Positions 1 through 43,143 of a stretch of 43,143 nucleotides of DNA are shown here, in pieces. This DNA comes from an uncultured Pelagibacteraceae bacterium (lineage in GTDB: Bacteria > Pseudomonadota > Alphaproteobacteria > Pelagibacterales > Pelagibacteraceae): positions 1 through 43,143 of the forward strand of contig CACIPU010000008.1 of NCBI GenBank assembly GCA_902588625.1, read 5' to 3'. The stretch's first letter is position 1, and every line of letters begins with the position of its first letter. The notes beneath the pieces were generated by a model. The model was not told the DNA's origin and searched no databases. It worked only from the letters and a program-made list of their open reading frames with translations. Made by a program: the position numbers and the translations under genes.

Positions 1-533
1 AGTAATAAAGGTAATAAATAAAAAGCAATTATTGTTAACGCATAACCCAAGTGATATAGATAAACTTGATTACCTATTCCTCTAGCAAAAGCATCTCTGG
101 GAGGCATCAATCCGCCCCATATTGATATTAAATAAACAAATGGTAATGAAAAAATAAAATAACTAAATAGAGAAAAAGATTTTAATTTTAAATTTTTATT
201 AGAGAAAATAATTTGTACAAAACAAATTAATGGAATAATTGTAAGTTTTTGATCAAAATAAAGGCAAGCTGAGCTAAAAAAGGTGGTTAGTAATAAAAAA
301 TAATAATCTTTTAACAAATTATTTTTATTATTTAAAAATTTAGTCAAAAACAAAAATGAAAGCAATAGTGCTACTAAAGCGTAATTTTCCTCTAATGCCC
401 AATATGAGCTAGTCCTAAAATAGGGGCTTAAAAAAATAATACTCGAAATTAAAAGTAAAAGTAAACTTTCTTCCTTTTTAAATTTTTCTTTTAAACAAAA
501 GAAAAATAAGAATATTTTGATCCCATAATTATT
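1..533 (-). pseudogene. Broken, partial polytopic membrane protein (GT-C/Alg10-like glucosyltransferase remnant?)
   Basis: Reading the minus strand from 533 down to the window edge gives one open frame of about 177 codons without a usable start. It is strongly hydrophobic, with runs such as LLLLLISSIIFLSPYF, and contains TSSYWALEENYAL, ISIWGGLMPPRDAF and YLYHLGYALTIIAFYLLPLL. A TAA at 536-534 closes it upstream. The alternative frame just upstream (FEFKKVNAIKIIMGSKY) also looks protein-like but ends in TAA, so the N-terminal part seems to have been lost by a frameshift. The polytopic character and the WGG motif remind me of Alg10/DIE2-type lipid-sugar-dependent glucosyltransferases, which is a weak family guess. 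The neighbouring gene, a polyprenyl-phosphate-glucose synthase homologue, would supply the donor for such an enzyme. It continues beyond the window, so an assembly error cannot be excluded. Confidence 0.45.
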
Positions 534-658
534 TTAATGGCATTTACTTTTTTAAATTCAAAATTTCTTTTAAGTTATAGGAGTTCAATTTTTTTATTTT
601 TCTATTTATCAATTCTGTTAATTTTTTCTAATATTTATTATTATAATTTATCAAATGT

Positions 659-1387
659 TTAAATATTACGAAACTTTAAAATAAAAATTCCAAGTAACAT
701 TTTTATTGGATCCAAAAAAATATTTAAACTACTATTATTTTTATGAGTCCATTTTACTGGCAATTCTTTTATTTTGATATTCCTTGATTTAAGAAATAAG
801 ACTATTTCTAAATCATGATCAAAACCAAAAGTTTTTAGTTTTGAAAATAGTAACTTTGCAATATTTTTTTTATACAATTTATATCCACATTGCGTATCTT
901 TAATTTTTATTTTTAAAACATTTAAAACAAAAAATCTCATTATATTTCCCATGATATCCCTTAATAATTTTTTCTTTACAATTGATTTTTTGTGACCCCT
1001 AGATCCAAAATAAACAAAATATTCTTTAATTAATAATTTTTTCTTTAGCCAATTTGATAGTTGAAAAAGGGAAACCGACATATCGATATCGGTTGTTAAA
1101 ATCCAATCGTAATTTGCATTTTTTACACCAAATTTTAACGCAGCACCCTTTCCCATATTTTTTTTTAACTTTACAAATCTTATTTTTATATTTTTTTTCT
1201 TTTTAAAAGTTTTAATAAATTGTTTAATTAAATTGCAAGAATTGTCTTTACTTCCATCATCCACAAAAATTATTTCAATTTTAAATTTTTTTTTCTTTTT
1301 AAGGAAACTTTTAATATGACTAAAACTTGATTTTAATCTTAATTCTTCATTATAAACAGGAAATATTATTGATAAAGATTTAATCAT
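659..1387 (-). CDS. GT2 glycosyltransferase, polyprenyl-phosphate glucose/mannose synthase type (ALG5/DPM1-like)
   Basis: Transfers a hexose from a nucleotide sugar to a polyprenyl phosphate at the inner membrane, by family analogy. Visible GT-A motifs are SIIFPVYNEE at the N-terminus, VDDGSKDNS, GKGAALKFGV, the metal-binding DIDMS, then DTQCGYKLYKK and FGFDHDLEIVLFLK, which are hallmarks of the ALG5/DPM1 group. I start at the ATG at 1387 (MIKSLSIIFPVYNEE), giving 242 aa. The longer frame from 1441 adds a poor leader and would overlap the divergent methyltransferase gene. The two starts are only 26 bp apart, so any divergent promoters must extend into coding sequence. Downstream on the same strand is the broken membrane protein that may have used its product. 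The precise sugar is not deducible. Confidence 0.85.
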   Translation of the reverse strand: MIKSLSIIFPVYNEELRLKSSFSHIKSFLKKKKKFKIEIIFVDDGSKDNSCNLIKQFIKTFKKKKNIKIRFVKLKKNMGKGAALKFGVKNANYDWILTTDIDMSVSLFQLSNWLKKKLLIKEYFVYFGSRGHKKSIVKKKLLRDIMGNIMRFFVLNVLKIKIKDTQCGYKLYKKNIAKLLFSKLKTFGFDHDLEIVLFLKSRNIKIKELPVKWTHKNNSSLNIFLDPIKMLLGIFILKFRNI

Positions 1388-1413
1388 AATATAAATTATT
1401 AAAATAATTTCGT

Positions 1414-2055
1414 ATGATAAACTTTTTATTAAAAAATCCAAGCCTTTATAGATTTTATCAAAAAACTGTAAGAAGAAAATATGATGAATATGATTTTATT
1501 AAATTTATTTTTAAAAAAAAAATTTTTAAAAACGTTAGAGTTTTAGATATTTGTTGTGGAGACAGCTATATACTAGAATATATTCACGAATATATAGACG
1601 ATTATTTAGGTGTAGATAATAATGATAAATATTTATCTCAATGTAAAAATAGATGGAAAAAATTTAACTTTCAGCATTTAAATTTAAATGATAAATCAAA
1701 TATAGATTATTTCCTAAAATTTAGACCAAATTTTATTTTTATAAATGGAGCAATACATCATCTTGATGACAAAACAGTACAATCAATTAACGCTTTCATT
1801 AAAAATCACTTCTCAGATTGTTATTTTTTATCTATTGATCCAATCAAGAATAAAAATAAGTTAATTAATACTATTATGCTTAAATTAGATAGAGGAAAGT
1901 TTATACGTAACAAATTTCAATATGCTGAATTAATGGATTCGTTCAAATCTTTTATAATTGATGATTTTTACAAAATGAATTTTAAAAATATTTTTCATTA
2001 TAAGAATTTTAATCTTGAAGAACTTTATAATAATTGGAAAAAAGAAACTCTCTAA
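1414..2055 (+). CDS. Class I SAM-dependent methyltransferase
   Basis: 213 aa. The SAM-binding motif I is VRVLDICCGDSYILEYI (about residues 41-57), followed by the acidic YLGVDNND motif II that contacts the ribose, and FIFINGAIHHLDD as the post-I/IV segment. This is the arrangement of small Methyltransf_11/23-type enzymes. Substrate unknown. It opens a plus-strand run of surface-glycan genes and is followed by a GT2 whose likely ATG at 2070 lies 15 bp after this stop, so methylation of a sugar or lipid carrier intermediate is the natural inference. The glycine-rich loop has Cys-Cys-Gly-Asp instead of GxGxG, which is common in this superfamily and does not argue for loss of function. Confidence 0.8.
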   Translation: MINFLLKNPSLYRFYQKTVRRKYDEYDFIKFIFKKKIFKNVRVLDICCGDSYILEYIHEYIDDYLGVDNNDKYLSQCKNRWKKFNFQHLNLNDKSNIDYFLKFRPNFIFINGAIHHLDDKTVQSINAFIKNHFSDCYFLSIDPIKNKNKLINTIMLKLDRGKFIRNKFQYAELMDSFKSFIIDDFYKMNFKNIFHYKNFNLEELYNNWKKETL

Positions 2056-2069
2056 AAAAAATTTATATA

Positions 2070-2840
2070 ATGTTCAATAACTTAAATACTACATCGGTGG
2101 AAATAGTTTTACCAAATTATAACTCAGCACCTTACTTGGAGGAAACTATTAATTCAATATTAAATCAAACTTATACAAATTGGAAATTAACTATCACCGA
2201 CGCATACTCAAATTTAGAAACAAAAAAAATTTTAAAAAAATATGCCGATCATCCAAAAATAAATATAATATGGTTAAAAAAAAATAAAAAAGCAGGATTT
2301 TGCCGCAATCTGATAATTAGAAATTCCAAAGCAGAATATCTTGCGTTTATCGACTCAGATGATATTTGGGAAAAAAATAAACTTTTTAAGCAAATGAATT
2401 TTATGATTAAAAATAAATATTATTTTACGTATACTAATTATCAACCATTTCAAGACAGTCAAAAAGAAAATCAATATAAAGAAATTTGTCCAGAAGAAAT
2501 TTTTACTTACAATAAATTTATTAAAAATACTTCTATTGCAACAAGTACAATGATTGTTAAAAATTCTCTTGTCCGAGATATTAAGTTTAGCAATACAAAA
2601 ATTTGTGAAGATTATTATTTTAAATGCCAAATCTTGCAAAAAATCAAATATGCTTATTGTTTAAAAGAAAATTTAATGAAGTATAGAATTAGAAAAAATT
2701 CACTTCAAAGTAATAAAATAAGAAATATTTATTGGATTTGGTATATAAATAAAAAATATAACAAAATGATTCTTTACAAAAATTTAATATCAATAATTGG
2801 AATTTCATTTAACTCAATAAAAAAGTATGGATTTAAATAA
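2070..2840 (+). CDS. Family 2 glycosyltransferase
   Basis: 256 aa from the ATG at 2070. An earlier in-frame ATG at 2034 would overlap the methyltransferase gene and adds a basic leader that does not match GT2 proteins, so I prefer 2070. Motifs: VEIVLPNYNSAPYLEETINS at the N-terminus (nucleotide-sugar binding), SILNQTYTNWKLTITDAYS, then AEYLAFIDSDDIWEKNK with the metal-coordinating DSDD. The pattern resembles enzymes that add a single residue in LPS, capsule or teichuronic acid synthesis. The C-terminal part is basic and probably membrane-associated without a clear transmembrane helix. It overlaps the next gene by 14 bp, which suggests translational coupling. Confidence 0.85.
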   Translation: MFNNLNTTSVEIVLPNYNSAPYLEETINSILNQTYTNWKLTITDAYSNLETKKILKKYADHPKINIIWLKKNKKAGFCRNLIIRNSKAEYLAFIDSDDIWEKNKLFKQMNFMIKNKYYFTYTNYQPFQDSQKENQYKEICPEEIFTYNKFIKNTSIATSTMIVKNSLVRDIKFSNTKICEDYYFKCQILQKIKYAYCLKENLMKYRIRKNSLQSNKIRNIYWIWYINKKYNKMILYKNLISIIGISFNSIKKYGFK

Positions 2841-3885
2841 TTTAATTTTATTTTTTTTTATAATTATTTTTAGTTTATTTTTTTACAAATATTCAATTTC
2901 TTTTTTAAAAAAATATAATTTAAAAATACTTGTTGATGATGAGTTTAAAAAACCTCAATCTTTCCACGAGCTTCCCATATCTACTATTGGTGGACTTGGT
3001 GTATATTTATCTTTTTTAATCATATTTATATTTTTTTTTTTTACAAAAGAGATAGTTTATTTTGAATATTTATCTTTTTGTACATTATTTTTTATTTTGG
3101 GTTTATCAGATGACTTAAAACTAAACTTGCCCCCAAAGTTTAGATTAATTTTAATGATTGTATTTTTAATTACTTTAGTAATTTTCAATAATTTTTACAT
3201 AGTGAATACTGGCATAGAATTTATCAATAGGTTTTTAGAGATAGATATTTTTGCTCTATTTTTTATTTGTTTATGTTTTTTATTTATTATTAACGGAAGT
3301 AATTTGATTGATGGCTACAACGGATTACTTGGAATTCATACCTTAATTGTTTTAATAAATTTATTTTTTGTTAATTACGCAAGTGAAAATTATAATTTAG
3401 CTTTACTAATGTTTTCTATGATTTTAATAGTAACAATTTTTATTAAATATAATTTTCCAAAAGCAAAAATTTTTCTTGGAGATGGAGGTTCTTATTTTTT
3501 AGGATCTTTTTTAGCTATATCAGTAATACAAACAAGTATATCTAATCCTATTATTTCTCCGTTTTATTTTTGTATTTTGATGTTTTACTTATTTTTTGAA
3601 GTTTTTTTTTCATTCATAAGAAAAATTATTTTTGCAAAACAATCTCCACTTTTTCCAGATAATAAGCATTTGCATATGTTAATTTATAAACTTTTACTTA
3701 AAAAAAATAATGATAAATTGAAAAGTAATTATTTAGTTTCTATAATATTAAATTCAGTATATTTGATTATGTTAATTCCAGCAATTATTATGAGAGAAAA
3801 TGGATTTTTTTGCAAATATTATTCCTTATTACTGTTTGCTACTTACCTTTTTTCTTACAAGAAAATTTATGATAAAGTTAAATAA
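2827..3885 (+). CDS. Undecaprenyl-phosphate sugar-1-phosphate transferase, WecA/MraY family
   Basis: 352 aa polytopic membrane enzyme expected to start a lipid-linked glycan by moving a HexNAc-1-phosphate from a UDP-sugar to undecaprenyl phosphate. About ten hydrophobic segments are visible. Family motifs in order: FHELPISTIGG near residue 45, GLSDDLKLNLPPKFRL (Mg-binding DD), INGSNLIDGYNGLLG, KAKIFLGDGGSYFLGS, and the cytoplasmic histidine loop PDNKHLHMLIYK. The HLH loop matches WecA-like enzymes more than MraY (peptidoglycan); I therefore call it an O-antigen/capsule initiator. Its start codon lies inside the preceding GT2 gene. As the likely initiating transferase it anchors the function of the surrounding cluster as synthesis of a lipid-linked surface polysaccharide. 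Confidence 0.87.
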   Translation: MDLNNLILFFFIIIFSLFFYKYSISFLKKYNLKILVDDEFKKPQSFHELPISTIGGLGVYLSFLIIFIFFFFTKEIVYFEYLSFCTLFFILGLSDDLKLNLPPKFRLILMIVFLITLVIFNNFYIVNTGIEFINRFLEIDIFALFFICLCFLFIINGSNLIDGYNGLLGIHTLIVLINLFFVNYASENYNLALLMFSMILIVTIFIKYNFPKAKIFLGDGGSYFLGSFLAISVIQTSISNPIISPFYFCILMFYLFFEVFFSFIRKIIFAKQSPLFPDNKHLHMLIYKLLLKKNNDKLKSNYLVSIILNSVYLIMLIPAIIMRENGFFCKYYSLLLFATYLFSYKKIYDKVK

Positions 3886-3915
3886 AAGATTTTAAAAAAA
3901 TATAAAAAGATTCTC

Positions 3916-4323
3916 ATGAAAATAATTTTAATTATGGGTTTGCCTGGCTCTGGCAAAACTACTTTAGCCACAAAGCTAGCACCTTTGATAAATGCAAAGA
4001 GAATTAATGCAGATGAAGTTAGAAAAGCTGCAAATGATTGGGATTTTTCTGAAGAGGGAAGAAAAAGACAAGCCAAAAGAATGGCAGATCTTGCAAAAAT
4101 AGAGAAGCAAAAAGGGAATTATGTGATAGCTGATTTTATTTGCCCGACTCAAGAAGCAAGAAATTTATTTCCCGCAGACTATGTTGTGTGGGTAGATACA
4201 ATAATAAAAGGTAGATTTGATGACACAAATGAAATGTTTGAAAAACCTGAAAAATTTGATTGCCACGTTACAACCCAAAATGCTAAACAATGGGCAGCTC
4301 ATATTGCGGAGAGAATAAAATAA
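3916..4323 (+). CDS. Small P-loop kinase, adenylylsulfate-kinase-like
   Basis: 135 aa. The Walker A motif GLPGSGKTTLA sits at residues 9-19, followed by a long charged helix with KRINADEVRKAAND and EEGRKRQAKRMADLA, and the strand YVIADFICPTQEAR. This order resembles APS kinase (CysC) and related small kinases; APS kinases are usually somewhat longer (about 180-200 aa), so the acceptor may differ. The stop codon overlaps the ATG of the following nucleotidyltransferase gene (TAATG), so the two products are probably made together and may act in sequence. Position inside the glycan cluster suggests making an activated group for sugar decoration, for example a sulfate or nucleotidyl donor, but the substrate is not shown by the sequence. 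Confidence 0.7.
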   Translation: MKIILIMGLPGSGKTTLATKLAPLINAKRINADEVRKAANDWDFSEEGRKRQAKRMADLAKIEKQKGNYVIADFICPTQEARNLFPADYVVWVDTIIKGRFDDTNEMFEKPEKFDCHVTTQNAKQWAAHIAERIK

Positions 4324-4697
4324 TGACATATGAATGGAATAATAAAAAACCAACAGCGCAGATGTTGGGTAGATGGCAACCTTTTCATGATGGTCATTAT
4401 GCACTTTTTGAAGAAATTATAAAAAAAACAGGACAAGTGTGTATACAAGTTAGAGATGTTAAGGGTGTCGACGACAATCCTTTCGATTTTGAATTTGTTA
4501 AATCTAAAATTACAGAGAGATTAGAACCAAAGTATAAAAATAGATTTAAAGTTGTTTTAGTTCCAAATATAACAAACATTTGTTATGGAAGAGGTGTTGG
4601 ATACAAAATAGAAGAAATTGTTTTAAGTGAAGAAATCCAAAAGATTTCAGCAACAAAAATTCGAAAAGAATTGAGAGAAAAAGGCAAGCTAAAGTAA
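4323..4697 (+). CDS. Cytidylyltransferase-fold (HIGH) nucleotidyltransferase, NadM-like
   Basis: 124 aa from the ATG at 4323, which shares its first base with the kinase stop. The N-terminal nucleotide-binding motif is GRWQPFHDGHYALFEE (HxGH equivalent HDGH), followed by DDNPFDFEFVKSKI and the C-terminal ISATKIRKELR, the counterpart of the ISxTxxR phosphate-binding motif. The order and spacing resemble archaeal-type NMN adenylyltransferase (NadM) and other cytidylyltransferase-like proteins, but this one is shorter than NadM (about 170 aa). An NAD-synthesis role is doubtful because the gene is paired with a kinase and embedded among glycosyltransferases. More likely it transfers a nucleotidyl group to a surface-glycan precursor. 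Confidence 0.7.
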   Translation: MTYEWNNKKPTAQMLGRWQPFHDGHYALFEEIIKKTGQVCIQVRDVKGVDDNPFDFEFVKSKITERLEPKYKNRFKVVLVPNITNICYGRGVGYKIEEIVLSEEIQKISATKIRKELREKGKLK

Positions 4698-4702
4698 GAT
4701 GA

Positions 4703-5728
4703 ATGTTCTATAAAAATTTAATAATAATAAATAATGAAAAAATTTTTACAGAAAACAATAATTTCTATTGTGATAATCTAGACTTAAAAATTTTACCAGA
4801 AGAGCTTAATAAATATCATGAAGTTAAATATATTGTAAGATTTTCTTCTCAAAAAAAAGATCAAAAAATAAATATAAAAAATGTAAATCCTTCTCCTAAT
4901 ATTTTTAAATTTATCTACTCTATTTATAAAACTTTTAAAACTACAAATGCAACTTATTTAATAATAAGCATAACTCCTTATACTTTTTTTTCTTTTTTAC
5001 TTTTATTTCTTTTCAAAAAAAGAACCTTTACCTATTTATTTAGCAGTGGACACGAAGAATATGAACACATACTAGGAAAGTGGTCGGTTTGGATTTATGA
5101 TTTAATGTATAAAATAGTAACTTCCAATTCTAAAGTTATTGTTTGCCACGAGAGGTTATACAGCAAAGATAAATCGCATCTTGTTTATATATCTAGACTC
5201 GATGATATGTGGTTGTTAAATCAAAAAAAAGCACAATTAGACAAAGTAAGATTTTTATATGTAGGCAGAATGAGCCCTGAGAAAGGTATTTTTGATTTTA
5301 TAAATATGTTCAATAAAATGAATATTGAAAAAAAATTTTCTATCGTTGGCAATCCAGAACAGCACGAAATTAATAATAAAAATATTAAGTTTTATGGCTA
5401 TATTGCTGATCCACATTTATTAATTGATATTTATGATAAGCACAATATAACTATATTACCTTCTTTCACTGAGGCAACTCCATATGTTGTTGATGAGTCT
5501 CTATCTCGCAAAAGACCTGTTATTATTTTTGATGATATTAAATACATCGTTAGAAACAAGATAGGAATTTTTGTTACACAAAGAGATTTAAACTCTTTTT
5601 TGAAAACTTCGAAATATATTATGGATAATTATAATGAAATACAAAAAAAAATGGAAAAAAATGTACTACCAACTAAAAAGAGTATGATAAAACAAATTTC
5701 TGACATTATTAAACTTGAAGATTCCTAA
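4703..5728 (+). CDS. GT4-type (GT-B) glycosyltransferase
   Basis: 341 aa. The C-terminal domain is clearly Glycos_transf_1: VRFLYVGRMSPEKGIFDFI starts it, KNIKFYGYI follows, and SFTEATPYVVDESLSRKRPVI carries the EX7E donor-binding signature (Glu-Ala-Thr-Pro...Asp-Glu). The N-terminal half is divergent, basic and AT-biased, and contains one hydrophobic patch (about residues 87-105) that could bind the membrane. It begins 5 bp after the nucleotidyltransferase stop. It probably adds a sugar to the lipid-linked intermediate made by the WecA-like enzyme; acceptor and donor cannot be read from the sequence. Confidence 0.82.
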   Translation: MFYKNLIIINNEKIFTENNNFYCDNLDLKILPEELNKYHEVKYIVRFSSQKKDQKINIKNVNPSPNIFKFIYSIYKTFKTTNATYLIISITPYTFFSFLLLFLFKKRTFTYLFSSGHEEYEHILGKWSVWIYDLMYKIVTSNSKVIVCHERLYSKDKSHLVYISRLDDMWLLNQKKAQLDKVRFLYVGRMSPEKGIFDFINMFNKMNIEKKFSIVGNPEQHEINNKNIKFYGYIADPHLLIDIYDKHNITILPSFTEATPYVVDESLSRKRPVIIFDDIKYIVRNKIGIFVTQRDLNSFLKTSKYIMDNYNEIQKKMEKNVLPTKKSMIKQISDIIKLEDS

Positions 5729-5763
5729 AATATGAAAATTTTAGAAAAAATTTTATAAATTTT

Positions 5764-6696
5764 ATGAAAAAAGAAAAATACTTAATTACAGGTTGCGCTG
5801 GATTTATTGGATCAAATTTAGTAAAAAAAATTTATAAAAAATATGAACTAATTTTAGTAGATGATCTTTCTGAAGGGTCGTTACTAAATCTTCCTAAAAT
5901 TTTAAGAAAAAAACTAATTAAAAAAAAAATTCAAGATTTAGAAAATTTAAAAACAACTAAATTAAATGGTATTTTTCACCTGGCTGCGCAAGGCTCAGTA
6001 CCTTTCTCTTTAATAAATTATTATAAAAGTAGTCAAAATAATATCGCAAGCTCACTTAGGGTATTTGAAATTTCTAAAAAATTTTCTGCACCAGTTGTTT
6101 ATGCATCTTCATCTGCTATCTATGGAAACCTACCTTTAGGAGATGATAAAAAAGAAAAATATTCTATATTGTCTCCATATGCTCAAGATAAATTATCTGT
6201 TGAACACTATGCAAAGATGTCTTTTGAAGTTTTTAAAACACCTTCCATTGGACTAAGATTCTATAATGTGTATGGACCCGGTCAAAAATCTAACAGCACA
6301 TACTCAGCAGTTATTCCAATATTTATTCATAATATGTTAAAAAAATTACCAATAATTATAAATGGAGGCTTCCAAACAAGGGACTTCATTTACGTCAATG
6401 ACATTATTGACATAATGCTTATGTCAATGAAAAAAGTAAAAAAAAGAAAAAATTTTGAAACTTTTAATGTATGTACAGGCAAATCAGTAAATATAGATTT
6501 TTTATTTAAATTAATTAAAAAAATTATCAAAGCAAATCCAAAAATAATTAGACGTAAGCTTGATAAATTTGATCCAAAAAAATCATTAGGTACTTATGAA
6601 AAATCTTTTAAAAGTCTAAATTTAAAAAAATATAATTTTACCAAATTAGAAGATGGTCTAATTAAAACTGTTAATTATATTAAAGAAAGAAATTGA
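5764..6696 (+). CDS. NAD-dependent sugar epimerase/dehydratase (SDR extended family)
   Basis: 310 aa. Rossmann motif ITGCAGFIGSNL near residue 8 (GxxGxxG), the acidic VDDLSEGS at the end of strand 2, HLAAQGSVP, the catalytic region ASSSAIYG and YAQDK (YxxxK), then RFYNVYGPGQ and GGFQTRDFIYVNDI. These are the usual landmarks of UDP-glucose 4-epimerase/dTDP-glucose 4,6-dehydratase relatives. It acts on nucleotide sugars in the cytoplasm. The product specificity is not predictable; the neighbouring DegT aminotransferase suggests supply of a keto- or epimerised sugar for amination. Confidence 0.86.
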   Translation: MKKEKYLITGCAGFIGSNLVKKIYKKYELILVDDLSEGSLLNLPKILRKKLIKKKIQDLENLKTTKLNGIFHLAAQGSVPFSLINYYKSSQNNIASSLRVFEISKKFSAPVVYASSSAIYGNLPLGDDKKEKYSILSPYAQDKLSVEHYAKMSFEVFKTPSIGLRFYNVYGPGQKSNSTYSAVIPIFIHNMLKKLPIIINGGFQTRDFIYVNDIIDIMLMSMKKVKKRKNFETFNVCTGKSVNIDFLFKLIKKIIKANPKIIRRKLDKFDPKKSLGTYEKSFKSLNLKKYNFTKLEDGLIKTVNYIKERN

Positions 6697-6705
6697 TTTA
6701 AGCTT

Positions 6706-7971
6706 ATGAAAACTTTTGATTGGATTATCATAGGCGGAGGTGTAGCAGGAATTTCTTTATCAGAAATATTAGTAAGAGAAGGACATACTGTAGCACTAGT
6801 AGAAAAAGAAAAAAAATTAGCTTCCAAAACTACTAAAGAATTTCATGAATGGGTTCACACAGGTTCTTTATATACACTTGTAAAAGATGAAATGAAAACA
6901 CTTAAATATATTTTGGGATCTTTAGATGACCTTTTAGAGTTTTATTCTTCTTATACGAATATGAATCTAAAACCTACCGAAAGTGGTTTGGAAATTTTAA
7001 ATCAGAACGGAGGTTGGTTTAATCAAAAGTATATTCATTTTAAATATAGATTAAAAAATAGGAAATTAATACTTCCATGGCTATATGCAGTAGCAAGATC
7101 AGTAGCCTTAATAGGAGGTATTAAAGAACATGATTGGCTGCGTAGAAGAGCTGGGATATTAGAAAGTGTTACAGCTAAATATTACCTACCTATTATGAAA
7201 AATTTGTTGAAAATTTTATTAAGTAAAAAAAAATTTTTAAAAACGCAGACTACAGATTTTACACTAAATTCTAGACTGTTATTAAGAGATATGATTACAA
7301 CATCTATAAATGGGGGTCTAGAAATTTTTACTAATAATGAACTTTTAGAAATAAAAAATTTTGATAATTACTTAGTGGCAAACTGTTCTAATAAAAATTT
7401 AACAGCAAAAAACATGGTTATTTGTTCAGGTGGAGAGATAGAAAAGTTTAGTGATTTGAAAATTACTAAGTCTTACGCACCAATAGCTGTAGTTAAAAAT
7501 ATAAAAGAAAATACCGAATCGTTTGTTGAGTTAGATTATTTTAAAAATAATTGTATTAATATTATTACCAAAGGAAAAAAGTATGGTTTAATTGGAGGAA
7601 TAAGTTTAAAAGAAAAGGATAAAGTTAAAAAATACTTTGATTTTATGATAGAAGAACACAAAAAACATAATACAGATATTCAAGTGCTTGAAAAGTATGT
7701 AGGGATAAAGAATGAAATATCTGAAAAAAGAGAAAATCGAAATTATCTATTTCATATAAATCCATCAAAAAAATATAAAAATGTTTGGTCAGTCATTCCT
7801 GGAAAATTTACATTGGCATTTAGTATGGCACCTGAATTTTACAGAGTAGTTTATAATAAAAATCCCAGAAAATTTTTTAAAACTTTTGAGGATAAGGGTG
7901 ATTTTTCACACTTCATCGATGATACTATTTGGGAAGAAATTCAAAAAAAGGCACAAAATGGGAGCAATTAA
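6706..7971 (+). CDS. FAD-dependent oxidoreductase (DAO/GlpD-like fold)
   Basis: 421 aa. The dinucleotide-binding motif WIIIGGGVAGISLSEILVREG is at the N-terminus, followed by the acidic strand-2 end VALVEKEKKLASKT. NMVICSGGEIEKF around residue 238 is the second FAD-contacting segment, and VWSVIPGKFTLAF near the C-terminus fits the DAO fold. Substrate unknown. The gene overlaps the aminotransferase start by 14 bp and follows an epimerase, so a role in oxidising a sugar or amino-sugar precursor is plausible. An alternative is an amino-acid-type oxidase unrelated to glycans. The segment TKEFHEWVHTGSLYT resembles the region after the FAD motif in L-2-hydroxyglutarate oxidase-like proteins, but I would not name it. 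Confidence 0.78.
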   Translation: MKTFDWIIIGGGVAGISLSEILVREGHTVALVEKEKKLASKTTKEFHEWVHTGSLYTLVKDEMKTLKYILGSLDDLLEFYSSYTNMNLKPTESGLEILNQNGGWFNQKYIHFKYRLKNRKLILPWLYAVARSVALIGGIKEHDWLRRRAGILESVTAKYYLPIMKNLLKILLSKKKFLKTQTTDFTLNSRLLLRDMITTSINGGLEIFTNNELLEIKNFDNYLVANCSNKNLTAKNMVICSGGEIEKFSDLKITKSYAPIAVVKNIKENTESFVELDYFKNNCINIITKGKKYGLIGGISLKEKDKVKKYFDFMIEEHKKHNTDIQVLEKYVGIKNEISEKRENRNYLFHINPSKKYKNVWSVIPGKFTLAFSMAPEFYRVVYNKNPRKFFKTFEDKGDFSHFIDDTIWEEIQKKAQNGSN

Positions 7972-9007
7972 ATTACCAGAAAAATCTGTTGATTTTTTCA
8001 AAGATAATCAAAATCAAATATTTGAAAGCGGCAACCTTGCAGAAGGACCGTGGAACGATAAATTATCAGAAAAAATAAAATCAATTTGTAACGTTAAAGA
8101 AGCAATCTGTGTTAATTCAAATGGAAGTGGATTAGTAGCATTACTACTTATTTATAAAGAGTATTACGGTAGAACGAGTATAATGATTCAATCTAATACT
8201 ATGTATGGAGTTAAAACAATTACTAAAACAGCTGGTTACAATTTAGTAGATTTAATTGACTGCCAGATAGAAACATTAATGCCCTCTTATGAGGATCTAA
8301 AAAAAACGGTAGATAATTATAAAGGAGAATTAAACAAATTAGTTATTATGTTAAGTGATATTGGGGGTATTATAAATCCAGATATTGTAAAAATAGCAAG
8401 ATACTGTAAAGAAAAAAATATTATTTTGCTTGAAGATGCCGCACATAGTTTCGGATCAACTTTAAATAATAAATTTTCTGGCACATTTGGAAACGCTGGT
8501 GTTTATTCGTATTATTCAACAAAAGCAATTTTTGCAGGGGAAGGTGGAATTGTTGTAACCAATGATAAAAAAATTGGAAATCTAATGAAAGATTTTATTG
8601 CCTATGACCGCTTCAAACAAAAAATGGAAATTGGATGTAATATAAGACTTCCTGAATTACAAGCTTTAATGGTTTATTCAGTTGTAAAAGAATATAAAGA
8701 AATAATCAAAGATAAGTTACAAACTGCAAAAAAATATGAAGAAGCATGTAAAAAATTTAATATAGAATATATTAATCAAAATGGGAAATTTGGTAACGGC
8801 AATTTTTACAAATTTGTAATAATTTCTAAAAATAAAAATATTACTGAATTTCTTCCTACTATAAAAACGACTACCTCAAAAGTTTATGATTATGCGCTTG
8901 GTAATAGTAAAGCAATACCAAATAAACATTTATGCTTACCTATATGGTTCAAGCTTGAAGAATCTATATCTGATAAAGTTGTAAAAGAAATTAAAGGATC
9001 TACCTAA
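7958..9007 (+). CDS. DegT/DnrJ/EryC1/StrS-family PLP aminotransferase
   Basis: 349 aa from the ATG at 7958. The longer frame from 7886 begins with an implausible leader inside the oxidoreductase gene. Signatures: FESGNLAEGPWNDKLSEKI at the N-terminus, CVNSNGSGLVALLL (cofactor phosphate), ILLEDAAHSFGSTLNNKFSG with the PLP-contacting Asp, and YSYYSTKAIFAGEGG, whose Lys near residue 190 is the Schiff-base lysine. These enzymes aminate keto-sugar nucleotides. The C-terminal part is somewhat short compared with the typical 370-390 aa. It is the last gene of the glycan run; the tRNA-Val gene starts 17 bp after its stop. Confidence 0.83.
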   Translation: MGAIKLPEKSVDFFKDNQNQIFESGNLAEGPWNDKLSEKIKSICNVKEAICVNSNGSGLVALLLIYKEYYGRTSIMIQSNTMYGVKTITKTAGYNLVDLIDCQIETLMPSYEDLKKTVDNYKGELNKLVIMLSDIGGIINPDIVKIARYCKEKNIILLEDAAHSFGSTLNNKFSGTFGNAGVYSYYSTKAIFAGEGGIVVTNDKKIGNLMKDFIAYDRFKQKMEIGCNIRLPELQALMVYSVVKEYKEIIKDKLQTAKKYEEACKKFNIEYINQNGKFGNGNFYKFVIISKNKNITEFLPTIKTTTSKVYDYALGNSKAIPNKHLCLPIWFKLEESISDKVVKEIKGST

Positions 9008-9023
9008 AAAATGTTATAAAATT

Positions 9024-9098
9024 GGGTGTGTAGTTCAGTGGTAGAACGCTACGTTGACATCGTAGAGGTCATAAGTTCAATTCTTATCACACCCACCA
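9024..9098 (+). tRNA. tRNA-Val (GAC)
   Basis: A complete cloverleaf can be folded. Acceptor GGGTGTG/CACACCC (9024-9030 with 9088-9094), D arm GTTC/GAAC, anticodon stem CTACG/CGTAG with loop TTGACAT, T arm ATAAG/CTTAT with loop TTCAATT. The anticodon is GAC at 9056-9058, and discriminator A plus CCA is encoded (9095-9098). It lies 16 bp after the aminotransferase stop and 3 bp before the 3' end of the opposing radical SAM gene. No promoter with a usable leader is visible immediately upstream, so it is probably cut from a longer transcript. It marks the transition from the variable glycan cluster to conserved genes. Confidence 0.95.
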
Positions 9099-9101
9099 AA
9101 T

Positions 9102-11003
9102 CTACAAACCAGTCCGTAAGATATGTCTAATTTTTTCAACTCCAACAATATCAGCTATTGGTTTTCTATTTTTAATAACATGACCACGTAATGATCTTTT
9201 TATAGAACTTCTCTCATTATCAATTTTATGATTTAGCCTTTGAACTTTTTTGGATGTCATAAAAATACTATTAGCTCTATTCGACGAAAACATTTTTTGA
9301 ATGAGATATTCAAAATACAGCAATGATTTGACAACGGGATAAGCGATTGATCTCGGTATTGAATCGAAAATTTTATTTCCAACACAAAATTTATCTATTA
9401 GATATGTAATTTTTGTAAATTTTAAAGCTCTATATTTAAGTGAATGTCTAGGGTTTTTTGTCAAATGACCTTTATGGACATTTACATATCTTTTAGTTAA
9501 CTCATTATTTACATTATTTATTTTTCTAAAAGTTCGTGAAGCTTCAAATCTTAAAAGATAGTCCCAAAAAAGAACTTCACTAATTGGAGCACCGCTAAGA
9601 TTTATATAATAACGTTTAAAAGTTCCTGCATCTGAAACGCGTGTCAAATAATCAATTACATCCTGGTCGCCTTTTCCTATTACACCTACTTGTTCACCAT
9701 ATTCCCAAAGAGGTGTTCCTGGTAAAGGAAGAGCCCACATAATATCAAATGCTAGATGCTGAGGATGAACACCAAGCTTTCCTGCAATAGTTCCAATAAA
9801 TTCTCCTGTTTGTTTTACAGTTTCTTCATCTTCTCCTGGCATACCTACCATTACAGCCATGGGAGCATGTATTCCAATTTCAATACAAGAACTTAGCGCG
9901 TTATATACATCTTTAATAGAAAATACTTTTTCCATCATATCTAAAATTTTTTGGCTACCTGACTCGACTCCATATTTAAGAGCTGAACATCCTCTTTCCT
10001 TATAATATTTTAAATCATCTCTATTGGTGCTTGTACAACGAATACCAGCAGCAAACCAAAGTAAATTGTGTTTATGTAATATGTCAGCTACTTGATAAGC
10101 ATGTTTTTTATTAGATCCAAAATTCTCATCTAAAATTTGTATATAACCAACATCATAATTTTTTTTAAGGAATTTTAGATGATTTTCTAAATGTTCAAGA
10201 GGCTGGACCCTAAATCCTTTGGTAGATCTTTGACAGAATGTACATCTGGCTACACACCCTTTAGAAGAAAAGATTTGTCCAATGTTTTTTCCACGATTTT
10301 TATCTTTAGCGCGATCATCAAATCCAAACCAATGAGTTTCTGAAGCTACTTTTAAATAGTTATTAAATTCTTCTGGGCGATCTTTTAATCCACTTTTTAA
10401 TAGATTATAATCTGGATAAACTTGATCTTCAGCTGGGATTGCTTGGGCGAAACCATTTAAATTAATTTTTTTATCTTTATCCAAAAATGCCACACCTCTG
10501 ACTTCCTCTAATTTCATTTTTGACTGAAAATTATTTCTATCGGGATTTTCCATAATATGATTAAGTATTTTAATCCAGGCTATTTCTCCATCTCCAACAA
10601 CAGATAAGTCAATATTTGTACTTTTTAAAACTGCTTCTGAGCAAGCTGATAAATTTCCTCCCATTACTATCCAGCAATTTGGTAGCTCTTTTCTTATGAT
10701 AGAGGAGATTCTTTTAACTTGAGAATAAGAAGTCGAAACAACAGCACTCAATCCAACTACATCAGGTTTGTATGAAGCAAAATATTCTTTAACTTCTTCA
10801 TCCGATGGATAAAGCATGTCAATATCATAAAAATCATAGGATGATTTTGGAAAACCAGCTTTTTTCATAGCATCAACCAGACTAACAATAGCAACTTTTG
10901 GCATTATACCTAAAGAACCTTCTGATCTTTTTCTATCTAGACGCACACCCCAACCTTCAACTGGAACTGAACATAGGGATATTTTTATATTTTCTTTATC
11001 CAT
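9102..11003 (-). CDS. B12-binding-domain radical SAM protein
   Basis: 633 aa from the ATG at 11003; a GTG at 11018 would add five residues but is less likely. The N-terminal half is a cobalamin-binding-type Rossmann domain (YDFYDIDMLYPSDEE, PDVVGLSAVVSTSYSQ, WIVMGGNLSAC, VVGDGEIAW). The radical SAM domain follows, with GCVARCTFCQRS giving the CxxxCxxC cluster motif (Cys at about 250, 254, 257), then ILDENFG and ALKYGVESGSQKILDMMEK. The C-terminal 150 residues are basic and alpha-helical without an obvious name. Such class B enzymes methylate or rearrange unactivated carbons; the substrate is unknown. It is a single gene on the minus strand, convergent with tRNA-Val, with a good promoter at 11036-11064. 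Confidence 0.85.
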   Translation of the reverse strand: MDKENIKISLCSVPVEGWGVRLDRKRSEGSLGIMPKVAIVSLVDAMKKAGFPKSSYDFYDIDMLYPSDEEVKEYFASYKPDVVGLSAVVSTSYSQVKRISSIIRKELPNCWIVMGGNLSACSEAVLKSTNIDLSVVGDGEIAWIKILNHIMENPDRNNFQSKMKLEEVRGVAFLDKDKKINLNGFAQAIPAEDQVYPDYNLLKSGLKDRPEEFNNYLKVASETHWFGFDDRAKDKNRGKNIGQIFSSKGCVARCTFCQRSTKGFRVQPLEHLENHLKFLKKNYDVGYIQILDENFGSNKKHAYQVADILHKHNLLWFAAGIRCTSTNRDDLKYYKERGCSALKYGVESGSQKILDMMEKVFSIKDVYNALSSCIEIGIHAPMAVMVGMPGEDEETVKQTGEFIGTIAGKLGVHPQHLAFDIMWALPLPGTPLWEYGEQVGVIGKGDQDVIDYLTRVSDAGTFKRYYINLSGAPISEVLFWDYLLRFEASRTFRKINNVNNELTKRYVNVHKGHLTKNPRHSLKYRALKFTKITYLIDKFCVGNKIFDSIPRSIAYPVVKSLLYFEYLIQKMFSSNRANSIFMTSKKVQRLNHKIDNERSSIKRSLRGHVIKNRKPIADIVGVEKIRHILRTGL

Positions 11004-11035
11004 AACTTTTAAAAGCACTTTTTAGAATTTATTTA

Positions 11036-11064
11036 ATTATAGCGTTCATTTATTGAACAGTAAA
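11036..11064 (-). promoter_or_regulatory. Promoter of the radical SAM gene with an internal inverted repeat
   Basis: Read on the minus strand: -35 TTTACT (11064-11059), 17-bp spacer, -10 TATAAT (11041-11036), then 32 bp to the ATG at 11003. The spacer contains a perfect 5-bp inverted repeat GTTCA-N5-TGAAC (11044-11058), so a regulator bound there would block polymerase directly. Seen in sequence; promoter activity and a regulator are inferred. Confidence 0.5.
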
Positions 11065-11120
11065 GGCTAATATCATCTTCCATTAATTATTGGTAAGCAT
11101 TATCTGGGGATTTTTACCTA

Positions 11121-11147
11121 TTTACAAAAAACTTTAATGAATATATA
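11121..11147 (+). promoter_or_regulatory. Possible promoter for the detached 5S rRNA gene
   Basis: TTTACA at 11121-11126 and TATATA at 11142-11147, separated by 15 bp, lie just upstream of 5S rRNA. The 16S-23S genes are not in this window, so the 5S gene would need its own promoter. The spacing is short, so the exact boxes are uncertain. Confidence 0.35.
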
Positions 11148-11154
11148 CCCTTAT

Positions 11155-11270
11155 TGCCGGTGATTATTGCGAAGGGGCCATACCCGATCCCATTCCGAAC
11201 TCGGAAGTCAAGACCTTCAGCGCCGATGGTACTTTGTCTTAAGGCATGGAAGAGTAGGACATTGCCGGCA
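11155..11270 (+). rRNA. rrf: 5S ribosomal RNA
   Basis: About 116 nt. The conserved core CCGATCCCATTCCGAACTCG and GAAGTC are present, and the ends pair as TGCCGG (11155-11160) with CCGGCA (11265-11270). G+C content is conspicuously higher than in the flanking DNA. No 23S or 16S sequence is in the window, so this 5S is detached from them by at least the left 11 kb, as reported for Pelagibacter. rpmJ begins 12 bp downstream and could be cotranscribed. Open reading frames crossing this interval on either strand are chance. Confidence 0.95.
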
Positions 11271-11282
11271 TATAGAAATATT

Positions 11283-11408
11283 ATGAAAGTAGTTAGCTCC
11301 CTAAAATCACATAAAAAAAGAGATCTTAATTCTAAGTTAGTTAGAAGAAGAGGGCGCATTTATATAATAAATAAAAAAAATCCTAAGTATAAAGTTAGAC
11401 AAAGATAG
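11283..11408 (+). CDS. rpmJ: 50S ribosomal protein L36
   Basis: 41 aa, the normal length for the long form of L36. It reads [14 protein letters not shown], then [22 protein letters not shown], matching the alphaproteobacterial pattern. It lacks the zinc-binding CxxC...H motif of the 37-38-aa form, as expected for this type. The basic protein binds 23S rRNA in the large subunit. It sits between 5S rRNA and pntAA; only 5 bp separate its stop from the pntAA ATG. The open frame extends upstream through the 5S gene, but the start must be the ATG at 11283. Confidence 0.93.
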
Positions 11409-11413
11409 CAATA

Positions 11414-12505
11414 ATGAAAAATATTGGATCTGTTAAAGAAGATCTAAATACTGAAAAAAGAATTTCTATAACACCAGAATTAGTAAAGAAATATATTAAT
11501 TTAGGTTTTGTCATTAATCTAGAAAAAAACTATGCTGAACATTTAAATATAAATGATGAAGATTACAAAAAAAATGGAGCAAATATTTATTCTTCAAAAG
11601 AAGAAGTTTTTCATAAATCAGATATCATATTAAAAGTTAACTTTCTTACTGAAACAGAAAGCAACTTAATAAAAAGTAAATCTATTTTTATTGCGCAATT
11701 TGATACTAATCTAAATAAAAATATAACTAGCAAAGCAAGCAAACAAGATATAAATTTTTTTTCTCTTAATTTATTACCAAGAATAACAAGAGCTCAATCT
11801 ATGGATGTTCTTTCATCACAAGCCAATTTAGCTGGTTATAAAGCAGTTTTAGAATCCTTTTCAAAATTTGAAAAAGTAATACCTATGATGATGACAGCAG
11901 CAGGAACTATTCCAGCTACAAAAGTTTTAGTTATTGGTGCGGGTGTGGCTGGGCTACAGGCAATAGCAACTGCAAAAAGAATGGGAGCAATTGTTTTTGC
12001 AACTGATGTGAGAACGGCATCCAAAGAACAAGTCGAGAGCCTTGGTGGAAAATTCCTAATGGTCGAAGGCCATGAAAATTTAGAAACGGAAGGTGGATAT
12101 GCCAAGGAAACCTCAGAAGATTTTAAAAAGAAACAAGAAGATCTTTTAAGCGATACTTTAAAAAAAATTGATATTGTAATATGTACCGCTTTGATTCCAG
12201 GTAAAAAAGCTCCATTAATTATTAAAGAAAAAATGATAGATAATATGCAACGAGGATCATTAATTTATGATTTGGCAGCTATTCAAGGTGGGAACTCAGC
12301 TCTTACAGAAATAGATAAGATTGTAGACAGAAATGGTGTTAAAATAATAGGGGACAGAAATATTCTTAATAAACTACCTATTTCTGCGTCAAACTTATAT
12401 GCAAAAAATTTATTCAATTTTGTTTTAAATCTTTATGATAAAGAAAATAAAAAAATTAATATTAATTTAGAGGATGAGATAATTAAAAAAACACTAATCA
12501 AATAA
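11414..12505 (+). CDS. pntAA: NAD(P) transhydrogenase subunit alpha part 1
   Basis: 363 aa, the NAD(H)-binding domain I of proton-translocating transhydrogenase (NADH + NADP+ to NAD+ + NADPH, driven by the proton gradient). Seen: KEDLNTEKRISITPELVKK at the N-terminus, the alanine-dehydrogenase-like NFFSLNLLPRITRAQSMDVLSSQ region split over about residues 115-135, then the Rossmann motif VLVIGAGVAGLQAIATAKRMG and the acidic ATDVR. The mobile-loop region GGYAKE is present. Separate alpha1, alpha2 and beta genes follow each other here, the arrangement known from Rhodospirillum and most Alphaproteobacteria. Confidence 0.95.
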   Translation: MKNIGSVKEDLNTEKRISITPELVKKYINLGFVINLEKNYAEHLNINDEDYKKNGANIYSSKEEVFHKSDIILKVNFLTETESNLIKSKSIFIAQFDTNLNKNITSKASKQDINFFSLNLLPRITRAQSMDVLSSQANLAGYKAVLESFSKFEKVIPMMMTAAGTIPATKVLVIGAGVAGLQAIATAKRMGAIVFATDVRTASKEQVESLGGKFLMVEGHENLETEGGYAKETSEDFKKKQEDLLSDTLKKIDIVICTALIPGKKAPLIIKEKMIDNMQRGSLIYDLAAIQGGNSALTEIDKIVDRNGVKIIGDRNILNKLPISASNLYAKNLFNFVLNLYDKENKKININLEDEIIKKTLIK

Positions 12506-12509
12506 AATT

Positions 12510-12818
12510 ATGGAAATTGATCCCTTTATATTTAGACTAAGTATATTTATTTTATCAATCTTTATAGGTTACTATGTTGTTTGGAGTGTAACGCCATCGC
12601 TTCATACTCCATTAATGTCTGTAACTAATGCAATTTCATCAGTAATTATAGTTGGAGCAATAATTGCTGCATTAGCAGGAAATTCTGAAAATATTTTTGA
12701 TACTGCAAACATATTTGGTTTTTTGGCAATAATTTTGGCAGCAATAAATATTTTTGGGGGATTCTTAGTAACTCAAAGAATGCTTGCAATGTATAAAAAA
12801 AAGAAGAAAGGCAAATAA
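12510..12818 (+). CDS. pntAB: NAD(P) transhydrogenase subunit alpha part 2
   Basis: 102 aa membrane subunit with three hydrophobic helices: one at the N-terminus (FRLSIFILSIFIGYYVVWSV), one around NAISSVIIVGAIIAALAG, and one around FGFLAIILAAINIFGGFLV. The protein ends in a lysine-rich tail (MYKKKKKGK), which should be cytoplasmic. The motif TPSLHTPLMSVTNAISS is the conserved segment of this family. It starts 4 bp after pntAA and ends 2 bp before pntB, so the three genes are one operon. Confidence 0.95.
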   Translation: MEIDPFIFRLSIFILSIFIGYYVVWSVTPSLHTPLMSVTNAISSVIIVGAIIAALAGNSENIFDTANIFGFLAIILAAINIFGGFLVTQRMLAMYKKKKKGK

Positions 12819-12820
12819 AT

Positions 12821-14215
12821 ATGTCGGCGAATTTATTAGCAATTTTTTATCTAATTTCAGGAGTTTTATTTATTTTAGCTCTGAGAGGACTTTCATCTCC
12901 CGAAACATCAAGAAAAGGAAACTTGTTTGGAATTATAGGTATGTTAATTGCTATTGGAGTTACATTTTTATCTATAGGAAATTTTTCAACAGGATTTTTA
13001 TATCTTTTGGTGTTCTTATTAATTGGTGGATCCATAGGAGCATTTATTGCATTTAAAATACCAATGACAGCAATGCCTGAACTAGTTGCAGGATTTCATA
13101 GTTTAGTTGGTTTAGCAGCAGTATTTGTTGCCATATCAGCTTTTTTAAATCCAGAAGTCTTTAATTTAGGTTCGTCAGGAAATATCAAAATAGCAAGTTT
13201 AATTGAAATGTCTTTAGGTGCCTCAATAGGAGCAATTACATTTACGGGATCAATAATTGCTTTTTTAAAACTCAGAGGAATTATGTCGGGCAATCCAATA
13301 ACTTTTATAGGACAACATTACCTTAATTTGTTATTAGGTTTATCAATAGCAGCATTAATTTTTTATCTTTGCAAAACACAATTAGAAAGTCTTTTTTGGT
13401 TACTAATTGCAATATCTTTTTTATTAGGAGTTTTATTAATTATACCAATCGGAGGTGCGGACATGCCTGTTGTAATTTCAATGCTAAATTCATATTCAGG
13501 TTGGGCTGCAGCAGGAATAGGGTTCACATTGGAAAATACTGCTTTAATAATTACAGGAGCATTAGTTGGATCTTCTGGGGCAATTTTATCTTATATAATG
13601 TGTAAAGGTATGAACCGTTCTTTCTTTAGTGTAATTTTAGGAGGCTTTGGTGGAACAGATCAATCTTCATCTGCAAAAGGTAAAGAACAAAAACCCGTTA
13701 AAAGTGGAAATGCGGAAGATGCAGCTTTTTTAATGAAAAATGCATCAACAGTTATCATCGTTCCGGGATATGGTATGGCAGTAGCACAAGCTCAGCATGC
13801 TTTAAGAGAAATGGTAGATACCTTAAAGAAAAATGGTATTAAAGTTACGTATGCCATCCATCCAGTTGCAGGAAGAATGCCAGGACATATGAATGTTTTG
13901 CTCGCGGAAGCAAATGTACCGTATGATGAAGTTTTTGAATTAGATGAAATAAATAACGATTTTGCTAATGCTGATGTAGCATTTGTAATTGGAGCGAATG
14001 ATGTTACAAATCCTGTAGCAAAAACCGATCCACAAAGTCCAATATATGGAATGCCAGTTTTAGATGTTGAAAAATGTAAATCTATATTATTTGTAAAACG
14101 AAGCTTATCACCTGGCTACGCAGGTATTGATAATGAATTATTTTATAGAGATAATACGCTAATGCTTTTTGCAGATGCCAAAAAAATGACAGAAGATATA
14201 ACTAAAAATCTTTAG
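12821..14215 (+). CDS. pntB: NAD(P) transhydrogenase subunit beta
   Basis: 464 aa. The N-terminal 280 residues form about eight or nine transmembrane helices, including MTAMPELVAGFHSLVGLAA with the conserved His of the proton path and GADMPVVISMLNSYSGWAAA. The C-terminal NADP(H)-binding domain III starts after a flexible linker (GGTDQSSSAKGKEQKPVKSG) and contains VIIVPGYGMAVAQAQHALREM, HPVAGRMPGHMNVLLAEA, VIGANDVTNP and VKRSLSPGYAGIDNELF. It is full length. The product gives SAR11-like cells NADPH for biosynthesis. Confidence 0.96.
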   Translation: MSANLLAIFYLISGVLFILALRGLSSPETSRKGNLFGIIGMLIAIGVTFLSIGNFSTGFLYLLVFLLIGGSIGAFIAFKIPMTAMPELVAGFHSLVGLAAVFVAISAFLNPEVFNLGSSGNIKIASLIEMSLGASIGAITFTGSIIAFLKLRGIMSGNPITFIGQHYLNLLLGLSIAALIFYLCKTQLESLFWLLIAISFLLGVLLIIPIGGADMPVVISMLNSYSGWAAAGIGFTLENTALIITGALVGSSGAILSYIMCKGMNRSFFSVILGGFGGTDQSSSAKGKEQKPVKSGNAEDAAFLMKNASTVIIVPGYGMAVAQAQHALREMVDTLKKNGIKVTYAIHPVAGRMPGHMNVLLAEANVPYDEVFELDEINNDFANADVAFVIGANDVTNPVAKTDPQSPIYGMPVLDVEKCKSILFVKRSLSPGYAGIDNELFYRDNTLMLFADAKKMTEDITKNL

Positions 14216-14224
14216 GACCTATAA

Positions 14225-14923
14225 ATGAGAGCGAAAATTTTTTGTGATATTGCTGAATTAAATCAAATAAAAAAATTTAATAAAAAGAAAATTGTTAGAG
14301 GATTCACTACTAATCCGAGCCTGATGAGAAAGGCAGGGGCCAAGGACTATAAGTCTTATGCAAAACAAATTCTTAAAATTTGCAATAATAAGCCTGTTTC
14401 GTTAGAAGTATTTGCTGACGATTATTTGGGCATAAGAAAGCAAGCTTTGCAAATTAGTACTTGGGGAAAAAATGTTTATGTAAAAATACCAATCACTAAT
14501 TCAAAAGGTATTTTTATGGGAAAAATTATTAAAGAACTTAATAAAAAAAATATTAAATTAAATATAACCGCTGTTTATACAGCTCAACAAACCAAAAAAA
14601 TTTTAAAAGTAATTAATAAAAATACAAAAGTAATAATTTCTATTTTTGCTGGAAGAGCTGGAGATGTTGGAAAAGATCCTGTCCCAGAATTTAAGAAAAG
14701 TATTTCATTATCCAAAAAGTATAAAAATGTTGAAATATTATGGGCAAGTGTAAGAGAACCATATAATTTTACGCAGGCTAATCAATTAGGATGTCATATA
14801 GTTACTATTCCTCCTATAATAATTGAAAAAATAGAAAATTTTGGCAAGTCGTTCGATAAACTAACAAAAGAAACAGTAAAAGCTTTTTTAAATGATAGCA
14901 AAAAATCAAATTTTAGAATTTAA
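14225..14923 (+). CDS. Transaldolase / fructose-6-phosphate aldolase family protein
   Basis: 232 aa TIM-barrel. It starts IFCDIAELNQIKKF and continues with VRGFTTNPSLMRKAG, VSLEVFAD, NVYVKIPITNSKG (Lys87, the Schiff-base lysine), NITAVYTAQQTKKI, IISIFAGRAGDVGKDP and EILWASVREPYNF, all in the expected order for the short transaldolase (TalC/MipB) subfamily. It would move a dihydroxyacetone unit between sugar phosphates in the non-oxidative pentose phosphate pathway, or cleave fructose 6-phosphate. It follows pntB by 9 bp and may be cotranscribed, which couples NADPH supply and pentose phosphates. I leave the symbol empty because the two activities cannot be told apart by eye. Confidence 0.87.
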   Translation: MRAKIFCDIAELNQIKKFNKKKIVRGFTTNPSLMRKAGAKDYKSYAKQILKICNNKPVSLEVFADDYLGIRKQALQISTWGKNVYVKIPITNSKGIFMGKIIKELNKKNIKLNITAVYTAQQTKKILKVINKNTKVIISIFAGRAGDVGKDPVPEFKKSISLSKKYKNVEILWASVREPYNFTQANQLGCHIVTIPPIIIEKIENFGKSFDKLTKETVKAFLNDSKKSNFRI

Positions 14924-14991
14924 CTTTAATATGCCTTTAATTTTGTGTTAAAACAAATTATGAATTTAATAATAATTTAAATTTTTTTTTG

Positions 14992-15972
14992 ATGTCAAAA
15001 ATTGCACTTATAACAGGTATTACAGGTCAAGATGGATCATATCTTGCAGAGCTTTTATTATCTAAAGGATATAAGGTACATGGAATAGTAAGAAGAGTAG
15101 CTCTCGAAGATGAAACTCATAGACTTTGGAGAATAAGAGGAATTTTAAAAGATATAAATTTACACGCAGGTTCTCTAGAAAGTTATGCAAGTTTATTTAA
15201 TATAATTTTAAAAATAAAACCTAGCGAAGTATACCATTTAGCAGCACAAAGCTATGTTGGTTATTCTTTTGAAGATGAATTTTCAACCCTTAATATTAAT
15301 ATTAATGGAACTCACTACTTACTTTCTGCAGTAAAAGAATTCGCAGCGAGTAAGGTAAGATTTTATTTTGCCGGATCTTCAGAAATGTTTGGAAAAGTTA
15401 AAACAATTCCTCAAAATGAAAAAACAGTTTTTAATCCTAGATCTTCTTATGGTATATCTAAAGTAACGGGTTTTCATTTAGTAAAAAATTATAGAGAAGC
15501 TTATAATCTTCATGCATCAAATGGAATATTGTTTAATCATGAATCTCCAAGAAGAGGATTTGAATTTGTAACTAGAAAAATATCGCACGCAGTAGCAAGA
15601 ATTAAAAAAGGATCAAAAGAAAAATTAAAATTAGGAAATATAAATGCAAAAAGAGATTGGGGACACGCCAAGGATTATGTAGAAGCTATGTGGTCAATGC
15701 TTCAAAAAGATACTCCAGATGATTATGTTATTGGAACCGGAAAAGATCATTCAGTAGAAGACTTTGCCAAAAAAGCGTTTTCACATGTTGGTTTAAATTA
15801 CAAAGATCATGTTGTGATAGACCAAAAACTAATAAGACCAGCTGAAGTAGATACTCTTTTGGCTGATTATTCTAAAGCGAAGAAAAATTTAAATTGGGAA
15901 CCAAAAATATCTTTTGATGATTTAGTAAAAAATATGGTTGATCACGATTTAGAAAACATTAATAAGATATAA
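14992..15972 (+). CDS. gmd: GDP-mannose 4,6-dehydratase
   Basis: 326 aa from the ATG at 14992; a TTG immediately upstream is also in frame. It makes GDP-4-keto-6-deoxymannose from GDP-mannose, the step before fucose, rhamnose or perosamine. Evidence: ITGITGQDGSYLAELLLSKGY (GxxGxxG), HGIVRRVALEDETHRLW, HLAAQSYVGYSF, the catalytic FAGSSEMFG and SSYGISK (YxxxK), FNHESPRRGFEFVTRKI and NAKRDWGHAKDYVEAMW, all typical of Gmd. No fucose synthase (fcl/wcaG) or rhamnose reductase is next to it, and it lies 6 kb outside the glycan cluster. Confidence 0.93.
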   Translation: MSKIALITGITGQDGSYLAELLLSKGYKVHGIVRRVALEDETHRLWRIRGILKDINLHAGSLESYASLFNIILKIKPSEVYHLAAQSYVGYSFEDEFSTLNININGTHYLLSAVKEFAASKVRFYFAGSSEMFGKVKTIPQNEKTVFNPRSSYGISKVTGFHLVKNYREAYNLHASNGILFNHESPRRGFEFVTRKISHAVARIKKGSKEKLKLGNINAKRDWGHAKDYVEAMWSMLQKDTPDDYVIGTGKDHSVEDFAKKAFSHVGLNYKDHVVIDQKLIRPAEVDTLLADYSKAKKNLNWEPKISFDDLVKNMVDHDLENINKI

Positions 15973-15987
15973 TTTATTATTATATAA

Positions 15988-16110
15988 CTAACCAAATATA
16001 TTAATAATTAAACCAATTAACCCCAAAAGAAAAACGCCTCCAAATATTGCTGCTAATGTTATCGTATATACCAGTTTATCTTTAGGAGTCATTTTATGTT
16101 CGTCGCTCAT
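15988..16110 (-). CDS. Small single-span membrane protein, 40 aa
   Basis: A short but convincing gene: ATG at 16110, TAG at 15988-15990. The N-terminal 13 residues (MSDEHKMTPKDKL) are hydrophilic, followed by one strong transmembrane segment of about 25 residues containing two glycine-rich turns (FGG, LLGLIGL). It is convergent with gmd (15 bp between stops). The composition, with polar N-terminus then clean helix then a short end, is much more protein-like than random AT-rich DNA. I recognise no family. It may be a small subunit of a membrane complex or a conserved SAR11 protein. It lies just outside the left repeat of the proposed tmRNA island. Confidence 0.6.
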   Translation of the reverse strand: MSDEHKMTPKDKLVYTITLAAIFGGVFLLGLIGLIINIFG

Positions 16111-16225
16111 GAATTATTTATTCTTTATACCTTAATTTTTTAATATTAATTTTTTATATAAATTTATAATTAGCAGCAATACATTTAAACGCAACTATAA
16201 TTATTGATGAACTTGCATTAGTTAA

Positions 16226-16250
16226 GGGGGCGTTCTGTTGCCCGTGCCTC
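16226..16250 (-). repeat. Direct repeat copy A: partial duplicate of the tmRNA coding-piece 3' end (candidate att site)
   Basis: The 18-bp core GGGGCGTTCTGTTGCCCG (16227-16244) is identical to 18203-18220. With a one-base difference on either side the similarity extends to about 25 bp (GTGCCTC here, GGTGCCCC there). In copy B the outer GGGGC can pair with GCCCC. Here the corresponding GAGGC no longer matches, as expected for a non-functional leftover. G+C content is far above the surroundings. Confidence 0.7.
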
Positions 16251-16330
16251 TAAATTTTATAAAATTATTCATATTATACGCTATTATTCCCTAAAAAAAA
16301 GCACAACTTAAAATAGTCTTTCCGTCAGTA

Positions 16331-16343
16331 TTACCTTTGGTAA
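16331..16343. repeat. Perfect inverted repeat upstream of the autotransporter gene
   Basis: TTACC-TTT-GGTAA, a 5-bp dyad with a 3-bp centre, ends 11 bp before the ATG at 16355 and 44 bp before the alternative ATG at 16388. It could be an operator or an mRNA hairpin covering the start region. No regulator gene is adjacent. Confidence 0.35.
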
Positions 16344-16354
16344 ATTTATGATAA

Positions 16355-18202
16355 ATGATTGAAAAAAGTTTTATAAATAAAATTTATATGATCCAAATTT
16401 TAAAAAATTTTATACTCATTTTTTTTCTATATTTTTTAATTATAGGTTCGGCCTATTCAGAAAATATAACAGGAGCCAACACGATAAATAAAGATAATAC
16501 CACTCAAAAGAAATTCAATGCCGATGACACATCTTTAACAATTACTAATTCCGCAACTTTATCATTAAACGCACAGCAAACCGTACATATCAACGCAAAA
16601 GATGATGGAACCTTAACAGTTGAATCCGGTTCCTCAGTTACATCCACAGGTTCAAATGCAGTTCAAGGAAAAGATCAATCAGGTTTAACTATAACTAACT
16701 CAGGAACTATTAGTGCTGATGGTTCTAAAGCCATTAATTTGTTAAATGCCGAAAGCTCTACAGTTACAAATAACTCTGGAGGAGTTATTAAAAGTAATAC
16801 TAATACTATTACTTTTACAGAAAATTCTGGTACCGCCAATATTGCAACAATAAATAACTCCGGAGAGATTTATGCTGAAGCAGCTAGTTCAGGAACCACA
16901 TCTAATAATGCTATCAGATCTGAGGATGATACAGACAATGTAATTATAATCAATAATTCTGGAGGACATATCCATAATAATAATACCTCAAGCACTGCTT
17001 TACAATCAGCAACAGTCTTTGTTTCTTCTGCATCGACTGGAACGTTTACAAATAGTGGTAAAATAGAAAATAAAGGTGGTGTTAACACATTCGCAATTGG
17101 AATAGCCGGAAGTGGAGTCACGGTTACTTTAAAAGATAAAGGAAAAGTAATAGGTAAAATTAATGTAGCAGATTCAGGTCACACTATTAAATTACAACAC
17201 GGAGTTGGTCAGGGTTATTTTTATGAAATAACAGGTAATGGAACTTACAGTTTACAGGATTTAGATGGAAACCCAGTTATCAAAGGTTCAGCAGGATCGA
17301 TTGGTCAAGGTGCTAATGAAATGATTGATGAGGTACTAGGATATAAATCATTAAGTTTGAGGAAATCAATTACTCGATTTAAACAAAGCGATGAATATTT
17401 TAAACAGGGAGAAGGTTGGGGTGAAATAACTACATCATTTTTAAAAAGAGATGGAGAGAATAGTTCTTTAAAACTTGGTAGTGAAACAATAGGAATTGGG
17501 GCAAATATTATTCAGCCAATTTCAAAAAATAAAAATATTATTGTATCATTAGAGACTGGCTCACTAAATATTTCTCAAGATCACGATATTGATAAGTTTA
17601 GTCTCTTAACAGGAATATACTTTGACAAAATTGAAATTAGTGAAAATATAAATTCAGAACTATATCTATTAGGGGGAGCTGGCTATAATAAAAGTGACAG
17701 AAAAATTTTAACCAATACAACAACAAGTGGAGAGTTAAACATTACAGATTCATATGAAAATTATGAGTTTTTAATCGGAAATAAGATAAACCTCAATAGT
17801 TTATTTCCAGATGTAAGTTTAAACTTTGGCTACTCACACACGCCATCACATGAAGAAAGTAAATATTTTAAATGGGAAGAGAAAGATATTTATAATGGTT
17901 CCATAGCCTTAAGTGATGAGTATGAAATAATAAAAAATAAAAAAACAAATTTTTATTTATCGTGGATAGCCGACGCTAGATCTGTAATAGATGACAATGT
18001 ACAAATTTTTTATGCAAATGGAACCAAGGGATCTTACTATCAGAATAATGATTTAAAAAAGGAACTAAGCTTATCTACTAGTTTAAATTATGAGTATAAA
18101 TTTTCAAAAAATAACACTTTTTCAATGGCACTAGATGGACTTCAAACAAGTCAAGACACAAGCGGAATTCAAGCAAATTTGGTTTATAAATATAAATTTT
18201 AA
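16355..18202 (+). CDS. Autotransporter-like outer membrane protein (adhesin-type)
   Basis: 615 aa from 16355. A start at 16388 (MIQILKNFILIFFLYF...) would give a cleaner signal peptide ending near GSAYS-EN, and is equally likely. Residues about 40-280 are a low-complexity Ser/Thr/Asn/Gly passenger with repeated strand-turn units such as LTITNSGTISADGSKAIN, ATINNSGEIYAEA and IIINNSGGHIHNN, as in beta-helical passengers. After a linker (NEMIDEVLGYKSLSLRKS), the last 260 residues look like an autotransporter beta-barrel: GWGEITTSFLKRDG, alternating amphipathic strands, and a terminal LVYKYKF with C-terminal Phe as required for outer-membrane assembly. Its stop codon abuts the tmRNA 3' end. Probably a variable surface structure; target unknown. 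Confidence 0.8.
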   Translation: MIEKSFINKIYMIQILKNFILIFFLYFLIIGSAYSENITGANTINKDNTTQKKFNADDTSLTITNSATLSLNAQQTVHINAKDDGTLTVESGSSVTSTGSNAVQGKDQSGLTITNSGTISADGSKAINLLNAESSTVTNNSGGVIKSNTNTITFTENSGTANIATINNSGEIYAEAASSGTTSNNAIRSEDDTDNVIIINNSGGHIHNNNTSSTALQSATVFVSSASTGTFTNSGKIENKGGVNTFAIGIAGSGVTVTLKDKGKVIGKINVADSGHTIKLQHGVGQGYFYEITGNGTYSLQDLDGNPVIKGSAGSIGQGANEMIDEVLGYKSLSLRKSITRFKQSDEYFKQGEGWGEITTSFLKRDGENSSLKLGSETIGIGANIIQPISKNKNIIVSLETGSLNISQDHDIDKFSLLTGIYFDKIEISENINSELYLLGGAGYNKSDRKILTNTTTSGELNITDSYENYEFLIGNKINLNSLFPDVSLNFGYSHTPSHEESKYFKWEEKDIYNGSIALSDEYEIIKNKKTNFYLSWIADARSVIDDNVQIFYANGTKGSYYQNNDLKKELSLSTSLNYEYKFSKNNTFSMALDGLQTSQDTSGIQANLVYKYKF

Positions 18203-18227
18203 GGGGCGTTCTGTTGCCCGGTGCCCC
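18203..18227 (-). repeat. Direct repeat copy B: 3' end of the tmRNA coding piece
   Basis: Core GGGGCGTTCTGTTGCCCG at 18203-18220 equals copy A at 16227-16244. On the minus strand this is the terminal GGGGC...GCCCC hairpin or pseudoknot of the tmRNA, with intact pairing. It begins directly after the autotransporter stop codon. Confidence 0.7.
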
Positions 18228-18420
18228 AGACCGCGCTTTCTTAAATTAATTAAGCAGCGAGAGCAAATTTATCATTTGCAATTATAATTAGCCCGTTACG
18301 TCGGAACAATCTCGAACGAAAGAACAGCCTTTAGACACTCGTCGATTCTAGTTCACCCCCATAAGTTGTAAATGGTGGAGGTGGGCGGTACTGCCCCGCC
18401 GTCCGCAATGTTTATTACGA
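18203..18420 (-). ncRNA. ssrA: Two-piece (circularly permuted) alphaproteobacterial tmRNA
   Basis: Read on the minus strand. The acceptor piece comes first: ACATT (18411-18407), GCGGAC, a T-like arm GGCGG/CCGCC (18400-18396 with 18388-18384), CACCTCC and ACCA (end 18373). A 12-nt intervening segment (18372-18361) follows. The coding piece then begins GGGGGTGAACTAGAATCGAC (18360-18341), the classic tmRNA 5' sequence. GGGGGTG pairs with CACCTCC (7 bp, one G-U), and AGTGT (18339-18335) pairs with ACATT. The tag frame is 18279-18250: ANDKFALAA then TAA, ending in LAA as needed for ClpXP recognition. The G-rich 3' hairpin ends at 18203. tmRNA rescues stalled ribosomes with SmpB. The outer ends are estimates. 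The T-loop GGCAGTA departs from the tRNA consensus. Confidence 0.93.
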
Positions 18421-18438
18421 AATTCGTTTATCGTCATA

Positions 18439-18486
18439 GTTGGAAAACCAACACTAATAATATAAAACTTTATTCTAAAGATTCAA
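18439..18486 (-). promoter_or_regulatory. Probable tmRNA promoter and 5' leader hairpin
   Basis: Minus strand: -35 TTGAAT (18486-18481), 16-bp spacer, -10 TATATT (18464-18459). Transcription would start near 18452, right at a perfect hairpin GTTGG-TTTT-CCAAC (18452-18439). The acceptor piece lies about 30 nt further on, so the hairpin would be in the leader removed during maturation. The same 78-bp gap must also hold the divergent thyX promoter (TATAAA at 18461-18466). Confidence 0.4.
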
Positions 18487-18498
18487 TTTATAAATTAA

Positions 18499-19446
18499 AT
18501 GACACTAACAAAAGAGCAAAAAAAAGAAATAATTGAGCAACAATCTCAAAAAAATACTACAAAACGTGTAACTTCTCCTGAACTAGAGAAAGTTTTATAC
18601 GAAGCTATTCCAGTGCTAGACCATGGCTTTGTAAGAGTGGTTGACTATATGGGTGATGATAGTTCAATAGTTCAATCAGCTAGGGTCTCTTATGGAAAAG
18701 GTACAAAAAAAGTATCAACAGATAGTGGTTTAATTAAATATTTAATGAGGCATAGACATAGTACTCCATTTGAAATGTGTGAAATAAAATATCATGTAAA
18801 GCTACCAATATTTATAGCTAGGCAATGGATTAGACATAGAACAGCAAATGTAAATGAATACTCAGCAAGATATTCTATATTAGACAAAGAATTTTATATG
18901 CCAACAAAAGATCATCTAGCTGCACAATCAACTAGTAATAGGCAGGGTAGAGGAGATTTAATTAATGGCAAGCAAGCAGATGAAATTTTAAATATTTTAA
19001 AAAAAGATGCTGAGCAAACTTATGATAATTATGAATTAATGCTTAATGAAAGATTCGATGGAACGATTATAAATGAAAGTAATAAAGGGTTAGCTAGAGA
19101 ACTGGCTAGAATGAATCTTACTTTAAATACTTACACGCAGTGGTATTGGAAAACTGACTTGCTGAATCTTTTAAATTTTTTATCACTTCGTGCAGATAGT
19201 CATGCTCAATATGAAATAAGAGCTTATGCGGATGTTATGATTGATACTCTAAAAAAATGGGTACCAATAACTTTTGACGCTTTTATGGATTACAGAGTAG
19301 GTAGTTTAGAATTATCTGCTAAAGGTAAGTCTGTAATTCAAAAAATGATTAAAGGTGAAAAGTGTGATTTTGATTCTTCCTCTCTTTCAAAACGAGAGTG
19401 GAATGAATTAATGGAATCATTCGGTTTTAAAGAAAAGATACTTTAA
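18499..19446 (+). CDS. thyX: FAD-dependent thymidylate synthase
   Basis: 315 aa. It converts dUMP to dTMP using methylenetetrahydrofolate and FADH2, replacing ThyA. The ThyX signature RHRx7S is at residues 112-122 ([11 protein letters not shown]), preceded by FIARQWI and followed by ARYS, and [10 protein letters not shown] earlier contributes to the FAD/dUMP site. [30 protein letters not shown] is the conserved C-terminal helix pair, as in other ThyX proteins. The N-terminal extension of about 30 residues is hydrophilic. The 3' end overlaps the opposing mrp gene by 20 bp. Confidence 0.95.
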
Positions 19447-20254
19447 CTTTCGTAGCCATTTCCTTAAATATTTCTGAAATTTTATGATTTGGATTTTCTT
19501 CAACTAAAGGTTTACCTGCGTCAGCAGCAACTCTCAAATCAATATTAATTGGAATTTTACCGAGAAATTCTTTTTTATAATCTTTTGCAACTTTTTCTAC
19601 TCCATCTTTGCCAAAAATATTATACTTTTTTCCTTCATCAGTTTCAAAAAAACTCATGTTATCTACAAGTCCAAGTATAGGAACTTTTAATTTGTCAAAC
19701 ATATTAATTCCCCTTTTAACGTCTAATAAAGCAATTTCTTGTGGAGTAGAAACAATAATTGCTCCATCAACTTTAATTTCTTGTGCAAACGTTAATTGTG
19801 TGTCTCCGGTCCCGGGAGGCATATCCACAACAATAAAATCTAAATTATTCCATAATACTTTTTGAGTAAAAGTTTTAATCGCACTCGTAACCATTGGCCC
19901 TCTCCAAATCATAGGTGTATCTTTATCAACCAAAAAACCTATAGACATACATTGAATTCCATACTGTGTTATTGGAATCATACTCTTTCCGTCTTCGCTT
20001 TTAGGCTTTTCACTTATTGACATCATTTTTGGAAGAGAAGGTCCATAAATATCAGCGTCAAGAATTCCTACTTTTAGTCCAATATTTTTTAAAGCTAGGG
20101 CAAAATTCATAGCAAAAGTAGATTTTCCCACGCCTCCTTTTGCACTAGATATTGCGATAGTAAATTTTGTCCCAATTATTGGATTTTTTGTAAAACTCTT
20201 TGGAGTTGTGCTTTTTTTAAAGCTATCACTTAAACCTGTAGTCTTTTTGTCCAT
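19427..20254 (-). CDS. mrp: Mrp/ApbC-family P-loop ATPase (Fe-S cluster carrier)
   Basis: 275 aa. Deviant Walker [16 protein letters not shown] (about residues 37-50), [17 protein letters not shown], Walker B-like [16 protein letters not shown] and the switch region [15 protein letters not shown] are diagnostic of Mrp/NBP35 carriers that deliver iron-sulfur clusters. The protein lacks the N-terminal MIP18/DUF59 domain. It also lacks the CxxC motif normally after NMS: residues 199-215 read [17 protein letters not shown], and the only cysteine is outside this region (Cys102). As far as I recall, several lineages have such Cys-less variants, so it may still be functional. Convergent with thyX, with overlapping 3' ends. 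Confidence 0.88.
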
Positions 20255-20269
20255 ATTAGCTATCTTAAC

Positions 20270-20297
20270 TTGTTTTTAATAATAAAATCACTATATA
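20270..20297 (+). promoter_or_regulatory. Candidate hflK promoter
   Basis: TTGTTT (20270-20275), 16-bp spacer, TATATA (20292-20297). Only 7 bp separate the -10 box from the hflK ATG at 20305, so the transcript would start at or next to the start codon and be essentially leaderless. The gap to the divergent mrp start is only 50 bp. Confidence 0.4.
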
Positions 20298-20304
20298 AAG
20301 TGTC

Positions 20305-21396
20305 ATGGCAAACGGAAATGATTTTAAAGGTGGAAGTCCTTGGGGAGCTCCCCCAGGTGGAGGTAATGGTTCAGGCGGCGGCAGACAAAGGCCCCCTAAT
20401 ATCGATGAAGTTGTAGAAAAAATCCAAAATTTAATCAATAAATTTGTACCAGGTGGAAAAAATGGTGGAAGTAAACCAATTATTTTTGGACTTGTTTTAC
20501 TCTTAGTTATTTGGGCTTTTAGTGGACTATATAGAGTACTACCTGACGAACAAGGAGTTGTTTTAAGATTTGGAAAATTTGTTTCAACTACTCAACCTGG
20601 TTTGAATTATCATATTCCTTATCCAGTTGAGTCCGTTCTTACACCTAAAGTTACAAAAGTTAACAGAATTGATGTTGGGTTTAGATCTGCAAGTGACTCT
20701 GGAAGAACTTCTGGTATTGGTGACGTACCTGAAGAAAGTTTAATGTTAACGGGAGATGAAAATATTGTTAATATAGATTTTTCTGTTTTCTGGGTAATTA
20801 AAGATGCAGGAAAATTTTTATTTAAGATTCAAAGCCCTGTAGAAACAGTCAAAGCAGCTGCAGAGACAGCCATGAGACAAGTTATAGCAAAAAGTAGACT
20901 TCAACCAATCTTAACAGAAGGAAGATCAAGTATAGAAATTGAAACACAAGATATTATTCAAAGCATTTTAGATGAATATGAATCTGGTATTCAAGTTACA
21001 CAAGTACAAACTCAAAAGGCAGATCCACCAGACCAAGTTATTGATGCTTTTCGAGATGTTCAAGCGGCCAGAGCTGATATGGAAAGATCAAAAAATGAGG
21101 CTGAAGGTTACGCAAATGATGTAATACCTAGGGCTCGTGGGGATGCTGCAAAAATTTTACAAGAAGCTGAAGCTTACAAACAGCAAGTAGTTGCGGCTGC
21201 GGAAGGTGAAGCAAGCAGATTTATTGCAATTTATAATGAATATGCAAAAGCAAAAAAAGTAACTCAAGAAAGAATGTATTTAGAGACCATGGAAAAAGTA
21301 TTAGCAGATATCAATAAAGTAATTATAGATAAAAAATCTGGAGGAGTAGTTCCTTATTTACCTTTACCAGAACTATCTAAAAAGGTGACTAATTAA
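20305..21396 (+). CDS. hflK: HflK, band-7 membrane protein of the FtsH-regulating complex
   Basis: 363 aa. A Gly/Pro-rich cytoplasmic N-terminus (GGSPWGAPPGGGNGSGGGRQ) precedes one transmembrane helix at about residues 58-76. It is followed by the SPFH/band-7 domain (LPDEQGVVLRFGKFVSTTQPGLNYHIPYPVE, DENIVNIDFSVFWVIKDA, ETAMRQVIAKSRLQPILTEGR) and a long charged helix (ARADMERSKNEAEGYANDVIPRARGDA) that packs into the HflKC cage. With HflC it encloses and restrains the FtsH protease. hflC starts 1 bp after the stop. Confidence 0.95.
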   Translation: MANGNDFKGGSPWGAPPGGGNGSGGGRQRPPNIDEVVEKIQNLINKFVPGGKNGGSKPIIFGLVLLLVIWAFSGLYRVLPDEQGVVLRFGKFVSTTQPGLNYHIPYPVESVLTPKVTKVNRIDVGFRSASDSGRTSGIGDVPEESLMLTGDENIVNIDFSVFWVIKDAGKFLFKIQSPVETVKAAAETAMRQVIAKSRLQPILTEGRSSIEIETQDIIQSILDEYESGIQVTQVQTQKADPPDQVIDAFRDVQAARADMERSKNEAEGYANDVIPRARGDAAKILQEAEAYKQQVVAAAEGEASRFIAIYNEYAKAKKVTQERMYLETMEKVLADINKVIIDKKSGGVVPYLPLPELSKKVTN

Positions 21397-21397
21397 T

Positions 21398-22270
21398 ATG
21401 AAAATAAATAAAATTATACTTCCAGTTATAGCTGGTATTGGTTTTTTAGTTTTTTTATCACTGTTTGTGGTTAAGGAAACTAATCAAGCTATTGTATTGC
21501 AATTTGGTGATCCTAAGAAAGTAATTGTTGAACCAGGTCTTCAAGTAAAGATACCTTTTATTCAAAATGTTGTCTTCTTAGATCGTAGGATTTTAAATTT
21601 GGATGCGCCGCCAATTGAAGTTATTGCTTCTGATCAAAAAAGATTAATCGTTGATGCTTATGCAAGATTTAAGATTGTCGATCCATTAAAATTTTATATT
21701 TCTGTAGGGGATGAAAGGGTAGTGAGATCAAGACTTTCTACAATTATAAATTCAAGAATAAGAAGTGTTTTAGGTACACAAAGCTTGGCTACTCTGTTGT
21801 CTGAAGATAGAACTAAACAAATGGCAATTATTCAAGATGGTGTTGATACTGAGGCTAAAAGTTTTGGTGTAGATATAATTGATGTAAGAATAAAGAGAGC
21901 TGATTTACCACAAGCAAACAGTGAAGCGATATATAAAAGAATGCAAACAGAAAGAGAAAGAGAAGCAAAAGAATTTAGAGCAAAAGGGGCCGAAATGGCA
22001 GTTACAATTACATCTACTGCAGATAAAGAAGTTACAGTTCTTTTAGCCAATGCTAAAAAAGAGTCTGAAATTATGAAAGGTGAAGGTGACGGACAAAGAA
22101 ACAAAATATTTGCAAATGCGTTTGGAAAAGATCCAGAGTTTTTTGCCTTTTATCGAGCAATGCAAGCCTATGAAAAAGCTTTAATAGGTGGAGAAACATC
22201 TTTAATACTATCTCCTGATAGCGATTTTTTTAAATTTTTTGGTAAATCAGGAATCATTAAAAAACAATAG
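21398..22270 (+). CDS. hflC: HflC, band-7 membrane protein of the FtsH-regulating complex
   Basis: 290 aa. The N-terminal signal anchor (INKIILPVIAGIGFLVFLSLFVV) is followed by the SPFH domain: ETNQAIVLQFGDPKKVIVEPGLQVKIPFIQNV, DRRILNLDAPPIEVIASDQKRLIVDAYARFKI and VRSRLSTIINSRIRSVLG. The C-terminal helix TEREREAKEFRAKGAEMA and the segment DPEFFAFYRAMQAYEKAL are typical of HflC. Full length. Its partner HflK is immediately upstream, and a DUF2065 protein and DegP follow, making a membrane and envelope protein-quality operon. Confidence 0.95.
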   Translation: MKINKIILPVIAGIGFLVFLSLFVVKETNQAIVLQFGDPKKVIVEPGLQVKIPFIQNVVFLDRRILNLDAPPIEVIASDQKRLIVDAYARFKIVDPLKFYISVGDERVVRSRLSTIINSRIRSVLGTQSLATLLSEDRTKQMAIIQDGVDTEAKSFGVDIIDVRIKRADLPQANSEAIYKRMQTEREREAKEFRAKGAEMAVTITSTADKEVTVLLANAKKESEIMKGEGDGQRNKIFANAFGKDPEFFAFYRAMQAYEKALIGGETSLILSPDSDFFKFFGKSGIIKKQ

Positions 22271-22278
22271 TTAATATA

Positions 22279-22464
22279 ATGAAAGAACTCATCATTGCGA
22301 TAGGTCTTTTGTTATTTATAGAAGGTATGTTATATGCCTTATTTCCATCAAAAATGAAAAATATGTTAAAAATTATTGAAAAATTGCCAATTAGCCAGCT
22401 ACGAATAAGTGGACTTTTGTTCGCATTTGTCGGCTTTATTATTGTTTGGTATTTTAAAAGGTAA
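22279..22464 (+). CDS. DUF2065 (YjeT-type) small inner-membrane protein
   Basis: 61 aa with two hydrophobic helices: residues about 3-20 (ELIIAIGLLLFIEGMLYALF) and 43-58 (SGLLFAFVGFIIVWYF), linked by the polar segment SKMKNMLKIIEKLPISQLR. Length and the EGMLYALFP motif match DUF2065, which is often found next to hflKC. Function unknown. It begins 8 bp after hflC and ends 2 bp before the degP gene, so all four are cotranscribed. Confidence 0.85.
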   Translation: MKELIIAIGLLLFIEGMLYALFPSKMKNMLKIIEKLPISQLRISGLLFAFVGFIIVWYFKR

Positions 22465-22466
22465 AA

Positions 22467-23894
22467 ATGATAACGAATTACAAAAGATTAATTAATTTTA
22501 GTTTAGTTCTAGTTTTACTAATTTTTAATTCTACACAGTCACATAGCAAAAATTCAAATAATTCGTTTGCAGATTTAGCAGAAAAACTTATGCCTTCTGT
22601 AGTTAATATATCAAGCACTCAAACTATTAAAACATCTTCAAATCCTTTTCCTTTCCAATTTCCTCCAGGCTCACCGTTTGAGGATATGTTTAAGGAATTT
22701 AATAGACCCAGCGAAAGAAAGGCTACAGCTCTTGGTTCTGGTTTTATTATAGATAAAAAAGGAATAGTAGTAACAAATAACCACGTTATTCAAGGGGCTG
22801 AAGATATTTTTGTGAGTGTAAACGGTTCTCAAGAATATAAAGCTAAAGTACTAGGAACAGATCCTTATATGGATTTAGCAGTTTTAAAAATAGAATCAGA
22901 AAATATATTTAAGCCAGTTAATTTCGGAGATTCTGATAAAGCAAGAGTGGGAGATTGGGTTATTGCAATTGGAAATCCATTTGGGTTTGGAGGTACAGTT
23001 ACTGCTGGAATAATTTCATCAAGAAATAGAGACATTGGTTTAACTCGATATGATGATTTCATTCAAACAGATGCATCAATTAATCAAGGAAATTCAGGAG
23101 GCCCACTTTTTGATTTAAATGGAAGAGTAATTGGAATTAATACTGCAATAATAGCACCAGGTTCATCTGGTTCTATAGGAATAGGTTTTGCAATTCCTGC
23201 AAATCCTGCTTCTAAGGTAATAGATCAATTAATTAAATTTGGAGAAACAAAAAGAGGTTGGTTGGGAGTAAGAATTCAAGAAGTTACAAAAGAAATTGCT
23301 GATTTAGAAAAGTTAGAAAAACAAGAAGGAGCTTTAGTTGCAAGTGTTTCTGAAAATAGTCCAGCTGATAAAGCAGGTATAAAAGCTGGAGATATTATAT
23401 TAGAATTTGATAGTAAAAGAGTTGATACAATGAGGACTCTTCCTAAATTAGTCGCAACAACTAAAGTAGGCAAAAAAGTTAATGTTAAGATTTGGAGGAA
23501 CGGCAAAATAATTTCTAAAAGAGTTTTAATAGGAAGATTAGAGTCTTCTAATGAATTTAAATCAGAAAATAAAAAAGAAACAGAAACAAGTGAATTTGTT
23601 GAAATAAAAAGCCTAAACATCTTGGTTAGGGACTTAAACAAAGATGATATTTTAAAACGTAAATTACCAAAAAATACAACAGGAGTAGTTGTAACTAAAA
23701 TTAATCAAGGGAGTCCATTAATGTTTGTTTCTGAAAATGATATCATAGTTGAAGCTCAAAAGAAAAAAATTTTAAATTCAAAACAATTTTCCAAATTAAT
23801 TGATGGAGTTTTTAATAAAAAAGAAAAAACGCTTTATTTAGCAATCTATAACTCAAGTAATCAGAGATCGTATATAACTGTAAAATTAAATTAA
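22467..23894 (+). CDS. Periplasmic serine protease/chaperone, DegP/DegQ (Do) family
   Basis: 475 aa. Signal peptide (INFSLVLVLLIFNSTQSHS), then a trypsin-like domain with catalytic triad His106 (TNNHVIQG), Asp136 (DPYMDLAVLK) and Ser210 (NQGNSGGPLF). Two PDZ domains follow: the first around GWLGVRIQEVTKEIAD...SPADKAGIKAGDIILEFD, the second around FVEIKSLNILVRDL...TTGVVVTKINQGSPL. The second is shorter and more divergent. It degrades or refolds damaged envelope proteins. Located directly after hflKC and DUF2065, as in many Proteobacteria. I avoid choosing between degP and degQ. Confidence 0.93.
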   Translation: MITNYKRLINFSLVLVLLIFNSTQSHSKNSNNSFADLAEKLMPSVVNISSTQTIKTSSNPFPFQFPPGSPFEDMFKEFNRPSERKATALGSGFIIDKKGIVVTNNHVIQGAEDIFVSVNGSQEYKAKVLGTDPYMDLAVLKIESENIFKPVNFGDSDKARVGDWVIAIGNPFGFGGTVTAGIISSRNRDIGLTRYDDFIQTDASINQGNSGGPLFDLNGRVIGINTAIIAPGSSGSIGIGFAIPANPASKVIDQLIKFGETKRGWLGVRIQEVTKEIADLEKLEKQEGALVASVSENSPADKAGIKAGDIILEFDSKRVDTMRTLPKLVATTKVGKKVNVKIWRNGKIISKRVLIGRLESSNEFKSENKKETETSEFVEIKSLNILVRDLNKDDILKRKLPKNTTGVVVTKINQGSPLMFVSENDIIVEAQKKKILNSKQFSKLIDGVFNKKEKTLYLAIYNSSNQRSYITVKLN

Positions 23895-23914
23895 GTTTTA
23901 ATTTTAAGTTTCAC

Positions 23915-24838
23915 ATGGTGCAAAAGAAAAAAATAATTTTATTGTCAGGACCAACTGCCTCTGGAAAATCAAAATTAGCTATAAAATTAGCTCAACATTA
24001 TAAAGGTGAGATTGTAAATGCTGATAGCATGCAAATATATAAAGAAATTTCAATATTAACATCAAGACCAAGTTTAAATGATACAGAAATAATAAAACAC
24101 CATCTATATGGTTTTCATTCTGTAAAAAAAAAATTTTCGACAGGCCTCTGGTTAAACTTAGTTATCGAAAAAATTGAAGAGATATGGAATAAAAACCTCA
24201 CACCAATTATTGTTGGTGGCACAGGTTTATATTTTAAAGCATTAACTGAAGGATTAGTTAAAATACCAAATATTCCAGATGAAATTATAAAAGATACCAG
24301 AAAGTTACATAAAAAATTGGGACAAAAACTTTTTTTTACCAAGCTAATTGAATTAGATCCATTAGCTAAAAAGTTCGTCCTACCAAATGATGCTCAACGA
24401 TCTATGAGAGTATATGATGTTAAAAAATTTACTAATAGTTCTTTATTTCAATTAATTAAAAAAACCAAATCAAAATTCAATAAAGACTTATTTATAAAAT
24501 TATTTATTAGCCCTTCCAAAGAATTTTTGCATGAAAAAATTTCCAAAAGAACTGAAGAAATGTTTAGAGATGGCGCGGTCAATGAAGTTAAAAGCTTTTT
24601 TAAAATGAGAGTTTATAGAGAGCTCTCTTCAAATAAAATTATAGGAATTCAAGAAATTAAAAGTTACTTACAAGAAAAAAGGTCTTTAAAAGAAACAAAA
24701 CAAATTATTAATCAAAAAACCAGACAATACGCAAAAAGGCAGTTTACATGGTCTAGAGGGCATATGAAATCATGGAATAAGATTTATTCTTCAAATATGA
24801 ATGATTTATATAAAAAAGCCCTCAATACAATATCCTAA
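23915..24838 (+). CDS. miaA: tRNA dimethylallyltransferase
   Basis: 307 aa. It adds an isopentenyl group to A37 of tRNAs reading codons that start with U. The P-loop is GPTASGKSKLA (residues 11-21), then EIVNADSMQIYKEISILTSRP, HHLYGF, PIIVGGTGLYFKALTEGL and DAQRSMRVYDV, ending with IIGIQEIKSYL and KTRQYAKRQFTWSRG, all standard MiaA motifs. The middle insertion (HEKISKRTEEMFRDGAVNEV) is normal. It starts 20 bp after degP. The next operon has its own promoter. Confidence 0.95.
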   Translation: MVQKKKIILLSGPTASGKSKLAIKLAQHYKGEIVNADSMQIYKEISILTSRPSLNDTEIIKHHLYGFHSVKKKFSTGLWLNLVIEKIEEIWNKNLTPIIVGGTGLYFKALTEGLVKIPNIPDEIIKDTRKLHKKLGQKLFFTKLIELDPLAKKFVLPNDAQRSMRVYDVKKFTNSSLFQLIKKTKSKFNKDLFIKLFISPSKEFLHEKISKRTEEMFRDGAVNEVKSFFKMRVYRELSSNKIIGIQEIKSYLQEKRSLKETKQIINQKTRQYAKRQFTWSRGHMKSWNKIYSSNMNDLYKKALNTIS

Positions 24839-24852
24839 AACTTGACCATAAC

Positions 24853-24882
24853 TTAAACTCAGTTAGATTAGTATCATATAAA
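24853..24882 (+). promoter_or_regulatory. Candidate promoter of the ilvB-ilvH-ilvC operon
   Basis: TTAAAC (24853-24858), 18-bp spacer, TATAAA (24877-24882). A Shine-Dalgarno-like TAGGA at 24887-24891 sits 6 bp before the ilvB ATG, better than most genes here. No leader peptide, attenuator or riboswitch fits in the 59-bp gap after miaA. Confidence 0.4.
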
Positions 24883-24897
24883 ATTATAGGACGAAAA

Positions 24898-26667
24898 ATG
24901 TCAAATTTAATGACTGGTGCAGAAATAGTTTTTAAAGTACTAGAAGACCAAAATGTAAAACATATTTTTGGTTATCCTGGAGGTGCTGTTTTACCAATTT
25001 ATGATGAACTTAAAAATCATAAAAAAATAAAACATATTTTAGTTCGTCATGAACAAGGAGCTGGCCATGCCGCCGAAGGATATGCGAGATCTTCAGGTAA
25101 ACCCGGAGTTCTACTTGTTACATCGGGACCTGGTGCGACAAATGCAGTTACAGCTTTAACGGATGCATATATGGACTCCGTACCTTTAGTTTGTATTACA
25201 GGACAGGTACCTACACATCTTATTGGAACAGATGCTTTTCAAGAATGTGATACTACAGGTATTACTAGACCCTGTACTAAACATAACTGGTTAGTTAAAG
25301 ATGTAAACAAACTCTCGTCAACTTTACATAAAGCATTCGAAGTTGCTACAACTGGGAGACCTGGACCAGTATTAATAGATATACCAAAAGATATTCAATT
25401 TAAAAAAGGGAAATATATAAAAGCAAAAGAATTAATAAAAAAAAATAACAAATCAGTTATAAAATTTAATGGACAAGATAATAGTATTGAAAAAGCGGTT
25501 GCACTTATAAAAAAATCTTCAAAACCTATATTTTATACAGGTGGTGGAGTTATTAATTCTGGACCTAGAGCAACAGAATTACTTCGTAAACTTATTTCAA
25601 TAACAGGATTTCCAATAACGTCTACTCTTCAAGGGTTGGGCGCATTTCCTGGTGAAGATAATCAGTTTTTAGGAATGTTAGGAATGCACGGAACCTATGA
25701 AGCTAATAACGCAATGCATGATTGTGATCTAATGATAAATGTTGGTGCGCGTTTCGATGACAGAATCACAGGAAAAATCGATGAATTTTCACCAAAGTCA
25801 AAAAAAATTCATATTGATATTGATCCTTCTTCAATAAATAAAAATGTTAAAGTTGATCTAGCTATAGTAGGAGATGTTAAATTAGTTTTAGATAAATTAA
25901 TATCAGGTATACAAGAAAGATATCCAAACTTTGCGGAATCTAATAAACAAGAAATATCTTCATGGTGGAAACAGATTGAAAATTGGAGAAAGAAAAATTC
26001 TCTTGGTTTTTCAAACAGTAAAGAAATAATAAAACCTCAATATGCTGTTCAAAGGCTTTACGAATTAACAAAAGCACAGGATACGTTTATAACTACAGAA
26101 GTTGGACAACATCAAATGTGGGCAGCTCAACATTATAAATTTGATAAACCGAATAGATGGATGACATCAGGAGGTTTAGGAACTATGGGATATGGTTTGC
26201 CAGCGGCAATTGGTGTACAAATAGCTAATCCTGAAAAATTAGTTATTGATATTGCTGGAGAAGCTTCAGTTTTAATGACAATGCAAGAAATGTCTACAGC
26301 TGTTCAGTACAACTTACCAATAAAAATATTTATACTTAACAACCAATATATGGGAATGGTTAGACAATGGCAGGAACTTCTTCATGAAAAAAATTATTCT
26401 GAAAGTTACACTGCTGCTTTACCTGATTTTGTAAAATTAGCTGAAGCATACGGATGTATAGGTATAAGAGCTAAAAAACCTGAAGAGTTAGATGAAAAAA
26501 TTGGAGAAATGTTATCAGTAAATAGACCAGTTATTTTTGATTGTGTTGTCGATAAAGTAGAGAATTGTTATCCAATGATACCTTCAGGAAAACCCCATAA
26601 CCAAATGTTATTAGGAGATCAAGATAAAGAAGATGAAATTTCAGAGGAAGGAAAGGTATTAGTTTAG
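24898..26667 (+). CDS. ilvB: Acetolactate synthase, large (catalytic) subunit
   Basis: 589 aa. TPP- and FAD-dependent first common step of valine, leucine and isoleucine synthesis. Catalytic Glu52 lies in VRHEQGAGHAAEGYARSSG; also seen are VTSGPGATNAVTALTDAYMDSVP, TGGGVINSGPRA, MLGMHGTYEANNAM and GARFDDRITG. The TPP/Mg motif normally GDG/GDA reads IAGEASVLMTMQEM, so Glu455 replaces the metal-binding Asp. NNQYMGMVRQWQELLHEKNYSESY follows normally. The small subunit gene starts 2 bp later. Size and all other motifs are normal; the symbol ilvI would be equally acceptable. Confidence 0.95.
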   Translation: MSNLMTGAEIVFKVLEDQNVKHIFGYPGGAVLPIYDELKNHKKIKHILVRHEQGAGHAAEGYARSSGKPGVLLVTSGPGATNAVTALTDAYMDSVPLVCITGQVPTHLIGTDAFQECDTTGITRPCTKHNWLVKDVNKLSSTLHKAFEVATTGRPGPVLIDIPKDIQFKKGKYIKAKELIKKNNKSVIKFNGQDNSIEKAVALIKKSSKPIFYTGGGVINSGPRATELLRKLISITGFPITSTLQGLGAFPGEDNQFLGMLGMHGTYEANNAMHDCDLMINVGARFDDRITGKIDEFSPKSKKIHIDIDPSSINKNVKVDLAIVGDVKLVLDKLISGIQERYPNFAESNKQEISSWWKQIENWRKKNSLGFSNSKEIIKPQYAVQRLYELTKAQDTFITTEVGQHQMWAAQHYKFDKPNRWMTSGGLGTMGYGLPAAIGVQIANPEKLVIDIAGEASVLMTMQEMSTAVQYNLPIKIFILNNQYMGMVRQWQELLHEKNYSESYTAALPDFVKLAEAYGCIGIRAKKPEELDEKIGEMLSVNRPVIFDCVVDKVENCYPMIPSGKPHNQMLLGDQDKEDEISEEGKVLV

Positions 26668-26669
26668 TT

Positions 26670-27215
26670 ATGGTTAAATCCGCCTATAGCATTTCCACTA
26701 AGAAAGAAAAAATTGAAAATCATATTATTGTTGTATGGGTAGATAATGAAGCAGGAGTTTTAGCGCGAGTTATAGGATTATTTTCAGGCAGAGGTTACAA
26801 TATTGATTCACTTGCTGTAGCTGAAGTGGATAAGAAAAAAAATATTTCTAGAATTACTATTTCTACATCAGGAACTACTCAAGTTTTACAACAAATAAAA
26901 TTACAATTAGGAAAATTAATACCTGTTCATAAAGTTGCAGATTTTCCAAAAAATAAAAAAACTCTTTTAAGAGAAATGGCTTTATTAAAGGTAGTTTCTT
27001 CGAAAACGAAGCTAGAAAAAGCAAGAAAATTATGCAAAAAATATAAATATACTATTTTAGATAAAACAGATAAGTCTTTTGTGCTTGAGATTTCTGCGTT
27101 AAAGAAAGATATTGATGAATTAGTAAAAAAATTACAACCTATGGGATTAGCCAGCACATCTAGAACAGGTGTAGTTGCCATGACTAAAGGTTCTGAAATT
27201 TATAAACAAAACTAA
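26670..27215 (+). CDS. ilvH: Acetolactate synthase, small (regulatory) subunit
   Basis: 181 aa. The N-terminal ACT domain (HIIVVWVDNEAGVLARVIGLFSGRGYNIDSLAVAEV) binds valine for feedback inhibition. SRITISTSGTTQVLQQIKLQLGKLIPVHKVAD completes it, and the C-terminal domain has LLREMALLKVVS and GVVAMTKGSEIY. Length is normal, apart from about 14 extra N-terminal residues before the domain. Cotranscribed between ilvB and ilvC. Confidence 0.94.
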   Translation: MVKSAYSISTKKEKIENHIIVVWVDNEAGVLARVIGLFSGRGYNIDSLAVAEVDKKKNISRITISTSGTTQVLQQIKLQLGKLIPVHKVADFPKNKKTLLREMALLKVVSSKTKLEKARKLCKKYKYTILDKTDKSFVLEISALKKDIDELVKKLQPMGLASTSRTGVVAMTKGSEIYKQN

Positions 27216-27222
27216 AGGATAA

Positions 27223-28267
<1,045 letters not shown>

Positions 28268-28317
28268 ATTAAAAAAATAAAATTGACCAATTTGGGTTGA
28301 TTAAAATAACAAATCTT

Positions 28318-28382
28318 TTGCACACAACTCGCTTTGGTTGTATCATAATAATATTAAAAAAAAATTTCCAAGTTAAACTTGG
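28318..28382 (+). promoter_or_regulatory. leuA promoter and leader inverted repeat
   Basis: TTGCAC (28318-28323), 17-bp spacer, TATCAT (28341-28346) is a plausible promoter. The expected leader contains the perfect 15-bp palindrome CCAAGTTAAACTTGG (28368-28382), 12 bp before the ATG. In RNA it would form a 5-bp stem with a TTAAA loop just ahead of the AGAGG ribosome site (28386-28390), so it may act as an operator or a translational control element. Confidence 0.45.
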
Positions 28383-28394
28383 TCTAGAGGTACA

Positions 28395-29960
28395 ATGTCC
28401 GACGATAAAAACAGAGTTTATATATTTGACACAACGATGCGTGATGGTGAACAATCACCAGGAGCATCTATGAGTCTTGAAGAAAAAACTCAAATTTCAA
28501 GAGTTTTTGATGAAATGGGAATTGATATAATAGAGGCAGGATTTCCAATTGCATCTCCAGGAGATTTTGAAGCTGTTAAAGCAATAAGTAAAATTTTGAA
28601 AAATTCAATACCCGCAGGTTTATCAAGACATTCTAAAAAAGATATTGATGCTTGTTATGAAGCTTTAAAAGAAGCTCCAAGATTTAGAATTCATACCTTT
28701 ATCTCTACAAGTCCACTTCATATGAAACATAAATTAAACAAGTCACCAGAACAAGTTTATGAATCAATAAAAGAACATGTCACTTATGCAAGAAAATTTA
28801 CTGATGATGTTGAGTGGTCATGCGAAGACGGAACAAGGACAGATATGGATTATATGTGCAAAACAGTTGAACTAGCAATTAATTCTGGAGCTAGAACAAT
28901 TAATATTCCTGATACTGTTGGATATACTGTTCCTTCAGAATTCACAAAAATTATTTCAACATTAAAAAATAGAGTACCCAATATTGATAAAGCTATTTTA
29001 TCAGTCCACTGTCATAATGATTTAGGTTTAGCTGTTGCAAATTCATTAGCGGGTGTCTCAGCTGGTGCAAGACAAGTTGAATGTACAATTAATGGTATTG
29101 GAGAAAGAGCCGGAAATGCTTCTTTAGAAGAAATTGTTATGGCAATAAAAACGAGAAATGATTTAATGCCTTATAAAACAGGAATTAACACAACCTTGTT
29201 GAGCAAAGCTTCAAAAGTAGTTTCAAATGCAACTTTTCCAGTTCAATTTAATAAAGCCATAGTTGGGAAAAATGCTTTTGCACATGAAGCAGGAATACAT
29301 CAAGATGGAATGCTTAAAAACAGAAATACCTATGAAATTATGACACCAGAAAGTGTTGGAGTTAAGCAAACTTCATTAGTAATGGGCAAACATTCTGGAA
29401 GACACGCATTTAAAGAAAAATTGAATGACCTAGGATATGCAAATGTTACAGATGATGTTATTCAAACAGCCTTTGGAAAGTTTAAAATTTTAGCTGATAA
29501 GAAAAAACACGTTTATGACGATGATATTGCTGCTTTAGTTGATGACAGCTTGATTAAAGATAAAAATGTTATTAATTTGAAATCTCTTAAAGTATTTGCG
29601 GGAACAGGAGAACCACAAAGAGCTGATATGACTTTAGATGTCTATGGAGATATCAAGAAAACATCAGAAACAGGAGATGGACCAGTCGATGCTATATTTA
29701 AGTGTATTAAAAAACTTTATCCTCATGAAGTAAAATTACAACTTTATCAAGTGCATGCTGTAACCGAGGGGACCGATGCTCAAGCTACAGTAAGTGTAAG
29801 AATTTCGGAAAAAGGCAAAACAACTGTTGGTCAGGCTGCCGACACAGATACTCTTGTTGCTTCTGCCAATGCTTATTTAAATGCTTTAAATAAGATGATA
29901 ATTAAAAGAAAAAAAACAGCTCCAGAAGAGTATGAGCAAGAAAAAATGAAAGGAATATAA
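28395..29960 (+). CDS. leuA: 2-isopropylmalate synthase
   Basis: 521 aa. First step of leucine synthesis (2-ketoisovalerate plus acetyl-CoA). N-terminal catalytic TIM barrel: IFDTTMRDGEQSPGASMSLEEK, IIEAGFPIASPGDFEAVKAI, VEWSCEDGTRTD, INIPDTVGYTVPSEF, and the metal-binding HCHNDLGLAVANSLAG. NAFAHEAGIHQDGMLK and MGKHSGRHAFKEKL belong to the linker. The C-terminal LeuA dimer/regulatory domain starts about residue 390 (VINLKSLKVFAGTGEPQRADMTL) and carries the leucine-inhibition site. Good Shine-Dalgarno AGAGG. Its stop codon is followed immediately by the mreB ATG. Confidence 0.97.
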   Translation: MSDDKNRVYIFDTTMRDGEQSPGASMSLEEKTQISRVFDEMGIDIIEAGFPIASPGDFEAVKAISKILKNSIPAGLSRHSKKDIDACYEALKEAPRFRIHTFISTSPLHMKHKLNKSPEQVYESIKEHVTYARKFTDDVEWSCEDGTRTDMDYMCKTVELAINSGARTINIPDTVGYTVPSEFTKIISTLKNRVPNIDKAILSVHCHNDLGLAVANSLAGVSAGARQVECTINGIGERAGNASLEEIVMAIKTRNDLMPYKTGINTTLLSKASKVVSNATFPVQFNKAIVGKNAFAHEAGIHQDGMLKNRNTYEIMTPESVGVKQTSLVMGKHSGRHAFKEKLNDLGYANVTDDVIQTAFGKFKILADKKKHVYDDDIAALVDDSLIKDKNVINLKSLKVFAGTGEPQRADMTLDVYGDIKKTSETGDGPVDAIFKCIKKLYPHEVKLQLYQVHAVTEGTDAQATVSVRISEKGKTTVGQAADTDTLVASANAYLNALNKMIIKRKKTAPEEYEQEKMKGI

Positions 29961-30995
<1,035 letters not shown>

Positions 30996-31020
30996 ATTTA
31001 AGGCTTTTAGTTATTGAATT

Positions 31021-31863
31021 ATGGATACAAGTAGAGATGATGTAGGAATATCAATTCGTTCAGCCTTCTTAAGAAAAGGTACCCAACAAAGATTTTCGTT
31101 ATTCGCATTAACCCTTATATCTATTTTACTTATTTTTCTTGAGAGTATAGATAGTAAACCACTAAATAGTGTCAGATCAATTATTAAAGATATAGTTTAC
31201 AGAAGTGCTGTGATTTCCAACTATCCATCAAAATTATTTTCATCTTCGTATGAAAAAATAAATTCACATTTTTCACTTTACAATAGATATGATGATTTAC
31301 TTCAAGAAAACAAAAAACTTAAAAATGAAATTTCTAAATCAGATTTTATAGAAATGGAAAACTCTCAGTTAAGAAAACTGATTGATGAGCAAACAGCATC
31401 ATATTCAGATTCAGAAAGTGCAAGAGTTATACTTGACAAGCGAAGCCCATATATTAATTCATTTGTTTTAAATATTGGCTACAATAAAAATATAAAAAAA
31501 GGAATGGCTGTATTACATGAAAAAAATTTTATAGGTAGGATAGTTGATGTAAATTATTTTTCATCAAGAGTTTTATTAATTACAGATTTAAACAGCAAAA
31601 TACCAATTATTTCAGAGCCATCAGGAAATCATGCAATTCTTAGTGGACATGGTAAAAGTAATCCTACATTAGAATATTTATCTGAAAATCATAAAGTTCA
31701 GGATGGTGATAAAATATATACTTCAGGAAAAGGAGGAATTTTTGATCCTGGCATACCAATTGGTGAAGCTAAAAAAACAAAAGATAAAATTGAAGTTAAA
31801 TTATATTCAGAACTTAATCAAATTACTTTTGTAAATATTAAAATGAGGAATTTAAAAAAATAA
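31021..31863 (+). CDS. mreC: Rod-shape-determining protein MreC
   Basis: 280 aa. Short cytoplasmic N-terminus, one transmembrane helix at about residues 25-41, then a coiled coil near 90-125 (YDDLLQENKKLKNEISKSDFIEMENSQLRKLI) and a beta-rich periplasmic domain (RVILDKRSPYINSFVLNIGYNKNIKKGMAVLHEKNFIGRIVDVNY, SRVLLITDLNSKIPII, GDKIYTSGKGGIFDPGIPIG) typical of MreC. It activates PBP2 in the elongasome. Begins 25 bp after mreB. Confidence 0.93.
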   Translation: MDTSRDDVGISIRSAFLRKGTQQRFSLFALTLISILLIFLESIDSKPLNSVRSIIKDIVYRSAVISNYPSKLFSSSYEKINSHFSLYNRYDDLLQENKKLKNEISKSDFIEMENSQLRKLIDEQTASYSDSESARVILDKRSPYINSFVLNIGYNKNIKKGMAVLHEKNFIGRIVDVNYFSSRVLLITDLNSKIPIISEPSGNHAILSGHGKSNPTLEYLSENHKVQDGDKIYTSGKGGIFDPGIPIGEAKKTKDKIEVKLYSELNQITFVNIKMRNLKK

Positions 31864-31875
31864 TATAAAATTAAT

Positions 31876-32370
31876 ATGAGCATTTCATCTAAAGGATTCT
31901 GGTTTAAATTTATTGATATCTTACCTTTACTAATACTTTTTGTTATATCGTTAAATGGCAGTTCTGTAATAAATGTAAATTTAATTTCAATAAATATTCA
32001 CTATATTTTAGTTTATTTTTGGGTTTTGCGACAGCCAAACAGTTTGGGTTATGGTTATATATTCTTATCAGGAATCATTAGTGATGTTGTTTTAGGATTA
32101 CCTCTGGGCATAAATGCTTTAGCGTTATTATTTGTTGCAGGTGTGGCTGCATATGTAAGAGTTGTAACAGTAAGAATAACTTTAATAAATGATTGGATAA
32201 GTTTTATTCCAGCATTATTATTTGCAAATTTTGTATATTTTATTTCTTTATACTTTTCAGGTTATACAGTTGAATATTTTTATTTATTAAAAAACTCAAT
32301 ATTTACTTTTATTTTTTACCCAATTTTATGGATAGTGTTTTCTTTAATCATCAATCTCAAAAGATCTTAA
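31876..32370 (+). CDS. mreD: Rod-shape-determining protein MreD
   Basis: 164 aa, highly hydrophobic with about five transmembrane segments (DILPLLILFVISLNG, IHYILVYFWVLRQP, GYIFLSGIISDVVLGLPLGINAL and so on). The segment GIISDVVLGLPLG is the conserved MreD motif. The gene is poorly conserved in general; position between mreC and mrdA supports the call strongly. It contributes to the membrane scaffold of the elongasome. Confidence 0.88.
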   Translation: MSISSKGFWFKFIDILPLLILFVISLNGSSVINVNLISINIHYILVYFWVLRQPNSLGYGYIFLSGIISDVVLGLPLGINALALLFVAGVAAYVRVVTVRITLINDWISFIPALLFANFVYFISLYFSGYTVEYFYLLKNSIFTFIFYPILWIVFSLIINLKRS

Positions 32371-32374
32371 TTAT

Positions 32375-34300
32375 ATGATTTCATTTTCACAAACTTTTCA
32401 AAACAAAACAAGATTAATTAATAGAAGAATGTTTATTTTGTCTGCTTTAAAACTGGGAGTCTTTATAAGCATCATTAGTCGTCTTTTTTATTTACAAATT
32501 TCTGAAAATATAAAATACAGATCACTGTCTGATAAAAACAGATTTAGAGAATGGAAACTAATTCCTGAAAGAGGAGTGATAGAAGATTATTTTGGAGAAA
32601 AAATTGCTGATAATACTCAAAGTTATGAATTACATATGATTCCTGAGGACGTTCCTAATATAGAAACTTTATTTTTTAAATTATCTAGAATAATAAATTT
32701 TGACTCTAATAAAAGAAAAAAAATAATTAAAAGATTAAAAAAAAGAAAACGTTGGGAGCCGATTGTAATTTCTGATAATATGTCTTGGAAAGAATTTTCT
32801 AGGATTAATCTTTTTTTACATGAATTGCAAGGAATCAAACCCGTTGTAGCCCTAGCCAGAAAATATTCTTCTGATGGTTCATCTTCACATATTATCGGTT
32901 ATGTTTCAGAAACTAGTGCAAATGATTTAAAAAACAGTGAATTATTAAGAGATATTAATATGCCAGGATTAAAAACTGGAAAAAATGGTTTAGAAAAATC
33001 TTTTAATGAATTAATGATTGGTAAACCTGGTATACAAAGATTTGAAGTTAATGCCTATGGCAAAAGAATAAAAGAGTTAGAATTAGTTAAAGGTATAGAA
33101 GGTAAGACCTTTAGAACTACAATTGATCAAAATACGCAAAAGTATGCAAGTGAACTGCTTAAAGGTAAAAGCGGATCTATTTGTGTTATGGATATTTATA
33201 CCGGAGATGTAATTACATTGGTGTCTGGCCCAACCTTTGATGCAAATAAATTTGTTCACGGAATTAGTAAAGATGATTGGGATAATTTAATTAACAATAC
33301 AAGAAAACCATTAGTTAATAAATCTCTTGCTGGTTTGTACCCGCCGGGGTCTACCATTAAACCAATAGTAGCACTCTCTGCTTTGGAAAATGATGTTATG
33401 AGCACAAAGCAATTTGTCGAATGTAGGGGAAAAATAGAATTATATGGTCATACCTTTCACTGTTGGAAAGACAAAGGTCATGGGATGATGAATATGAGAA
33501 GCGCAATAAAACAATCATGTGATATTTATTTTTATGAAGTTGCTAGAAAGCTAGGGGTAGATAGAATGTCTGTAACTGCAAAGAAATTTGGTTTGGGACA
33601 AAAAGTTTTAGAATCTTTTAATGAAGAAAAAACTGGGGTTGTGCCTAATACAAAATGGAAATTAGATAATATAGGGCGTGGATGGGTTTTAGGAGAAACA
33701 CTTATTACTGGGATAGGCCAAGGATATTTTCAAGTAACACCAATACAATTATGTTTGATGATGGCACAGTTTGCAAACGGTGGATATAAAATCAAAGCAA
33801 GAATTATCGATGACAAATATGCCTTACAGCCTGTAATTGACGCTTGGAGGCAAGAATTTAACTACAAGAAAAATGACTTAAATTTAAGTTCCTTTGAATT
33901 AGAAAAACTTTATGAAAATAAAGAAAATATTAAATTTATATTAGATGCATTATATGGAGCTACCAATGAACCAATGGGAACTTCTTATAGATCAAGATTA
34001 ACAAAAAAAGGGTATATATTTGCTGGTAAAACTGGAACTTCTCAAATACGAAAGATAACAGAAGAAGATAGAAGATTAAAAATAAAAAATAAAGATTTGC
34101 CATATGAAAAAAGAGATCATGCCTTATATACTGCTTTTGCACCATATAAAAATCCAAGATATTCAATTACAATAATTATTGAACATGGTGGATCTGGAAG
34201 TTCAGGAGCCGCTCCTATTGCGAAAAAAATAATAAAAAGAGTTCTAGAACGACATAAATTAAGAAGAAAATACCAATTAGATTTATTTCAAGAAATTTAA
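32375..34300 (+). CDS. mrdA: Penicillin-binding protein 2, transpeptidase
   Basis: 641 aa. N-terminal membrane anchor (FILSALKLGVFISIISRLFYLQI), pedestal/dimerisation domain with RFREWKLIPERGVIEDYFGEKIADN, and the transpeptidase domain. Catalytic motifs: Ser326-Thr-Ile-Lys329 in PPGSTIKP, Ser381-Cys-Asp (SxN equivalent), and Lys552-Thr-Gly in FAGKTGTSQ. It crosslinks peptidoglycan during elongation with RodA. It is 4 bp after mreD and 3 bp before rodA. Length is normal for PBP2. Confidence 0.95.
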   Translation: MISFSQTFQNKTRLINRRMFILSALKLGVFISIISRLFYLQISENIKYRSLSDKNRFREWKLIPERGVIEDYFGEKIADNTQSYELHMIPEDVPNIETLFFKLSRIINFDSNKRKKIIKRLKKRKRWEPIVISDNMSWKEFSRINLFLHELQGIKPVVALARKYSSDGSSSHIIGYVSETSANDLKNSELLRDINMPGLKTGKNGLEKSFNELMIGKPGIQRFEVNAYGKRIKELELVKGIEGKTFRTTIDQNTQKYASELLKGKSGSICVMDIYTGDVITLVSGPTFDANKFVHGISKDDWDNLINNTRKPLVNKSLAGLYPPGSTIKPIVALSALENDVMSTKQFVECRGKIELYGHTFHCWKDKGHGMMNMRSAIKQSCDIYFYEVARKLGVDRMSVTAKKFGLGQKVLESFNEEKTGVVPNTKWKLDNIGRGWVLGETLITGIGQGYFQVTPIQLCLMMAQFANGGYKIKARIIDDKYALQPVIDAWRQEFNYKKNDLNLSSFELEKLYENKENIKFILDALYGATNEPMGTSYRSRLTKKGYIFAGKTGTSQIRKITEEDRRLKIKNKDLPYEKRDHALYTAFAPYKNPRYSITIIIEHGGSGSSGAAPIAKKIIKRVLERHKLRRKYQLDLFQEI

Positions 34301-34303
34301 AAA

Positions 34304-35428
34304 ATGATAAGAAATTATTTCCAAAAAAAAAATCTGAATTTTTTTGACAAAGTTATAGCTTTTGATTTTTATCTAGCATTTTTAGTTCTGCTGGTGGGCA
34401 TTATAAGTATTTTTGCCATGTATTCTTCTGAGAGAGGAATTATTTCATATTATACTCAGAGTCATTTATTTAGATTCTTTAGTTTCTTTTTTCTATTTAT
34501 AATTATTTCTTTTTTTAAAATTCAATATATGTTTAAATCAGCTTATTTTTTTTATTTTATTGTTTTAGTTTTACTATTTTCAGTTGATCTATTTGGTATC
34601 ACCGCATCAGGTTCAAAACGATGGATTAATTTATTTTTTATTAATTTACAACCTTCTGAATTAATGAAAATTTCTCTTATTATTTTTTTAGCAAGATATT
34701 ATTACAAAATTCCTTCTCAAAATATAAATTCATTTAAATATATTATTATTCCGTTTCTTAGTTTTATGATTCCTGTTTTTTTAGTTGTAGCTCAACCTGA
34801 TTTAGGTACAGCAGTTTTAATTGCAATTAGTGGTCTTATTGTAATATGGTTAACAGGGTTTAGAATAAAGTATTTTTTATATTCATTTTTTGTATTAATT
34901 TGCTTAATTCCGGTAGGAATATCATTTTTAAAACCTTATCAAAAAGCGAGAATTTTAACTTTTCTTAATCCAGAAAATGATCCTTTAGGAGCGGGATATC
35001 AAATAATTCAGTCTAAAATTGCTGTAGGTTCAGGAGGGATTTTTGGCAAAGGTTTTCTTCAAGGAAGCCAAAGTTATTTGGATTATTTACCTGAAAAACA
35101 TACAGATTTCATATTTACTTTATTTTCTGAGGAATTTGGTTTTATGGGATCGCTTGTTCTTTTATTAATTTATGCGTTAATTATTCACAGAATATCTAGG
35201 ATAGGGGCTAAATCAAAAAATAATTTTGCTAGATTGTATTGCTACGGTTTTGCAGCTTCATTTTTTGTTTATGTAACAGTCAATATGTCTATGGTTTTGG
35301 GCCTACTACCCATTGTGGGTGCACCTTTACCAATTATGTCTTATGGTGGCTCATCTATGCTTTCAATAATGGTTGGACTTGGTATCGTTGTGAGCTGTAA
35401 AATTCATAATGAAGAAGATTTAACTTAA
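34304..35428 (+). CDS. rodA: RodA, SEDS peptidoglycan glycosyltransferase
   Basis: 374 aa polytopic SEDS protein with about ten helices. Motifs: SGSKRWINLFFINLQPSELMKISLIIFLARYY, VAQPDLGTAVLIAISGLIVIWLTG, ENDPLGAGYQIIQSKIAVGSGGIFGKGF with QGSQSYLDYLPEKHTDFIFTLFSEEFGF, and the C-terminal LPIVGAPLPIMSYGGSSMLSIMVGLGI. Polymerises glycan strands with PBP2. Last gene of the mre-mrd run; a 109-bp gap follows before the bactofilin gene. Confidence 0.95.
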   Translation: MIRNYFQKKNLNFFDKVIAFDFYLAFLVLLVGIISIFAMYSSERGIISYYTQSHLFRFFSFFFLFIIISFFKIQYMFKSAYFFYFIVLVLLFSVDLFGITASGSKRWINLFFINLQPSELMKISLIIFLARYYYKIPSQNINSFKYIIIPFLSFMIPVFLVVAQPDLGTAVLIAISGLIVIWLTGFRIKYFLYSFFVLICLIPVGISFLKPYQKARILTFLNPENDPLGAGYQIIQSKIAVGSGGIFGKGFLQGSQSYLDYLPEKHTDFIFTLFSEEFGFMGSLVLLLIYALIIHRISRIGAKSKNNFARLYCYGFAASFFVYVTVNMSMVLGLLPIVGAPLPIMSYGGSSMLSIMVGLGIVVSCKIHNEEDLT

Positions 35429-35537
35429 ATTTAAAAAACATTTAGTTCAAATATTAAACAACTACAGATTGTATTTAATTTATAAAATTGTCATCTTTTC
35501 ATTTTTAAAAAACTTCATTATGTGTTTAAATATTTAA

Positions 35538-36005
35538 ATGTTTAAATCTTTAAGAAGCACCGACGAAAATAATATTAATCATAGCGGTCGTTCATTTGTT
35601 GGTGAGACTATGCAGCTCGAAGGTGATCTAAGAACATCAGGATCGATAGATATTGCTGGACTAATAAATGGAAATATATTTGTTTCAGAAATAACAGTAA
35701 AAGAAACTGGTTCAATAAGAGGCACTGTAGAAGCAGGAACTATTGAAATTAATGGGCATGTAGAAGGAAAAATTTCAGCTGATACAATAATAATTGGCAA
35801 AACAGCAGTCATTAAGGGAGATATCTTTTTTAAAAGCACTTTAAAAACTGAAGAAGGAGCAGATATAGACGGCTACATCAAAAGAGTTAATAATGGCAAA
35901 TCAAATAGTGAAGAAGATATTGCTATTGAAGAAATTATTGAAAGATCAAAACCAATAAAAAGACCTAAACCTATTCACGTAGTACAGCAGAAAAAAGCTG
36001 TATAA
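35538..36005 (+). CDS. Bactofilin (polymer-forming cytoskeletal protein)
   Basis: 155 aa. The central bactofilin domain (about residues 20-115) shows repeated beta-helix turns: ETMQLEGDLRTSGSIDIAGLINGNIFVSE, VKETGSIRGTVEAGTIEINGHVEGKI and GKTAVIKGDIFFKSTLKTEEGADIDGYI. The N-terminal tail and the C-terminal basic Pro-rich tail (KRPKPIHVVQQKK) are disordered, as usual. Bactofilins form filaments that shape cells, for example curvature or stalks in other Alphaproteobacteria. Placement next to mreBCD-mrdA-rodA suggests a role in SAR11 vibrioid shape. Own promoter likely, but not clear in the AT-rich gap. Confidence 0.92.
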   Translation: MFKSLRSTDENNINHSGRSFVGETMQLEGDLRTSGSIDIAGLINGNIFVSEITVKETGSIRGTVEAGTIEINGHVEGKISADTIIIGKTAVIKGDIFFKSTLKTEEGADIDGYIKRVNNGKSNSEEDIAIEEIIERSKPIKRPKPIHVVQQKKAV

Positions 36006-36058
36006 ATTGTCACCTCAAATTAAGGTAATAAAAAGATATAATATATAACAAAAATATT

Positions 36059-37315
36059 ATGCATGAAGATAGTGAGTCAAAGTCTTCAATAGGAGTAATT
36101 GGAGCTGGAATACAAGGCGTTTGTATCTCTCTTTGCCTTATAAAAAAAGGATTTAAAGTAACGTTAATAGATAGAGAAGATCCTGGTAAAGCATCAGCCT
36201 CTTATGGAAACGCTGGCCATTTTTCTCCTTATTCATCTGTACCTATTAATAGACCAGATATATTAGTTGATGTTCCTTCTATGCTATTGAGCTCAACGGG
36301 TCCTTTAGCCTTGAGATGGAATTATGTACCAAAAATGATTCCATGGTTTTTAAAATTCATAAAAAATTGTAGCAAGAAAAAAATGTTACATACTGCAAAA
36401 TATATGCATCAAATTTTAGATTTAGCTTTACCAGCATATGATGAACTTTTTAAAGATGTCGATGTATCAGGACTAGTTGAAAGTAAGGGAATACTTTATT
36501 TTTGGACAGATAAAGATTTAAAAAGCAGGGAACTAGAAATTAATATTAGAAAAGAACTAGGAGTAGAACAACAACTTCTTAAACCTCATGAAATACACGA
36601 TCTAGAACCAAATATTAAACCAGTTTATCATGGAGGAGTATTATACCCTAGTGCTCGACACGCAAGAAATCCAAAAAAAATTTTATTGAAACTTTTCGAT
36701 GCATTTTTAGCACAAGGAGGTAATTTTAATAAACAAGAAGTAAAATCAATTAGCTTTGATGAAAATAATAAACCAATAATTAAAACTGAGTCAAATTTTT
36801 ATAAATTCAACAAAGCAGTTATTTCGTGTGGGGCTTTTTCTAAAAAAATAACAGATACATTAGGTGAAAAAATACCCTTAGAAACAGAACGTGGCTATCA
36901 TGTTCACTTCAAAGGTTTTGATAATCTTATTACTAGACCAATAATATTTTTAAACAGGGGATTTGGAATTACACCAATGGAGCAAGGATTAAGAGTTGTT
37001 GGTACAGTTGAGTTTGGAGGATTACAAAATCCACCAAGTAAAAAAAGAATAAAAAATCTAGTCGATAATGCAAATTATCTTTTTCCACAATTGAAAGAAC
37101 ACTATGATGAATGGTTAGGTTTTAGACCAACTTTGCCAGATTTTTTGCCAGTTATTGGACCCTCTAAGAAAAATAAAAATTTATTTTACTCTTTTGGACA
37201 TCATCATCTTGGATGGACTCTAGGTGCGATTTCGGGCAAGATTATTTCAAAATTAATTGCTGAAGAAAAAACAAATTTAGACTTATCTCCATATAACTCT
37301 TTAAGATTTAGTTAG
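36059..37315 (+). CDS. DadA-like FAD-dependent D-amino acid dehydrogenase
   Basis: 418 aa. FAD motif GVIGAGIQGVCISLCLIKKG with the acidic LIDREDPGKASASYGNAG (the SYGNAG segment is typical of DadA). Further landmarks are SKGILYFWTDKDL, GGVLYPSARHARNPKKIL, CGAFSKKITDTLGEKIPLETERGYHVHF and RPTLPDFLPVIGPSKKNKNLFYSFGHHHLGWTLG at the C-terminus. It would oxidise D-amino acids or related amines to keto acids, feeding the respiratory chain. A TATAAT at 36037-36042 could be its -10 box. The next gene, an EamA transporter, starts 8 bp later and is likely cotranscribed. Confidence 0.85.
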   Translation: MHEDSESKSSIGVIGAGIQGVCISLCLIKKGFKVTLIDREDPGKASASYGNAGHFSPYSSVPINRPDILVDVPSMLLSSTGPLALRWNYVPKMIPWFLKFIKNCSKKKMLHTAKYMHQILDLALPAYDELFKDVDVSGLVESKGILYFWTDKDLKSRELEINIRKELGVEQQLLKPHEIHDLEPNIKPVYHGGVLYPSARHARNPKKILLKLFDAFLAQGGNFNKQEVKSISFDENNKPIIKTESNFYKFNKAVISCGAFSKKITDTLGEKIPLETERGYHVHFKGFDNLITRPIIFLNRGFGITPMEQGLRVVGTVEFGGLQNPPSKKRIKNLVDNANYLFPQLKEHYDEWLGFRPTLPDFLPVIGPSKKNKNLFYSFGHHHLGWTLGAISGKIISKLIAEEKTNLDLSPYNSLRFS

Positions 37316-37323
37316 AGGTAAAA

Positions 37324-38220
37324 TTGTTTTTTAGAAATAAAAAAGCATATATTTTTCTCACATTAGCTACTTTATTTTGGTCAGGAAATTTCATTGTTGG
37401 CAAAGCTGCAAGTTTTTTTGATATTCCACCATTCACATTAAATTTTTATAGATGGACTTTTGCTTGGTTAATTCTAGCTCCTTTTACTTTAAAAGAAATC
37501 TATAAATTTAAATTTCATATTTTAGATAATTTAATTTACATTTTAATCTTAGGAATAACTAGTATAACTTTATTTAATTCTATAGTTTACTATTCTTTAC
37601 AATATACTCAGGTCATAAGTGGTGTGCTAATGATTTCAACTATTCCTGTAATGATAATTTTGTTTTCATCATTATTAAAAATTGAAAAAACAAATAACTT
37701 CCAGTTACTAGGAGTTGCTTTCTCAATGTTAGGAGTTAGTATTATTATTACTCAACTTGATTTTGAAAAAATTAAGGAATTAAGTTTTAACAAAGGCGAC
37801 CTATCAATAATAATTGCGATGCTTTCGTGGGCTCTTTATTCAGCATTATTAAAAAAAAAAAAATTAAAGTTGTCACAATTATCACTCTTGCAGGTAATAA
37901 TTAGCGCAGGTTTAGTATTTTTATTACCGGTTTATTTATTTGAAATGAATCAAGGAAGAAATATAAATTTAAGTTTGCCTTTTTATGCAATTTTAGCATA
38001 TGTAGTATTATTTCCTGGGTTGGCATCATTTATTTTTTGGATAAAGGGTATAGCTATTATAGGGGCTAATCGATCTGGAATTTTTCTACATTTAATGCCA
38101 ATTTTTAGTACAATATTAGCAATAATAATATTTAAAGAAAAGTTTATGGTTTATCATTTAATTGGTACTATTTTAATTATTGCTGGAATAATTTTATCAT
38201 CAAAAAAAAGATATGAATAA
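37324..38220 (+). CDS. EamA-family (DMT) transporter
   Basis: 298 aa, ten hydrophobic helices in two EamA repeats. The first repeat has LATLFWSGNFIVGKAAS and FYRWTFAWLILAPFTL; the second starts near KGDLSIIIAMLSWALYSALLKKK. The C-terminal HLMPIFSTILAIIIFKEKFMVYHLIGTILIIAGIIL is typical. Start is TTG at 37324, supported by AGAGG at 37314-37318 (5 bp spacing); no ATG fits. Drug/metabolite transporters of this type often export amino acids, which would suit the adjacent DadA-like gene. Substrate unknown. Confidence 0.87.
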   Translation: MFFRNKKAYIFLTLATLFWSGNFIVGKAASFFDIPPFTLNFYRWTFAWLILAPFTLKEIYKFKFHILDNLIYILILGITSITLFNSIVYYSLQYTQVISGVLMISTIPVMIILFSSLLKIEKTNNFQLLGVAFSMLGVSIIITQLDFEKIKELSFNKGDLSIIIAMLSWALYSALLKKKKLKLSQLSLLQVIISAGLVFLLPVYLFEMNQGRNINLSLPFYAILAYVVLFPGLASFIFWIKGIAIIGANRSGIFLHLMPIFSTILAIIIFKEKFMVYHLIGTILIIAGIILSSKKRYE

Positions 38221-38572
38221 AGATTTAACTGAGCAACAAAAACATATTTTATATGAAGAGGGTACGGAGTCACCAGGAAGCAGCCCATTAAATAATGAAA
38301 AAAGGGAAGGAAGTTATTTTTGTGTAGGTTGTGGAACTAAACTTTTTGAATCTAAAGCAAAATACGAAAGTGGTTCAGGCTGGCCATCTTTTTTCGAAGC
38401 AATACCAAATGTTTTTGAAACTCAAACAGATTATTCTTATGGAACAAGAATTGAATATCACTGTAAAAAATGTGGTGGACATCATGGTCATATATTTGAA
38501 GACGGGCCTAAACCTACTGGAAAAAGATATTGTAATAATGGATTGTGTTTAGTTTTTGTTCCTAAGGCTTAA
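38213..38572 (+). CDS. msrB: Peptide-methionine (R)-S-oxide reductase
   Basis: 119 aa, cytoplasmic. The zinc site is formed by Cys37-x-x-Cys40 (CVGC) and Cys84-x-x-Cys87 (CKKC). SGSGWPSFFEAI and HCKKCGGHHGHIFEDGPKPTGKRYCNNG follow, with the nucleophile Cys107 in the RYC segment. Repairs the R-epimer of methionine sulfoxide. A second cysteine is in CLVF (Cys112). Overlaps the transporter gene by 8 bp, and its 3' end overlaps the opposing glutaredoxin gene by 4 bp. MsrA for the S-epimer is encoded 0.3 kb away on the other strand. Confidence 0.95.
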   Translation: MNKDLTEQQKHILYEEGTESPGSSPLNNEKREGSYFCVGCGTKLFESKAKYESGSGWPSFFEAIPNVFETQTDYSYGTRIEYHCKKCGGHHGHIFEDGPKPTGKRYCNNGLCLVFVPKA

Positions 38573-38826
38573 CTTTTTAATAAGTTATCTAATTTACCAG
38601 CAACTTCTAAAGCTTTTAATTCATCGTACCCACCCACATAAGTTTCGCCGATAAAAATTTGAGGTATTGTTCTAGCTCCTCTAGTTTTTTCTTGCATTTC
38701 TTTCATTTTTGATGAGTCAATAGCAATATCAAATTCAGTATAATTTACTTTCTTTTTATTTAGTAAATGCTTTGCGGCACCACAATAATTACACATCGGA
38801 CCTGTATAAATTACTACTTTTTTCAT
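38569..38826 (-). CDS. grxC: Glutaredoxin 3
   Basis: 85 aa. Thioredoxin fold with active site Cys12-Asn-Tyr-Cys15 in TGPMCNYCGAAKHLL, the cis-proline loop RTIPQIFIGETYVGGYDEL and the GSH-binding GG. Dithiol type, cytoplasmic, no signal peptide. It reduces disulfides using glutathione; likely reductant for methionine sulfoxide reductases or ribonucleotide reductase. It is 23 bp downstream of msrA on the same strand and ends convergently with msrB. Confidence 0.94.
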   Translation of the reverse strand: MKKVVIYTGPMCNYCGAAKHLLNKKKVNYTEFDIAIDSSKMKEMQEKTRGARTIPQIFIGETYVGGYDELKALEVAGKLDNLLKS

Positions 38827-38849
38827 TTAGTTTATTATATTTAAATATT

Positions 38850-39431
38850 TTAATTTTTCCATATTTTTTTAAGAGTCTGTTCTCTTCCACAAGCCTTTTT
38901 ATAAAGCAAATAATTCATAAAATTTTCCTGGTAATAATCTTGATGGTAATCTTCTGCAGGATAAAATTTTTCAAATTTTCTTATAAATGTAACTACTTTT
39001 TTTCCTTTAAATTTTTTTTCAATGTTTGTTATAGAATTCTTTATTTGTTTTTTTTCTTCATTTGTTTTAAAAAAAGCTACTGATCTGTAGCTTAAGCCTT
39101 TATCACAAAATTGACCTGCAGAATCAAATGGATCAATATTTTCCCAGTAAAGATCTAATAAATTTTTATAATTTATAACATTTTTATCATAAACTATTTT
39201 AATTGCCTCAAAATGTCCTGTATTTTCATAAGTCACTTGCTTATATGTAGGGTTTTTTGTTTTTCCACCAGAGTATCCAGAAATTACTTTTTCGACTCCC
39301 TCTACTTTTTCAAAAAATTCTTCCATACACCAGAAACATCCACCTGCAAAATAAGCTTCATTAATGTCTTTTGCTATTACTGATTTTGAAGTTAAGAAAA
39401 CTAATAAGATACAAGCAAATACTTTTTTCAT
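38850..39431 (-). CDS. msrA: Peptide-methionine (S)-S-oxide reductase, exported
   Basis: 193 aa. A hydrophobic signal peptide (residues about 1-20, MKKVFACILLVFLTSKSVIA) indicates periplasmic export; most MsrA proteins are cytoplasmic. Catalytic motif GGCFWC with nucleophile Cys32, followed by VEGVEKVISGYSGGKTKNPTYKQV, GHFEAIKIVYD, DSAGQFCDKGLSYRSVAFF and EKFYPAEDYHQDYY, all typical. A resolving Cys is in FCDKG, and a late Cys lies in KKACGRE. It starts within the TPR gene (4-bp overlap). Repairs oxidised methionines of envelope proteins. Confidence 0.94.
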   Translation of the reverse strand: MKKVFACILLVFLTSKSVIAKDINEAYFAGGCFWCMEEFFEKVEGVEKVISGYSGGKTKNPTYKQVTYENTGHFEAIKIVYDKNVINYKNLLDLYWENIDPFDSAGQFCDKGLSYRSVAFFKTNEEKKQIKNSITNIEKKFKGKKVVTFIRKFEKFYPAEDYHQDYYQENFMNYLLYKKACGREQTLKKIWKN

Positions 39432-39991
39432 ATCGCTTGATCTTTAATTAACTCCTCAAGTTGTGGAATCATTTTTTTTGCTCCATCCATAATAGGATAT
39501 ATTTTTTGAACAGTCTTATAACTTTCAATAGCTTTTTCATATTCATTTAACTCTATATAATTAAGAGCTTGGCCAGACAAAGCACCAAAATGTCTAGGCT
39601 CTAGAGCAAGAGTTATTTTAATATCATCTAGTGATGATTGATATTGATCCATTAAGTAAAGAGTCGTTGCACGTTTATTCCATGCTTCAGCCCAGTCAGG
39701 CTCTACAGCAATTATTTGTGTAAAAGTTTTATAAGCTTTACCTAATTCTCCCACATTCATTAAACGAGTTCCTTGAGTTAATAATTCAGTTAATCTAAAT
39801 CCTCGCCTATCATCTGAGGGATGAATTGACCAAATTTCCCATATTTCATTTTCTATTATTTGAGCAGACGATAATTCTTTAGTATTTTTTAATTGGATAA
39901 ATAGTTTATCTAATTTATTGTTTCTTTCTTCAGCATTAACGTTACTGAAAAATAACAAACTAAGAAAAATAATTAATATTGTTTTTTTCAT
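39428..39991 (-). CDS. Exported tetratricopeptide-repeat protein
   Basis: 187 aa. Signal peptide (MKKTILIIFLSLLFFSNVNA), then at least three TPR units: around GTRLMNVGELGKAYKTFTQIIAVEPDWAEAWNKRATTLYLM, QYQSSLDDIKITLALEPRHFGALSGQALNYIEL and EYEKAIESYKTVQKIYP. TPRs mediate protein contacts; the partner may be the adjacent secreted protein or the exported MsrA. I see no catalytic motif. It sits 7 bp after the unknown secreted gene and overlaps msrA by 4 bp, so translation is probably coupled. Confidence 0.85.
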   Translation of the reverse strand: MKKTILIIFLSLLFFSNVNAEERNNKLDKLFIQLKNTKELSSAQIIENEIWEIWSIHPSDDRRGFRLTELLTQGTRLMNVGELGKAYKTFTQIIAVEPDWAEAWNKRATTLYLMDQYQSSLDDIKITLALEPRHFGALSGQALNYIELNEYEKAIESYKTVQKIYPIMDGAKKMIPQLEELIKDQAI

Positions 39992-39998
39992 AATTTTA

Positions 39999-40649
39999 TT
40001 ATTCTTTTTTTTTTAAATAATTTACAAATACACGGCTTCTTATACTTATTCTAAAAGAATCTTTTTGGCTTAAGATTGTAGTTATAAAAGGATCATTCTG
40101 ATTATTTTTTTCACCCATATTATAACATGCTAAGATTATTTCACCTTCATCTGTAAAATTAAACGATAGACTTGTCACAGTACTTTTACCTGTGAAAGGA
40201 TATGTACGTGAAGCATCTGCTGTAAGTTCATATTTTTTTTTATCTTGTCTGGTATTTTTAAAAGATTCTGAAATGTTCAAGGCAACAGAGTCTAATTTAT
40301 TATTACATTCTTTAGTGCCATAATTAGTTTTTTCCAATCCTCCAACCAAAGCCTCTATTATAAAATTATCATCATCGCTTCTGTAGCTAACTAAAAACCA
40401 ATTATAAATACCTTTTCCTGGCACAAGTGAAGTCGAGTATTCTTTATAACTATAATTATGCCAGCCTTGCTCGCCATCTTCTAATTGCCTTTCCTCAAAA
40501 TAATTCAAAGCACTAACTCCAATACTCATTCCTTCTATTTTAAAGCTCTGAATATTTTTAGCTATTGATGGATTTTGTAATGTTAGGCTCAAGATTATAA
40601 AAGAAAATATTTTTTTAATATTAGAGATTTTGGGCAGTTTTTTTAACAT
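39999..40649 (-). CDS. Secreted protein of unknown family
   Basis: 216 aa. Basic N-terminus and hydrophobic stretch (IKKIFSFIILSLTLQNPSIAKN) suggest a signal peptide cleaved near SIA. The mature part is beta-rich with motifs such as IQSFKIEGMSIGVSALNYF, GWHNYSYKEYSTSLV and RSDDDNFIIEALVGGL. I do not recognise a domain. Two cysteines (in KECNNK and LACYNM) might form a disulfide. It overlaps the upstream NAD(P)H dehydrogenase gene by 29 bp, more than usual, but there is no alternative ATG before the hydrophobic segment. Likely an envelope component of the operon. Confidence 0.75.
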   Translation of the reverse strand: MLKKLPKISNIKKIFSFIILSLTLQNPSIAKNIQSFKIEGMSIGVSALNYFEERQLEDGEQGWHNYSYKEYSTSLVPGKGIYNWFLVSYRSDDDNFIIEALVGGLEKTNYGTKECNNKLDSVALNISESFKNTRQDKKKYELTADASRTYPFTGKSTVTSLSFNFTDEGEIILACYNMGEKNNQNDPFITTILSQKDSFRISIRSRVFVNYLKKKE

Positions 40650-41190
40650 CTTCTAAAAATCCTTTTCGTTCTTCATCGCTGACAAAAGGAACAGCAAAAT
40701 ATCTTCTATACAAAATATTAGTAATTCCACAAATATAAAACACCCCGCGTTTAAGTCTTCTGATTGGCAAGTTTAAAAAAAAAGTTGTTATTGCTAATCT
40801 TGGCGAACCATAGGTACAGAATATGATTGCTTTCTTATCCCCAAGATTTCCTTTTGGATAACCATAATTTCCAAATAATCTTTTAAAGGTAAAGGCCCAA
40901 GGTGGAGCTAAAACTTTATCTATCCAACCCTCTACAATAGCTGGCATTCTAAAATTCCATATTGGCGCGATTAATACAATAATATCAGAATTACTTATTC
41001 TCTTACGATGATCAAGCACATCTGCATCCGGCTCTCCACCTGAAAAAACCGGATCAAACTTTTCTTTATAAAGATCAACACAATCAACAGTATGACCATT
41101 TTCTTTTGCCGTTTCTATAAAAGTATTTTTAATTGAGGCATTAAAAGATTTATCATCATAATGTCCATAAATAATAAATATTTTTTTCAT
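40621..41190 (-). CDS. Flavodoxin-fold NAD(P)H dehydrogenase (quinone), KefF/YwrO/MdaB-like
   Basis: 189 aa. Starts KIFIIYGHYDDKSFNASIKNTFIETAKENGHTVDCVDLYKEKFDPVFSGGE, the flavin-binding loop pattern of Flavodoxin_2, then DIIVLIAPIWNFRMPAIVEGWIDKVLAPPWAFTFK and KKAIIFCTYGSPR. These enzymes reduce quinones or glutathione adducts with NAD(P)H in the cytoplasm. Full length for the family. It overlaps the PQQ-type dehydrogenase stop by 4 bp, indicating coupling in the minus-strand operon. Substrate is not deducible. Confidence 0.85.
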   Translation of the reverse strand: MKKIFIIYGHYDDKSFNASIKNTFIETAKENGHTVDCVDLYKEKFDPVFSGGEPDADVLDHRKRISNSDIIVLIAPIWNFRMPAIVEGWIDKVLAPPWAFTFKRLFGNYGYPKGNLGDKKAIIFCTYGSPRLAITTFFLNLPIRRLKRGVFYICGITNILYRRYFAVPFVSDEERKGFLEDVKKTAQNL

Positions 41191-42260
41191 TTATACATTC
41201 TCCAAAGAGATCCTTCATCACTTAATAGATAAATTTCACCAGTTTCTTTTTGTATCTTTATATCTCTAATTCTACCAATTGCACCTTTAAAAATAATTTT
41301 TTCATTAATAAGTTTAGCATCTTCGAATTTAATTTTTCTAAGAGATTTATCTTTTAAAGAGGTAATTAGAGCATCTCCATTCCATTCTTTAAACTCGTTT
41401 CCTTTGTAAATTGAAATTGCACTTACAGCGATTGAAGGAACCCAGTATTTTATTGGTTTAGTAAAACCTTTTTTCCATTTAGGTCCAATTTTTGTTCCTG
41501 AATAATTAGTCCCTCCCCAACCTAAAATTTTCCATCCATAATTCTCACCATAGTTGGCTGCTCCGAACCAATCACCACCTCTAGCACCGTGGTTACTGAG
41601 ATAAACTTTATTATCAAAAGGTGATAAAGCAATTCCTTGAGGATTTCTAACACCTATTTGAAATATTTCAGGCAACCAGTTATTTTTATCTTTATCTTTA
41701 AATTTTGGATTATCTTTTGGTATAGATCCATCCAAATTTATTCTAATTATACTACCAGGATGTTTGGTTGGATCTTGCGCTATCATGCCCTGGCCTCTTT
41801 CACCCGCGGTAATAAAAATATAATTATCCTTTATTACCAATCTTGAACCAAAATGGTATTGAGAATCAATTGGGGGTTCAGCTCTAAAAATATTTTTAAA
41901 TTTAATATTATTTTGATTAAATTTACCTTTTGCTACTGAAGTGCTCGTCATCCAATTATTTCTATCTTCAGTGTAAGAAATATAAACATCTTGATTTTTG
42001 AATAAAACATCGAGTAATCCACCTTGACCATATTCTAATACTTTCAAATCATGTTTAATTTCAGAAATTTTTTTATTTTTTAAATTTAGCAAATATAGTT
42101 TCCCCGGTTTTTCTGTAAAAAGTATATTTTCTTTATCAATAAAAGATAAGCTCCATGGACTATCTAAATTATCAATTATCTTTTCAAGTTTAAATTCTTG
42201 TGCATTAACATTATTAAAAAAAAAGAAAAAAATAGAAAAAAGAATTAATATTTTTTTCAT
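41187..42260 (-). CDS. PQQ-dependent sugar dehydrogenase (glucose/sorbosone dehydrogenase family), exported
   Basis: 357 aa. Signal peptide (MKKILILFSIFFFFFNNVNA) followed by a six-bladed beta-propeller: FKLEKIIDNLDSPWSLSFIDKENILFTEKPGKLYLL, EYGQGGLLDVLF, FGSRLVIKDNYIFITAGERG, GVRNPQGIALSPFDNKVYLSNHGARGGDW (a hallmark) and YGENYGWKILGWGGTNYSGTKIG, ending in GEIYLLSDEGSLWR. Soluble aldose-sugar dehydrogenases of this family oxidise sugars in the periplasm with PQQ and Ca. No PQQ synthesis genes are in this window, so cofactor supply is open. Begins with an ATG overlapping the PhyH stop (TAATG). Confidence 0.88.
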   Translation of the reverse strand: MKKILILFSIFFFFFNNVNAQEFKLEKIIDNLDSPWSLSFIDKENILFTEKPGKLYLLNLKNKKISEIKHDLKVLEYGQGGLLDVLFKNQDVYISYTEDRNNWMTSTSVAKGKFNQNNIKFKNIFRAEPPIDSQYHFGSRLVIKDNYIFITAGERGQGMIAQDPTKHPGSIIRINLDGSIPKDNPKFKDKDKNNWLPEIFQIGVRNPQGIALSPFDNKVYLSNHGARGGDWFGAANYGENYGWKILGWGGTNYSGTKIGPKWKKGFTKPIKYWVPSIAVSAISIYKGNEFKEWNGDALITSLKDKSLRKIKFEDAKLINEKIIFKGAIGRIRDIKIQKETGEIYLLSDEGSLWRMYK

Positions 42261-43090
42261 TATCTAGGCCAAAGCTGAGGAAACATTGAACCGCCTAAAT
42301 TATCACCATTTTTATAGCCAGCGTCTTGCATAGCTTTTCTATAATTGTAACTAGTCCAATCCCCTACATAACTAATTTTTGCGTCTTCTTTTGCTACTCT
42401 TAAAGTATAGCGACTTAATGTTTTTTCTGGAATCGATGAGCTAAGTGTTCCGTGGAGAGTTCTCATATCAAATATAACTGCATCTCCTAATTCACAGTCC
42501 CATTGAAGAAATTCATATTTATCTTTATTTCCTAAAATATCTGGCGGGAGTTCGTATTTTTTTCCGTCAACAGTGCATTCATTACCTTCAACTTTATGAC
42601 CATCTTTAAAAAGAACTCTTAAAAAAAGTTTATTCCATAAGTGAGAACCTTTTACCCAAACAACACCTTCATTTTTTCCTGTAGGCTGTAAGGGTAACCA
42701 AAGAACACACATGGTTCCATCCATATCAAAGTAACTAATATCGTGGTGAAATGGTGTAGAAGATTTAGATCCACCTTCTCTTAAAAACCAATTATCCATT
42801 ACAAGATTTATTTTTTTGGCAGACATAAGTTCACATGCAATTTTGGCATAGGGAGAATTAAATACAAAATCTTTAAATTCAGGCACTAAATCCCATGTCC
42901 AATAATCTTCCAAATAAGCAGGAACATCTTTTTCTAAAGTATGTGATTTAAATCTTGGGCTTGGATTTTTTATATCTCGATCGATTCCTTTTTTTAATTT
43001 TTCAATCCAGCTTATATCAAACTTTTTTCTAAGGACGATAGCCCCGTCTTTTTTAAAACTTTCAATTTCTTGTGAGGTTAGTAAATTCAT
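42260..43090 (-). CDS. Phytanoyl-CoA dioxygenase (PhyH) family, Fe(II)/2-oxoglutarate oxygenase
   Basis: 276 aa. Double-stranded beta-helix dioxygenase. Fe(II) ligands are His115 and Asp117 in TPFHHDISYFDMDG (HxD) and a distal His213 in RTLHGTLSS; RYTLR after it probably carries the 2-oxoglutarate-binding Arg. GVVWVKGSHLWNK is also typical. PhyH proteins in marine bacteria act on diverse substrates, so I do not name one. First gene of the minus-strand run; upstream a TTTACA (43131-43126) and TAACAT (43108-43103) with 17-bp spacing may be its promoter. Starts near the window edge but is complete. Confidence 0.87.
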   Translation of the reverse strand: MNLLTSQEIESFKKDGAIVLRKKFDISWIEKLKKGIDRDIKNPSPRFKSHTLEKDVPAYLEDYWTWDLVPEFKDFVFNSPYAKIACELMSAKKINLVMDNWFLREGGSKSSTPFHHDISYFDMDGTMCVLWLPLQPTGKNEGVVWVKGSHLWNKLFLRVLFKDGHKVEGNECTVDGKKYELPPDILGNKDKYEFLQWDCELGDAVIFDMRTLHGTLSSSIPEKTLSRYTLRVAKEDAKISYVGDWTSYNYRKAMQDAGYKNGDNLGGSMFPQLWPR

Positions 43091-43143
43091 ATTAATGAAT
43101 TAATGTTACTTGATACAATTTAAGATGTAAATTTTTTCGTTAT

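Follow-up and report, generated by a model that had tools for sequence, protein, structure and literature searches.

The end of the SAR11 tmRNA gene (ssrA) is a docking site for successive one- or two-gene packages. Positions 16227-18220 of the window, by which we mean the whole 43,143-nucleotide stretch of DNA analysed here, very probably represent one cassette of an ssrA-targeted additive island that extends across the SAR11 family and was built by an integrase mechanism.

The window carries an exact 18-bp repeat, GGGGCGTTCTGTTGCCCG, in two copies (Table 1), with none expected in shuffled sequence; its 16-bp core occurs in only two places in the whole assembly, both of them the window repeats. 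The coding piece of a permuted tmRNA gene ends, on its 3' side, with the right copy, to which the conserved 3' segment of the RF01849 model, GCACCuGGCAACAGAA, aligns. The left copy reaches only 12.5 bits against RF01849 and reads GAGGCAC at the position where ssrA has GGGGCACC, so that it is one base short and no longer has an intact outer stem, while the core is kept. A weak tmRNA match in the window's own genome (G000:C7) looked unrelated. Between the repeats there is a single large ORF. Its structure model is autotransporter-like, and its stop codon (18200-18202) directly touches the right repeat. In its description of the locus, identical 18-bp repeats around a single autotransporter-like gene, the right one being the tmRNA 3' end and the left one an orphan with mutated outer pairing, the original prediction is thus borne out. 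The target gene is restored at one end and its displaced 3' fragment stands as a direct repeat at the other, as in genomic islands, and the unit lacks the integrase that ssrA and tRNA islands carry within them: the autotransporter gene stands alone between the repeats.

Table 1 Features of the ssrA hotspot in the window
Feature	Position	Strand	Basis
gmd (GDP-mannose 4,6-dehydratase), conserved anchor on the downstream side of the hotspot	14989..15972	+	comparison of genus loci
40-aa small membrane-protein ORF past the distal site, marking the old junction throughout the genus	15988..16110	-	conserved in the genus
Repeat copy 2, putative displaced and degenerate distal attachment site	16227..16244	-	exact 18 bp; family PWM score 34 bits, against 68 bits for the ssrA copy
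Distal flank; arm-type direct repeats in other cassettes, none found here	16245..16354	.	arm-repeat scan
Cargo autotransporter, 615 aa	16355..18202	+	only large ORF between the repeats; structure model, homologues
Permuted (two-piece) tmRNA gene ssrA	18200..18490	-	RF01849, 217.3 bits; ARAGORN tag ANDKFALAA
Repeat copy 1, ssrA coding-piece 3' end, putative ssrA-side attachment site	18203..18220	-	exact repeat; RF01849 3' segment
thyX, conserved upstream anchor of the hotspot	18499..19446	+	comparison of genus loci

The predicted structure of the 615-aa product comprises a signal segment, a beta-helix, a linker helix and a 12-strand barrel (mean pLDDT 84.9), and the best PDB matches of the model in Foldseek are EstA, AaaA, NalP and EspP. 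As modelled, the cargo has the features of a type Va autotransporter, namely signal peptide, beta-helix passenger, linker helix and 12-strand barrel; a Pfam search returned no family up to E = 1, and so no autotransporter-domain match. Since homologues align from about residue 6, the start may sit slightly further in. The gene is missing from the other 22 members of the genus, and homologues are found in 43 other family genomes. A 70%-identical autotransporter in another genus (G228) is itself a cassette, the third from ssrA, bounded by sites and provided with arm repeats. Homology between the two runs from about 16293 to the autotransporter stop codon, after which G228 has about 80 bp with arm repeats and the window has the core directly; a scan of the window cassette for arm repeats found none on either side. 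With its arms lost and its distal core decaying, the window cassette is probably an old, worn member of the array, fixed or no longer mobile, and, as it has neither arms nor integrase, we infer its integration from that of its relatives. The 3' end of tRNA-Ser is a second hotspot, where autotransporter homologues occur with tRNA 3' copies of about 60 nt (L157, L168 and L175); in G123 and G258 the homologue lies between tRNA-Ser and a copy of its 3' part.

Comparison of the ssrA-gmd interval, as the original prediction had suggested, revealed relatives without the insert as well as relatives with unrelated cargo. The hotspot of the genus is flanked by mrp-thyX-ssrA on one side and gmd-tal-pntB-pntA on the other. 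(i) Empty sites. In G019 (L034), of the same genus, gmd follows ssrA after 307 bp with no large cargo, and a further degenerate site-like sequence precedes the 40-aa small ORF; the sister family has uninterrupted sites (L061, L063 and L067). (ii) Alternative cargo. Other genus members carry different genes at the hotspot, over about 1.7 to more than 9 kb, and the distance from ssrA to the 40-aa ORF conserved in the genus ranges with the cargo from 115 bp to 5.6 kb, in keeping with an old junction that inserts displace. (iii) Stacked cassettes. The 64 inter-site intervals have a median length of about 1.0 kb, with one ORF of at least 80 aa in 30 and two in 14, and 90 of the 107 cassette ORFs of that size are antisense to ssrA. 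A second class (n=12) has a small ORF in the ssrA sense that starts 7-46 nt after the core. In one locus (L144, in G211), mini-cassettes of 240-490 bp follow one another; the majority have one small ssrA-sense ORF a few nucleotides past the core and are possibly read from upstream. Different cargo stacked in this way, each unit bounded by a repeat of the target gene's 3' end, is the organisation of an additive flexible genomic island. Inverse-autotransporter barrels recur as cargo in five genomes; other cargo includes an acyltransferase/SGNH protein, a DNA methyltransferase, an Mrr-like nuclease and a superinfection-immunity-like protein, and no integrase is among the Pfam matches listed for 82 representative cassette ORFs. 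The idea of a minimal cassette that swaps an autotransporter at ssrA stands as regards ssrA-targeted insertion, but the cargo is open-ended instead of autotransporter-specialised and up to eight copies are stacked; that all relatives might carry the same autotransporter, which would have told against an island, is not what the genus shows.

The repeat is a family-wide feature. The motif is present in 253 of 297 family genomes, with at least two copies in 142, at least three in 72 and at least five in 19, up to a maximum of eight; a reversed control pattern gave no match in any of the 297. A weight matrix built from the repeat was used to scan the ssrA loci of relatives, all oriented with ssrA forward, and picked out 41 copies belonging to ssrA itself plus 55 additional ones beside an ssrA. 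Throughout the loci scanned, every one of the 55 lies downstream in the ssrA sense, none upstream and none reversed; the matrix found 18 further copies in stretches without a recognised ssrA. In the sister family, ssrA ends in a 3' sequence of its own (...CAACAGAAGTCTCCC), present likewise in the extra copies there, which indicates that the repeats follow the ssrA of their host. On one contig (G091:C1; L152 and L153), ssrA 3' repeats at 399933, 400984 and 434358 are separated by about 290-325 kb from another copy, at 109369, and could be secondary sites or the outcome of a rearrangement. Another contig (G096:C8; L146) stops at a repeat copy (site 36306-36321; contig end 36324), which is what differences between coexisting strains at this point would produce.

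Attachment-site arms, in the form of direct repeats spaced by 11 bp, survive in about half of the cassettes. Proximal flanks contain repeat pairs, nearly all with a spacing of exactly 11 bp, in 30 of 64 cases (null mean 3.9), and distal flanks contain pairs at 10-15 bp in 31 of 73 (null mean 4.9). The ssrA-side pairs lie about 50 bp from the core, and similar repeat sets occur on the distal side. Arm sequence varies by cassette (GACGCA, GGGCACA, GGACTCA, GATCACA and others) while the core is constant. Judged by sequence, a core with arms spaced at 11 bp is the layout of tyrosine-integrase attachment sites, and integrase-bearing SAR11 elements at tRNA-Met and tRNA-Arg likewise present the tRNA end, 11-bp-spaced arms and then the integrase start. 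At ssrA, one intact integrase was found among the genomes searched: in G247 an integrase ORF directly follows ssrA (PF00589, 1.8e-19), with arms TGGCGTCA in two copies (TGGCGTCATGGTGGCGTCA); the G247 contig stops at 9013, with the element incomplete. It is a tyrosine recombinase, not the serine-recombinase DsiB/DsiA module of Dehalococcoides. The original prediction had noted the absence of an integrase; this is correct between the window repeats and usual for the cassettes, but does not extend to the G247 element. In G098, a broken N-terminal fragment after the ssrA arms resembles an integrase start.

In viral and genome contigs, the pattern of core plus integrase returned only the G098 relic among SAR11 matches, and an integrase profile search of viral contigs found no relatives. 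In viral contigs, the 16-bp core matched only phage tmRNA-like 3' ends or apparent chance occurrences. A tmRNA-like sequence terminates with the same 3' hairpin in eight viral contigs (L074-L077, L080, L081, L083 and L086); pelagimyophages are known to have complete tmRNA genes (PMC9004378). Most family genomes encode one conserved Xer-like tyrosine recombinase of 304-334 aa, 57-66% identical to the copy in the window's genome (L177:5958-6872, G000:C2; homologues at L179-L181, L183-L185, L188, L191 and L192), which scores far below the XerC/XerD cut-offs and gives 21-31 bits against the integron-integrase model TIGR02249 (cut-off 265), short of an IntI-type enzyme. It is not the simplest candidate, because the sister family has ssrA repeats yet only stronger, different PF00589 genes, mostly two in place of the Xer-like one. 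The window's own genome has a second integrase of 424 aa about 300 bp after tRNA-Cys (L178:5493-7139, G000:C7), which is a separate integrated element.

Cassettes are transferred horizontally. For one encoding proteins of 238 and 286 aa, identity between G117 and G128 is 97.2%, against 82.9% in their mrp-thyX core, and another shared cassette segment is 95% identical against 81% in the core; between G117 and G143 the relation is the opposite, with 97.2% identity in the core and 81.9% in the cassettes. Cassette identity above core identity shows that integrase-less cassettes move between species, and the distribution of the autotransporter, in G228 and at tRNA-Ser, shows it too. This bears on the possibility that the cassettes are dead remnants of larger integrase-bearing elements, which lost the integrase in place and were never mobile as small units. 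The integrase-start fragment of G098, the one intact element of G247, the degenerate sites and cassettes that, like the window's, have no arms would all fit such decay, but arm-intact, integrase-less cassettes that are about 97% identical across species over an 83% core, and at different array positions, do not, and we consider this account unlikely, if still worth keeping in mind. Ordinary homologous recombination at conserved flanks or repeats, with the repeats as by-products of cargo swapping, is improbable: SAR11 recombines often and repeats of 18-36 bp could help deletions, but the compared cassettes move without their flanks, the repeats occur downstream only and in a single orientation, and arm sites are present. 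We give very little credence to the left copy being an independent conserved RNA element, a terminator or sRNA with no tie to integration, which the original prediction had named as grounds for abandoning the island. The left copy folds better than most shuffles (z -2.2); when flanks are included, the fold of minimum energy is not the GGGGC/GCCCC hairpin. Against an RNA element, copy number and position vary by genome, the sequence tracks, family by family, the local 3' end of ssrA, and Rfam gives no confident match (STnc220 reaches 27.9 bits, with the cut-off at 60). An assembly artefact or chance repeat is scarcely credible: the window belongs to a 44-contig draft assembly, but no such repeat is expected by chance and the same pattern recurs in the single-contig genomes G024 and G082 and in G098.

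By analogy, the overall architecture of the ssrA-targeted additive island is already known from Dehalococcoides, Methylopumilus and Actinomarinales. The ssrA islands of Dehalococcoides share with the SAR11 locus a tandem layout downstream of ssrA, copies of the ssrA 3' end (about 20 bp) and variable cargo, but many contain a serine recombinase module (DsiB) and insertion is in the T-loop region of ssrA (PMC3146451), whereas the SAR11 units are about 1 kb, integrase-less, equipped with tyrosine-type arms and targeted to the 3' hairpin of a permuted ssrA. In Methylopumilus fGI-2, with cassettes of 330 bp-42 kb (PMC10872708), and Actinomarinales fGI1 (PMC7771536), the final 20 or so nt of a tRNA gene recur and, as in the SAR11 array, mark stacked cassettes of mostly unknown genes; the SAR11 island differs in its ssrA target, its presence across a whole family, its arms, and the documentation of a same-site integrase and of cassette transfer. 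Tycheposons, described as elements of 4-200 kb that contain a tyrosine recombinase (PMC10872708), likewise position their cargo at tRNA-type genes, and their hosts too are streamlined marine bacteria. The window unit, at 2.0 kb, with one gene and no recombinase, falls outside that class. Cis-mobilizable elements (CIMEs), decayed ICEs that are moved by accretion, also keep att sites without an integrase and need a helper; the SAR11 cassettes resemble them in both respects of site and missing integrase, but are far smaller and stacked in numbers. Integron arrays offer a further likeness, in one-gene units between recombination sites and, for a minority SAR11 class, a small sense ORF near the site. 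The SAR11 array, in contrast, has no integron integrase, double-strand attP-like arms where integrons have attC sites with R'/R'' boxes, and an ssrA-derived site, and a 2007 study found no integron-like attC sites in SAR11 hypervariable regions (PMC2217521). New here are the family-wide scale, the kb-size integrase-less units with arms, the candidate integrase and the permuted-ssrA hairpin target; our search of open-licence papers found no description of ssrA cassettes in SAR11.

We propose a model in which a lambda-type tyrosine integrase would act on a core of roughly 25 bp, GGCACC[T/G]GGCAACAGAACGCCCCT, recombining the copy carried by a circular element with the identical sequence in the 3' hairpin of the permuted ssrA. 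The incoming copy would rebuild ssrA while the old 3' end is pushed off as the distal repeat, and repeated events would stack cassettes, with the newest adjoining ssrA. The stretch AACAGAAC, with inverted GGGC/GCCC around it, would be a suitable place for the crossover, and the integrase would most likely be supplied in trans by related integrase-bearing elements. An integrase acting in trans, a circular intermediate and a benefit from the cargo, through surface change or phage defence, are the parts that we infer. More speculatively, and with slightly less confidence than would make it the probable reading, the ssrA and tRNA-Ser 3' ends may be public docking sites in a decentralised system of kb-size, integrase-less cassettes with diverse arms, moved in trans by rare helper integrases.

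SAR11 are the most abundant bacteria of the ocean and combine very compact genomes with enormous strain diversity. With a defined site, a core, arms and a candidate integrase, how they trade accessory genes becomes a testable question. The cargo, which includes outer-membrane barrels and O-antigen acetylase-like, superinfection-immunity-like, DNA methyltransferase and restriction-endonuclease-like genes, suggests a role in evading phages. If the public docking sites are real, the most streamlined bacteria of the ocean would gain an integron-like exchange of surface and anti-phage genes.
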